Assembly: GCF_963678975.1 (NCBI RefSeq)
Contig: NC_089272.1
Span: 57,854,713 to 57,918,712 of the forward strand
DNA: 64,000 nt
DNA from: Dysidea avara
Taxonomy: Eukaryota; Porifera; Demospongiae; Dictyoceratida; Dysideidae
Direction: 5' to 3'
Notes under the pieces: model-generated
Told to the model about the DNA's origin: nothing
Seen by the model: the letters and a program-made list of their open reading frames with translations, nothing else
Database searches by the model: none
Part shown: positions 1 to 64,000 of the stretch, piece by piece
How positions within the stretch are numbered: position 1 is the stretch's first letter
Layout of the letters: each line of letters opens with the position of its first letter
Translations under genes and position numbers: made by a program

Positions 1-116
1 CTAGACACTGATCATGTTCCCATATATTACATACGCAGTTTCTCCATCCCCTCTTCTTTTTTTTTCTTTTCTTTGTCACCTTTCACCTGTAGCTCCTTTA
101 GGACCAGTTAGTCTGG
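1..116 (-). pseudogene. Decayed short-chain collagen exon (start of C-terminal domain)
   Basis: Read on the minus strand, the segment gives Gly-Pro-Lys-Gly-Ala-Thr-Gly-Glu and then matches, at DNA level, the junction between the collagen helix and the C4-like domain of the intact gene at 2649-7847 (GGTGACAAA, an A/G-rich stretch, then a GGATGGAG...TATGTA block equivalent to its GGAVYVRWGHD region). It carries a stop right after the Gly-X-Y part, a purine-rich insertion and a 1-bp shift, so it cannot encode the domain. It runs off the left edge. I read it as a dead tandem copy of the neighbouring gene. Confidence 0.6.
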
Positions 117-798
117 TAATTTAACTGCTACCCTAATTTCTTTTATATCCTTTGATATTCCATTTTTCCTTTAGTGCATTGGTCCAGAGATCTAGGCATA
201 AAACTTAACTGAATACGATATACTGTACCTGATTCCATTCCATTGTGATATATATCAACCCAAGCTCAAAGATACATACTGTAGCTTACTAACACATGTG
301 CAATGCACATAGTCTATCTTAATAAAGAAACACAGACATATGTGATACAGTAAATTTTGTCAAGTGTGATTTGGAATTATATTAAGCTAGCTTTTGTGCT
401 TTTCTCTTTCCCATGAGCTACACCATTTTTAGGTATAAACAAAGCTTACTGGTATAGTTTTATTACAAAACCTTTTATTTTAGTAAATGGATTCTATACT
501 CTCTATCCAAGTTGAAATAAGTATACAGTACAATCATTTGATTATTCAACCAAGAATTGAGAAAATAGTGATCATTTCAAGTATAGAAGTCTTACCATTG
601 TCTATACCAATTGGTACTGCTGTATGCTCATAATTATGTTCAGTAACAGTTTCAGTTTTGTTGAAGTAAGCAATTTTATGGCATGTACAGTATTATGTAG
701 TGGAGGTTTTGTCTTTACAACTTATGCATTTTACCTGTTCCACAATTGCTGTTCCTTTAGTGCTCAGATTCTAGATTCAATTCTATAGTGTCTATCAG

Positions 799-1224
799 TC
801 CCAGGGGTAGATCTAGGATTTTTTGAAAGAGGAGGCTAATTATAAGCTGGACAGGGGCATAGGCTTTCGGCACTGTTGACTAGGGTTATTTACATACAGC
901 ATATAAGCAGTTCAAAATAGCCTTTATACACCTGGAAACACTTGGCGCTGTGGTAATACACCAATTCTCTGAAGTAAGAGGTCAGTGGTTCGATTCTTGC
1001 TGTAAACAAAAAAATTGGGTTTTTAGACTACCTTTTTGCAACACATTTTTATGAAGCGTTTTTTGACTGTAGGGTATTTGAGTGTTCGATTAGAGTATAT
1101 TGATCTTTTTCAGGGTTTTCAGCCCCACTCCAGGGGATAATTTTGGCAAAATATCATTCTGAGGGGGCTAATCCCCCTCAGCAGACCGAGGAGGATTCAG
1201 CCCCCTAGCCTCCAGCCCCACTGA
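799..1224. mobile_element. Degenerate CAGGGG-end MITE remnant
   Basis: The segment begins CAGGGGTAGATCTAGG and ends near CCTAGCCTCCAGCCCCACTG, an imperfect inverted pair resembling the better-preserved elements at 18512, 23341 and 56580. A diverged copy of the CTCTAnTAGAG motif (GATTAGAGTATATTGATC) lies inside. No convincing target duplication was found, so the limits are approximate. Confidence 0.4.
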
Positions 1225-1282
1225 TGATGGCATATCACAAAATCCTCAGACGGCCACTCTATAACATCTACTAATGTACATA

Positions 1283-1366
1283 CCTACTCCTACAATCAGT
1301 CTTCTTGGTCCCTTGTCACCAGTGTTTTACTCTTTGGTTTCTCAAGTCCAGAATAACCTGGATCTC
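1283..1366 (-). pseudogene. Decayed collagen Gly-X-Y exon
   Basis: The minus strand has an acceptor-like CATTGCAG followed by codons for Gly-Asp-Pro-Gly-Tyr-Ser-Gly, then a disturbed frame and a recognisable relic of the GDTGD.GP repeat, ending at a GT donor-like site. It resembles the 4930-5064 and 5117-5161 exons of the intact gene, apparently fused. It is 84 bp long, not a multiple of 9, and the Gly-X-Y register is broken. With the fragment at 1-116 it marks a collapsed upstream paralogue. Confidence 0.55.
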
Positions 1367-2648
1367 CTGCAATGACATGGCTAATAATTACATGTATGCT
1401 ATCAGAATGAATGTAGGCTTACATTATGTACTGTATGTTGTACCTACACTTCTATTGGATAGACACCAGCCTAGGAGAATAATAGTATGTATGAGGCATC
1501 AAACATAATGTATGAAACTGCATGTGTGAAATGGTAAAGGATAATCAGTCAGAGAACAACTATGGTCATTTTACTAGAGCACAATAATCTAAGATTGCCA
1601 AATGAACATTTCCATGGGGAGAAATACTTATAGTGTAAACCCAGTAGTTTCTCACAAGGTAAAGTTTACTGATACTGCCAGAGTGCAAAAGTAATATCAA
1701 ATTTCAGGGGTATCCTAATAAGACAAAAAATGGGAGTAATCATGGGTTGAATTTTTTGAGCACTGCATGTAGTGTAGCATAATGGGAACCTTAAAAGCAT
1801 AATAGGCTGGTGCCTACCTACCACACTGCTAAGGATCCTTCCTGGGTTGATTGATAAATCAATTTAATGAGATGAGGTTTAAACAAAAGGTTGAAAAGCT
1901 TGTGAATGCTGCAGTAGCTACAGTAGATGCTTTCAAGTTTTGTTGAGAGCCAGCTATTGGATATTATCACTAATGTTACATAAGCAACTGCACTTCCTTA
2001 TTACTTCCTGTACACTATTACTTCCAAGTTAAACATGTCTAAAGGAATTGTAGTATTTTGTAAATCTTGTGCCTAACCTGATTGTCAATCGAATGCACGA
2101 AATAGTGCATGATGTCAAGTAATGTGGAAGTAGCAACACTATCTTTACAATAGTACTAGTGCTGTATTTTGTGTTTTTTCTTTCGATTACATGAATCAGT
2201 ATAATTATATACAATTTTCTGTCTTTTCTAGCCACACAAATGTATTTTTAATAACTGTACACACTGGGTATAGATGTGTATTTAAGCTTTAAAAAGGCCA
2301 TGAAAAGTTAATTATATGTTTCTGGTTCCTTTCCTGGTCATTTTTTGCTGAATGAATTGCACAATCGCAATGTAACATTTTACATCTGTTAAAAGGTTTT
2401 CATGCCTAGCAAATACCCTTTTCTTATAAAGATGCAGAAACCTTGTACATTAACTTTGTTTTCTAAGTATTGCTATGTCAAAAGTAGTGTATCACATCAA
2501 AGAGTTGCAAAAAAAAGGTCTGGTCACCTGGTCAATTGACCACAAACATATAATTAACTTTGCATGTCCTCAGCAATACTATAGTACAGTCCTATTGAAC
2601 TACATAGAGAAAACTGCTGTATGTACATAGTTCGATCTGAAATGTATA

Positions 2649-7847
<5,199 letters not shown>

Positions 7848-10560
7848 CTAATAAAAGTGAGATTATGTTATGTAATTATATACACGTACACATAATAATG
7901 CCATGTAGTTAGGAAGCAGTGCATCTGGCTGTGCATATTTAACCAATTCAGCTTTTAAATTAGATAGCCATTTTAAAACGACTACAGTAACTCAAATGTG
8001 ACATCTACTATCTTATGTATAGCTATTCCTCTTCCAATATTATCTGAGCAGTCAATACATAAGTATATTTGTCCTAGTGGGTGTACCACATTGATAAAGG
8101 CACACGACATATGTAAGTACTGAACTATACTTTTATTTGTTTGAGATTATTGATGGGGATACAAGCACACACAATATTTACAGGGTAAACTATACTCTGT
8201 TGAGATTATTAGTGTTCTATAAACTGGTGCTCTGTTATGGTAATTCATTAATATAGTTAGCACACTGTCAATTAGCAATGCTGAATTAACCTCAACTAGC
8301 TGGATAGACTGTCATCATCATAAACTGCCGATAGCCTTCATGTGGTATGGTTGAGAGTGTGCATATCAGTATTTTAGTCAAAAATGCAGCAAGTTATACT
8401 TACTCTCACATAAAAAAATATAATATATATATTGGCCACCTGCTTACAACACATTGCACATGATTACATGGATTTCTTGTCTTCACCCCCCCCACCCCTC
8501 CATCAAACTTATTTACCCACCCCCTCATATATGATGTAGTAGAGGATTCAAGAACCTGAGTCCCAGATAGTGATTACCCATTCCTCACTAGGCCACTGAG
8601 AGTAGGCAATGAAGTATCAAGGGGGCATGATGAACTAGCTAGGCCATGGACAGAAAAAAAGCCACAAACAGAAAACAGCAGACGAGAGTGTTGCAACTAT
8701 TCATGTACTGTGTCATGTACAATACTTCATTCTTATAGGCTATGTCTCATCTCTGTTTAGTTATCAATGCAGGGATCAGTGTCCTGGTTATTGGGTACAG
8801 TGGTACAGTGTGGGGTTCCTATGTATGTGTGGCTTGGCGGGAAAGGCTGTAGCCTTCCTATGGCCTTAGAAGTTTGTGTGGCTTTAAAGTTGGGAACTCC
8901 AAGTATTTCGCCCCCAAGCCTCATGCAATTGGGAGCCACAATTTGTGGCTTATCATATCAATGATTCTATTGCAAAAATTGTATAGGAAAACCATGGAAC
9001 CCTGCACAACTACCAAAACTAAACCACCATTATTGGACGGCGATGGACAAGTGAACAATATCAGCTTGAAATAAATGGCTGATTGTTCAGGGTTCTTTAT
9101 TTAATGACCAACATTAATAAATTTTAACAAGGCTTTACCTTCGTGCACAACATAATACATGAAAGTCTGTTCAGTTGACAATGCTACTTGTGTAACTTGC
9201 AGTGTTTGCTTCATGAAGCTATTTCCATGGAATACTTGTTTGCATCATATAACTATTAGTAACTAGGAAGCATAATAGACTAGTGTGCGCACTGTGCAGT
9301 ATGTGTGGCTAGCTGAAGACCCATTTTCAGAGGTGCTTATAATCTCTAATTGGTATATACTTCATAAGAGGTGTCATGATGATGAAAAGTGGATTGGCCA
9401 TGCATGGCTTCAACCTGTGTTTGCAGAGGCATCTAGTACAAGTATAGAATGTATAAACATTGAGAGAAGTGCATAAAATTTCAAAGTCCAGACAGGTTCC
9501 TTGAGTCCAAGGTCTACTGTTTATACACACAGTCTGCAGCATGATCATGCACTATTTAGTTCAGTTATCCATGAAACCATACACTATGCCACCACAGCAA
9601 CTCACACTATGAATTTACCAATATTAGATGAAAACTAGTCCATCACTACATTACTCAGCAATGAATAATCTATGCTCTGAATGGAAAGCAGTACAATGGC
9701 TGGGCTGAATCACCATTGATACACCACACACTTCACCACCAGATTGTTCATGCAATACTGCATACTAATAGTGGACGTAATTCCTTTAAAATTGTCTGGA
9801 ATTTAAGGGTTGGTGTAGAAATTATCTGACTGTTTAATTGTATGCATGCGTGCTCTATTAGAGTAGTTCACCGCTCTATTCAAACTTAAAATCTATATTA
9901 TAGTGGCTAAACTACCTTTAGAATAAAGGTTAGAAGGGCCCTAGCATATTTGCAGTGTAAGCCCACCCTTTTGTAATGCTTTTTATTTTTCAGTATAATA
10001 TCCCAAGCAGAAGGGATATAGTTTGCAGTGGTCACATTCTGTTTGTACTAATAATTAGATGTTATGTGTTTAACAGGATGAAGATCTGAACTTCTGTTAA
10101 CAGGGGGTCTGCTAACATAATCCCAGCCCAGATGCAGTATCTCCTGTTAACTTTAAAGATGCTTTAAAGCTTACTAGATAGCATACAAACCCAAGTATCA
10201 AATTGGTAGTTGAATCTAGTCCAGCTACATATTTAGCTTAAAGAAGTTATTCTTCAGAACGGTCTTTCAAAAGTAGCAATAAAGAATTGATTCTTATCAT
10301 TCTGCACCTATACATAGAAGGTATATACCTTTTTTACTTATAAAAAAAACAACAACAATATAATAGGTATAAGGCAGGGTGGTTGACATAATGCACTGTG
10401 TAGCTCAAGAAAAAGATTTGTAATTTTTGTTCACCCACTGGTCTTTTTTCCTTACAATTTGAAGAAATCATTGTGAATATTGTGTTGGAGTATTTGATGG
10501 TCTGTTAACCTTAGCAGCTTCGATTTAATCTATACCAAAACAACCAAGCTGTGAGAAAAG
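7848..10560. other. Intergenic / 5' side of collagen gene, nothing recognised
   Basis: No coding region is supported here. The missing first exon of the collagen gene should be in or beyond this stretch, but no convincing ATG plus hydrophobic exon was found on the minus strand. A CTCTATTAGAG motif pair is at 9851-9885. Confidence 0.4.
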
Positions 10561-10569
10561 GGTATGGCT

Positions 10570-10880
10570 CTCTGAAGTCACACCGTAGAGAGGTCAGCTA
10601 TACATGTCCCCAACTCTCTACAGGGTGACTTGGTTGTATAAAGCTGAGCTCTCCACAGGATGACTTGTTTGTAGCTGAAATCTCTACAGGGAAGCTGATA
10701 ATATATTGCAAGTGAATTCTTGTGATGTAGCTGAAATCTCAAAATGATGACTTGCTGTGGAGCTGAATTCTCTACAGGGGGATCTGTTTATAGCTAACTC
10801 TCTACATGGTGACTTGTTTGTAGCTGAGCTTTCTACAAGGTGAGCTGAAATGATAGTGAAATCTCTATATGGGGTGACAG
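10570..10880 (+). repeat. Diverged GTAGCTGAACTCTCTAC satellite block
   Basis: Around ten degenerate copies of a ~27-bp unit (TTTGTAGCTGAACTCTCTAC followed by AGGGTGACTTG) in the same orientation as the large array at 27740-29790. The segment just before it (10535-10575, CCAAAACAACCAAGCTGTGAG) matches the arm of the palindrome at 27176-27503, so the two repeats occur side by side at both loci. Confidence 0.75.
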
Positions 10881-11383
10881 CTGGATTGCAATATAGGTAT
10901 TGTGATAAGCATTCATGGGATGCTGCCAAAATGAAATTTATAGTGTCAATATGTTGTATGCATGTCCATTGTTCACTAGTATAATAGTAGCTGCATTGAC
11001 TTTTATATTAATGTTTGTTTTTGCAGTTTCACTGTTATTGATGGCTACTTACCTACGCCTGTAGAGTTCCATATAAATTGATTCAATATGTAGAGGGTTT
11101 AGTCAACACAATTAAGATTCTATAGCATCCTTGTGTACGAGCAGCCCCCGTAAGTTAAGAAAGTGTAACATATGCATGCTGATATTATAGACTGGTATCC
11201 ATACATACCAAACAGCACAGTGCATATTCAGAAGTCATAATTGTATACATTTGGTATACAGTATGTGAATTTTGTACTTTTGAATTGATTTCATAGTAAT
11301 GTATTATATGCATACATTTTATATGTAAACTTTTTACCAGTAAATATGTCACCATTTTTTCATAGTTAGTTACTCAGGATAGA

Positions 11384-14300
11384 ATGGATACAATATTGCT
11401 GTTATCATTGTTGGCAGTAGTACATCAAATAACATTTGCGGCTGTAATTTACAAAAATACTACAAATTTTGCCGACATCCACAGCTACAATGTCAGCAAT
11501 TCTCAATTGCATTTAGAGCCAGGAAATTATCACTTACACAGCAGTCTGGTTTTTGATAAAATAAACAATTTTAGCTTGACTGGTGTTAACTGCAAGATCA
11601 TTTGCACTTCACCAGGAGTGGGTATTATTGTGACTAATGTTACTAATTTTACACTACAAAATATCACCTTGGAAAATTGTGGAATAGACTACACAGAGAA
11701 TCTTCATTCTCATATTGGTTATGATTATATCAGCTTTTCTGATTACAAGGGATCACTTATCTTTCATGACTGTACAGCAGTATTGATCAGCAATGTTAAA
11801 ATAGTAGTCATCCCAGGTAACACTGGAATACTAGCTGTTAACCTTAACAGCTTGTCAACATTTATCAGTGTTAGCATTTTACTCAACTGTTCAGATTTCC
11901 TGGAGCTCCAAAGCCGTCAAGCACAAGTAAATGGTATTTTAATGTACAATTATAATAACACAGACACAGAGGGAAATAGTTTAGAAAATGTTAGATATGT
12001 AATACACAATTTGCAGTATAAATCAACTGAAGAATGTGCTCCCCTATCACAATATGTACTAGGAATATTGTTATTTCAGAAAAATTATAATGTTTCTTTT
12101 ATCATACAAAATACCAGATTTAATGGCCTACACAACACCAGTGCACTGTATTATTATGGTGAAGCATGTGGAATTGGTGTGCACAGTAACTTAGACATAA
12201 ATGATGTTGTGGTTTCTAATAACTTTGGGAATCCTCAGCTAAAAATGTTTCAAATTGTACTTTACAACCGTGGATGTTTTAATACTGCTATCAATAGAAA
12301 ACTGTACAGTAAGCAACAGTACAATAATATCACCTTTTTGAATTGTAACTTTACAAACAACACAAATTTGAGATCTATGATTCATATCGCACCAGCAAGC
12401 ACAAGGGCCATCACTGGATACTTTACTATTAACAATACAAGGTTTTGTTACAATCAAGATTCCCATTACATAAATGTTGAACGTTCTGTAGAAATTATCT
12501 GGCAACTAACCATTTACATCAGAGTAAGCAACACAATTGTATCAGCAAACAATCATGGTAATGGCTATGATTTAATTTCTGTCACCAATGGTGCTTTGAT
12601 TCTATCATCTTCAAAGCTAAATAATAACCAATATTACCAAAATATTATTAAACTTCACATGACTCCAATATTTTTTAAAACATCTGTTGAAATTTTAAAC
12701 AATTTTGCTAGACATATTCTTAGAGCCTCAAAAGATGGCTCTTACTTTACAATGACAGACAATGCAGTTGTAAATATAACCAACAATACTGTGTACTTAG
12801 TTGCAAAACAGGAACACAGGTTTGGAGTTGATAGGCAACGTATCTGTGCGATACAGTTCTACAATAAGTATGGCAACATGGATAAGAAGATGGACAATGT
12901 GAGTGCCACTTTTCAACTTAACATAGCTGGTAACTTGTATATGATATCCAAATATTATCAGGTCAATGACAAGTCACTTCAAAACTGTACATGGATAGCT
13001 GACTCTGCATTTTATAATGCTAGGTCAGAAGATGTGTACAACAGAACGTTGACCATGAGAAACAGTGTAATTGGTAATGGCACTAAAAGACCCATTCCTC
13101 TTAGTGTGTGCCCATGTTCAAACAATTTTGATGAAGGAGGGAATTGCAGCTCTGCTGACCTAGGAAGGTTGTCTGCTGGGCAAACATTACATGTTAATTT
13201 TACTGTGCCAAGGTACTCAAGAAGTGAATTATTACAAATAGGTACAGTCACCTTAGTAGTTGAGAACTCAGCAGATGACAATTGTATTATTGTAGACTCA
13301 TCTCAGCTGTCACAAACCCACATAAATAGCAGTTGTAATGAGTATAGCTACACAATTTGGCCACAGCAGTATAACACTTCTCTATGTAAACTGTTTGTGG
13401 GATTACTGGGTAAACCAGAGATGTTTTTCATACAAATAAAGCCTTGTCCAATGGGGTTTACACGTCAGGAAGATAGACGGGCTTGCTATTGTGATCAAAT
13501 ATTAAATTCCAAGATCTTGTCAATCACATCCTGTAACTTAGATGATGAGACTGTTTTACGTCCAGCAAAGAGCTGGATATCAGCTAGTACCGTTAATAAT
13601 AATCACTCCTATCATGTTTCTCCATATTGCCCATTTGACTATTGTTCACCTCATTCATTGCATCTTAACCTATCAAATCCTGACTCACAGTGTCAGTTCA
13701 ACAGGACTGGTGTGTTATGTGGACAATGTCAACATGGTCTCAGTACTGTGTTTGGTTCATCTCAATGTGAACACTGCTCCAATTATTATTTGTTTATCAT
13801 AATACCTATAGCAATAGCAGGCATTGTATTGGTAACAATACTGTTTACTTTCAATCTCACTGTCATCAATGGTACAATTAACACTTTTATTTTCTATGTA
13901 AACATTCTCAGCATCAACATGTCAATGTTTTCATCAAGTTGTCAGCCTGTGTCATGCACAGTTGTCTCCTTGGTGAATCTTGACTTGGGAATAGAAACAT
14001 GTTTCTACAATGGTATGGATGACTATGCTAAGACATGGCTACAACTCTGCTTTCCTACCTATCTCATATTGATAGCCATTGTACTCATCCTAACAAGTCG
14101 CTATTTTGCTATGGTACAAAGAATTACTGCACACAGAGCTCTACTAGTGCTAGCAACACTATTTCTATTGTCCTACACTAAGATATTGAGGGTAGTCTGT
14201 AATGTATTGTTTTGGTACACGAAAGTGACACACTTACCTAGCAATAAGTATAAACTTACATGGCTGGTAGATACCACTGCTGAAATCTTTGGATTTAAGT

Positions 14301-14959
14301 TTTTAATGCTGTTTATCATCTGCTTAATTCTTCTCCTTGTTTTGCTTCCATTCAACACCATTCTTCTTTTTGCTAGAAGCAAAGTTTTGTCTAAAGTAAG
14401 ACTCATCAACACATTTAAGCCACTACTAGATGCTTATTTCGCTCCTTACAAAGACAAACATTTTTACTGGAGTGGTCTGCAACTTTTAATCAGGATATTG
14501 ATCTACAGTTTTACAGCATTAGACAAAGATTATAAAGTTACTGCAATAACAATGGTAATCACAGGCTTACTCTGTATTCAAGGGATTTTGCAGCCATTTA
14601 AGAACAACTTAAACAACATCCAAGAATCAGTGATCCTCTTTACCTTACTTGCAATCCATGTGGCTACATACACTGAAACCAAATTATTGGACATTTCCTT
14701 AGTGCAGATACTAACAATTCTTTCTCTAGTGTATTGGATTATCATTATTGGCTTTCTTTGCTGTAAGAGTAAATGCAGTGGAAAGATTAGTCAGTGCATG
14801 ACAATACTAAGTAAACAACAACTACTGTGTTTCTATACAAAATGGACTAATAAAAGTATGGATACAGAGAACCATGGCACAAGGTTGAAGACTCTAAGAA
14901 GAACTTCATCAGACATGTATAGTAAATTTCAGGAGCCATTAATAGAATTTGACACCTGA
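11384..14959 (+). CDS. Large multi-pass membrane protein with glycosylated ectodomain (1191 aa, intronless)
   Basis: A single uninterrupted frame starts with a signal peptide (MDTILLLSLLAVVHQITFAA). Residues ~25-700 are rich in Asn, Ile and N-X-S/T sequons in short repeating segments that look like a right-handed beta-helix ectodomain (inference). A Cys-rich juxtamembrane part follows (CPCSNNF, CPMGFTR, YCPFDYCSP, then FNRTGVLCGQCQHGLS and CEHCSNYY). From ~residue 800 there are about eight to nine hydrophobic segments, beginning LFIIIPIAIAGIVLVTILF, with loop motifs NLDLGIETCFYNGMD and KTWLQLCFP. A ~65-residue polar cytoplasmic tail (RRTSSDMYSK) ends the protein. I do not recognise a named family. 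The layout suggests a surface receptor or transporter-like protein. The ATG at 11384 is chosen because the signal peptide begins there. No canonical polyadenylation signal is close to the stop. Confidence 0.9.
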   Translation: MDTILLLSLLAVVHQITFAAVIYKNTTNFADIHSYNVSNSQLHLEPGNYHLHSSLVFDKINNFSLTGVNCKIICTSPGVGIIVTNVTNFTLQNITLENCGIDYTENLHSHIGYDYISFSDYKGSLIFHDCTAVLISNVKIVVIPGNTGILAVNLNSLSTFISVSILLNCSDFLELQSRQAQVNGILMYNYNNTDTEGNSLENVRYVIHNLQYKSTEECAPLSQYVLGILLFQKNYNVSFIIQNTRFNGLHNTSALYYYGEACGIGVHSNLDINDVVVSNNFGNPQLKMFQIVLYNRGCFNTAINRKLYSKQQYNNITFLNCNFTNNTNLRSMIHIAPASTRAITGYFTINNTRFCYNQDSHYINVERSVEIIWQLTIYIRVSNTIVSANNHGNGYDLISVTNGALILSSSKLNNNQYYQNIIKLHMTPIFFKTSVEILNNFARHILRASKDGSYFTMTDNAVVNITNNTVYLVAKQEHRFGVDRQRICAIQFYNKYGNMDKKMDNVSATFQLNIAGNLYMISKYYQVNDKSLQNCTWIADSAFYNARSEDVYNRTLTMRNSVIGNGTKRPIPLSVCPCSNNFDEGGNCSSADLGRLSAGQTLHVNFTVPRYSRSELLQIGTVTLVVENSADDNCIIVDSSQLSQTHINSSCNEYSYTIWPQQYNTSLCKLFVGLLGKPEMFFIQIKPCPMGFTRQEDRRACYCDQILNSKILSITSCNLDDETVLRPAKSWISASTVNNNHSYHVSPYCPFDYCSPHSLHLNLSNPDSQCQFNRTGVLCGQCQHGLSTVFGSSQCEHCSNYYLFIIIPIAIAGIVLVTILFTFNLTVINGTINTFIFYVNILSINMSMFSSSCQPVSCTVVSLVNLDLGIETCFYNGMDDYAKTWLQLCFPTYLILIAIVLILTSRYFAMVQRITAHRALLVLATLFLLSYTKILRVVCNVLFWYTKVTHLPSNKYKLTWLVDTTAEIFGFKFLMLFIICLILLLVLLPFNTILLFARSKVLSKVRLINTFKPLLDAYFAPYKDKHFYWSGLQLLIRILIYSFTALDKDYKVTAITMVITGLLCIQGILQPFKNNLNNIQESVILFTLLAIHVATYTETKLLDISLVQILTILSLVYWIIIIGFLCCKSKCSGKISQCMTILSKQQLLCFYTKWTNKSMDTENHGTRLKTLRRTSSDMYSKFQEPLIEFDT

Positions 14960-15244
14960 AACTACATACATTCATGCATAAAATTAACTACCATTGGCTT
15001 TGCATATATTAAGCATTTTACAGTACTAAGTATATTATGCAGTATACTTATGAATTAACACTACTTATAATTGTATGTAGTTACTAGGTAATATAACGTA
15101 CATTGAATTGGATAAACAATTATTAATAGGATAATATTCAAATTTGAATGCTTGATATTTGTTAAAAGGTGTACATATTTTTCATATGCCACTCTTATAA
15201 TTTAGAACTGTATGTACTTGGACTGTAGTACAGTAGATCTTGGC

Positions 15245-15400
15245 CTCAATATCAGTTCATGGTAGACTGGTGTATGCTAGATCAGTGACCAGTGAAGATA
15301 TTACTGATCTACTTACATATCATTAGTTCGTTGTTAGCTACATTTGAATAATTGGATCAAAAATGAAGCTGCTTCAAAATCACATCAAAGACGGTTTTAA
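15245..15400 (+). pseudogene. Fragment of an F-box/LRR paralogue (3' end)
   Basis: The DNA aligns over ~150 bp with positions ~22078-22270, the 3' part of the intact F-box/LRR gene. Shared blocks include TCAATATCAG, TAGATCAGTGACCAGTGAAG, ATTGGATCAA and CATCAAAGAC. It contains stops and deletions, so it is a relic. It lies 300 bp after the membrane-protein gene. Confidence 0.7.
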
Positions 15401-17039
15401 GGATGGTATATAGTTGCACTGTATCAGTAAAACAATCTGTGCTTATTGCTACTATACATAGCTATAATTATCACTGCATAAAATCTGCCAGAACATGCAA
15501 CTGTAATACAACCATAGCATAAGTATACAGAATTATGCAGTAGCTTCTATACGATCAATAGATCAATTTGGAGGCCTATAGACACAGCAAGCAATTAGTG
15601 ATTATGTGTTTGATAGCTTTATTTTAGACAGTTACTTCCTAGGTGCCAGTGTATATATGACAGGCAATGAAGACACCACCATAACCATGCATTCTCTCTA
15701 TCGCATTGTATATAGACAACACTTGAAAGCATTATTTTATCCTCTCCAAATGATATAATCTGGATTGCTGACGACTTCAACCTCCCTGACATAAATTGGA
15801 CTGATTCTAATATTGTAATAATTCGAAGCAACTACCCTCTACTACTAAATTGCGCATTTATGGACTTTCTGAATACTTTTGGACTCAGTCAGATTGCTGA
15901 CTTTCCAACCAGATTAAACAACACACTATAAATCGTTTTAATCAATAGACCCTCTTTAATTAATTACTGTACACTGGTATCTTTGACCACGAATCTGTTC
16001 TGATTGACTCCAACATGTATCTTTGCCCTCTACTGTTAAATAGCACATTTCTGGACTTTGTGAATACTTTTGGACTCAATCAGATTGCTGACTTTCCAAC
16101 CAGATTAAACAACACACTATAGATATCTTTTTAACTAATAGACCCACTTTAATTAAGTACTGTACACCGGTATCTCTGACCACAAAGCTGTTCTGACTGA
16201 ATCCAACATTAGTATCTTTGTGCAAACATAACCGAGAAGAAAACTTTGTCTGTGGAATAGAGCAGGCCCTATAGCTTCCTTCTTTTATGACTTTAGCAAT
16301 GAATACCAGTTGTGGACTGACTTTAAATCTGCTTGTCACTTCTGTATGGACACTTTGGTTCCTAGCAAGTTATCTTTGAACAAGACATCAAACGAACCAA
16401 CCATGGATCACCACCTAAACTAAACCAAGAGACTGCATAGATAAAAGAAGCAAGCTTATGCTCAGTATTGCAGATCATGCTCACCCATAGCTACTGCCTG
16501 GCAATATTATAAAATGCTTAAAGACATTGACACCTACAAATAATGTAAAATTTAGATTGCTAGGGGCAACAGTTGAATTTTTCATTATTATGAAATGTGT
16601 CTATTGGAGTAAGTATGATGGATCCTGGTGCTCTATGAACTTCTTAAGTTGCTAGGAACTGGGAGACATCAGCATATAATTAAAGAAAGTAGGCTGAATA
16701 TCAGGACAAGGCTTTCATCTGTTGTTAGAGTACTGGGTGTGTCTTCAGTGGTAAACACTGAGCTAAGTAATCAGCTTTGTGAGAAGATTCAGTGATGTTA
16801 TGACCATTATGTGACAATGGGGTACTCCAATGTGATCCAATTTTGCCTTAATGACCACAGTTTTTTTAAAATTAGTTGTGGGACTGGAGTCAATTGAACT
16901 TCGAAAAGGAGTCATTATAGGCTTGACAGCATTCTTTTTGAGCTAGACTTTGAAAAAGTTTTAATAGAATAGCATAAATAAGTCATGAGATAAATTATAT
17001 GACATTTTGAAGTTGCAATTTTTCCATACATTGTCAATG

Positions 17040-17400
17040 AGAGTGGCAACAGTTGCCCCTTCTCAGTAATCACACAAATCATGGGATTCAAGTAATGTCA
17101 TATCTTATGACCTATATACACTATCCATTAAAACTTGGAGAGATTATTGTTGACATTCACACCTACAAATTATGTAGAGATAAATGCACTTTTGAACTTT
17201 TACTTTTTGCATACATTGAAATACCTCATTTTTGTGATTGCCCAGAAGGGGCAACTGAAACCTTCTCACATAGATATGTATGGGAAAACCACAAATTTCA
17301 AAATGTTATGTCTTATGACATATATATGCTATTCTTTCAAAATTTGGAGAAGTTACTTTAGGCATCATCACCTAATAATACTGGGAAATTCAGGTTGCTA
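17040..17400 (+). repeat. ~190-bp tandem repeat inside the LINE remnant
   Basis: Two imperfect copies share GGGGCAACTG/GGCAACAGTTG, the CTTATGAC-CATATAT block and AAATTTGGAGA. Single diverged half-units occur at ~16530-16580 and at 17390-17420 (TTGCTAGGGGCAAC). It interrupts the expected endonuclease-to-RT continuity. Confidence 0.5.
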
Positions 17401-18511
17401 GGGGCAACGGTTACTTTTATACGCTATAAAGCCTTATTATGGAATTTGTCTATTAGTCTCTGTTCTGGTATTAACTCTGATCTTCATTTATTCATCATTC
17501 CACCATGGAGAACCCTGGACTGGAAACATGCTAATATTGTACCTATATTCAAAAAGGAGACAAAACACTTGAATCCAAGACAGGCCAATATCACTATTAG
17601 TCTAACCAGTATCAGCTGCAAGCTAGGTTATGAAGTACCTATTCCACACTCATCTCTTATCTTACCTAGAATCAATAGATATACTGCACTCTGTGACCAG
17701 CAACATGGCTTCTGACCTAGAAGATGATGCAAATCACAATTTAATACTGTCTACTGTAAATAACATTAAGTCTCTTGACTCTGGCTTCAAACTGATATCA
17801 TCTATCTAAAGCATTTGATAAAAGTCCCACATCACCGTTTATGTAACAAAATTAGTTATCTTACTACGGTGTTAGAGGAAAATTACTAGCATGGCTACAA
17901 AACTTTCTCATCAACAATGAGTGACTCGTACACAGTCAATTCTGGTGTCCCCAAAGGAACAATCTTAGCCCCTCTGTTATTTTATGTTATATTAATTAAC
18001 GACCTACCAATATCAATCAATGCCAACATTGGTCTGTATGCTGATGATACCATACTTTACAGCATTATTCACTCTACATAAACTTCTTTGATGGAGATGT
18101 CATTAACAGTGTACACTGTAGTTATAGGTGATGGGTTGGGTGATTCTCATGAATACACTTTTATTGGGATTAAAACATATACCAGGCCTGGTTCCCCATT
18201 GCGATTAGAAGTTGGGATCATTTTGGAGTGATAAACAATCAGATATCACCAATGATTTGTCATGGTCCACACATTAATTCACTAACTTCACATCCAAGGC
18301 TCTGTCTGACAGCGAAATAAAGCATTCCTATATACAAAGAAATCTGCCAACTCAAATTAAATTGAAACCATGATAGGACCAATTTTAGAATAAGCCAACC
18401 CTGTCTGGTTCCCTCACACCAGAAGAGACACTGATAAGATAAATTAGTACAAAGGCAATCTGCCAGATTCATTATGACTGACTTATCACACTTCAGTCTT
18501 GTAACCAACAT

Positions 18512-18822
18512 CAATGGCGGATCCAGGATGGGGCATTTGGGGCAAATTCCCCCTCCCTTCAAGAAATTGAATACAAAATCGAGATACTCTAATAGAGCAG
18601 TCGATTACTCTAATAAAACAGTCACAATGTTCATGAGGCAGTGTATATAGCTTACCTATGAAGCTATAAATAGGATTTTATTTTACATAACATACGTGAT
18701 AGAATATATTTGGTAAAGGATAACTAGCTATTATTGTAGTGACCTTTTTTTTTTTTTTTTTGGTCTTCAACTGTTTTTCAGCAAGGTGGCCCCCCTCTTT
18801 CCAAACTCTGGATCCGCCCCTG
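18512..18822. mobile_element. MITE, CAnnGGCGGATCCAG ends, 5-bp target duplication AACAT
   Basis: Inverted ends are CAATGGCGGATCCAGG and CTGGATCCGCCCCTG. AACAT lies immediately on both sides (18507-18511 and 18823-18827). Inside are two CTCTAATAGAG-type units, a TATAAATAGGATTTTATT block and a poly-T tract. It is ~320 bp long and nearly the same sequence as the element at 56580-56901 in reverse orientation. Confidence 0.9.
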
Positions 18823-18899
18823 AACATTCCCACTGACCTTAACCTAAAACACTGCAGATAAGTACTCAGCATCACCATCCTCTACAAAATTGTACAATT

Positions 18900-19655
18900 C
18901 AGTGGCGGATTTAGGGGGTTTCAAGGTTTCCACGGAAACCCCCTTTGAAAAATGATTATGTAACAAATAAATGTTTTAATTATTGCGGCGTGCGCCTCGA
19001 TTGAGATACTCAAAGGCCCCTATTTGGTGGTTATTAGTTTCTCATCCAGTCTTTCTGAACATTATGATGCGGGTGGGGGGGCATTACCATTAGGCCATTA
19101 TAATATTAATACACTGATGTACAGACCTTGACCAAATTTTCGTTCTTTCTCCCACAAATTAACATTAAGTTGGTTTTTAGTTAATCGTGCTCCGGTAGCA
19201 ACTTCATCATAGCAGGGTTTCATTTGACTGCTGAAAAAACAGTCAAAAATGGAATCTAAACAACTGCTCTCCTGGCGATGTATCAGTGCACTGTAGCGTT
19301 AATTTTAAAACGTCATCCTGCAAAATTATGACGGCTTGCATTGGTATCACGTGTTCTTCTGAGGATGCACAGAGTAAAATAATGGCTTACCATGCGGTAG
19401 CCTAAGAAGGATGGGGGCGGTGGATGAGAAACTAATAATCACCAAATAGGGGCCTAATAGAGCAGTCACAGTAGCTATTAAAGCAAGTTATTTAAGGTAT
19501 TTAATGTACTATATCAATAGGCTGTGACCCTTTTTTTTTGGTCTCACCTTACCAAACCAGACAATGTAGTGCAGACTTTTGCGTATCTCATGTCAGTGTA
19601 TCTCTCCACCTTCTAAACTGGAAACCCCCTTTATAAATTTCTAGATCCACCACTG
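18900..19655. mobile_element. MITE, CAGTGGCGGATTTAG ends, carrying a nested insertion
   Basis: Inverted ends are CAGTGGCGGATTTAG and CTAGATCCACCACTG, with GGAAACCCCCTTT repeated inverted inside. It interrupts the LINE reading frame at a Leu-Tyr-Lys-Ile-Val position that resumes at 19656. The target duplication is unclear. A second MITE (19015-19454) is inserted in its middle. Confidence 0.75.
19015..19454. mobile_element. PIF/Harbinger-like MITE, GGCC ends, TAA target
   Basis: Inverted ends of ~34 bp read GGCCCCTATTTGGTG and CACCAAATAGGGGCC. The right flank is TAA and the left flank AAA, consistent with a 3-bp duplication with one substitution. The insertion splits a GATACTC-TAATAGAGCAGTCA motif. 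The same family is at 52860-53312. TAA duplications are typical of PIF/Harbinger; no transposase is present. Confidence 0.85.
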
Positions 19656-20475
19656 TTCATAATCTCATCGTTATATCTCCTGTTGATTTAATCCCTGTCA
19701 CTTCTAACACCAGAGGATGTGACCAAAGATCATCATATCTATGCAAGGAAAAATCAGTACAGTAACTCATTCATCCCTAGATCAGTGGAATTCACTCCAA
19801 CCTGACCTAATCCAACAACAATCATTACAAATTTTTAAGCATCAACTGAAACTATTACTTCCCCTACCAATCAGTAACCCCATAATCAATCGTGTAACTG
19901 TTGTAAATCATACTGTATATATGTATGTTCACGTGTGCGTTAATCCTCAGTCTGAGGCTGAACATCTTTGGAAATAATAAAATCCACGAACAGCATTTAT
20001 TTAACTGTTTTAGATGGGATTTTAATTTATCTATACATAGACTACTTTGCTGTGTCCACACCACTAAAAGTACTTGAGCACCTGTTAAAATATTTCGCAG
20101 AATTTGTTGTGATTCAAGGTGCTGACTAATTAATGATTCTGATCATTGTAAAACTGATTGGTGTAGCTAACTAGCTAGTTTGGAATGCCTCATTTTGATC
20201 ATAAACTGAATATTTGAGTTGTACAATGTGACTAGCTAACTAGCCACAAATATAAATAGCTAGCTAAATAGCAAAAAGCTCAAACTGATCAACAATTATC
20301 AGGTAGATGATAGACCATGAACAAACTACAACTGTTTGTGACACTTCATGTGCAACTAGCTAACTAATTATTAATCTCAAAATCTTGTCGGCCGGATTGG
20401 AGGCGAAGCCAGACTAAGGATTGGTCACCGTGTCAGGTCAACGCGTGAAATATTAATTAGTGAGAAATTCTAAAG

Positions 20476-22353
20476 ATGGAAAGAGAACAATTTCGAGTAG
20501 ATGCTACCTTCTTTACTCTTCCAGCAGAGATATTGGTTTACATAATATCTTTTGTGACACCGCTACGTGAAAGGCTGAAACTGCAATACGTTTCACGGAG
20601 ACTAAAAAGTGCGTGTGAAACACCGTCACTGTGGAGGGACTTTGTATGGCCATATTACCACAGTAGTGATGAAACTTGTGTGGTTAACTTGTTGAAAACG
20701 TTTGGACAGCACGTGAAACAACTGTCCTTTCCTGATCACGTGCTGCCAGTATCAAATTGCTTGGTGAGTACTTTGGCATGTTGCAGTAATACGGTACACC
20801 TTAGTCTACCAACCGCTGACACATTAGATATTGATGGCTTAGAAAATATTTTACTATCCATGAAACACTTACAGAGTCTAGACGTTCAGTGGGGGGGTTA
20901 CATCAAAGAGATACTGGAGCTAATTATATCCTGTAATATAAATTTGAAGGTGCTCACATTGAGAGAGATGTATTTAAATCGTCAATTCTTAAGTGGGTCA
21001 AGTTTTACTGCAGTTGTGGAGCCGTGGTTACATTACTGGACAACAAAAGGTTTTGTACCTCGTAAACTAAATCTTGTTTTAAAATACCTGTATGACGTTG
21101 ACGCTGTGCTGAGAGATAAATTGTTGTTAGAGTCTCACAGGTCATTATCGAATCCTTTAGTTAGTGGGTCTGGTCAACTCAAGGTGTTTGATATTGTGAA
21201 AATGCCGATGGACCTTGTACCTATATTACCTATACTAGAATTAGAGTTTGGTAAAGGGGCTGTTCTTCCATGTGTGGATGGTAACCTTTGTGGATTTTCA
21301 GGACCAGGTTGGTTGTTATTAACTCACACTACATATCGCAATAAGGTGATATACAAAGCATTCTTACAAGGAAGTTCACTAGTTGTTCAAGGGAATCATA
21401 CCTTTTCAAATCTTGAATTTCTAACTGAATTTGAAGGCTCCGGTTGTGACATACGTTCTCACCAGTTGGAACAACTAGCTATTGAATGCCCTAATCTTCA
21501 GCGACTCAGTTTATCTAGTACAGATTGTTTGAAAAGTTTACAAGGCCTGCGTGCCATTGCTGGCTCCTGTCATAACTTACAAGGACTAAATTTGCTTAAC
21601 ATACCAGCTAAAAATGTAGAGAGTCAAGTTCAATTATGGGAAATATTGAGTGAAATGAAGTTGACCCACCTTGCAGTAGATATGTGTGTTTTGTTGTCTC
21701 CTATAGAAGAAGACAATATGGAGTTGATAAGCTTATTTCAGAAATGTAAATATCTGCAAGCATTAGAGTATGTGGCTCAGTGTCTTGATACCTGTGACAG
21801 ATGTGAACCTGTCCTTGTTAACAACAGTTTGTTAGTGCTATCTCATTTCCATGCACTTATCCACTTGTGCCACTATTCAGCTGATGATAACCACTGTCCT
21901 ACAGCTCTACACAACATAGTTTCCAGCTTTAAGCAGCTTAAATACTTGGTGTTTACTGAACAATACATATATCGTGAAATGAACTATTCCATTTCAACTC
22001 TCGTGTGCATATGCCATTTAGAACAATTGTCTATTGATTCATGCTGTATTGATCTTCCTGTTGACTTCATGTCCTCAATATCAGCTCATGGTGGACTAGT
22101 ACATGTAGTGCTGAATGTTAGATCAGTGACCAGTGAAGGTGTTACTGTACTGGTAACAAACTCTCCTAATCTACTGACATTTCATGCCTTCATTGATACA
22201 CTTGAATTACTGGATCAAGATCTTGAAGCTGCTCTTAAAAAGAAAGTGGCCCATCAAAGACTGTTTAAAGTTGGTAGCTACAAAGTTGGAAAAATTTATG
22301 CTTTGAACCTCAAAGAAAGGCTACGTGGGAACCTACTATCATTTTGGTATTAA
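20476..22353 (+). CDS. F-box/leucine-rich-repeat-type protein (625 aa, single exon)
   Basis: The N-terminus has an F-box-like motif at residues ~12-60 (FFTLPAEILVYIISF, then LQYVSRRLKSACETPSLWRDF). The rest is a series of irregular leucine-rich segments, for example residues ~330-380 (LEQLAIECPNLQRLSLSS and LQGLNLLNIPAKN). F-box proteins recruit substrates to SCF ubiquitin ligases, and LRRs usually bind the substrate; that role is inferred from the fold. No stop or frameshift is seen, and the ATG at 20476 fits the F-box start. The TATTAATTAG-rich stretch just upstream may hold the promoter. A relic of a paralogue lies at 15245-15400, so the gene belongs to a locally duplicated family. Confidence 0.88.
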   Translation: MEREQFRVDATFFTLPAEILVYIISFVTPLRERLKLQYVSRRLKSACETPSLWRDFVWPYYHSSDETCVVNLLKTFGQHVKQLSFPDHVLPVSNCLVSTLACCSNTVHLSLPTADTLDIDGLENILLSMKHLQSLDVQWGGYIKEILELIISCNINLKVLTLREMYLNRQFLSGSSFTAVVEPWLHYWTTKGFVPRKLNLVLKYLYDVDAVLRDKLLLESHRSLSNPLVSGSGQLKVFDIVKMPMDLVPILPILELEFGKGAVLPCVDGNLCGFSGPGWLLLTHTTYRNKVIYKAFLQGSSLVVQGNHTFSNLEFLTEFEGSGCDIRSHQLEQLAIECPNLQRLSLSSTDCLKSLQGLRAIAGSCHNLQGLNLLNIPAKNVESQVQLWEILSEMKLTHLAVDMCVLLSPIEEDNMELISLFQKCKYLQALEYVAQCLDTCDRCEPVLVNNSLLVLSHFHALIHLCHYSADDNHCPTALHNIVSSFKQLKYLVFTEQYIYREMNYSISTLVCICHLEQLSIDSCCIDLPVDFMSSISAHGGLVHVVLNVRSVTSEGVTVLVTNSPNLLTFHAFIDTLELLDQDLEAALKKKVAHQRLFKVGSYKVGKIYALNLKERLRGNLLSFWY

Positions 22354-23340
22354 TTGTGTGTCAATCAATTTTGATAGTCTGAATTGTCAACATTTCCCTT
22401 GTCTAATAATGTTTGCATTATAAAATACTGTATATAATCTGTTGCCCATTACTATAGCATTGTAGAAGGCCCCTTTACAGTTGACATAAAACTTGGATAA
22501 ATGGTTTACCACCAACGTATAATACTACCAATTGTTGGAGAAGTTGCATGCACACAGGTGATTATTTGTTGCATTAAGATTGTAGTACATGTTGCAATGA
22601 AGAAGTCTGTTCATAGACATATACTTGTTGTGAACCTTAATAGAAACCTTAAAAGGTACAAGCAGGTCCACTAGTGGGTATGAAGTCTAAAGGAATCAGT
22701 AAAAGCATTTCACTCATCACCTTCACTCACACTAAGTGCCTCTTAAAATATATTATTGTGTAGCCGGTGTTTAAGCCATTCATAACCTTTGTAACAGCTT
22801 TAAGTATAAAACTTTACAATGGTAAAAATCAACAACAGTGAGACACTATAGCTAAACAAAGTGATGATTATTTGTTGCTTCAAAAATTCGGCAACAAACA
22901 AGAGAATCTGTTCTCCCCAAAACCTGACTTAACCTGTGTGTTCCCAGCTCCTGGATCGCCTAATGCACATTAACTGAGGGTCACCATTTCAAGGTATGGT
23001 AATAGTTGAATTATAAATTGGCTATGATGTCATGCACAGGAGTACTACAGTGAATGGATTACATCTTGAAAACATGTTCTGCCACAAGTCGATCACTTAA
23101 GGCAACTTGTATGGGTGCATTAAGTGGTGATAAATTGGATGTGTTATCCTGTTTTCTTTGTTTATGCCTTCAGTTAGACCAAACAATGATTGGTAATGTG
23201 ACTATCATGGACCACAACTGATATGATAGTAGCAATTACATCACCTATGCATCACCTATGGGTCTTGGCATGCTATACAAAGTGTGCATGTGAAAGTGCA
23301 TGGAGAATAGAGACATTTCATGTTTTCCTGATTTATACTG
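22354..23340. other. Intergenic, nothing recognised
   Basis: AT-rich sequence downstream of the F-box gene. No repeats with clear ends and no supported coding region. Confidence 0.4.
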
Positions 23341-23534
23341 CAGGGGTAGCTCCAGGAGGGTTTCTGAGATTTCCAGAAACCGGTCATGTTCAGATTGAGA
23401 TACACTAATAGAGCAGTCAATCACTCTAATAAAGCTATTCTCAGCAGGCAGTTACCTTTTTTGTGGTCTTTACCAAAAGTCTAGCTATGCTCTTGATCAG
23501 AAACCAGTCACCAAAAATCCTGGAGCTGCCTATG
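23341..23534. mobile_element. MITE, CAGGGGTAGCTCCAGG ends, 5-bp target duplication TACTG
   Basis: Ends are CAGGGGTAGCTCCAGG and CCTGGAGCTGCCTATG, with TACTG directly on both sides (23336-23340 and 23535-23539). It is only 194 bp long and carries two CTCTAATA-type units and a TTTTTTGTGGTCTTTACC block. It shows that a 5-bp duplication is a family property shared with 18512-18822. Confidence 0.85.
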
Positions 23535-24463
23535 TACTGGATCAAAATTACACATCAACAAACTACATTGATATTATTTAATTTTGCATAACTTTGGTTC
23601 CATATAGTTTGATGAATGAAGGACACTTACATTGTAAGACTATAGTTGGATATTGATTTCTAAAATTGAATTCCAATGTCTTTTGAATCTAAGAGCATTT
23701 TTGATAGTTATTGAACTATGGTTATGCTATGAAAAGCATGTATATTAACCTAGGGGATAAGATTAGTTTTTTTCTGAGATAGAACTTGTTGACTATAGAT
23801 TTTAAAGGGGCAATGTGCTGTTTACAACATTTGATTATTTTGGGGCCCAATAAAATCATGTGATGCTCGTACTTCAGCTACCACTTGCAACATGAGCTTG
23901 ACAAGATACACAATGCAACCAGCTGGTCTTGAACAAGTGTTGAGTGGCTTCCATACATCAAAACATAGAGTAACACAGCATGTAAACAGCACATTGCCTG
24001 TCCCTTTAAGTACACTCTGGTAGTATTGTTACAGTATATTTTTTGCAACATAAATTTTTATTACATATTTGAATGTTCTATTAGAGTAGTGCATGACTGC
24101 TCTGAAGTACTTAATCTTGCAAATTCAAAAAACTTATTAATTATTTCAGTTATTTGTCTCAATTTCTTTGTAGTACTTTAAAAAAATTATAATTATGGTA
24201 TTCTTACTGCATAATTATGTAACAAAATATTTGTTACATAGTTGAATGTTCTATTAGAGTAGTTCAACCTTATCCTTATTTCTTCACAGTGTGCTGTTTA
24301 TAATAAGTGCATAGTCTTTTGTTTGCCCAGTGAGTTCTGTACTTTAATGTAGTGTGAAAACACATATGAATATTATCTTACAGGTCCAATGGGGGCAAGA
24401 GAAGGGCCAGGGGAAAAGCCCCCTCTGACCTTATTCAAATTTGCCTATGCATGTATAAGTATA

Positions 24464-24718
24464 TGTGACTGAATTTTGGAAAATTGGGCACGCCTGAAAT
24501 AATTGAAATTTTCATGTTTAGTGAGTTGTTACTAACAGTAGAACACTGTTTTAAAAATATTTAAAGAATTTTCTGGTAGTTCAAGGTGTATATTAATTGA
24601 TAATGGCTTACAATCATCAAAAAGTAGATTTACACTATAAATAAAGCTTGTTATTTGAACATTAAATATTTTGGTGTCAAATGTGCCCATATAGTTAATT
24701 TCCCAAAATTCGGTCACA
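24464..24718. mobile_element. Mariner/Tc1-like MITE, TGTGACYGAATTTTGG ends
   Basis: Inverted ends are TGTGACTGAATTTTGGAAAA and TTTCCCAAAATTCGGTCACA, preceded by TA on the left and by TG on the right (likely a mutated TA). The same family sits at 62406-62658 with an intact TA duplication. No coding region. Confidence 0.8.
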
Positions 24719-24744
24719 TGAGTTAATTCATGCTGAGCAAGACT

Positions 24745-24944
24745 NNNNNNNNNNNNNNNNNNNNNNNNNNNNNNNNNNNNNNNNNNNNNNNNNNNNNNNN
24801 NNNNNNNNNNNNNNNNNNNNNNNNNNNNNNNNNNNNNNNNNNNNNNNNNNNNNNNNNNNNNNNNNNNNNNNNNNNNNNNNNNNNNNNNNNNNNNNNNNNN
24901 NNNNNNNNNNNNNNNNNNNNNNNNNNNNNNNNNNNNNNNNNNNN
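24745..24944. other. Assembly gap (200 N)
   Basis: Exactly 200 N bases, a standard scaffold spacer. A short phrase, ATCCTGACATAGA, occurs both directly after the gap and again at ~25043. Confidence 0.99.
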
Positions 24945-25223
24945 ATCCTGACATAGATTGCAGTAACTAAGCCAGAAGTGGGGAAGTATAGTCACTAGTG
25001 TATACTGTGACAAACAGACTGTTTTCATGTTATATACCTGATGATCCTGACATAGACATCATTAATGTAGCTGTATGCATGCAATGTTTATATTTTCAAA
25101 ATAATTTCAATATAGTGCTAGTGCAGCTCATTCACATGTGGTTCATGTTGCATCACATGACCACGAGGATTTCCAATGCAGAGCAAGTACCAGGATAGTA
25201 AAATCCTTGTGATCACACAACAC

Positions 25224-25937
<714 letters not shown>

Positions 25938-25964
25938 ACAATACTACTGTTTAACAAGGAATCT

Positions 25965-26095
25965 AATTTAACAATGCTCACGCGATTACTTTGCATCAAG
26001 TGACCTTTGTATGAAGTGATTTGCAACATGGAATTTCTTTTAACAATGCTCACGTGATTACTTTGCACCACATGGCGTTAGTAAGACGTGATTTA
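25965..26095. repeat. Direct duplication beside the (AC)n tract
   Basis: Two copies of AACAATGCTCACGYGATTAC, spaced ~68 bp, each followed by TTTGCAYCA and a diverged GTGATTT-containing tail. Confidence 0.6.
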
Positions 26096-26193
26096 CGAAG
26101 TTACGTAAAACGATGGGAACACCAAGACGTACACCAAGAGCAATCCTCAAAGATTCATTATCCAGCTTAGTGCCCAAGGAAGGTACAGGTAGA

Positions 26194-27160
26194 CAGTGTT
26201 GGGCAAGTTACTTAGTATTACATATTACATATTATTTGCAACTGAACTATTTAGTTACAGTTACATATTACTCATAAAATAAAGTAACTATAATAATATT
26301 ACATACACATATTACTTTGTGTTCACAGCCTTAAGCTGTCACGTGTGAAGCTACCACTTTATCACGTGACATGATTGCGTTGTTGGACAAGGTGCAAATC
26401 TTGGTTATAAGTAAGAAGCTGGTGAATAAGCTTCATTCAGTAGGCTTCGTTACTTCGTTTTGGCTAGGCGTTACTCAGAGGATAACTAACGGATAACTAA
26501 CGAGATTAGTAACTTCGTTACTTGTAGTAATAATATTACTTAATATTAGACTCGTTACAGTAACTATATTACTTAGGTAACGCGTTACATTTGTAAGCAA
26601 AGTAAGGCCAATGAAACTTGATTAGCAGTTTCGCGTCATCGCCCGCATGCTTTTGATACACCCGCATGGAATTTCATTATTGGTATTTCAGATCGAAATA
26701 CTCTAATAGAACAGTCACTTTTACTCTAATAGAGCAATCAGCTATACTCTAATGGAAAAATCACTTGTTATAGATTAGTAACGTACTTTAGCTATTTAAT
26801 GCAAGAATAATCAGCGTAGATCTTACTGTTTTTTGACAGAAATCTTCATGTTTGGATGTGTGTTGTGCTTTTGGAAAAATAATGAATAATGAATAATAAC
26901 CGCCCGCCCGCATCAAATTTTCAAAAATCTGAGCGAGAAACTGGTACCGCCCGCATCAAATTTTCAAAAATCTGAGCGAGAAACTGGTAATCAAGTTTCA
27001 TTGGCCTAACTTGAGTTATATTACTTGTTTTTATAGCGTTGTTATTGTTAATGTTAATTATCTACTTTACCAGTTAGGCACTGGAGGGTGTACACAGAAG
27101 GCAGAGCCTGTTCGAGGTGTTTACCCATAGCCTAGGAGCGTATTTCGTTATATTACTTGG
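26194..27160. mobile_element. GTTAC-rich MITE remnant (CAGTGTTGGGCAAG end) with nested insertion
   Basis: The left end CAGTGTTGGGCAAGTTACTT and internal TTACTTAGGTAACGCGTTAC are typical of a widespread class of GTTAC-rich hAT-like MITEs (established knowledge). The nested element 26606-27006 is in its right half, after which TAACTTGAGTTATATTACTTG resumes. The right limit is approximate. Confidence 0.6.
26606..27006. mobile_element. PIF/Harbinger-like MITE, GGCCAATGAAACTTG ends, TAA target
   Basis: Inverted ends are GGCCAATGAAACTTGATTA and TAATCAAGTTTCATTGGCC, with TAA on both sides (26603-26605 and 27007-27009). The interior has three CTCTAATAGA-type units in tandem and a duplicated ~43-bp unit starting CCGCCCGCATC just before the right end. 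It shares the GGCC end, TAA target and CGCCCGCAT subterminal motif with 19015, 52860 and 58873. Confidence 0.9.
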
Positions 27161-27175
27161 TTACCACAAAAGTGA

Positions 27176-27503
27176 TAATCTAATCCAAAACAGCCAAGCT
27201 GTAAAAAAAGTGTGCGGCCCTCAGAAAGGCTATGGTGAAAAAAGATGTGAAATCCAAGGTGGCGGCCAAGAAATGGCTGTGATGGTAGGTTAATGGTAAA
27301 AATTTTAATAATGACAATTCAGGTAAATTTTGTGAAGCGGCACAAAAATTCACCTGAATTGTCGTTATTAAAATTTTTACCATTAACCTACCATCACAGC
27401 CATTTCTTGGCCGCCACCTTGGATTTCACATCTTTTTTCACCATAGCCTTTCTGAGGGCCGCACACTTTTTTTACAGCTTGGCTGTATTGGATTAGATTT
27501 CAT
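27176..27503. repeat. ~330-bp near-perfect palindrome (foldback repeat)
   Basis: Two ~155-bp arms run from ATCTAATCCAAAACAGCC to an ~11-25-bp centre around GTGAAGCGGCAC and back. The arms contain GGTGGCGGCCAAGAAATGGC and its complement at 27270 and 27405. Because the arms are nearly identical, both strands show almost the same spurious 67-aa frame. A diverged single arm is at 10535-10575. It is probably a MITE-like foldback element. Confidence 0.85.
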
Positions 27504-27639
27504 TTCTTTTTGTATTTGTATGGGACTTTTTAAACCTATGTTTTTTTTCTTTACTACAGGAAGAAGAAAAGATGAAGTAGATGTACTTTTAAATATTTTA
27601 TCAGTAATTGTACAATTATATATATAATACATATGTGAC

Positions 27640-29790
27640 CGGATTTGCGAAAAGGGGCCTTCCACACATCCAATTTGCCAACTTTGACAATTGATAACTT
27701 CAGATTGGAAAGAGCTATTAACTTGAAATTTGGGCAGTGGTGATTTCTTTGCAGCTGAACTCTCTACATGATGGTTTCTTTGTTGCTGAACTCTCTACAA
27801 GGTAATTTCTTCTAGGCTCTAGCTGATCTCTCTACAGGGAGATTTGTTTGTAGCTGAACTATCTACAAGGTAACTTCTTCTAGCTGATCTCTCTACAGGG
27901 TGATTTGTTCGTAGCTGAATTCTGTACAGGTGATTTGTTTGCAGCTGAGCTCTTTACAAAATGGTTTCTTTGTAGCTGAACTCTCTACAAGGTAACTTCT
28001 TCTAACTGATCTTTCTACAGGGTGATTTGTTTGTAGCTGAACTATCTACAAGGTAATTTCTTCTAGCTGATCTCTCTACAGGGTGATTTGTTTGTAGCTG
28101 AATTCTGTACAGGTGATTTGTTTGCAGCTGAGCTCTTTACAGAATGGTTTCTTTGTAGCTGAACTCTCTACAAGGTAACTTTTCTAGCTGATGTCTCTAC
28201 AAGGTGGCTAGTTTGTAGCTGAACTCTCTACATGGTGGATTCTTTGTAACTGAACTTTCTACAAGGTGACTACTTCTAGCTGATCTTTCAATAGGGTGAT
28301 CTGTTTGTAGCTGAACTCTCTACAGGTGATTTGTTTGAAGCTGAACTTTCTAAATGATGGTTTCTTTGTAGCTGAACTCTCTACAAGTTAACTTCTTCTA
28401 GCTGATCTCTTTACAGGGTGATTTGTTTGTAGCTGAATTCTGTACAGGTGATTTGTTTGCAGCTGAGCTCTTTACAGAATGGTTTTTTTGTAGCTGAACT
28501 CTCTAAAAGGTAACTTCTTCTAACTGATCTTCCTACAGGGCAATTTGTTTCTAGCAGAATTTTCTACAGGGTGATTTCTTTGCAGCTGAACTCTCTACAT
28601 GGTGGTTTCTTTGTAGCTGAACTCCCTACAATGTAATTTCTTCTAGCTGATCTCTCTACAGGGAGATTTGTTTGTAGCTGAACTACCTACAAGGTAACTT
28701 CTTCTAGCTGATCTCTGTACAGGGTGATTTGTTCGTAGCTGAATTCTGTACAGGTGATTTGTTTGCAGCTGAGCTCTTTACAAAATGGTTTCTTTGTAGC
28801 TGAACTCTCTACAAGGTAACTTCTTCTAACTGATCTTTCTACAGGGCAATTTGTTTGTGGCAGAATTTTATACAGGGTGATTTCTTTGCAGCTGAACTCT
28901 CTACATGGTGGTTTCTTTGTAGCTGAACTCTCTAAAAGGTAACTTCTTCTAGCTGATCTCTCTACAGGGTGATTTGTTTGTAGCTGAACGATCTACAAGG
29001 TAACTTCTTCTAGCTGATCTCTCTACAGGGTGGATTCTTTGTAGCTGAACTCTCTAAAAGGTAACTTCTTCTAACTGATCTTTCTACAGGGCAATTTGTT
29101 TGTGGCAGAATTTTCTACAGGGTGATTTCTTTGCAGCTGAACTCTCTACATGGTGGTTTCTTTGTAGCTGAACTCCCTACAATGTAATTTCTTCTTGCTG
29201 ATCTCTCTACAGGGAGATTTGTTTGTAGCTGAACTACCTACAAGGTAACTTCTTCTAGCTGATCTCTGTACAGGGTGATTTGTTCGTAGCTGAATTCTGT
29301 ACAGGTGATTTGTTTGCAGCTGAGCTCTTTACAAAATGGTTTCTTTGTAGCTGAACTCTCTACAAGGTAACTTCTTCTAACTGATCTTTCTACAGGGCAA
29401 TTTGTTTGTGGCAGAATTTTATACAGGGTGATTTCTTTGCAGCTGAACTCTCTACATGGTGGTTTCTTTGTAGCTGAACTCTCTAAAAGGTAACTTCTTC
29501 TAGCTGATCTCTCTACAGGGTGATTTGTTTGTAGCTGAACGATCTACAAGGTAACTTCTTCTAGCTGATCTCTCTACAGGGTGGATTCTTTGTAGCTGAA
29601 CTCTCTAAAAGGTAACTTCTTCTAACTGATCTTTCTACAGGGCAATTTGTTTGTGGCAGAATTTTATACAGGGTGATTTCTTTGCAGCTGAACTCTCTAC
29701 ATGGTGGTTTCTTTGTAGCTGAACTCTCTACAAAGTAATTTCTTCTAGCTGATCTCTCTACAGGGTGATTTGTTTGTATTCTCTATAAAT
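27640..29790 (+). repeat. ~27-bp satellite array with ~550-bp higher-order repeat
   Basis: After a TATGTGACCGGATTTGCGAAAA-type lead-in (27630-27740), about 75 degenerate units follow, with the core TTTGTAGCTGAACTCTCTAC alternating with AACTTCTTCTAGCTGATCTC and ACAGGTGATTTGTTTGCAGC. A long stretch starting GTTCGTAGCTGAATTCTG at 28731 repeats at 29282, giving a ~551-bp higher-order unit. Related blocks are at 10570-10880 (same strand) and 60560-61350 (opposite strand). Confidence 0.93.
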
Positions 29791-30240
29791 ACTCAGTTCC
29801 ATTGTGCCACTGGGTCATAAGTGGGTTGAGTATGGATCATCCAGGACATTTGGGTCACATTTTGTCCTGGCCAAGTGGATCTCATCCACTGACAGAATAT
29901 ACAAGATTGGATCACTGCATAAATTACGGTGGAACTTGTTTATTGCCACCTTCACTCAATAAGCAGGTAGCAGTATATAAATTCTCAATTTGGAATTGGC
30001 TTTTCAAGAGAGGTTGTATTTCTATACTGGTGGCCAGGTTGTACTGATGGAGTGTACATACTAGAGATGCAACAATATCCTCCACTTAGTGTCGTTTGAT
30101 AGTGATACAATGGAGACTATGTATTGTTGTAAACTATACTATTATATTGCAACTCTAGCACATATTTATAACAGGAATGTTTGTTAACTGTTTAGACATA
30201 CTGGAGCCACACCCACTCATCTGGATTCTACAAATGGAGT
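29791..30240. other. Unassigned sequence after the satellite
   Basis: One short plus-strand frame of 81 codons is present, without family resemblance. No repeat ends were recognised. Confidence 0.3.
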
Positions 30241-30241
30241 C

Positions 30242-30430
30242 ATACACTGTAAAAACAGCCGTGTGTATACTACACGCCAGCTGTGTGAATACCACACAAC
30301 GCATGTTCACACGTAGTTGGTGGGCTCACACGCCTGGCAGTTGTGTTATACAAACATGCGTATTGTGTCATATTTACACAAAACGCGTGTTATATTTACA
30401 CAAAGCGCATGTGACAATTGTGTGACCAGA
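30242..30430. mobile_element. MITE remnant with CACTGTAAAAACAG end
   Basis: The left part reads CACTGTAAAAACAGCCGTGT followed by alternating GTGTGAA/ACACA blocks ending near CAATTGTGTGACCAGACAG. A second remnant at 41555-41712 ends CTGTTTTTACAGTG in the opposite orientation. The CACTGTAAAAA terminus is common in animal DNA-transposon relics. Confidence 0.45.
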
Positions 30431-30889
30431 CAGTTGAAAGATACCGGTCTGCCAGTGCCTTAATAGGGCTGTTTCACCTGAAAAGCAAAAGGGTGAGTTG
30501 TATAGAATTCATTGTGAGCGCAGTTCTCGGGGCGTGCTGTGGGCCCGGCTGTGGGTGCCATGAGTTTACACGCTGATACTTCCGTCACACTACTGTCTAT
30601 GTGAGTCTAATAGTGGCCACTTTAGCTTAGATACCTAAAAGTAGCTTGATGTTGTTTAGGAATTATTAAAAGTATATCCGTGATGTTCATTAAATAGAAT
30701 TTGTACATCAAACGCATTTAATACTAGCAACTTATTGTGTATGGAAGAATTCATGGTACGTAGCAAATTAGTATCTACTGAAACACACCATCCATGATTC
30801 ATTGGTACTTTGCATTGTATCATGTTGATGTGTCCAACTCAAAGGTAGCTACAGGGGAATTTCACATGAAATTTGTAGTATTTGTCCAT

Positions 30890-31715
30890 GCATGTGTGCT
30901 ATCATAGATAATGTATGCGTTCCTAATGGATTGGAAACGCACGTTAAATTGTTTTCTTATGAATATCCTAGTTTCAGTGTGCCAATACATTAGGAAATGT
31001 ACAGAGTGGTTGTTTGGCTTTCTCTCCAGACCAGTTTGAAGGCATGGATATTCCTTTTACATTGCTTATTGCGTTGTGTACTAAACAAGAACACAGCATG
31101 TTTGTGGACATTGGGAGAAATATTGTTTGCGACAAGTGACAATGGCAGGTACTCTCCAGCTAATAATTCAGCAACAGTACTATTAGCCATCTTCTTGTTG
31201 CTGCATTTACACAACCAAAGAAATGTGTGATATATTGAAATAGATTTTATGCTACAGTACTGCTCAGCTTGAGCTAAACAATTGCACAAAGTAGTGCCTG
31301 TATTCTGAAGTTTTATCGAAACAGTGGAAATGTACAGTGAAGCAGTGAATATCTAGCTAGCCTACTACACTCTACCTGCTATAAATGGTGTAAACAGCAG
31401 CAAAGATACAACGCTACACTTTCTGTTTCTTCAGGAATTTGTACAACCATTTTTGAAACAATATTTCACCTTTGAACCTGAATTTTCTTACACTTGTTTA
31501 CTACTCTCCAGCATCCCTACCCAGTCCAGCCTCGGTAACTAATCCAGTTGTAAACAACAAACACTAATTTGCTGGTTACAAGAACAGCGAAATCTTCCAC
31601 CTGTTGAGACCATAAAGTTTATGTGCACCGAGGCCCATGACATCACTATGTAAATAATATGGGCTTTTCCAATCTATTAGGAACGCATACATTGTCTATG
31701 GTGCTATAAATGGCC
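30890..31715. mobile_element. Inverted-repeat element, ~0.8 kb
   Basis: The left arm (ATAGATAATGTATGCGTTCC, continuing TAATGGATTGGAAA) is repeated inverted at 31669-31705 (TTTCCAATCTATTAGGAACG, then CATACATTGTCTATGG). Weaker symmetry continues outward to CACATGAA-type blocks. The interior has overlapping small frames on both strands (30990-31289), none recognisable. No target duplication was resolved. Confidence 0.6.
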
Positions 31716-32600
31716 ATATGTTCATGTGAAATCAATGAAACTGAAAAAAAGTTAAATTTAGCTTCATGTACAGTATATCACATGGGTGAACGTGAAGGAG
31801 TTTGCCCATAAGAGAAAAAGACTGTTACCATATATGCATCCTGCCAGTGAGATGTGTGTTCAGCAACCTGAGGCATGAACTGAGTAGCCACCACCATTGT
31901 ATATAGTACAAGACCGATTACCTCTAAATCATGCATGAATATTTACCATGCAGCAAATTTCATACAAAGCTGAAATGTATTACTGTACTACTCTCATATA
32001 CCATCCATACAATCCCAGATTAGCTAAAGTGTTTCAGCTTGGGTTGTCTCTTGTTCAGAGCTTCACACTGTGACTGGCTGCATGAGCAAAAACTAGTTTG
32101 TGTAAAATACTGTTTTGTTAAAAGTGTGTTGAAAGTAGATGCACATAAAAATTATATTATATAACAAGTGGACATGAACTAATAAGCTTTTGATTCAGGA
32201 CATTCAGGTGCTCAATACAAAGATACTGAAATTAAAACTTCAGCGACAAAGCATAAAACCAGCTAAAATTAGCCGTGCAATGTTGTGGCTGCCATGTTTA
32301 AGCTGGTTCCTTTCAGCAATGATACCAACATGTCACCAGAGCATAACTGCACAGAGTTTACCAGATATATAGTACATTGTAGGAAAATTCTTGCTAAAGA
32401 CAAGCAAAATTAATTGCATAACAATTTTGTGAATTTGGTGAATGCTCTATTAGAGTGAGTACATTTCAGTGCTGTAATACAAAACACTGGTTAGCAGAAA
32501 TACTTAGCAGTGACATATACACCGTAAACTTACTTTCATAACAAATCACATTTTAGAAGTCAGAAGTGTCATGCCTGTCACCAGTAACGGTGTGAATGTA
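31716..32600. other. Intergenic, nothing recognised
   Basis: AT-rich, with a single CTCTATTAGAG motif at ~32445. No supported gene. Confidence 0.4.
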
Positions 32601-32604
32601 GTTA

Positions 32605-32768
32605 CTGTATTGCCTTGAATAGTGGCCTGGTCTCAAATAATGGCCTGGGTATAAAGTTGCTTACATATTTATTTCACTGAAGTAGCTTTTCACCCAGGCC
32701 ACTAGTTCTGGGTGAAAGTTGCTCGAAAGAAATAAACGTCCAGGTCACTATCCGAGATAATACTGTAA
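32605..32768. repeat. Foldback repeat with AGTGGCCTGG/CCAGGTCACT arms
   Basis: GAATAGTGGCCTGG and AATGGCCTGGGT on the left pair with ACCCAGGCCACT and CCAGGTCACTATCC on the right, giving a ~160-bp imperfect hairpin flanked by ACTGTA-like sequence. It looks like a small MITE. Confidence 0.5.
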
Positions 32769-35700
32769 CAGTTGCACAATTACTTTGAAGTACTCTAATG
32801 AAGCAGTCACCCATTTTTGTTACACCACACTGACGTTCAACATTATTAGCTGTTGTGTATGAGTTATTTAATTAATAAATTATGAATCTTGATTAAAATA
32901 ATGGTGGCAACATAGGCTTGGCTAAATGACATGTAATTACCATATGAATATAATTTGCAATTGTATGGACTACATTAGTTAGATAGGCCACTACTTGACC
33001 AATAAAGATACATCAACTGACTTATCAGTAGTACCATTACATGATTTATGACAGAACCATTTTAAAACTGTCAAATAGAGCAGCCGTACAAGCATTACAT
33101 AATTCGTAATGATTATTGTTTACTCAAGCTAAGTGTTCTGGAAAAGGCCAACAGACCAGGTAACACAGTAGCAGTCTTCTAATAATTGTGAATACAAAAT
33201 CAGATTCACTCTTAATTGACAAAGGAGGCCAAGTAGAAAATCCAACGAGTTACTAAAAAATTCTCTGACAAAGACACCAAGTAGTACGATACCGTGAAGT
33301 CTCCTAAAAGACACAAATGACTAGAATACAAAATGGAATCCACTCTTACTTGTACATTAAAGGACAATAGTGATCTTCAATCCAGCAATGACTTTATCAA
33401 AGCCAATGACACTATGTAGGATGATACTGTGAAGTCTCCTACTAATCATAATAAATTAAAATACAAATTAAAATACAAATGGTAATTCATCCTTACATGT
33501 ACATTAAAGAGGCCCAAGTAGCATGTATGATCTCCAATCCATCAATAAGTTTTTTTTTTTTTTAAATACACTGCCGTCTCCAACTTCAACAGTTACCTCG
33601 CCCTTGTAACAATCACTAATAAAATAGAACACAAAAATGCTGCTAACACATACTTCATACTGCCAAGGAGACTCAAGATGCTCTCCAAACCAAAAATACT
33701 GCTCTGCAAAATCACAAATAGAATAGAGTACACTTCACTCTTACTTCATGCTGCCAAGGCAAAGCAGTGTACGTGTCCACTTTAACAAACACAGTTAGCT
33801 AACAAGTCCCTATAACAAACAGATATAAAAACACACTTAACTTTTACTTCATGCTACAGAGGAGACTCAAGGTGTGCAATAGTTTAACTCTCCAAATTCA
33901 AAAATTACACCCCTGTAAAAATTACCAATAAAATAGAATATAGAATACATTTTACTCTCACTTCTTATTGCCAAGGTGACCCAAGACGTACAATGGTGTA
34001 TGTCTTCCATGTCGACAATCACCACATCCTTGTAGCAATCACAAAATAAAATACTATACAAAATATGCTTCACTCTTACCCCAAGATGTACAGCATTACA
34101 AATCTCCAATTCCTCAATCACAGTTTTCACACCCCTGTAACAATCACTACTAAATAACAATCAATATCAAAATAGAATACAAAAATATAGTTTATACTTG
34201 CTTAATTCCGGGAGGCCAACTAGAAAAATCCAACAATTTACTCCCACAAGGTTACCAAGGAGAAAGTACAAAGTCTCACAACAGTCACAAATAATTTAGA
34301 ATACAAAATGTAATTTACGCTTACATGTATGTTACAGAGGCCAAGTTTAAACCCAACAATATTAAGTCTCCTAACAATCACAAATATATTAGAATACAAA
34401 ACGCAATTCACTCTTACGTCTATGTTTAAAGCGTCAAGTTGTATTATCTCCAATTCAGCAATGACTTTATCAAAAACTCTCTGCCAAGGACACTACGTAG
34501 GATGATACTGTGAAGTCTCCTAAAAGTCACAAACGACTTGGAATACAAAATGGAATCCATTCTTACTTGTACATTAAAAAGGACAAGTTGAATGACTTTA
34601 TCAAAGCCAACGACAATACGTAGGATGATACTGTGAAGTCTCCTACTGATCATAATAAATTAAAATACAAACAGTAATTCATCCTTACATGGTACAGTAA
34701 AGAGGCCAAGTAGCATGATCTCCAATCCATCAATAAGTTTTAAAATACACTGCCGTCTCTATTTCAACAATCACAATTACATCACCCTTGTAACAATCAC
34801 TAATAAAATAGAATACAAAAATGCTACTAACACATACTTCATGTTGCTAAGGAGACTCAAGTTGTGTGACAGTCTACTCTCCAAATCCAAAAATTACTCC
34901 TCTGCAAAAATCACAAATAAAATAGAATGCAGAATAATATAATTCAGTCTTACCGCCAAAGCAAGATGTACAACAGTGTACGTACCCACTTTAACAACCA
35001 CAGTTATCAAGTCCCTGTAACAGTCAGTAGAATATAAAAATACACTTCACATTTACTTCATGCTGCCAAGGAGACTCAAGATGTGCAACTCCCCAAATCC
35101 AAAAATAACACAGCTGTAAAAAAAAATTACCAATATAATAGAATACAGAACACTTTACTCTCACTTCTTACTGCCAAGGTGACCCATGGTGTATGTCTTC
35201 AATGTCAACAACCACAATTATCACACCCCTGTAGCAATCACAAAATAAAAATACAAAATACGCTTCACTCTTACCGTAAGATGTACGGCATTCTAAATCT
35301 CCATTTCCTCAATCACAGTTTTTGCACTCCTGTAACAACCACTATAAAAATAGGATACAAAAATACAGTTCATACTTACTTCATGCTGCCAATGTCCACA
35401 AGTCTTAAGTTGCCAGATCAAAGAATTACACCTTGTAACAATTATGTTGTGGTCAAGTAGATAGAGTATGACAGTCTGATGTAACTAAATCCATTTAGAC
35501 TCTATTTAGGCTGTTTTGGGTGGGTAATAAATCTCATATACTCCACCTTGTTTTGTAATATACTCCACGCCTTTAAGCACAATATGACATAAGCTCAAAA
35601 TCGGCTTTGTCCAATGCTATGCGTTATTCACGTGCAGTGATTTAACGAGCGCGATTATTTAGTCACGTGAGGATGCATAGTTGCCATGGCGCTAGTATTA

Positions 35701-35794
35701 TTGTAAGAAAACCAGCCGCTTTTGCAGAGCCTACAACAGAAACAGCCGTGGATGAGGTAAGTAATCTGAGTGTAATGTGAAATAGAGTCTAAAG

Positions 35795-35932
35795 CAGTTA
35801 TACGGGCACGATGTGGAGTCTATAAAATTTATAAACCCGAAGGCCCGGGCTTTAGTGCACAAGCGAAGCGAGGGCGCTACTAAGGGCCTGAGGGTTTATA
35901 AATTTCATAGACTCCACATTGTGCCCGTATAA
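35795..35932. repeat. Strong hairpin with GC-rich loop flanks
   Basis: Arms of ~50 bp start AGTTATACGGGCACGATGTG and end CATTGTGCCCGTATAACT. The loop contains GGCCCGGGCTTTAGTGCAC and AAGCGAAGCGAGGGCGC. It stands out by GC content from the surrounding AT-rich array and is probably a foldback mobile element. Confidence 0.7.
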
Positions 35933-36115
35933 CTATTACTTATTACACTTCTGGAACAATCACAAAAAATTAGAATACAAAAAGTGAGTTAATCTTACAT
36001 GAACGAGGCTAAGTAGAAAATCCAAAAAGTTATTTAAAAATATTCCCACAAGGATGTCAAGTAGAAAGAAAGTGCAAAGCCTCCTAACAATCACAAATAA
36101 AATAGAATATAAAAT

Positions 36116-36356
36116 GTGACAGAGCCTGTGAAAACAGGGCATGTGGGCACAAACTACACCCCGTCACTCTCCAGGTCATATCTCAGTATTGGAAGTCCAT
36201 TCTGCAACTTGTATCATGATGCCAATTAAATTCCTACTAAGAGTTGAAAATTGCAATGCCATAGCATAATGGTCCAAAAAGTTATGAGAGATGAAACTTT
36301 GAAAAAGTAGGCAAAAATCATGTGCCCACATGCCCTATTTTCGCAGGCCCGGTCAC
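36116..36356. mobile_element. MITE, GTGACAGAGCCTGTG ends, 4-bp target duplication AAAT
   Basis: Ends GTGACAGAGCCTGTGAAAAC and TTTTCGCAGGCCCGGTCAC are inverted over ~36 bp, including GCATGTGGGCACA/TGTGCCCACATGC. AAAT lies directly on both sides (36112-36115 and 36357-36360). Length 241 bp, no coding region. Confidence 0.8.
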
Positions 36357-36842
36357 AAATGAAATTCACTCCTACATGCATGAAGTAGTAAATCCAATAA
36401 TACACTTTGCAAGGAGACCAAGTACCATGATACTGTGAATTTGAAGTCTAACAATCACAAATAGCTAAATTAGAATACAAGATACAAGTCACTCTTACAT
36501 GTAAGTTTAAAAGGCCTAGGGTCAAGTTGCACGATTTCAATGACTTTATTAAAAATCCTCTGCCAAGGACACCATGTAGGATGATAGTGTGAAGTCTCCT
36601 AATAATCACAATAAATTAAAATACAGTAAAATTCACTCTTACATGTATGGCAAAGAGGACAAGTAGTATGATCACCAATCCAACAATAAGTTTTTCACAT
36701 GGCATGCTTCTTTTACAACTTGTCTTTTTCATAATCTGTTTTCTATTCTGTTTCAACAAATGGTTCTCTGAAAAACACACTTCATTATGACATAAGGATC
36801 ACCGAAAAATAAATATGACAGCAATGACAACTACAGTTTCAT

Positions 36843-37085
36843 TTGACAGGACAAGCAGAAAACATTAGAATGAGATTTACAGCACCACAACAACAAACAG
36901 TCTCAAACAACATGACCTGCACAAAATGTGTGATTGCCAGAATGAGATATGACACCATAACAACAACAGTTTCAAACAACATGACCTGTACAAAATGGAC
37001 GATCGCCAAGAGATATGACACCACAAAAACTACAGTCTCACACAAAAATGACCTGCACAAAAAGTGTTGCCAAACATACATTTGC
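36843..37085. repeat. Three tandem ~85-bp units
   Basis: Units share ACAGTYTCAAACAACATGACCTGYACAAAA and AGATATGACACCA blocks. Open frames exist on both strands because the unit lacks stops, so coding potential is doubtful. Confidence 0.6.
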
Positions 37086-37109
37086 CAGAATCATACATTA
37101 CAGTGCCGG

Positions 37110-39170
37110 TAAGTAGTTTGATGTTTGTGAATTCGAAAATGCACAGGTTTTCAATCTGGTCACAAATTTACTTTACATGATTACTCTATTAGAGTACTGT
37201 ATCTCTGACAGAGCTTAACTACAGTATGTATCCCATGTTCACGTTTGTACATTCACTGTATTGTGTGTACCTTTAGTTCTTGTCTGTAATAAACATAATT
37301 ATAAAAGCATCATCTGTTTTTTTTTTATCTTCTTGAGAACACTGGCTTCCTCTTTAGTACTCCTAACCTTTAGAAAGTACAAAGTTGCATATAAAATGGT
37401 GTGAATTTCTGCATGTGTGTTGCGTGTGCAAGTAGTGTGCAGAGCACACATGTGTGTGTGTGTAGTGTAGTGTGTGTGCGTAGTGTAGTATGTGTGCTTG
37501 CATGCGTATATGTGCATGTGTGCACACACACAAACAGGGTCTTCCCTAAAGAGCAGTATAGCGGTGCAGCACCACTCTACTTTGCTTAAAATTCTGGAAA
37601 GCAAGTTACTTTTATTAGCGGGAATTTATTTTTGAAGAACCACCAGACATGGAAAACCACTTCAAAAATCACCAGCTACATGTAAACTCTGTTAGGGTTT
37701 TGTATGTGTGTTGTGTCTGTGTATGTGTGTGTGTGCATTTATAATAATTGCACGGTAAAAATAAGCCTTGAGATATCACATAGGCGAGAGAGGCACAGTC
37801 GAGATACTCTAATACAGCAGTCAGCCAGTCACCCTATACAACAGTCATGAATGATAACAGTCACATGTGTATAAAGTAGCTGTGTGCTATAACAAAAACT
37901 ATAAACTAGTATATTAAGGTGGCGCTGAATGGATTAAGGGCAGCTGCACAAAGTTAACTGGACAGCATGTTTGTGGTAATTTATGAACAAAAACACAGAA
38001 ATTCATAGACCACAGCAAAGCGTCTCAATTATGGACTAACAGAACAAGCTCTGTCAGACTATCCAGCTACTGTTGTTGATACAACTAACATTATTCATCC
38101 ATTAAAGCTATCAGCTTGTCACAACTCTGGTTAATTCCCTGGCAAACGGCACCAGCTGCCATCACGTGATTACTGTTATACAGAGTGTGCCCTGACTAGC
38201 CACATGGTCTCCTTTCTCACTAAATTATGCACTACAGACCATCAAAATTTGGTGTGGACATTGGGTATGCATTACTTCAAATTTTTGTGATTCGGGCTTG
38301 ATGAAATTGTCAGCCAATGTTGTAGTCCACAGCTGCGCACTTTCCAAATTGTTAACAGTAAAATGAAAAGCATAGAATTATTCTACAAGGTGAGTGGGCT
38401 TGCGCTATTATGCCGGCATAATTTTGAGCATAATAGGTTGGCAAAACCATCAATAATTATGCCAGCATAACAGGATGATTTCCAAGATTTTTAATTAAAT
38501 GTGTAATGTGCATGCCAAAATACAGTAAAACGTGAACACACTACACCTTAATACTGCATTTCATATTAAGAAAATGTGCATTGTTATTATTTTCATTGTT
38601 TCTTGGCTGATTATTAATGCTTCATGGAAATAAGATCGATATACTCTAATACAGCAGTCAGAAAAGACTGATATACCCTAACAAAACAGCCAACTCTAGA
38701 GCTTACCTTGATTTGAAAGCATAATTTGAGCATATAATAGGCTGGCTTTTTGAGCACTTTTTTGAGCACTGCTCAAAAGCATAATAGGCTATTACAAAGT
38801 TAATTAGTGCACTCCATAGTAATCATGCGGCTGTCTATACCACTTTAGCAAAAACATGTGCTAGTACTAATTCAATGTCAAGTCTTGTAAATGGATAGAC
38901 CAAATTTTGTATGTAATTTCAAATTTCAGGGTTTTAAATAGAAAGTGTACAACATACCCATGTGGACATTGGCAACCCCTTGTGTGCAAACATCGGCAGT
39001 TTTGTCACATTGCATATGGCTAAATTGAAAGAAGTAGCTTTAAACCATTATTTCTATTAAAAAATCAATATTACATTTTATTGTAAGAGTATTAATCATA
39101 CAGCTGTAAGACTGTCTATAGGAGCTGAGATTAAGCATACATCCTTGCATACATCCGGCTTAATACACCT
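37110..39170. other. Repeat-rich intergenic stretch
   Basis: Contains TG-rich degenerate microsatellites (37415-37530, 37690-37735), paired CTCTAATACAGCAGTC motifs at ~37808-37850 and ~38640-38690, and several copies of a GCATAATAGGCTGG phrase. No coding region is supported. Confidence 0.45.
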
Positions 39171-39173
39171 ATC

Positions 39174-39567
39174 AATGTAATGCCTGAGTACTACAGATAC
39201 GAATTAAGGGTGGGGGAAGGTCGGGGATGGTGGGAGAACTGATTGCTAAATTCACTGAAGTAGGGGATTTGTCTTCACCAAAGACATTTCCAATGCAGAA
39301 GTGTGTGCCTTTAGAAGCATTTCTAGCTACTACATTAGTACTAGGGCCCACTTGAACTGATTTGCCTATAGATCCATGCCACTTGACTGTACAAAACCTC
39401 ACCTAGCCCCTCTATCCCCCAGGGTATGCCAGTGGAGAATTTGTTGGGGTTTGTATCGCCAATCCTCCCCCAGTAGGTGAGGAATAGTAGCTTTCAGTGA
39501 TACAAATCTCCACCTTTCCCCACCTCAGCCCATATCTGTGGTAGTCGGGGTTACATTCATAGGTGCA
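39174..39567. mobile_element. PIF/Harbinger-like MITE, TRCACCTATCAATG ends
   Basis: Left end TACACCTATCAATGTAATGCC and right end GGTTACATTCATAGGTGCA are inverted. The left flank is TAA and the right flank TCA, a slightly decayed 3-bp duplication. The interior is rich in TGGGG/CCCCA. It belongs with 59304-59621. Confidence 0.75.
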
Positions 39568-39576
39568 TCATGATTA

Positions 39577-39957
39577 TGCACTTGTCAATTTCATGCCCCA
39601 CCCCCGGGCGTCCCCACACCCCAGGTGGGGATTTGACATTGCTTCTTGTCCCCACCCCTGGGGCAATTGACAGTTGTCCAATTCACTGACCAATTTTTGG
39701 TAGTTGCATTTCTAAACAATAAAATTGCACTTGCTATAATTTTACTAGCTACAGGGCAGGTTTATTACTAGTCGCATGCATGAAATATACGCTTAGTCAT
39801 CCTTGAGGTGTTGTCAAATCCCTACTATTGGGGTGGGGACATAGTGGGGATTTGACAGCCGATTTTGCCCCAGTAGTGGGGAATTTGACACCACGATCTG
39901 TCAAATCCCCTGTATTCCCCCACCCCTGGGGTGGGGCATGAAATTGACAAGTGCATT
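39577..39957. mobile_element. PIF/Harbinger-like MITE, TGCACTTGTCAATTTC ends, TTA target
   Basis: Ends TGCACTTGTCAATTTCATGC and GCATGAAATTGACAAGTGCA are perfect inverted repeats, with TTA on both sides (39574-39576 and 39958-39960). The interior has GGGGTGGGG/CCCCACCCC blocks and TTTGACA phrases. It abuts the previous element with 9 bp between them. Confidence 0.88.
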
Positions 39958-40910
39958 ACTCTTATGGTTGGGTTCAAGCTATGAGCAAATATCAAAATAC
40001 TGGAGTGCACATTAGTAAACCAATTGCACTCACGGACAAAATCTGAAGGACAAGGTCCGCTATCATTAGCAAATGATCCGTTACAGGGTTCAGAAAACTT
40101 GAGTCAACCATAGATCCTTTGATCTATGACTCAACGTATACACAACTCACGTGCACGTGCCTACGTGTCACTGAATACACTTGTCTCCTGGCGTAAGTCA
40201 GTTCCGCGAAGCCAACTATTATAGCACCATAAATTAGCATAGTCTGTAGCAAAATCTCACCTTACGATGCATTTTTCAGGTTCCTCCTGCAGGCTTGGCT
40301 GTCGCTAAAAAATACAACCTGGACTGGTAGTCGATGCAAAAATTGTAGTTACCTTGGTGATACAATATTTGGCGCTGTTTCGGTGAAGTTGTAGCTTTTT
40401 ACGCTCTTTCAACCTTCGTTCAAAACAGCGGTAGAGCCTGAAGTGACTGCAGAGTACCTTTGGGAAAGTGGTACCTTCGCTATTTCAGTCACTCGAGCTC
40501 AGTGGAACGTCCGAAGGAAGGAAGGAAACCTGAGGGACTGAGAAGCCAGTATCAACCTGACAACCCGTAAGTAAACGGGTTTCCTGACATGTTAGACACT
40601 TTTCTTGCAGTTGTCGTAATTTAGTCCCAGAGGCTGACTGCACTTACTTCATTGAAGACCTCGTTGAAGACTAAGATAAGAAACCCATGGCAGCGGCCGG
40701 GGAATACGTCAGAGCAGTAGGTATTGGAAGCTGTGTAGTGACTAACTTTACATTTTCCCAACAGCCATGGGAATACTCACTGACGAAAATTCTACTACAC
40801 AGGTGTGGAAAATATTTTGTGGTTTGGTAATTAAAGTGCAATGCTCCAATTGATTTTAGGTCAGCGACCATATCCAAAATCACATTGCAGTGCCGTTGGT
40901 CTACTGACTT
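39958..40910. other. Unassigned, moderately GC-rich sequence
   Basis: No repeat ends and no recognisable protein. It contains a palindromic TCAACCATAGATCCTTTGAT... phrase near 40105 and intron-like GTAAGTAAAC at ~40569, so it could be the 5' part of an unrecognised gene continuing into 40912-41480. Confidence 0.3.
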
Positions 40911-40911
40911 G

Positions 40912-41480
40912 TATACACTTCAGTGTTCTATGCAAGGTATTGAATGTGTTCCCAATTATATTTCTTTCTACTCTTCAACTGTAGGTGTAGCTATCTGAAA
41001 GACGACAATGTTGGCTACTTTGCTGTGCATACAATGGCAGGTAAAAAACAGTTTATTGTGACAATGATATTTGATGTTTGTGCTGTTTTAGACGAAACGT
41101 GGCATAGCCGAGTAATGGCATGGTGGTGTAAGCTTGTAGCTGTCATCTTCAACATTTGGAGCAGACTGGACTTAATTGCCTCACAGTACCGTGTGCCTAT
41201 TGATTCATGTACAGTTGTTCTGTGCAAGGTAATGCCTGTGCTTTATCTGAAAGACGATGATGTTGGCTACTTTGCTGTGAATACAGTACAGGTAAAAATA
41301 TTTTATTTAACGATGCATGATTATTCAATGTTGTGTTATTTCAGACAAAGTGCAACATGGTCAAGCAACGACAGGTGGTATCAGTAGATTTGTTGCTGCC
41401 ATCTTCTTCATTGATCAGAACATCTAAGCAGACTAGACTCAACTGGCTTCCTCTACCTACAGAACAATTGTATTTTTTTG
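40912..41480 (+). repeat. Tandemly duplicated ~290-bp unit with splice-like borders
   Basis: Two diverged copies carry the same order: TTCTRTGCAAGGTA, then STATCTGAAAGACGAYRATG and TTGGCTACTTTGCTGTG, then a GTAAAAA donor-like site, then a TTTTAGAC/TTTCAGAC acceptor-like site. The shared open segment reads YLKDDxVGYFAVxT in both copies. It may be two duplicated exons of an unknown gene, or a non-coding duplication; I do not recognise the peptide. Confidence 0.45.
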
Positions 41481-41984
41481 TATGTATTTGTATTCATTTA
41501 AAGAATGAAATAACTGATTGTGGTAAAAAAAAAACAACATGTAAAATTGCGTAAAACTAACGAAAAAAAGTGTGTTGGGATTACAAGAACTTTTGTGTGT
41601 GTTACACACAAAAAAATGTGTAAATACTACGCATGTACCAGTGTGGTATTTGTGGCAACAATTTCACACAAAATTTTGTGTGATATATACACATCTGTTT
41701 TTACAGTGTACCAACTTGTGACTGCACTTATTACTCGTTACTCCCACTGTGTTTGGATGAATATACATGCCGTCGTGTGAGACTTGCTACCATGGCGGGC
41801 CACTGGAGAAGATTTTCATAGCAGTTATATCACAGTCACTGTTGTACAATTCTTACATTATTGTTGTGAAAACTATTTGGTATTCATGTGTCCTCTGTAT
41901 GTTGTAATTTCACGTGAAATTTTGTGTGGGGGTGCTATAAAATGCATGGTGACAATTGTAAAATTTTCAGGTGGTTTTGCACAC

Positions 41985-42300
41985 TTCCTTCAGCTATATG
42001 TGCTAATTACTTACAGCTTGTGTCAACAACTGGTAACCGCAGTTGTGCTCTGTGCCATTCTTTAAGCTGCGCCCTTATAGAGCAAATTACGTGGGGGCGA
42101 CTAATTTCAAAAATGCAGCACCATAGATTATAGTCTATAATCTATGGTAGCACACTTCTCTTTGTGGCTACATGCACTAATTAACTACACACAGCGACAG
42201 TTCATCAATAACCAGTGACCGCAGTTGTGCTCTACGTCATGCATTCTTCAAATTCCGAGTTAAATTCTTACAGGGAGCAAATTACGTGGGGGCGACTAAA
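41985..42300. repeat. ~190-bp direct duplication around a perfect 27-bp palindrome
   Basis: Copies share ACCGCAGTTGTGCTCT and GAGCAAATTACGTGGGGGCG. Between them, 42121-42147 is a perfect odd-centred palindrome (CCATAGATTATAG, T, then its complement). Confidence 0.6.
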
Positions 42301-43193
42301 TTCAAATTTCAAACTAGCCATTCTCGAAAACATATGTTTAAATTTTAGAACAGTTTAAAGACACATTGCCCTACTTGTCAAGCGAGTATTGCGGAAAACA
42401 ACAATATGGGGCTTGTATTTGGCGTCTAGGTCGACTGAGGACGACTGAAACTTCGTTTGGTGCTGAAATTACGACTGTGGGGTAATGATGTCTGGTGAAA
42501 TCAATGATGTGAATCTTGAGGCGATCGAGATAGTACTGAAGCGATAGCAGGGCAATCAATGTTCGGAATGCACAAAGGAACGCAATGCATGCACCTGCGG
42601 TTGCGTCTAACCGCATGCGGAAAAAAACGAAACATCCCCTTTCATGTCGGCAATCTCGATCACGAAACAGTCGGCATGGATTTGCTTCACTGCTTGTGTG
42701 GTAGTTACTAGTGACACGATGAGTTTAACTCTAGAGTTTCAGAGCGATAGCGTAAAAGACGGGTGAGTTATAGACAAGCCAAATTTGACAACGTTCGTTC
42801 CTGTAAAATCCTCACGGTAGTGGTCGCGTCATTTATTGTCTGCGGCGCGCGTTTCTGCTTTACTGGCCGCGCGACTCACTACCGTGAGTCTTGATAGTGT
42901 CATGGTGGATGGATTATTGTGGTGGGAGGCCTAAAGTACAGGCATAGACTTCTTAGTGTTCCATTTAGCTTTAAAAAGTATTTTTTATGCACTTGTGAAT
43001 AATATGAATTAAAGTTAATCAGAATTGACCAAGTATATAGTTAATTGTGTTACAAAAGTGAAATCCAAATGGATAAATACAAGCATTATTGTACTGAACA
43101 GTTGTTACGAACACTGCATAGTAGCCAGTAAATTATGATTATATTTTAGCGTATTTGAATTTTTAATAATATTACAGGTTGAAGACTCCTTAG

Positions 43194-43364
43194 CCTCATA
43201 CCTATTATTATGCTGATGCAGTAAGGGTTCAACCTGGTGCAGCATATGATGTTGTCCATGGTGATGTGAAGGACCACAGTTATGCTAACATCGATGTACA
43301 GGATTATCCAGTTAACAATACCGATGATAGCCCTGCAGAACATGACCCAGCCTATATTAAGTAA
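43194..43364 (+). CDS. Possible terminal exon of a receptor tail with tyrosine motifs
   Basis: After an acceptor-like GACTCCTTAG, 56 codons run to a TAA. The peptide is acidic and Tyr-rich, with motifs YYYADAV, AAYDVVHG, HSYANIDVQ and DPAYIK close to the C-terminus, resembling a cytoplasmic tail carrying SH2-type docking sites. No upstream exon was established; an ATG-GT block at 42719-42762 (MSLTLEFQSDSVKDG then GTGAG) is a candidate but is not linked by evidence. A chance open frame cannot be excluded. Confidence 0.35.
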   Translation, partial: PHTYYYADAVRVQPGAAYDVVHGDVKDHSYANIDVQDYPVNNTDDSPAEHDPAYIK

Positions 43365-44720
43365 CTAACTGTTGTCAATCTCAAACATTCAAATGTAGCT
43401 GACTATAGCTAATAGTTGTGCATTTATACTGTAGGTAGTAGTTATTATAAGAACTTACATGTGTACTAGTTATCTTGTACATTTGTACTGCGGCCATTAT
43501 TATTAATTTTGTCAATTTCTGAGACTCAATATTTTGATTTGCTTTTAAATGTTGACTTACATAACACATAGCTTACATAAAGATTCATTTGTTATCACAG
43601 AAAATGCAGCCATGGCTTCTGTACAAGTAACCATGAATGGTGTAATGACAATTTACATGTATAAATCTGCATGCCTTTATCCACTTCCAGCTCTTAATAG
43701 TAAAGAGCAGGTGAACAAAGAATGAGAAAGTTACCAACAATTATCAGAACATCGTTGTCATGAAGGTAGTGATAATGACAACACTATTAACCAATCATAT
43801 TAAAAATTTAATGTCTTATTTGCTAATTTGCAATCTTCAAATTAATTTGTGGCTGGATTTGTGAATAGGTACCTTTACCACACATTTACATACCAGCAAA
43901 CAAAATGATGTAACACTTGACTCATTATACTGATTAACTTGCTCTTACTTTCAAAATGTAGCCAGATACTGTAGCTGCACTCATGGAATGATCAAAAAGT
44001 TATGACTTAATAGACTTATGAAGCTTCGACGTTCAAACAATGGGTCTGATTTTGTGTATGAAAAAGGTATACACCTATTTGCATATCCAGCCACATTTGT
44101 ATACTTAGTCTATGAGATGTGTATGATGCTGTAGTCTGGATAATTATATTTTGAGTCACTCTTTGCTAACAGTTACTCTAACCTACCAGGGAATTCTCTC
44201 ATTGTCCTTCATGGCTGATTGTCATAGTTGTTATGACTACTCTAGTATCCTCTGTTAGAACTGGAGTTGAATGATTAGTGATAGTTGTTCTTTACTACTG
44301 GATGGATAATTGCTGTTACTGGAGGACTGTTGTTTGTCACATACTGAAATGTGGGTGTGACTGTGCTCATGTAGGCCTTTTTTCTTGATCTTGCTGCACT
44401 ACCTGAGGAATTGTGAAAGGGTGCAGTTGTTGCAGAATGTAGGCATGGCTTATTTTAGCCTATGAAGAGATTGTTGTAATGCCATCACAAGTAAAGAGCT
44501 TCTAAAACACAACTCCAGGAAATAAATTTTAAGATTTTATCAAGAATTTTAGACAGTTATTACAGATTAGTTGACTACTCTATTGGAGTACCTCGATCTT
44601 TGTTACTGTCTAAATAAATAGCGCCAAGGGGAAAAAGAGCATAACCCACCTCCCACATTTCCACAGCCATGATCACAAAGTGGAATATGTACATGTTTTG
44701 ATCTATGCATATACATAGAT
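43365..44720. other. Intergenic, nothing firmly recognised
   Basis: A segment at ~43850-44110 resembles the TGACCGGATTTGCGAA repeat family seen at 27640 and 6590. A CTCTATTGGAGTACCTCGAT motif is at ~44580. No gene is supported. Confidence 0.4.
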
Positions 44721-44726
44721 TAAAAA

Positions 44727-44992
44727 AACATGCTGTCTCCTATTGGATAGAAATCCATCGGTCCATCTTAGGTCACTAATAATTCCATGATATTATAACA
44801 TTGAACATTTGTGTGGTACAGTGTCAAAACTTTTAACAACAATACACAGATAATACAACGCACCAAGCCAACTAAGAATTAATTCACAAAAATTTACTCC
44901 TTGTGAAATATGTTCTGTTTACTATCACTAAAACATATTAAAATTTTGTATTATGATAGAAACAGCATAATGTGGAGACAGCATGTTGTTTT
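44727..44992. mobile_element. Short inverted-repeat element, AACATGCTGTCTCC ends
   Basis: AACATGCTGTCTCC at ~44728 is matched by GGAGACAGCATGTT at ~44974. Length is about 265 bp. No clear target duplication, and the interior is AT-rich. Confidence 0.45.
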
Positions 44993-45334
44993 GTTCATCT
45001 ATGCTTTCATCTATCTTATATATAGTAATCGTGACACAATGATCTTGTTATAATAACACCCAATCACCAGACGCAAAATAAAATCACCATCAACTAATTG
45101 TAATTATTAATGTTCCATAGTGTCACATGATGTGATGATAATATCTTCCTACATACAGGTACATGTAATTAGAACATGTTCATTGTAGTAATTGTAGCTC
45201 ACATGATCTGGATGGGTGTGATCAATCTACACGATGCTGCACTGATGTGTCCTATTACCATGACAACAGTAATCACCATGACAACAGTGGTACGCACACC
45301 CATACCTGGATGCTCCACTATTCAGTTGGATATT

Positions 45335-45690
45335 CTGGCCTGTTGTCATTGTAACACATTATTACATCACACAGCCTCCTACCTGTGGTCTCATCTTGCC
45401 TTACAAGATCATTTTCACTACTAGCATCCTGTTGTGTGTTCTCTTGTTGTAACTGCTGTTACCATAACAGCAATCAATATGTATATTACAGAACACAACC
45501 TCTTGTCTTACAAGTTGGTCATTATCTTCACTACATGTAAAATATTTTTCATCACTCTCCTGCTTTGTGGTCTCTTTTTGTCTTGACGTCTGTTACCATT
45601 ACAGTCTGTATTACAACATGTATCACAACCTCTTATTACCTCTTGTATCTTCCTCTTTTCCAAGGTGATCATCATCCAATTCACTTCATC
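45335..45690 (-). repeat. Three diverged ~100-bp tandem units at the 3' end of the NLR gene
   Basis: Shared phrases are CTGTTACCATNACAG, ATTACANCA, CACAACCTCTT and ACAAGNTGGTCAT. The copy nearest the gene is part of its last coding exon. Confidence 0.45.
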
Positions 45691-48600
45691 ATCATTCCGA
45701 TAGTCTTCATCACCCCTTAGTTTACTGAAGACCTTATCATAAATAACAACTTCTTGACAGACTCCTTTGTCCACAGTTGACTGTAGTATCACACAAGCTC
45801 CCTTCACAGTGACGGGATTACCTGACACATCTAATATCTTAACACTATTGTTGACTAGTAATCCTGCTGCAAGTGATTGTGCTCCAGCAAGAGTAATGTC
45901 ACAAACACTAATATACAATTTACTAATCTGACTGTTACTAAGTGCTCCTGCAATGGCGGTGATGCCATCATCGCCAATATTGTTGGCTTTCATCTCAAGG
46001 ACTTGTAGTGAACACTTCACCATGAACACTTCACTGATACAAGTGGCACCTGTAGTGATCATAACAGTAATGATCAAGAAACTATATAAATTAACCACAA
46101 CACAATTTGTTGTAATTCCAAACACTATCAGGCTACCTTTTGCTGTTAATCCACAGAGTGGTACCCTCAACTCAGTCAGAATGTTATGGTATTTGAGTTC
46201 ACTTGATATTAATGACATCCCATCATCACCAATATTAAGATTAACACGAAATTCTAACCTCTTAATGAGGCCCTACCTGTAATTATAACAGTAAAGACAA
46301 TCACACACAGCTCAGTGAAGTGTGGTCAATTCACTAACAGCAATGGTCACTCAGTTTATCAACAGTTAACAGTGGGGGCTTACTTGTTTTCACAATCTTC
46401 ATTATGTTTACCAGCCCATCAATGGTGAGATCATTATTGTACCTGAGGGGTAACACTTCCAGTAGTGCAGCATTGTTGTTGTGGTAATGCTTTGCTAACA
46501 ATTCAGCTTCTTTGTCTCCAATATGACACTCCACCAAGTGCAACTCTGAAACTGGATAACATGACATCACATGGGAGATACACACAATATCGTAAGGTAG
46601 TAAACTGCCCCTTATATCCAATCTGATGGGTGTAACTGGTTGAGGTGGACTAGTTTGTTGACTCTCATACAAACACTTCACTGCTGTTCTACAATCACTG
46701 TATTCTCCAGAAAACACAAACCAGAACATTTCACTAGACACTATTCCTGTTACTCAAAACAAAAATATGAAAACATTAGGATACCCACTAAAGTGTTTAC
46801 TCAGTAGACGTTGCTGTTCTTTTGTTGATAATGTTGAAATATAAACGGTGCACAAGAATTCCTGAATGGTTAAGTGTGAAAAATTGTACATGATAGTCTC
46901 TGTGGGTAACTGGTGAGTGTGTGTAGCTTTGAAAAGACCATACCCATCCCACTCAGCTGTCATCTCTATACTACATTCCTTCAGGTCTGCCACAGTAAAG
47001 ATGATCTTTGGATCCTTCCACTTAGTCCATCCTCTTTCAGAGTACCAGTTAAAGAAACCCCGATAAGCTAATGTACACAATAACAATAATGTCTGCACTG
47101 CTTCTTTGGGAACACTTGTTAACACTTTACTCAATATCTCCTCCGCACTATTAACTGCTGCTACAGTTGAATACATTTGCTTCTTCTTCTTCTTAATTTC
47201 TCTCTCTACTGTCATCAGGGCCGCCCAGAGAAATTAAGGGGCCCAGGGCAAAGAGTTAAAGTGGGGCCCTACACCCAAGTTGTAAGGTGAAGACCAAAAA
47301 AAAAAAAAAAAAAAAAAGGTCATAACCTGCTGGCAATGACAATAACTACCCATCACCAACCATATCTCCTTATCTATAAGCTTGCTACACTGCTCCTCTG
47401 AAGAATACTGTGATTGCTCTATTAGAGTATTTAGATCTGACTGCTCTATTAGAGTATATCGATCTTTTAAACAGGTATTCAGGGGGTCCTTCATGGGGCC
47501 TCCTGGGGCCCCTTTCAGGCTGGGGCCCGGGGCAAAATGCCCCAGTTGCCTCCCCTGTGGGCGGCCCTGACTGTCATCACAATGAATAGTTGGTACAGTT
47601 TTGTAATGGTGGATGGAAGCTTCTTCTCACTACCCTCAAATATTTCAACAATCATCTTTAAATTCATAGGCACATATGACAAACTCTCTAAATGAGGATA
47701 CTCTTTCAACTGCTGTGAAAACTCCTCAACATATTTCACATCATTGGGAAATGACCTCTTCACAAACTTTTGGATTTCTTCTTTACCAAATCCTACTATC
47801 TCTACTCTCCTGCCTGCATCCAGCTTCTCACAAGCATGTGGTCTTGATGTGATCATTATTGTGACTTTCTCCAACAATGTACACTGCTTTACTACACGTA
47901 CTAAAAATGGATCACTCTCTCGATGTTCAGCTGCCATCTCATCCAATCCCTCCAGGATCACTAGACATTTGCTACCTACTGACTCTTTCACTTGCTTGTA
48001 TGTCTCTTCTCCAATGTGCTCCACCATTGCTTCTTCAATTGACCTTTGCTGGACTGACCTTAACGGTATCAAGATCACAATATCAAAGTCCTCAGCTAAA
48101 AACCCATCCCTGTTAGCCCACTTCACACAGATCTCATTGGCAAGAGTCGTCTTGCCTATACCTGCATGCACAACTCATAAAACATCACTACGTACTATCT
48201 ATTCCCTCACCAGGACCTCCCATTACTAGTATCAGTCGAGGACAAGTTTTGTTCTGGTAGTGGAAGATGTCCCTCAGCTCACCAAGTTGTTCTTTCTTCA
48301 ACAATATTTCATCAACTTGTCCTTGTAATGTTAGCCTTGTTATCTCATCCAAGCTCTTATCTGCTCTTGTCACTTGTTCTCCTCTCACTAGAGCCAGTCG
48401 AATATAATAGTGTGGCCAGTCATTGGACAAGTGTCTGAGGTACCTGGCTTGTAACCTTCTAACACCTATTGGATTGTACTTCACTGCAGGACGTTTCAGT
48501 GTTATAGTAGATGAACAGACACATGTAGAGTACAAACAAGAGTTTATAATATGGAACACTAAAGTCTTGGTACAAATGACACAATACTGGCTTCTTACTC

Positions 48601-48886
48601 ACATTTCCCCAATTCTTCTGCTATGAACGATTGCCGCTTGTTCCTCCTCAAAATTTCTCCAGCGTGTCTGGTCCAGCGATACTTAGTTGATCAACAATAA
48701 TTCTATTCTTGTCCATTCTACTCATCCCCATCAGATGTACCCGTTCAGCGGCATTACGGCCTATCAACTTCTCCTGAACTATAGGTTGTCAATCACGTCG
48801 TCAGCATCCAAATTATCAACAATAAAATTGTGGTTGTTAGCCAACACTCTCTTCTGTTCCTGCAAGCTCATTTTCCCACTAGCCAT
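45508..48886 (-). pseudogene. CARD-NACHT-LRR (NLR-type) immune receptor gene, disrupted
   Basis: Coding blocks in minus-strand order: CARD-like exon 48886-~48610 (start MASGKMSLQEQ); linker/NACHT start, 48211-~48520; NACHT plus winged-helix exon 48161-46793; LRR-type exons 46741-46334, ~46270-46137 and 46049-45508. An intron splits the Walker A motif between GGPG and IGKTTLANE. Walker B is LVILEGLDEM, followed by a TIMITSRPHA sensor. The later part has YNFSHLTIQEFL, typical of NLR winged-helix regions, and NIGDDGI-type LRRs. NLRs are cytosolic pattern receptors, and expanded families exist in sponges. Damage: a stop/1-bp shift after DDVIDNL, another shift after TLEKF in the CARD exon, and a MITE at 47216-47569 within the NACHT exon. 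The remaining frames are otherwise open, suggesting recent loss or assembly indels. Some introns are only ~40-50 bp. Confidence 0.85.
47216..47569. mobile_element. hAT-type MITE, CAGGGCCGCCC ends, 8-bp target duplication ACTGTCAT
   Basis: Inverted ends are CAGGGCCGCCCAGAG and TGTGGGCGGCCCTG. ACTGTCAT is present on both sides (47208-47215 and 47570-47577). It splits a coding exon; removing it with one duplication copy leaves the NACHT-domain frame continuous. The interior has a poly-A tract and two CTCTATTAGAGTAT units. Confidence 0.93.
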
Positions 48887-49132
48887 CGTCTAGCTCCTTT
48901 ACCATGCAAATAGTTAACCATTGACTAAACCTGAATTAAACGCTACTCACCTGCTAGAATTGGCTACTAGAAAGTGATGACTCGAAGGATAGTGTCTGCT
49001 GATATCACTAATGGTTGTGTGTGTAGTAATAAGTGATGTTTGTAGTGTAAGTTAGCCACGCCCCGGAAGTGTGGGCACAAACATTATTGAAACGCTTTAA
49101 CCGTCTTCACAATGTGGCTGGTGTATTGCTAG

Positions 49133-49210
49133 CAGGGGCGGTTCTAGAAAATTTGCTGACTGGTTTCCATCTCAAAGGCACCAGGGGTGGAGTCCATTCT
49201 AAACATTTTA
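49133..49210. mobile_element. Truncated CAGGGGCGG-type MITE fragment
   Basis: It begins CAGGGGCGGTTCTAG and includes TGACTGGTTTCC and CACCAGGGGTGGAGTCC. No matching inverted end is seen, so it is a fragment. Confidence 0.35.
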
Positions 49211-49263
49211 ATTACAGCTATTTAGCTAAGTCATGAATAATATCGTCCTAATAAATTGTTTCA

Positions 49264-49314
49264 CAGTCATGATGATATGATATGATATGATTACAGGAAA
49301 AAAAAAGGCATAAG
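49264..49314 (-). mobile_element. LINE 3' tail, left side of the large insertion
   Basis: The minus strand reads CTTATGCC, a T-run, CCTGTAATC and then ATATC repeats (tail ATCATATC-like). Together with 58553-58872 it makes a continuous LINE 3' end once 49315-58552 and one CATAAG copy are removed. Short simple-repeat tails are typical of CR1/L2-type LINEs. Confidence 0.65.
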
Positions 49315-49560
49315 TACGGTGGCCGGTTCCGGGAGTTTCTCACTTGTTTCTCAGTTATTTCCGAGAAATTTCTCAGTTATTTCTTAGTTATTTCTCACTT
49401 CTCGGTTATTTTCTCACTTATTTTTCAAATGTTTCCCATTTCTCACTTATTTTCCCGATTATTTCTCACTTCTCAGTTGTTTTCCCAGTTATTTCTCAGT
49501 TACATTTCCCATTTCTCAGTTACCTTCTCAGTTATTTCTTATTTCTCAGTTGGCTTTTCA
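49315..49560 (+). repeat. Left terminal inverted repeat of the 9.2-kb transposon
   Basis: A unique outer ~30 bp (TACGGTGGCCGGTTCCGGGA...) is followed by about 18 variants of TTTCTCAGTTAT/TTTCTCACTT. The same order of variants is found in the right TIR. The first exon of the integrase gene starts ~65 bp further in, so the repeat may serve as promoter (inference). Confidence 0.9.
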
Positions 49561-49624
49561 GTGGTGTTTAGCAGCTACCAGCTACAGTACCAGACGAGAC
49601 TATACGCTGGCAACCTCCGCCTGC

Positions 49625-52452
49625 ATGGCTGTTGCGGACTGTGCAGCTCTTCATCGTTCCGCCTTGAATGAAGATGAATTGATACAGTTTTATTTTAAGA
49701 AAGGATATACATACCAAAATATAAGAAGCTTTCTAGCAGCCAAGCATGGGATTGAGTTAACAGACGACCAGTTAAGGTGGAGACTCAAGAAGCTTGCTTT
49801 GAAGCAGCGGGGAGAGGAAGTTCAGTCTTCCTTAGAAGAAGTACAAGCAGCAGTCGAGGTTAGCTGGCTACTGTGACATGTCACAGTAATGTTATAACTA
49901 ATGTTATAACTAATGTTATATACAGGAGGAACGAAATGAATCAGGAAGGGACCTTGGCTATAGAGTGTTGCATCAGCGTTTACTTCAGAAGCATAAACTA
50001 AGGGTGGGAAGGTTCGTATTACCTGGGCAAAGTCTTACATCATAGATATACTAACTCCAAGTGCCTATATCTATGTTTATACCACGGAGGTGGCACTCCA
50101 ACTACTCTGATAATTGTCCTCGATCAAAGTGAGAAATGTCTTCGGTTTGTCAAAGGACAAAAGACTATTTTTCAGTGTATACTTTAATGTGAATGTATAT
50201 TCACAAAATATACTGGAATTTAGACAAGAAGGCTGATTTGACCGCTTTGTCTGAGGATGAGATTGGAGAATGGTGTATATTGGAGTGCCGCCCTCTTGTT
50301 ACATTCATGCATGTGAGGATGAATGCGAATGCAGTGGAACCTGCCTTAACGGCCACCTCTCTACAAAGCCCACCCTACAATTCCCCAATTGAGTAGTTAG
50401 TGCACTTATCCACCTGTATAAAACAGCCACCTCCCTAGAAATTGTGGTGACCGCTATAGACAGCTTCCACTGCAATTGTTTCATTGTTTTAACCCATCAG
50501 TGTAGTCCAACACCACAAGGCTGCATTGTAGTCAGAGTGCCATTGAGGTTGTACAGATCAGTGGGACAGGAAAAAGCAGCAAGTAGAAGTAGACCAGTAT
50601 CCCTGACTACATGTAAGTCTGACATTGAAATCTGATAGAGTGTTGAGCTTTGAATTGATTTGTCAGTGACAAAAATTTCAATTCTCACATGGGTATTTAC
50701 ATGGACCTGTCATGAAAAAATTAGGTCCCTATTTTAGTTCCCCCAGTCCAAAAATATTGATATATTTGGACTCCACACCCAATAATTGTTTTTGCTCTGT
50801 TTTCAAAACCATAAGGCTTTGTTCAAAAATATTAGATGATTCCTCGACAGATTCTTTGTCCCATATAGTACTCCATAAATTTTACTATTACATGTTTTAG
50901 AGACACTGTCATGATGCTGTCAGCAGTTAATGATCCAGATGGGGCTTTAGAAAGAAAAAAGCATAAATTGAAAAGAAGAGAGTACCACAGCAAGGTAAGT
51001 GAATTTAAATACGTAACTATGTAACGTAATATGCACAATAGTTAAGGGACCAGATTTTATATGGCACACGGATGGGTATGATAAGCTAAAACCGTTTGGA
51101 TTTGCCATTCATGGGTGTATTGACGGGTAAGTTGTACATGTGATTGTGAAGTATGTAAAATTACGTTAAAACAATTCTTATGCAGCTACTCTCGTCGAAT
51201 CTTATGGCTTCATGTTAGTCCATCTAATAATGATCCCTATATTATTGCAGGGTATTATTTGGAGTGTGTCAGAACATTAAAATGTATGAGTCATTAGCTA
51301 CTTGTAAGTATTTAACATGAGTACAGGCTGTCCGACTATTGTCAGATCAGATAGAGGGACAGAAAATTGCAATGTTGCATTTCTTCAGCCTTTTCTACGA
51401 GAGTCCTGTGATGATCAGTTTAGAGGTGAAAAGAGTTTCATGTATGGAAAGTCTACATCAAACCAGGTTAGTTGTACAATAGAACCTGAATTAATTAAGG
51501 TATAAACAAGGGGATTGCTGGTGGTGTTGGGCAAACTAATATTCTTCAAAAGTTTTCCCCTTTGAATTAATGATGATTCACCCCAGGTGATGATGTTGAT
51601 GATTCATCCACCCAACTATTAAAATTGTATGTAATCAGGACACATCTGAAAAGTAGCCTGATTAGGCTGATTCTGTCTTCCCTGAAAAATAGTGTTCTTT
51701 TACACACATTTTGGCTACGTACCAGCTATCATTTTTGCATTGAACATGTACGTGTATAGCTAATGATCCCCAAAAGGAAGTTACTGAGGTAAACATACTT
51801 GAGTGACCATTTGTAATGAACATGGGTTATTTCATTTTTCTGTCATTTTAGTGAATTGAAGCATGGTGGGGGCAGCTACGAAAAAATGGTGCTGGTTGGT
51901 GGATGGATTTTTCAAGGTACACGCACACAACTAATTAAATAATTAATCTATAAAATGTAATAGGAATTAAGGACTAATGGCAAATTGGATGACTCTTGTG
52001 ATATTCAAATGTTCGTTAAACTGATTGAATTTATTTAAAATCTACTTTTAATAGGGACTGTTTACGTTTTTCTTTCATGTCACTGATTCAACAAGAGTTA
52101 ATCATAATAGCAAATGAGTGGAACGTACATACAATAAGGCAGAGTGCACAGAACCCAGGGGGAGTTCCAGATGTTCTGTATTTTCTTCCACATCAAACAG
52201 TTCAGTGACAAATATATTTTAATGATCATGTTTTGTATTATATCTGTTTTAGATTGTCAGTCATACAAGCACCCTATTGACAATGATGACATTGAAGTTG
52301 CTGAAGAATACATCTGCTTGAAACCGGAGCCTACTTCACCTGAGTGTAAGGAATTAGCTGAGCTACTCAATGCCGAAGCTGGAATTAATAGTCCTACTAA
52401 TGCTGACGAGGGACTGGCATTATATAGACATTTAAAGTCAGCAATACTTTGA
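49625..52452 (+). CDS. Integrase-core (DDE/rve-like) recombinase gene, 9 exons, with one nonsense codon
   Basis: Exons: 49625-49858, 49926-50011, 50901-50994, 51047-51126, 51186-51283, 51327-51466, 51852-51916, 52055-~52199, ~52262-52452. Phases agree through exon 8. The N-terminal helix-turn-helix region (ELIQFYFKKGYTYQNIRSFL) is followed by an RNase-H-like core: DFIWHTDGYDKLKPFGF with the first Asp, IVRSDRGTEN with the second, and IEAWWGQLRKNGAGWW with the probable catalytic Glu. A tail GGVPDVLYFLP follows. This matches a family of integrase-core proteins widespread in sponges, cnidarians and fishes (family knowledge). Codon 1 of exon 7 is TGA where the family has Arg, a likely CGA-to-TGA change, so this copy is probably non-functional. 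The last splice junction is uncertain. It ends tail-to-tail with the kinase gene, 54 bp apart. Confidence 0.85.
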
Positions 52453-52859
52453 ATTGAAAGTTGATCTCTTTGAATAATCACAAATACAGTAATAACAGTA
52501 GGCAAGTTAGTTTGATGTCCTGATTAACTGCAAGATTTCAGCCCCAGATGAGCGTTGCTTAGGCTCATATTTTAAGCAGGATTCACATATTTGTTGTACA
52601 TGTTGATCTAAATGGCTGTATGTTGGTAACTTCTTTGTTAATAATTGCATCATTAGCTGGTTGTTGGTCTTGACATTTCTCCAAGCATGTTGCTGGCCAT
52701 ACAATTCTATTAATACGATGCCTAACGACCATATATCTGAAGCTTTTCCAACTACTCCGTCGAAGGTTTCAGGGGCTGCATAGTATGGGGTTCCCACACA
52801 ACGAGCTTCTGTGAGTGTTGAACAACTAAACTTAACCTTTGCCATACCCATATCAGTTA

Positions 52860-53312
52860 GGCCCCTATTTGGTGATTATTAGTTTCTCATCCACCGCCCG
52901 CATCCTTCTTAAGCTACCGCATGGTAAGCCATTATTTACTCTGCGCATACTCAGAAGAACACGTGATACCAAATTGTTATAATTTTTGTTGATGAACGCT
53001 ACAATGTGCTATATATCACCAGGAGAACTGTTGTTTTCCTTAGCAAATTGCTGCAGTGCCAGTTGCAATCGTGCTCTATCGACTTCATCAAAGCAGGCTT
53101 TCAGTTGACTGTCAAAAAACAGTTGGCGATCACGAAAAGTAGAATCAGCTGGTAAAGGAAAATTTGTAGTAAGAAAGAAAGACAATTTGGACAAGGTCTG
53201 TACATCAGTGTGTTAATATTATAAAATAATGGCATAATGGTAATACCCTCCCGCCCACATCATAATAATTAGAAAGGCTGGATGAGAAACTAATAATCAC
53301 CGAATAGGGGCC
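52860..53312. mobile_element. PIF/Harbinger-like MITE in the kinase exon, TTA target, carrying a coding-like insert
   Basis: Inverted ends GGCCCCTATTTGGTGATTAT and ATAATCACCGAATAGGGGCC; TTA on both sides (52857-52859 and 53313-53315). It lies between codons of VYL and TDMG in the kinase activation segment. The interior has CCGCCCGCATCC, and on the minus strand (53194-53009) an open frame with SQLKACFDEVDRARL that has a decayed counterpart in 19015-19454. That shared insert may be a captured host exon. Confidence 0.92.
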
Positions 53313-53780
53313 TTAAGTACACATGAAGTGTACTTTCTTCTACCTGTAACATATGATAACAGCTAGTACATAAATGATATCGTGCAATTCTAACCAGTAC
53401 ATTTGATGGTTTTATATCCCGGTGAATCATTGGAAGGCTCAAAGTATGCATATATGTCAAGGCTTGGGTAATCTGCTCAGCTATGAAGTTCCTGTTACTC
53501 ACAGTTAGCTGCTTTTTCTGCATGCAGAATCATACACAAGTCATTGTGTTAACTAGCTAGCATACTTCAGTGAACAGTAGCTTGTACAAGTCACTCCCAC
53601 GAACATAGTTGGTCACAATTTGAATGCTGTTGTCATCACGCGTGTAACCCATGAAGACTACGATGTTTGGAAGGCGAAGAGCACTATTTGACATAGCATA
53701 ACATCTTGATCACATAAAGCTCAAGTTAATATTACCTTAATGCTTTTTCTTCGTCCATATGGTCCCCATCTGCCCTTTAG

Positions 53781-54181
53781 TAGGACTGGGCGGTATTGGA
53801 GTTTCGTTTCACGATATATCGTGCAGAAATATATCACGATATTACTATTTATCGCGGTTATTAAAGATGACTGCTATATTAGAGTAGCTGACTGCTTTAT
53901 TAGGGTATCTCGATCCTAGCTGACTGTTCTATTAGAGTATCTCGATCTTTGTAAAAAAAAATTGACTAGCTAGTACTAGGTCCTTTTTTGCAGTAGTATC
54001 ACGTGATTATTTGAGGTGCATTATAACAACCTTAAGGGCTTAATAAGCTGTCACAAACACTAAAAATCGTAATAATATCGATATCGTGATATTATCGTTT
54101 CACCGAAATCTACGCGATACAGATATCGTTTAATTGCAATACCGCGGTATTACTATAATAGCGAGAAACCGCCCAGCCCTA
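53781..54181. mobile_element. hAT-type MITE in the kinase gene, 8-bp target duplication CCCTTTAG
   Basis: Ends TAGGACTGGGCGGTATTGGA and CGAGAAACCGCCCAGCCCTA are inverted over ~40 bp, with CCCTTTAG on both sides (53773-53780 and 54182-54189). The interior has the ATATCGTG/CGATATCG blocks typical of this MITE group and three CTCTATTAGAGTATCTCGAT units in a row (53870-53955). Confidence 0.93.
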
Positions 54182-54463
54182 CCCTTTAGTCTAGTTTAAG
54201 TTGCTTGACAGCAACTTCAGTTCCATTTAGATGTGACAAATACACCATCCCAAACCCACCCTCTCCTAATTTTCTCCCAAGTGAGATTTGAGTGCCAGAC
54301 AACAAGAACGGATCTGTGTGCAAGAACATGATTGACTGTCACAGTGATATTAGCATGTGCATCAATGATTACATGCAACAGTTGTACTGGTCAGTTTTCA
54401 CAAGAGGTTTCCATGTTCTCCTCATACCTGTAAGTTTAGTATTGCCAAACAGATAGTCTATTA

Positions 54464-56018
54464 TAGGGTCCGCAATGCGAAAAATCGATATCCCCCAATC
54501 AACTACCTAACTATTGTCATGTGTTAGGCTAAGTGTAACTTGAATAACACCAGCGTGGCAGCCAAGTTTGTCACATTCTTCTGGTAGAGAACAATACAAA
54601 TGTCTTAAAATCACGTGATTTTTCGTTGCAACAGTTCGTAGGGTTCTTCGTATGCCACGATATTCACTCTCAACATTGTTCAAGTAGTCTATCATCAACT
54701 CAAAGTATCAGTGGTTTGATTTTATTGGTCAGTTTCTGGTGGCAGCACAATCTGTGCAGCTTTTTGGCGACAGACAAAATGTTTCTTTCTCTGGAGCACA
54801 GGACAAGCAGAGCAGCAACTGCGCCGTGGGTCAGCAATGACCAGTACTAGGTAAAGTACTTGCATGCGGAGTATGGTTATAATTGAAGCTTGTTAGCCAT
54901 CTGGCTGAGCAATCTATATGCTGAAATTCAGCCATAATGACGCGATTTTTGCAAACAAACACCAGAATGGTTGATACATCAGTGAGACAGTCTCCAACAG
55001 CAAGGATACGAAGCTTATAAACACCTAACAATACGGCTATCTCGCCCAGTAAACGCATAGAGCAATCCAATGCATGAAATAAGCACTCACGTGATCAAAA
55101 TTCAAATCGAGGAAATACCCATGAAATCGCTTTCATCTCTGAATAGAAACCATGTAGTGTGCTCCTTTTGTAAATATTTGTGTTAATTGTTCACTCAGGC
55201 CTGGTCTGGGCCAGTGCAGGTGCGATTTAGGCTGTGATGGCATCATAGGGAGGGTATTAGACTGCTGGGCTAATCGAGATGCTGAACCTAATGCACGCAT
55301 TCGCCAAACTGATTGTCACTTGATTCCAAGTGATTTTAAGGTCATTGGAATATATTATGGTTGTATTTTCCGAGATTTGAATATCGATCACGTGAGTGCC
55401 TATTTCATACATTGGATTGCTCTATGCGTTTACTGGGCGAGATAGCCGTATTGTTAGGTGTTTATAAACTTCGTATCCTTGCTGTTGGAGACTGTCTCAC
55501 TGATGTATCAACCATTCTGGTATTTGTTTGCAAAAACCGCATCATTTTGGCTGAATTTCAGCATATAGATTGCTCAGCCAGATGGCTAACAAGCTTCAAT
55601 TATAACCATACTCCGCATGCAAGTACTTTACCTAGTACTGGTCATTGCTGACCCACAGCGCAGTTGCTGCTCTGCTTGTCCTGTGCTCCAGAGAAAGAAA
55701 CATTTTGTCTGTCGCCAAAAAGCTGCACAGATTGTGCTGCCACCAGAAACTGACCAATAAAATCAAACCACCAATACTTTGAGTTGATGATAGACTACTT
55801 GAACAATGTTGAGAGTGAATATCGTGGCATACGAAGAACCCTACGAACTGCTGCAACGAAAAATCACATGATTTTAAGACATTTGTATTGTTTTCTACCA
55901 GAAGAAAGTGACAAACTTGGCTGCCACGCTGGTGTTATTCAAGTTACACTTAGCCTAACACATGACAATAGTTAGGTAGTTGATTGGAGGATATCGATTT
56001 TTCGTGTTGCGGACCCTA
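54464..56018. mobile_element. 1.55-kb foldback element with ~655-bp inverted arms
   Basis: Arms 54464-~55125 and ~55365-56018 are ~97% identical inverted copies ending TAGGGTCCGCAA, around a ~240-bp unique centre. TCTATTA lies directly on both sides (54457-54463 and 56019-56025). Each arm holds two open frames (MMIDYLNNVESEYRGIRRTL... and MRLLGEIAVLLGVYKLRIL...), pointing outward and preserved in both arms, but I recognise neither. It sits just upstream of the kinase start. Confidence 0.9.
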
Positions 56019-56579
56019 TCTATTATAACAAGCCTGATAACATCCTACTGTGAGAGCAACTGCATACCTACCAACTCGTACTTAAATGCACAAGTACAGT
56101 GTTCTAACCCATGCTGGTTGTCAATGCCAGTTAATTTTAAAACGCCATTTCACATGTCCCCCATTGTGTGATGACCCCAGGATTATGATACTCAATTGCT
56201 GAGTGTGATATCACGTATGCAGAGATGTGATAAGACCATTATTAATACATTGCTTGTTCCTGTCACCTATAGTGCAGCACAAACTGATGTTAATGGGAAA
56301 TAATTAGTTGCACACTAGATTGTTCTAGCTATTTTAGTGTGTGACTGCATTACTAGACTTCAAGGTATGCAGCCTGTTTAACAAGAGTGGAGAAACACCA
56401 ACCACTCAACTAGTACATGTTTATGTACATATAGCTAGTGCATTTACCTTGACAATTGAGTCATACATAATGTATCTTCCTTAAGCAATTGACTCTTTAA
56501 CATAATAGTGCATCCACGTGATCAACATTAATAATAATTATAAAATTTGGTGTGACTATCTATAATCAGATGTGGGCAG

Positions 56580-56901
56580 CAGGGGCGGATCCAGAGTCTG
56601 GAAAGAGGGGGGGCACCTTGCTGAAAAAAAGTTGAAGAGCAAAAAAAAAAAAAAAAAAGGTCACAACAATAATAGCTAGTTATCCTTTACCAAATATATT
56701 ATATCACGTATGTTATGTAAAATAAAATCCTATTTATAGCTTCCTAAGTAAGCTACACTTCCCCATGAACACTGTGACTGCTTTATTAGAGTGATTGGTG
56801 ATTGACTGCTCTATTAGAGTATCTCGATCTTATATACATATTTTTAAGGGAGGGGGGGCACGTGCCCCTGTGCCCCCCCCCCCCCCCTGGATCCGCCCCT
56901 G
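56580..56901. mobile_element. MITE, CAGGGGCGGATCCAG ends, 5-bp target duplication GGCAG
   Basis: Ends CAGGGGCGGATCCAGAGTC and CTGGATCCGCCCCTG; GGCAG on both sides (56575-56579 and 56902-56906). It contains poly-A, the AAAATCCTATTTATAGC block and two TGACTGCTYTATTAGAGT units. It is the reverse-oriented sister of 18512-18822. Confidence 0.9.
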
Positions 56902-56987
56902 GGCAGTGACAGTAAACAAAGAATGAAATAATGATGGCCTAACAGTATCCAGTCAAACAGCAAACTATAGCTACAATATACTAACAT

Positions 56988-58279
56988 TCACAAAATTACA
57001 GCCGCGTTTAGCAGGGATATACCTTTGTTTTTCTTTGTCACTTCTAAGCTTCCTGGAGCGCCTTCACTGACTTCTATGACTAATGGCTGCTTATCACATA
57101 TGTCTGCTGATGAATGATTCATGGAGTCTTTGTTGCTGCCTATGTGTGTAAACTTTTCTGCATTGGAATCTTCTTTCATTACATATTCTTCTTGACCTTT
57201 GTCACACTAAAAGGTGTGCATGCTACCATACTAAAGTGCATACGTAGTTTACCATGTGCACATACCTGAACACAGTAAATTTTAGTTTTTGATGGGTAGT
57301 ATCCATGGACATGGATGTACTGTGCTAAACTCAACGGTTTTCCAGCAATTGAGTTCATAAGTTTACTACCTTGTGGGTCTGCCAAAAAGTATTCATATCT
57401 CTCCTCATCAGTACTGGCATTTGACTCTGCAAAGAATTGTTGCTTTGCCATTCCCACTATCTCTCCATATGTAGCTGCAGGGCGTAGTGAAATAGCAACC
57501 ATTGGACCCAATTCCTTGCATCGTGTCCCACATTGCTTGAGGTCATTAAATTTCATACCCCCATAGAAATCTAAAAGAATAAATACACCATGCAGTGAGT
57601 GGATGTACACCCCATTATGCCTCAGTTATAATTATGATCATTAAAGTGAAATGAATTTCAGGACTGGGTCTTGAAACAATCAGCTCAAGGGCAGGCCAAT
57701 GAGTGGCAGAGGTACAAAATTGGGTGGTAAAAGTGTTGAAAGTTCATTCTATTTTGGGAGCTGGGCATTGTCCAGGAAAATTGCAGCATGAAATTAAAAC
57801 AATCATGCACGCAGCATGGACAATTCACAAGTGCAAACATACCATTATGTATACATATAGACCAGAATCCATATCTAAGCTCATTTGATACATTCAACAC
57901 TTACCTTCATCAAGACAGGGCTACGAGCGGTGGACTTAATCTTACCGCCAACCTTTTTACCAGAACTCAAACTGTCTTGTCGGTTTGCTTTTTGAATCGC
58001 TTTGTATTTCGCTATCAACTCAGCTTTCTTGCTTAATACTCCTACTGCTGTACAAGGAACAACTAATCACCAATTGTCTTCAGAGTAGTTATATACGTAC
58101 CTGTAGCTATCTGCTTCATTTCGAACCGCTGGAACCGTTGCAGCCCCCGTTGCGACTTTCAGTTGTTGACCTCGTTCTCGACTCTCAGATGACCCACCAG
58201 AAGATAGAAACTCTTTGGCTTCTGCATTGGAAAGTTTTCCTGCTTTCACACATTCATAAAGAAATTTTATTTCATCCAT
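56988..58279 (-). CDS. Unidentified transposon-borne gene, 4 exons
   Basis: Exons in order: 58279-58101 (MDEIKFLYECVKAGKLSNAE..., a short helical N-terminus), ~58044-57905 (VLSKKAELIAKYKAIQKAN, Lys-rich, ending SPVLMK), 57570-57266 (FYGGMKFNDLKQCGTRC, MVAISLRPAATYGEIVGMAK, YFLADPQGSKL, HVHGYYPSKTKIYCVQ) and 57206-56988 (acidic tail ending LLNAAVIL). The exon-3 alternation of beta-like strands suggests a ubiquitin-like or PB1-like fold (inference). Splice phases between exons 1/2 and 2/3 do not agree in my reading, so a boundary is wrong or the copy is decayed. The ATG lies ~27 bp inside the right TIR. No function is assigned. Confidence 0.6.
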
Positions 58280-58305
58280 CGTGACACGAGGATTTAATTT
58301 CTCCC

Positions 58306-58552
58306 GCCAATAAGCGCCAAAACCACGTGATCGATTGAGAAGGTAGCTGAGAAATAACTGAGAAGGTAACTGAGAAATGGGAAATGTAACTGAGAAATAA
58401 CTGGGAAAACAACTGAGAAGTGAGAAATAATCGGGAAAATAAGTGAGAAATGGGAAATATTTGAGAAATAAGTGAGAAAATAACCAAGAAGTGAGAAATA
58501 ACTGAGAAATTTCTTGGAAATAAGTGAGAAACTCCCGGAACCGGCCACCGTA
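58306..58552 (-). repeat. Right terminal inverted repeat of the 9.2-kb transposon
   Basis: Reverse complement of 49315-49560 with the same outer 20 bp and the same succession of TTTCTCAGTTA variants, diverging at the inner edge near CGATCACGTGG. Confidence 0.9.
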
Positions 58553-58872
58553 CATAAGCCTGTGAGTCCTGCTCATGTACAAAAAAGAAAATAACCATTA
58601 GATATAATATTATCAAATAAAATCTTAAAGCTATTTACAGAGTTAGTTGACACTACTTCGTTAGGTAGACTACCGGTATTCCAAGCATTTATTGATCTTA
58701 TAGAGAAGAAATTACTTCGAACAGATCTTTGTGCATGTGGCTTGAACAATTTGAGTTTGCGTCATCTTGTTACGCTAGACAATTGTTGGTCAAAAAACAT
58801 TTCAGACTGTAAGCTGACATTGCCATGTAAAATATTCACACCATTAACATATCTGCACGATGTCTTCGGTAA

Positions 58873-59263
58873 GGCCACTCCAAATAAATTCTCTGTTTCC
58901 CGTCCTGGGTTCAGGCATATTTGCATGCGGGCGGGCGGTTCATTTTCATTATTTCATTATAAGATTGGCTAGCTTTTCAAGCCATTATTTGCCTGGCACA
59001 GCCAAAAAGGCTGCATAAAAGCATGCTTAAGCTTGTTCCTTCCTTTGTAAGTTGCAAAAACAACATAAACGTGAAGTTTGTGCTGACTTGATAGCACTGT
59101 TGAAACGTGAGCTGACGCTGTTTCAAGATGGCTTTACTGAGCCTATCAGTATGCAAAAATAACCGGAAAATAATGGAAGAATACGGAATAATGGAATATT
59201 TAGACCTGGCAGTAACCAGATGCGGGTGGTGGACGGGAAACAGAGAATTTATTTGGAGTGGCC
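58873..59263. mobile_element. PIF/Harbinger-like MITE, GGCCACTCCAAATAAATTC ends, TAA target
   Basis: Ends GGCCACTCCAAATAAATTCT and AGAATTTATTTGGAGTGGCC are inverted over ~33 bp; TAA on both sides (58870-58872 and 59264-59266). GCATGCGGGCGGGCGG lies near the left end and GATGCGGGTGG near the right end. Confidence 0.92.
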
Positions 59264-59303
59264 TAAGATAGTGAAGGTAGATTTAGAGCACTTAGACGGT
59301 TAA

Positions 59304-59621
59304 TGCACCTATCAATGTATTCCACCCCCCCCCCCTCCCCCCTCGGGCGTAAGTGGGGCTTTACAAGGGGAATTGACACTAAACTACTGCGGCATTTGAC
59401 GATCGTTCATTAAGCGCCCAAATATTTTTTGTTGTAACTTTCTTCGCTATGTCAAATCCCGAGTACATCCCGCGTTGCAACTGGGGCCAACGGTGGGGAT
59501 GTCAGTGACACGATAGGTTTGCCCTACTATGGGGCATTTGACATTCGGCTGTTTCAAATCCCCACTATAGCCCCATATATACCCGACGGGGGGGCAGTGT
59601 GGCAATACATTGATAGGTGCA
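59304..59621. mobile_element. PIF/Harbinger-like MITE, TGCACCTATCAATGTATT ends, TAA target
   Basis: Ends TGCACCTATCAATGTATT and AATACATTGATAGGTGCA are perfect inverted repeats; TAA on both sides (59301-59303 and 59622-59624). The interior is C/G-run rich with TTTGACA phrases, like 39174-39567. Confidence 0.92.
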
Positions 59622-59699
59622 TAAGTCAATAGATATCATATCGAAGAGACACAGAAGTAATAATAGATTAATTGATAAAAGAGAGAGAAACATCATTAG

Positions 59700-60540
59700 T
59701 AATAAAATGATACATACAATACATTAGTGGCTTGTCCTTGGTCTCGTGCGACCGCAAAATCAGATCTTGTGGACACGGTATTTTAGAGGCGTTTAACACG
59801 TTTAGGCTCCTGGGAAGCTATTTTGTGCTGCAGAGAAGCAATTAACGTAGTTCTATTACTAGAAGTTGCTATTTTAGGCTTAAATTTGCTTACTTTTAAA
59901 ATTAATTTTTCGATTTTAAAATGCTGACTGGTTTCCGGAACCGGTGTAACCTGGGTAGGGGGTGTAAAGGATCTATGGTAGCACTAATTTTACAACGCTT
60001 GATGTCTTTTGTGACTAATTTAAGGTTACGGGTTACCAGATAATTAATTTTGCAGGCGCTTTATTTATAGTTCTGTTTTAACCGTTTTGCTTGGAAGAAC
60101 TCACTAAAATTGCGTGGAATATTAACGATTATTCGCGTAAAACAAGATCGATTTGTTGTCACGCCTACAGGGTAAACCGCTTCATGGAATGGGTTGAAAA
60201 TTGCTATATAGATGGAGTAACCATCGTAGGAGTGCCTTTTGGTGGTTTGAAAGGAATTGAGATAAAAGACCATGGAGATATGACAAAAAAACCCAACCTG
60301 TGTCACAGTTACGCGATCGATTTTTATGAATAAAAAGTATTAGATTTTACGCCTACTAGGCAAACTGCTTAGAGCAATCAGTGGAAAGTCCTTGCAGTAG
60401 TATAGAAGAATCGGATTACAAATCAATGAGTTATGATTCGAAAGCCAACTCCACGTAGCAAATGCGAGATCGAGATACTCTAATAGAACAGTCACCCTAA
60501 TAGAGCATTCGGCTAGTTTATTTACTCCATTATAGAATTC
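59700..60540. other. Unassigned sequence, one ambiguous 80-codon frame
   Basis: An open frame at 60091-60333 (+) has no family resemblance, and the same DNA is open on the minus strand. The CGCCTAC-GG/AGG-AAACYGCTT phrase repeats at ~60160 and ~60350, so this looks repeat-derived. Two CTCTAATAGA units are at 60477-60510. Confidence 0.35.
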
Positions 60541-60559
60541 TATTACATTGCAAGTTATT

Positions 60560-61350
60560 CTGTAGGGAGTTCAGCTGCAAACAGTTAATCTAATAGACAG
60601 TTCAGCAAGAAGCAAGTCACCCTATAGAGAGTTCAGCTACAAATATATCGCTGTAGTGATTCAGAACATGCATTACAAGCCACACTGAAGAGAGTTCAGC
60701 TATAAACAAGTCATGCACCCCGTAGAGAGTTCAGCTACACTCTCTAGAGAATTCAGCTATAAACAAGTCACTGTGGAGAAAGTTCAGCTGCAAAGAAACT
60801 ACCCTGTAGAGAGTTCATCTATACAAACAAGTTACCCTATAGAGATCAGCTGCAAACAAGTAACCCTGTAGAGAGTTCAGCTACAGACAAGTCATTTTAT
60901 AGTTTATACAATGTTCAGCTACAAGTAAGTCACTCTGAAGAGAATTCAGCTACAAACAAGTCACTCAGTAGTGAGGTTTGCTACAAACAAGTCACCGTGT
61001 AGAGTTCAGCAACCAAAAAACCACCCTGTAAAGAGTTCAGCTATACAAAAAAGTTACTCTGTAGAGAGATCAGCTAGAAACAAGAGAGAGCTCAGCTAGA
61101 AGAAGTCACCCTGTAGAGATCTCAGCTGCAAAAAAACCCTGTAGAGAGATCAACTACAAACAAATCACCCTGCAGAGTGTTCAGCTGTAAATAAAGCACC
61201 CTGTAGGAAGTTCAGGTACAAACAAATCACCCTATATAAAATTCAGCTACAAAAAAAATATCGCTCTGTAGAGAGTTCAGCTACAAAGAAACTATCCTGT
61301 AGAGAGTTCAGCTACAAACAAGTTACCCTACAGTGAGATCAGTTTGAAAC
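60560..61350 (-). repeat. Satellite block, minus orientation of the GTAGCTGAACTCTCTAC family
   Basis: About 28 degenerate units with the core GTAGAGAGTTCAGCTACAAA followed by CAAGTCACCCT, the reverse complement of the unit at 27740-29790. It abuts the 5' LTR of the Copia-type element. Confidence 0.92.
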
Positions 61351-61369
61351 AAGAGATTTTGCAAGTCAC

Positions 61370-61640
61370 TGTTATAGCAAGTAATTAATCAAGTGGTTGA
61401 CCTGACATGAACTTTGACCTGATCTGAACTTTATGTTTTAGAATGCACTAGGGATACCATGTATTAGCTAGTGTGGAAACTTGTAGAATATTCTAGTGTT
61501 GTAAGCTAGAGTATATAAGTAGTTCTTGTAGTTCAAGTTATTGGGTTATAAGTTGCTGCCTTGTAATTGTGATTTGTCATGTGATTTATTAAAGACTTTA
61601 ATCAACTATACTCTGTACAATTGTGCAAGCTCTGCGAACA
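61370..61640 (+). mobile_element. 5' LTR of a Copia-type retrotransposon
   Basis: The segment begins TGTTATAGCAAG and ends GCTCTGCGAACA (TG...CA), with a TATA-like GAGTATATAAG at ~61510 and ATTAAAG downstream as a possible polyadenylation signal. The primer-binding site follows at once. The matching 3' LTR is outside the window, so the left limit rests on the TG and the satellite boundary. Confidence 0.65.
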
Positions 61641-61655
61641 GGTTATGGGCCCAGA
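61641..61655 (+). promoter_or_regulatory. Primer-binding site matching initiator tRNA-Met anticodon arm
   Basis: GGTTATGGGCCCAG is complementary to the anticodon stem-loop of eukaryotic initiator tRNA-Met, the internal priming site used by Drosophila copia (established knowledge). It lies directly after the LTR. Confidence 0.75.
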
Positions 61656-61717
61656 TTACCTGGAGTATTAATCACAGAGTGGAGAGTTGATTGGTTGTAT
61701 AAAGTCTGGTAACTGTA

Positions 61718-64000
61718 GTGTTCTTGAGTTTAACAATGGCTGTGACCTCAGACAATAAGTGGGTAATTGATAAGTTGGATGGATCCAACTGGACTACCTG
61801 GAAGTTTCAGATGAAACACTCACTCCTCGCTAAAGGACTCTGGGGGTTGGTAGATGGAACAGAAGTATTGGCAGAGGATGCAAATGCACAGGCTCAAGCC
61901 GAGTTTCAGCAGAAGTCACTGAAGGCATTTTCTACAATTGTCCTGGCAATAGGTTCTCCGCAGTTGTACTTGGTGACGTCTTGTGATAAGCCAAAAGAAG
62001 CATGGGATGCATTAAAGAATCACTTTGAATGTGATACTCTAGCAAATAAGCTCTTTCTCAAGAAACAGTATTTCCGGATGGAAATGAGAGAAGGAACTTC
62101 AATTGAGATGCATCTTAAACACATGAAGGAGTTGACAGATCGTTTGGCAGCTATTGGTGCTCCTATTGCTGAAGAGGATCAAGTAGTAACCTTACTGGGA
62201 AGTCTCCCTAAGAGTTATTCTAGACTTGTAACTGCCCTAGAAGCTAGAGGTGATAACATACCACTCAACTATGTGCAGCAAGCTCTGGTTCGCGAGGAGC
62301 AAAAAATGAATGGGCAAGATATTTCAAGTAATCCTGATATTCAGAGAGGGGATGCAGCTCTAGTGGGAGATTCCAAGAGAAGGTCAAAACCTCGTAAGCC
62401 ACATATGTGACCGAATTTTGGAAAATCACCCATATGGGCGCATTTGACACCAAAAATATTTAAAGAAACAAATCACGAACTTCATAATGCAAATCTACTT
62501 GCTGATGGTTTTAAGCCTTTCTCAATACCTTTAATTACAAGAAAATTCTTGAAATATTTTCAAAACTGTGCACTGCTCTTATTAGCAACCCACCAAACTT
62601 GAAAATTCTAATTATTTCACTTGCGCCCATATGGGTGATTTTCCAAAATTCAGTCACATATATGTTTTGGATGTGGTCAGTCAGGTCACTTTCGAAGAGA
62701 CTGTCCAAAGGCCAGGAAGGGCACATCACACAAAGCAAAGACCGCTGGTGAGAAATCAAGTGCTGACAGTAATAGTGCATATGCAGCATCAAAGGATTTC
62801 CCTCAAAATCACACATGGTTAGTGGATTCAGGTGCTTCAAGCCATATGACCTGGAATAAACAACTGTTAGTAAATTACAAGGAGTTTGAGATTCCAGAAA
62901 AGGTTGGCTTGGAAGATGGATGTACCTTAGATGCACTTGGAGCTGGAGAAGTGCACCTAAAAATGCAATTCAAAAGTGAGTTACACTAAGAAATCCATCA
63001 TGTACAAAGTCCTGTATGTACCACAACTGACTCGTAATCTATTTTCTGTGAGGGCTGCTGCTTATTTTATCCAGTTTGGGAATTCTTGCTGCTGGATTAG
63101 AGATAGTGACGGCAAACTCAATGGAATGGGTACACTAGTTGAAAAACTGTATCAACTTGATTGCGAAACCATTACCTCTGAGCAGGCTTCAGTGTAGCTG
63201 GTGAAGCAGATATTTGGCACTTTAGATTAGGACAGGTAAGCGAACGATGTATCAAGAACATGGCCTACAAAAAGTTAGTAACTGGTATTAGGCTACCAAA
63301 ACATGCCAAGGTGTCATTCTGTGAAGGATGTGTTGCTGGAAAAATGAAACGGAAGCCATTCAAATCAGTGGGAGAAATTCAATCTAAGAGAAAACTCCAG
63401 TTAATTCACAGTGATGTTTTTGGACCAATGCCTACAGATTCAATTGGTGGAAACAAGTATTTTGTTACTTTTTATTGATGATTTTTCACAATGTTGTGCA
63501 GTCTATTTTCTGAAAAGCAAATCTGAAGTACCAGAGAAATTCAAGGAATTTGAAGCCCGTGTTTACAATGATTGTGGTCTGAATATTGGAACATTGAGGA
63601 GTGACAATGGAGGAGAGTATTTGTCTAAAGAATTTAGAGCCTACTTGAAGTCAAAAGGCCAGTTGACAGTGCCACATTCTCCTGAACAGAATGGAGTGGC
63701 AGAGAGAATGAATAGGACTCTCATGGAAATGGCTCATGCGGGATTGCCTGACAAATATTGGACTGAAGCTGTGGATGTAGCTGCTTATATAAGAAATCGT
63801 ACCAGCACTTCGTCCATCAAGGGATATAAGACTCCTTTACAAGTGTGGAGTGGGGAAAAGCCAAATATTGGACACTTGAAGGTATTTGGATACACAGCGT
63901 TTGCTCACATACCTGATACACAGACATAGAAACTGGACAAGAAAGCTGTGAAACTCAGATTCGTTGGGTACAGCATCCAGTCAAAAGGCTACAGATTGCT
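61718..64000 (+). pseudogene. Copia-type gag-pol, decayed, truncated by the window end
   Basis: A gag-like frame (61718-62410; NWTTWKFQMKHSLLAKGLW is typical of Copia gag) is followed, across a MITE, by a CCHC zinc knuckle (CFGCGQSGHFRRDC at ~62665), an aspartic-protease motif WLVDSGASSHMT (~62815), an integrase zinc-binding region (WHFRLGQ, where the second His is Gln; CEGCVAGK), and an integrase core with HSDVFGPM, TLRSDNGGEY and PEQNGVAERMNRTL. Frame changes are seen near 62975, 63190 and 63470, with a stop at ~63927, so no continuous polyprotein is possible. Reverse transcriptase and RNase H would lie beyond the right edge. Pol order protease-integrase-RT is the Copia order. Confidence 0.9.
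62406..62658. mobile_element. Mariner/Tc1-like MITE in the Copia element, TA target
   Basis: Ends TGTGACCGAATTTTGGAAAA and TTTTCCAAAATTCAGTCACA; TA on both sides (62404-62405 and 62659-62660). Inner CACCCATATGGGCGCA is also inverted. It splits the gag frame just before the zinc knuckle; same family as 24464-24718. Confidence 0.92.

What the first reader, a model, noticed from the sequence alone, without database searches (positions are those of the whole stretch)
49315..58552. A 9.2-kb integrase-type DNA transposon carrying a kinase and an unknown gene
Seen: identical 20-bp ends on ~245-bp inverted repeats, an exact 6-bp duplication CATAAG, and three genes wholly inside. The two outer genes start 27-65 bp inside the TIRs and read inward. 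Known: the integrase-core family is widespread in animals; 6-bp duplications occur in Polintons, but their polymerase, ATPase and protease genes are not found here. Inferred: the integrase-core gene is the recombinase and the kinase and unknown gene are passengers or accessory functions. A transposon with multi-exon genes and a kinase would be unusual, and I know of no described superfamily with this set.
Basis: partly seen in the sequence, partly recalled or inferred. Interest (0 to 1): 0.93.

Follow-up and report, generated by a model that had tools for sequence, protein, structure and literature searches.

The report
Sponge transposon carrying its own kinase
This is a two-gene jumping gene of a sponge that encodes a cutting-and-pasting enzyme and, facing it, a protein kinase that has been kept by selection across three branches of the family; a similar layout with a different kind of kinase has been described in fungi.

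Summary
The element at 49315-58552 has long inverted repeats and an exact 6-bp duplication. Of 14 copies with both ends mapped, 10 have an exact 6-bp duplication, each of a different sequence.

The interpretation needs two corrections. First, the 'unknown gene' and the kinase are one gene: an N-terminal domain with a predicted ubiquitin-like fold, then a RAF/CTR1-like kinase. Second, a superfamily with this layout is described: 6-bp duplications, TA..TA ends, a TAYGG..CCRTA motif and an IS3/IS481-like transposase point to IS3EU/GingerRoot. Fungal TET-bearing IS3EU elements carry an alpha-kinase gene opposed to the transposase.

New here: an animal lineage with a conventional protein kinase. 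Transposase and kinase diverged together in three subfamilies (silent sites near saturation; kinase proteins 47-62% identical), so the kinase looks like a selected component, not a passenger. The window copy is broken: a premature stop in the transposase, two insertions in kinase exons. The kinase's substrate is unknown.

The parts
49309..49314 (.). target site duplication CATAAG, left copy
49315..49550 (+). left terminal inverted repeat, TACGGTGGCCGG... then an array of 11-bp TTTCTCAGTTA-like units
49625..52452 (+). transposase gene, about ten exons (approx. 49625-49858, 49926-50011, 50901-50994, 51047-51126, 51186-51283, 51327-51466, 51852-51916, 51964-52010, 52055-~52192, ~52254-52452); PF24764; broken here by a stop at 51852-51854 just before the IEAWW catalytic-Glu motif
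   Evidence: exon limits by eye from splice sites and P0008, not from transcripts
57266..58279 (-). 5' part of the kinase gene (exons 58101-58279, 57905-58047, 57266-57570): a short start region and a ~100-aa domain with a predicted ubiquitin-like fold
57023..57206 (-). linker exon of the kinase gene; its donor phase fits the first kinase exon at 54313
   Evidence: P0001
52507..54313 (-). kinase exons (PF00069/PF07714) with G-loop, AVK, HRD, DMG and APE motifs kept; interrupted by two nested insertions and an in-frame stop near 54186
52860..53312 (.). nested insertion inside a kinase exon (GGCCCCTATT ends), absent from 4 of 4 copies compared
53782..54178 (.). nested insertion (GGGCTGGGCGG ends) inside a kinase exon, absent from 4 of 4 copies compared
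54466..56018 (.). nested element with 653-nt inverted arms in an intron of the kinase gene, absent from 4 of 4 copies compared
56577..56899 (.). nested insertion (AGGGGCGGATCC ends), absent from 4 of 4 copies compared (in C8b the neighbouring stretch is also inverted, so its limits are less sharp there)
58340..58552 (-). right terminal inverted repeat
58553..58558 (.). target site duplication CATAAG, right copy

Best explanation
A cut-and-paste DNA transposon of the IS3EU/GingerRoot type in the sponge Dysidea avara. A DDE (integrase/IS3-like) transposase, with a probable N-terminal helix-turn-helix region, binds the repeat units in the long ends, excises the element and inserts it with a 6-bp duplication. 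Shown: structure, copy number, duplications, gene content and selection. Inferred: the chemistry and the binding, by homology and make-up. Facing the transposase from the other end is a second gene, a conventional protein kinase with an N-terminal domain predicted to have a ubiquitin-like fold. Each gene starts about 60-75 bp inside its repeat, so the two repeats probably supply the same promoter to both genes (inferred). The kinase has been inherited with the transposase through three subfamilies under purifying selection, so it most likely serves the element. Most likely (about 55%) it phosphorylates the transposase or host repair or cell-cycle proteins to time or license transposition, with the ubiquitin-like domain giving target choice (speculative). 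The window copy is a decayed member that could move only if helped by others (inferred).
For: Ends, 6-bp duplications and many copies. Transposase: PF24764 at 2.9e-21; NCBIfam IS3 in 14 of 14 and IS481 in 13 of 14 aligned relatives at E <= 0.01, far below the curated cut-offs where shown; in 12 A/B copies the first D motif aligns in 12, the second in 11, the Glu motif IEAWW in 12. One kinase gene. Same two genes facing each other in 15 of 16 N-domain loci whose DNA was read. Selection: A against B kinase pS 0.79-0.84, pN 0.23-0.33; C against one A and one B copy pS 0.84-0.89, pN 0.325-0.343; transposase A against B pS 0.71-0.84, pN 0.19-0.36. Both gene trees of 12 copies split A from B with support 1.0. 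Kinase genes of C2 and C9a differ by one silent base in 508 codons although their duplications differ (GGAATC, ATTTTC): recent movement. HRD and the DMG/DIG aspartate are found in subfamilies A, B and C.
Against: 4 of 14 copies with both ends have no matching duplication (C12a, C6, C10, Cc6). Three of four B copies read AVT instead of AVK at the ATP-binding lysine, and one of these (C11) also does not align at HRD, so part of subfamily B may not be active. Within subfamilies dN/dS is often 0.3-1 or more, as expected of decaying copies. The codon comparisons rest on tblastn alignments that include some intron codons. For the Dysidea transposase itself the general rve family scores a little better (22.1 bits) than IS481 or IS3 (17.7 and 17.3 bits). 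In the three C copies the first D motif did not align, though the related protein P0009 has it. No Repbase IS3EU sequence was available for a tree. The transposase structure model failed (mean pLDDT 50). There is no evidence on any substrate.
Confidence: 0.82

Rival explanations
1. The kinase is a counter-defence or host-manipulation protein: it changes host signalling, silencing or immunity so that the element is expressed, without acting on transposition itself.
For: Fungal IS3EU elements carry a TET/JBP dioxygenase thought to help them escape methylation (PMC12730594, passages). The sponge copies sit in a CpG-poor genome (observed/expected 0.31 in the first 49 kb of the window, 0.38-0.51 in six copies), which suggests methylation. 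The kinase resembles signalling kinases (CTR1, NEK, IRAK4, RAF among the best PDB matches).
Against: No substrate or silencing link was seen; the same data fit a role in transposition.
Confidence: 0.35
2. The kinase gene is a host gene caught between the ends by chance, a mere passenger.
For: DNA transposons can capture host genes (recalled); kinases are abundant in animal genomes (recalled).
Against: It is in 15 of 16 N-domain loci read, in three subfamilies that split long ago, in the same place and orientation, and under purifying selection.
Confidence: 0.05
3. A Polinton, Ginger or another integrase-bearing element rather than IS3EU.
Against: TA..TA ends and the TAYGG motif; best IS3/IS481 E-values among relatives 2e-9 and 8e-10 against 1e-6 for rve (different library sizes). 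Polymerase-like proteins were not sought with profiles, but no open frame over 180 aa exists in the element.
Confidence: 0.06

Closest known systems
IS3EU/GingerRoot superfamily, in particular the fungal TET-bearing IS3EU families of PMC12730594
   Same: 6-bp duplications, TA..TA ends with TAYGG..CCRTA, repeats over 30 bp, IS3/IS481-like DDE transposase, and a kinase gene opposite in orientation to the transposase
   Different: Here the kinase is a conventional protein kinase (PF00069/PF07714) with an N-terminal domain of predicted ubiquitin-like fold, not an alpha-kinase. No TET/JBP gene was recognised (no TET profile was run). The genes are multi-exon, and the host is an animal.
Styx of Zymoseptoria (PMC10853768, passages)
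   Same: transposase said to share origin with IS3EU, 6-bp duplications, extra genes beside the transposase
   Different: Four ORFs: transposase, GATA- and CCHC-domain proteins, DUF3577 protein; no kinase named in the passages; 36-bp ends; fungal
Other PF24764 elements of the same genome (L042-L045)
   Same: PF24764 transposase, multi-copy
   Different: Single-exon 403- and 454-aa transposases; no significant match to this kinase or N-domain within the 7.5 kb read; element ends not found
RAF/CTR1-type kinases
   Same: kinase-domain similarity; RAF also pairs a ubiquitin-like domain with a kinase (recalled)
   Different: Encoded by a transposon; the N-terminal domain has no Pfam family, and no sequence link to the RAF domain was found

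Membership tests
IS3EU/GingerRoot | target site duplication of 6 bp | tested here: met
   exact in 10 of 14 copies with both ends mapped, incl. the window
IS3EU/GingerRoot | TA..TA termini (fungal ones TAYGG..CCRTA) | tested here: met
   TACGG..CCGTA in the window; a few ends of other copies vary at single bases; definition from PMC10045372 and PMC12730594
IS3EU/GingerRoot | terminal inverted repeats over 30 bp (stated for the fungal families) | tested here: met
   about 210-235 bp, 186 of 212 aligned positions identical in the window
IS3EU/GingerRoot | integrase-like DDE transposase related to IS3/IS481, no HHCC domain, first D 100-300 residues from the start | tested here: met
   NCBIfam IS3 14 of 14, IS481 13 of 14 at E <= 0.01, below curated cut-offs where shown; no zinc-finger family in the Pfam scan at E <= 0.1; first D at about residue 147 of the spliced window protein
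IS3EU/GingerRoot | transposase clusters with Repbase IS3EU and GingerRoot proteins in a tree | not testable with these tools
   no reference IS3EU sequence held; the GingerRoot paper is not in the library under the DOI tried
fungal TET-bearing IS3EU lineage | alpha-kinase gene opposed to the transposase | tested here: not met
   opposed kinase present, but it is PF00069/PF07714. Alpha-kinase PF02816 has 22 matches elsewhere in the genome, none at the copies; nearest of the 107 listed PF24764 matches is about 175 kb away
fungal TET-bearing IS3EU lineage | TET/JBP dioxygenase gene between transposase and kinase genes | tested here: inconclusive
   the two genes meet within about 55 bp in the window and no open frame over 180 aa exists in the element; no TET/JBP profile was run
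Polinton/Maverick | protein-primed polymerase, packaging ATPase and protease genes | tested here: inconclusive
   no open frame over 180 aa in the element; no profile search for these was run
Ginger1/2 | 4-bp duplications (recalled) and, for Ginger1, an HHCC integrase N-terminus | tested here: not met
   6-bp duplications; no HHCC-type family in the Pfam scan

The most novel reading that the evidence does not exclude
Phosphorylation is a general need of IS3EU transposons. In fungi they carry an alpha-kinase and in this sponge a conventional kinase, in the same opposed position, which would mean that kinases were recruited or exchanged at least twice. These transposons would then carry a dedicated signalling enzyme that licenses their own movement or disarms the host, and the ubiquitin-like-domain kinases would form a family spread mainly by transposons.
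Probability: 0.4. Interest if true: 0.82.

Novelty: new variant of a known kind. Interest (0 to 1): 0.62.

Why it matters
Kinases inside cut-and-paste transposons seem hardly documented: the one printed case that my searches found is the alpha-kinase of fungal TET-bearing IS3EU. An animal lineage with a different kinase in the same place, kept by selection over deep divergence, suggests that these transposons need a kinase and makes that testable in a two-gene system. It may also give host genomes a source of ready-made kinase genes with a fused recognition domain: by my count 28 loci in this genome hold the N-domain.

Tried and rejected

Literature: searches, seen as listings (38, 56 and 66 only in part: 20 of 25, 20 of 546, 10 of 10,247), showed no printed animal IS3EU element with a kinase. 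Repbase itself could not be searched. I saw passages of PMC12730594 and PMC10853768, and the abstract, passages and section 3.3 of PMC10045372; other papers only as listings.
Full report
What is there. The window belongs to a 551-Mb genome in 108 contigs. The lengths of its contigs C8, C11 and C12 equal those listed for the contigs of Dysidea avara proteins P0001, P0004 and P0008, so the host is this sponge; the contig listed for P0002 (50,154,164) is close to, but not equal to, C4 (50,152,862). The element runs from 49315 to 58552 and is flanked by CATAAG on both sides. Its ends start TACGGTGGCCGGTTCCGGGAG and continue as an array of 11-bp units (TTTCTCAGTTA and variants); 186 of 212 aligned positions of the two repeats are identical.

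It is a mobile family. The left end has 42 matches in the genome (58 candidates, 40 scored). I read 13 further loci. With the window that makes 14, of which 11 show both ends and 8 of the 11 an exact 6-bp duplication: CATAAG, ATTTTC, GGAATC, AAAACC, AATATC, GTTAAC, CTTTTT and ATCCCT. C12a, C6 and C10 do not match; C4a, C4b and C5b lack one mapped end. Three more single ends had no partner in the 8-10 kb read. Three copies of a third subfamily have similar ends and 2 of 3 have exact duplications (GATTTA, ATCTAC; Cc6 does not). In total 10 of 14 copies with both ends are exact. Copies C2 and C9a have kinase genes that differ by one silent base in 508 codons but different duplications, so the family moved recently.

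Gene content. On the plus strand lies a transposase gene of about ten exons with the PF24764 integrase core (E 2.9e-21). Its relatives match the IS3 and IS481 transposase models (14 of 14 and 13 of 14 at E <= 0.01, best 2.4e-9 and 7.7e-10), well below those models' curated cut-offs where shown; for the Dysidea protein P0008 the general rve family scores slightly higher. On the minus strand the exons of the 'unknown gene' end in the phase in which the first kinase exon begins, and a Dysidea protein of 508 aa joins them, 84% identical over the 313-aa query. So there are two genes, facing each other. Of the 20 loci of this family that I read (14, three, three), 15 hold N-domain, kinase and transposase; C4b holds the N-domain only, in the 10 kb read; L039 only the first transposase exon; C5b, L040 and L041 none. 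The C12a locus also holds part of a second, diverged element, not counted. A genome search with the N-domain alone gives 34 matches at 28 loci by my count: 9 of subfamily A, 4 of B and 15 of C-like divergence; of the 15, three were read, with transposase exon pieces up to 97% identical to P0009.

The kinase is an old and selected part. Between subfamilies A and B the kinase gene has pS 0.79-0.84 (near saturation) but pN only 0.23-0.33; the transposase has pS 0.71-0.84 and pN 0.19-0.36. Three C copies against one A and one B copy give pS 0.84-0.89 and pN 0.325-0.343 for the kinase. These comparisons use tblastn alignments and include some intron codons, which would raise pN rather than lower it. 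Both gene trees of 12 copies separate A from B with support 1.0. HRD and the DMG (or DIG) aspartate are present in A, B and C. The lysine of AVK is kept in A (except the decayed C5a), in the three C copies, and in 1 of 4 B copies; C11 does not align at HRD. A passenger would not be expected to show this pattern. Within subfamilies dN/dS is often 0.3-1 or more, as in decaying copies.

State of the window copy. Against four sister copies the window alone carries insertions at 52860-53312, 53782-54178, 54466-56018 and 56577-56899; the first two lie in kinase exons. The transposase has a stop directly before the IEAWW motif, as do C9a and C4a; 5 other A copies have arginine there. Seven other full-length copies have no stop in the aligned kinase codons, frameshifts not excluded. 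The window copy is therefore a decayed member.

What it is. IS3EU elements have TA..TA ends and usually 6-bp duplications, and their transposases are near those of GingerRoot and IS481EU, with IS3/IS481-like bacterial relatives (PMC10045372, passages and section 3.3). Fungal TET-bearing IS3EU families end in TAYGG..CCRTA, and all of them hold a TET/JBP gene between a transposase and an alpha-kinase gene in opposite orientations (PMC12730594, passages). The sponge element matches in ends, duplication, transposase type and in having an opposed kinase gene, but its kinase is of the conventional family; no alpha-kinase match lies at these copies or within 170 kb of any of the 107 listed PF24764 matches (150 of 226 PF24764 candidates scored). 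I could not place the transposase in a tree with Repbase proteins, so membership is strong by structure and provisional by phylogeny.

How it works. Excision and insertion by the DDE transposase follow from homology and from the duplications. That the repeats bind the transposase through their repeated units and serve as promoters of both genes is inferred from their make-up and from the start codons lying about 60-75 bp inside. The kinase's role is open. I favour control of transposition through phosphorylation of the transposase or of host repair or cell-cycle factors, over manipulation of host silencing or defence. A kinase in the same position in fungi supports a need for kinase activity, but the two kinases may have been acquired separately for separate reasons.

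Novelty. A new variant of a known kind: an IS3EU-type element with a conventional kinase in an animal. That no such animal element is in print rests on the listings of searches of an open-access library and not on Repbase.

Noticed in passing
window 45508-48174 (-): Open frames that look like a NACHT-NTPase/LRR immune receptor (GxGKT motif by eye), about 1.1 kb from the transposon.
   Followed up: no
window 61703-63929 (+): Copia-like gag and integrase open frames (by eye), about 3 kb right of the element.
   Followed up: no
window 54463-56019: A 1.56-kb nested element with 653-nt arms, 97% complementary, and an apparent 8-bp duplication (by eye); absent from the four sister copies compared.
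   Followed up: partly
window 27739-29778 and 60675-61318: Long arrays of a ~31-bp repeat (AGCTGAACTCTCTACAAGGTGATTT-like; second array on the other strand) at two places about 31 kb apart.
   Followed up: no
window 27177-27499: Near-perfect palindrome with 155-nt arms, 98% complementary.
   Followed up: no
L042 1063-1695 (-): An unassigned 210-aa frame beside, and divergent from, a different PF24764 transposase, in a locus with a 99%-identical copy (L043); perhaps the second gene of another IS3EU family. No Pfam match for its main part.
   Followed up: partly
G000 whole genome: PF24764 transposases are abundant in this sponge: 107 matches (150 of 226 candidates scored), 17 of them in open frames of 400-500 aa without a stop; a reservoir of IS3EU-like families.
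   Followed up: partly
G000:C10:25805731-25855399 and C2:20568050-20971243: Clusters of alpha-kinase (PF02816) matches, with no listed PF24764 match within 170 kb.
   Followed up: no
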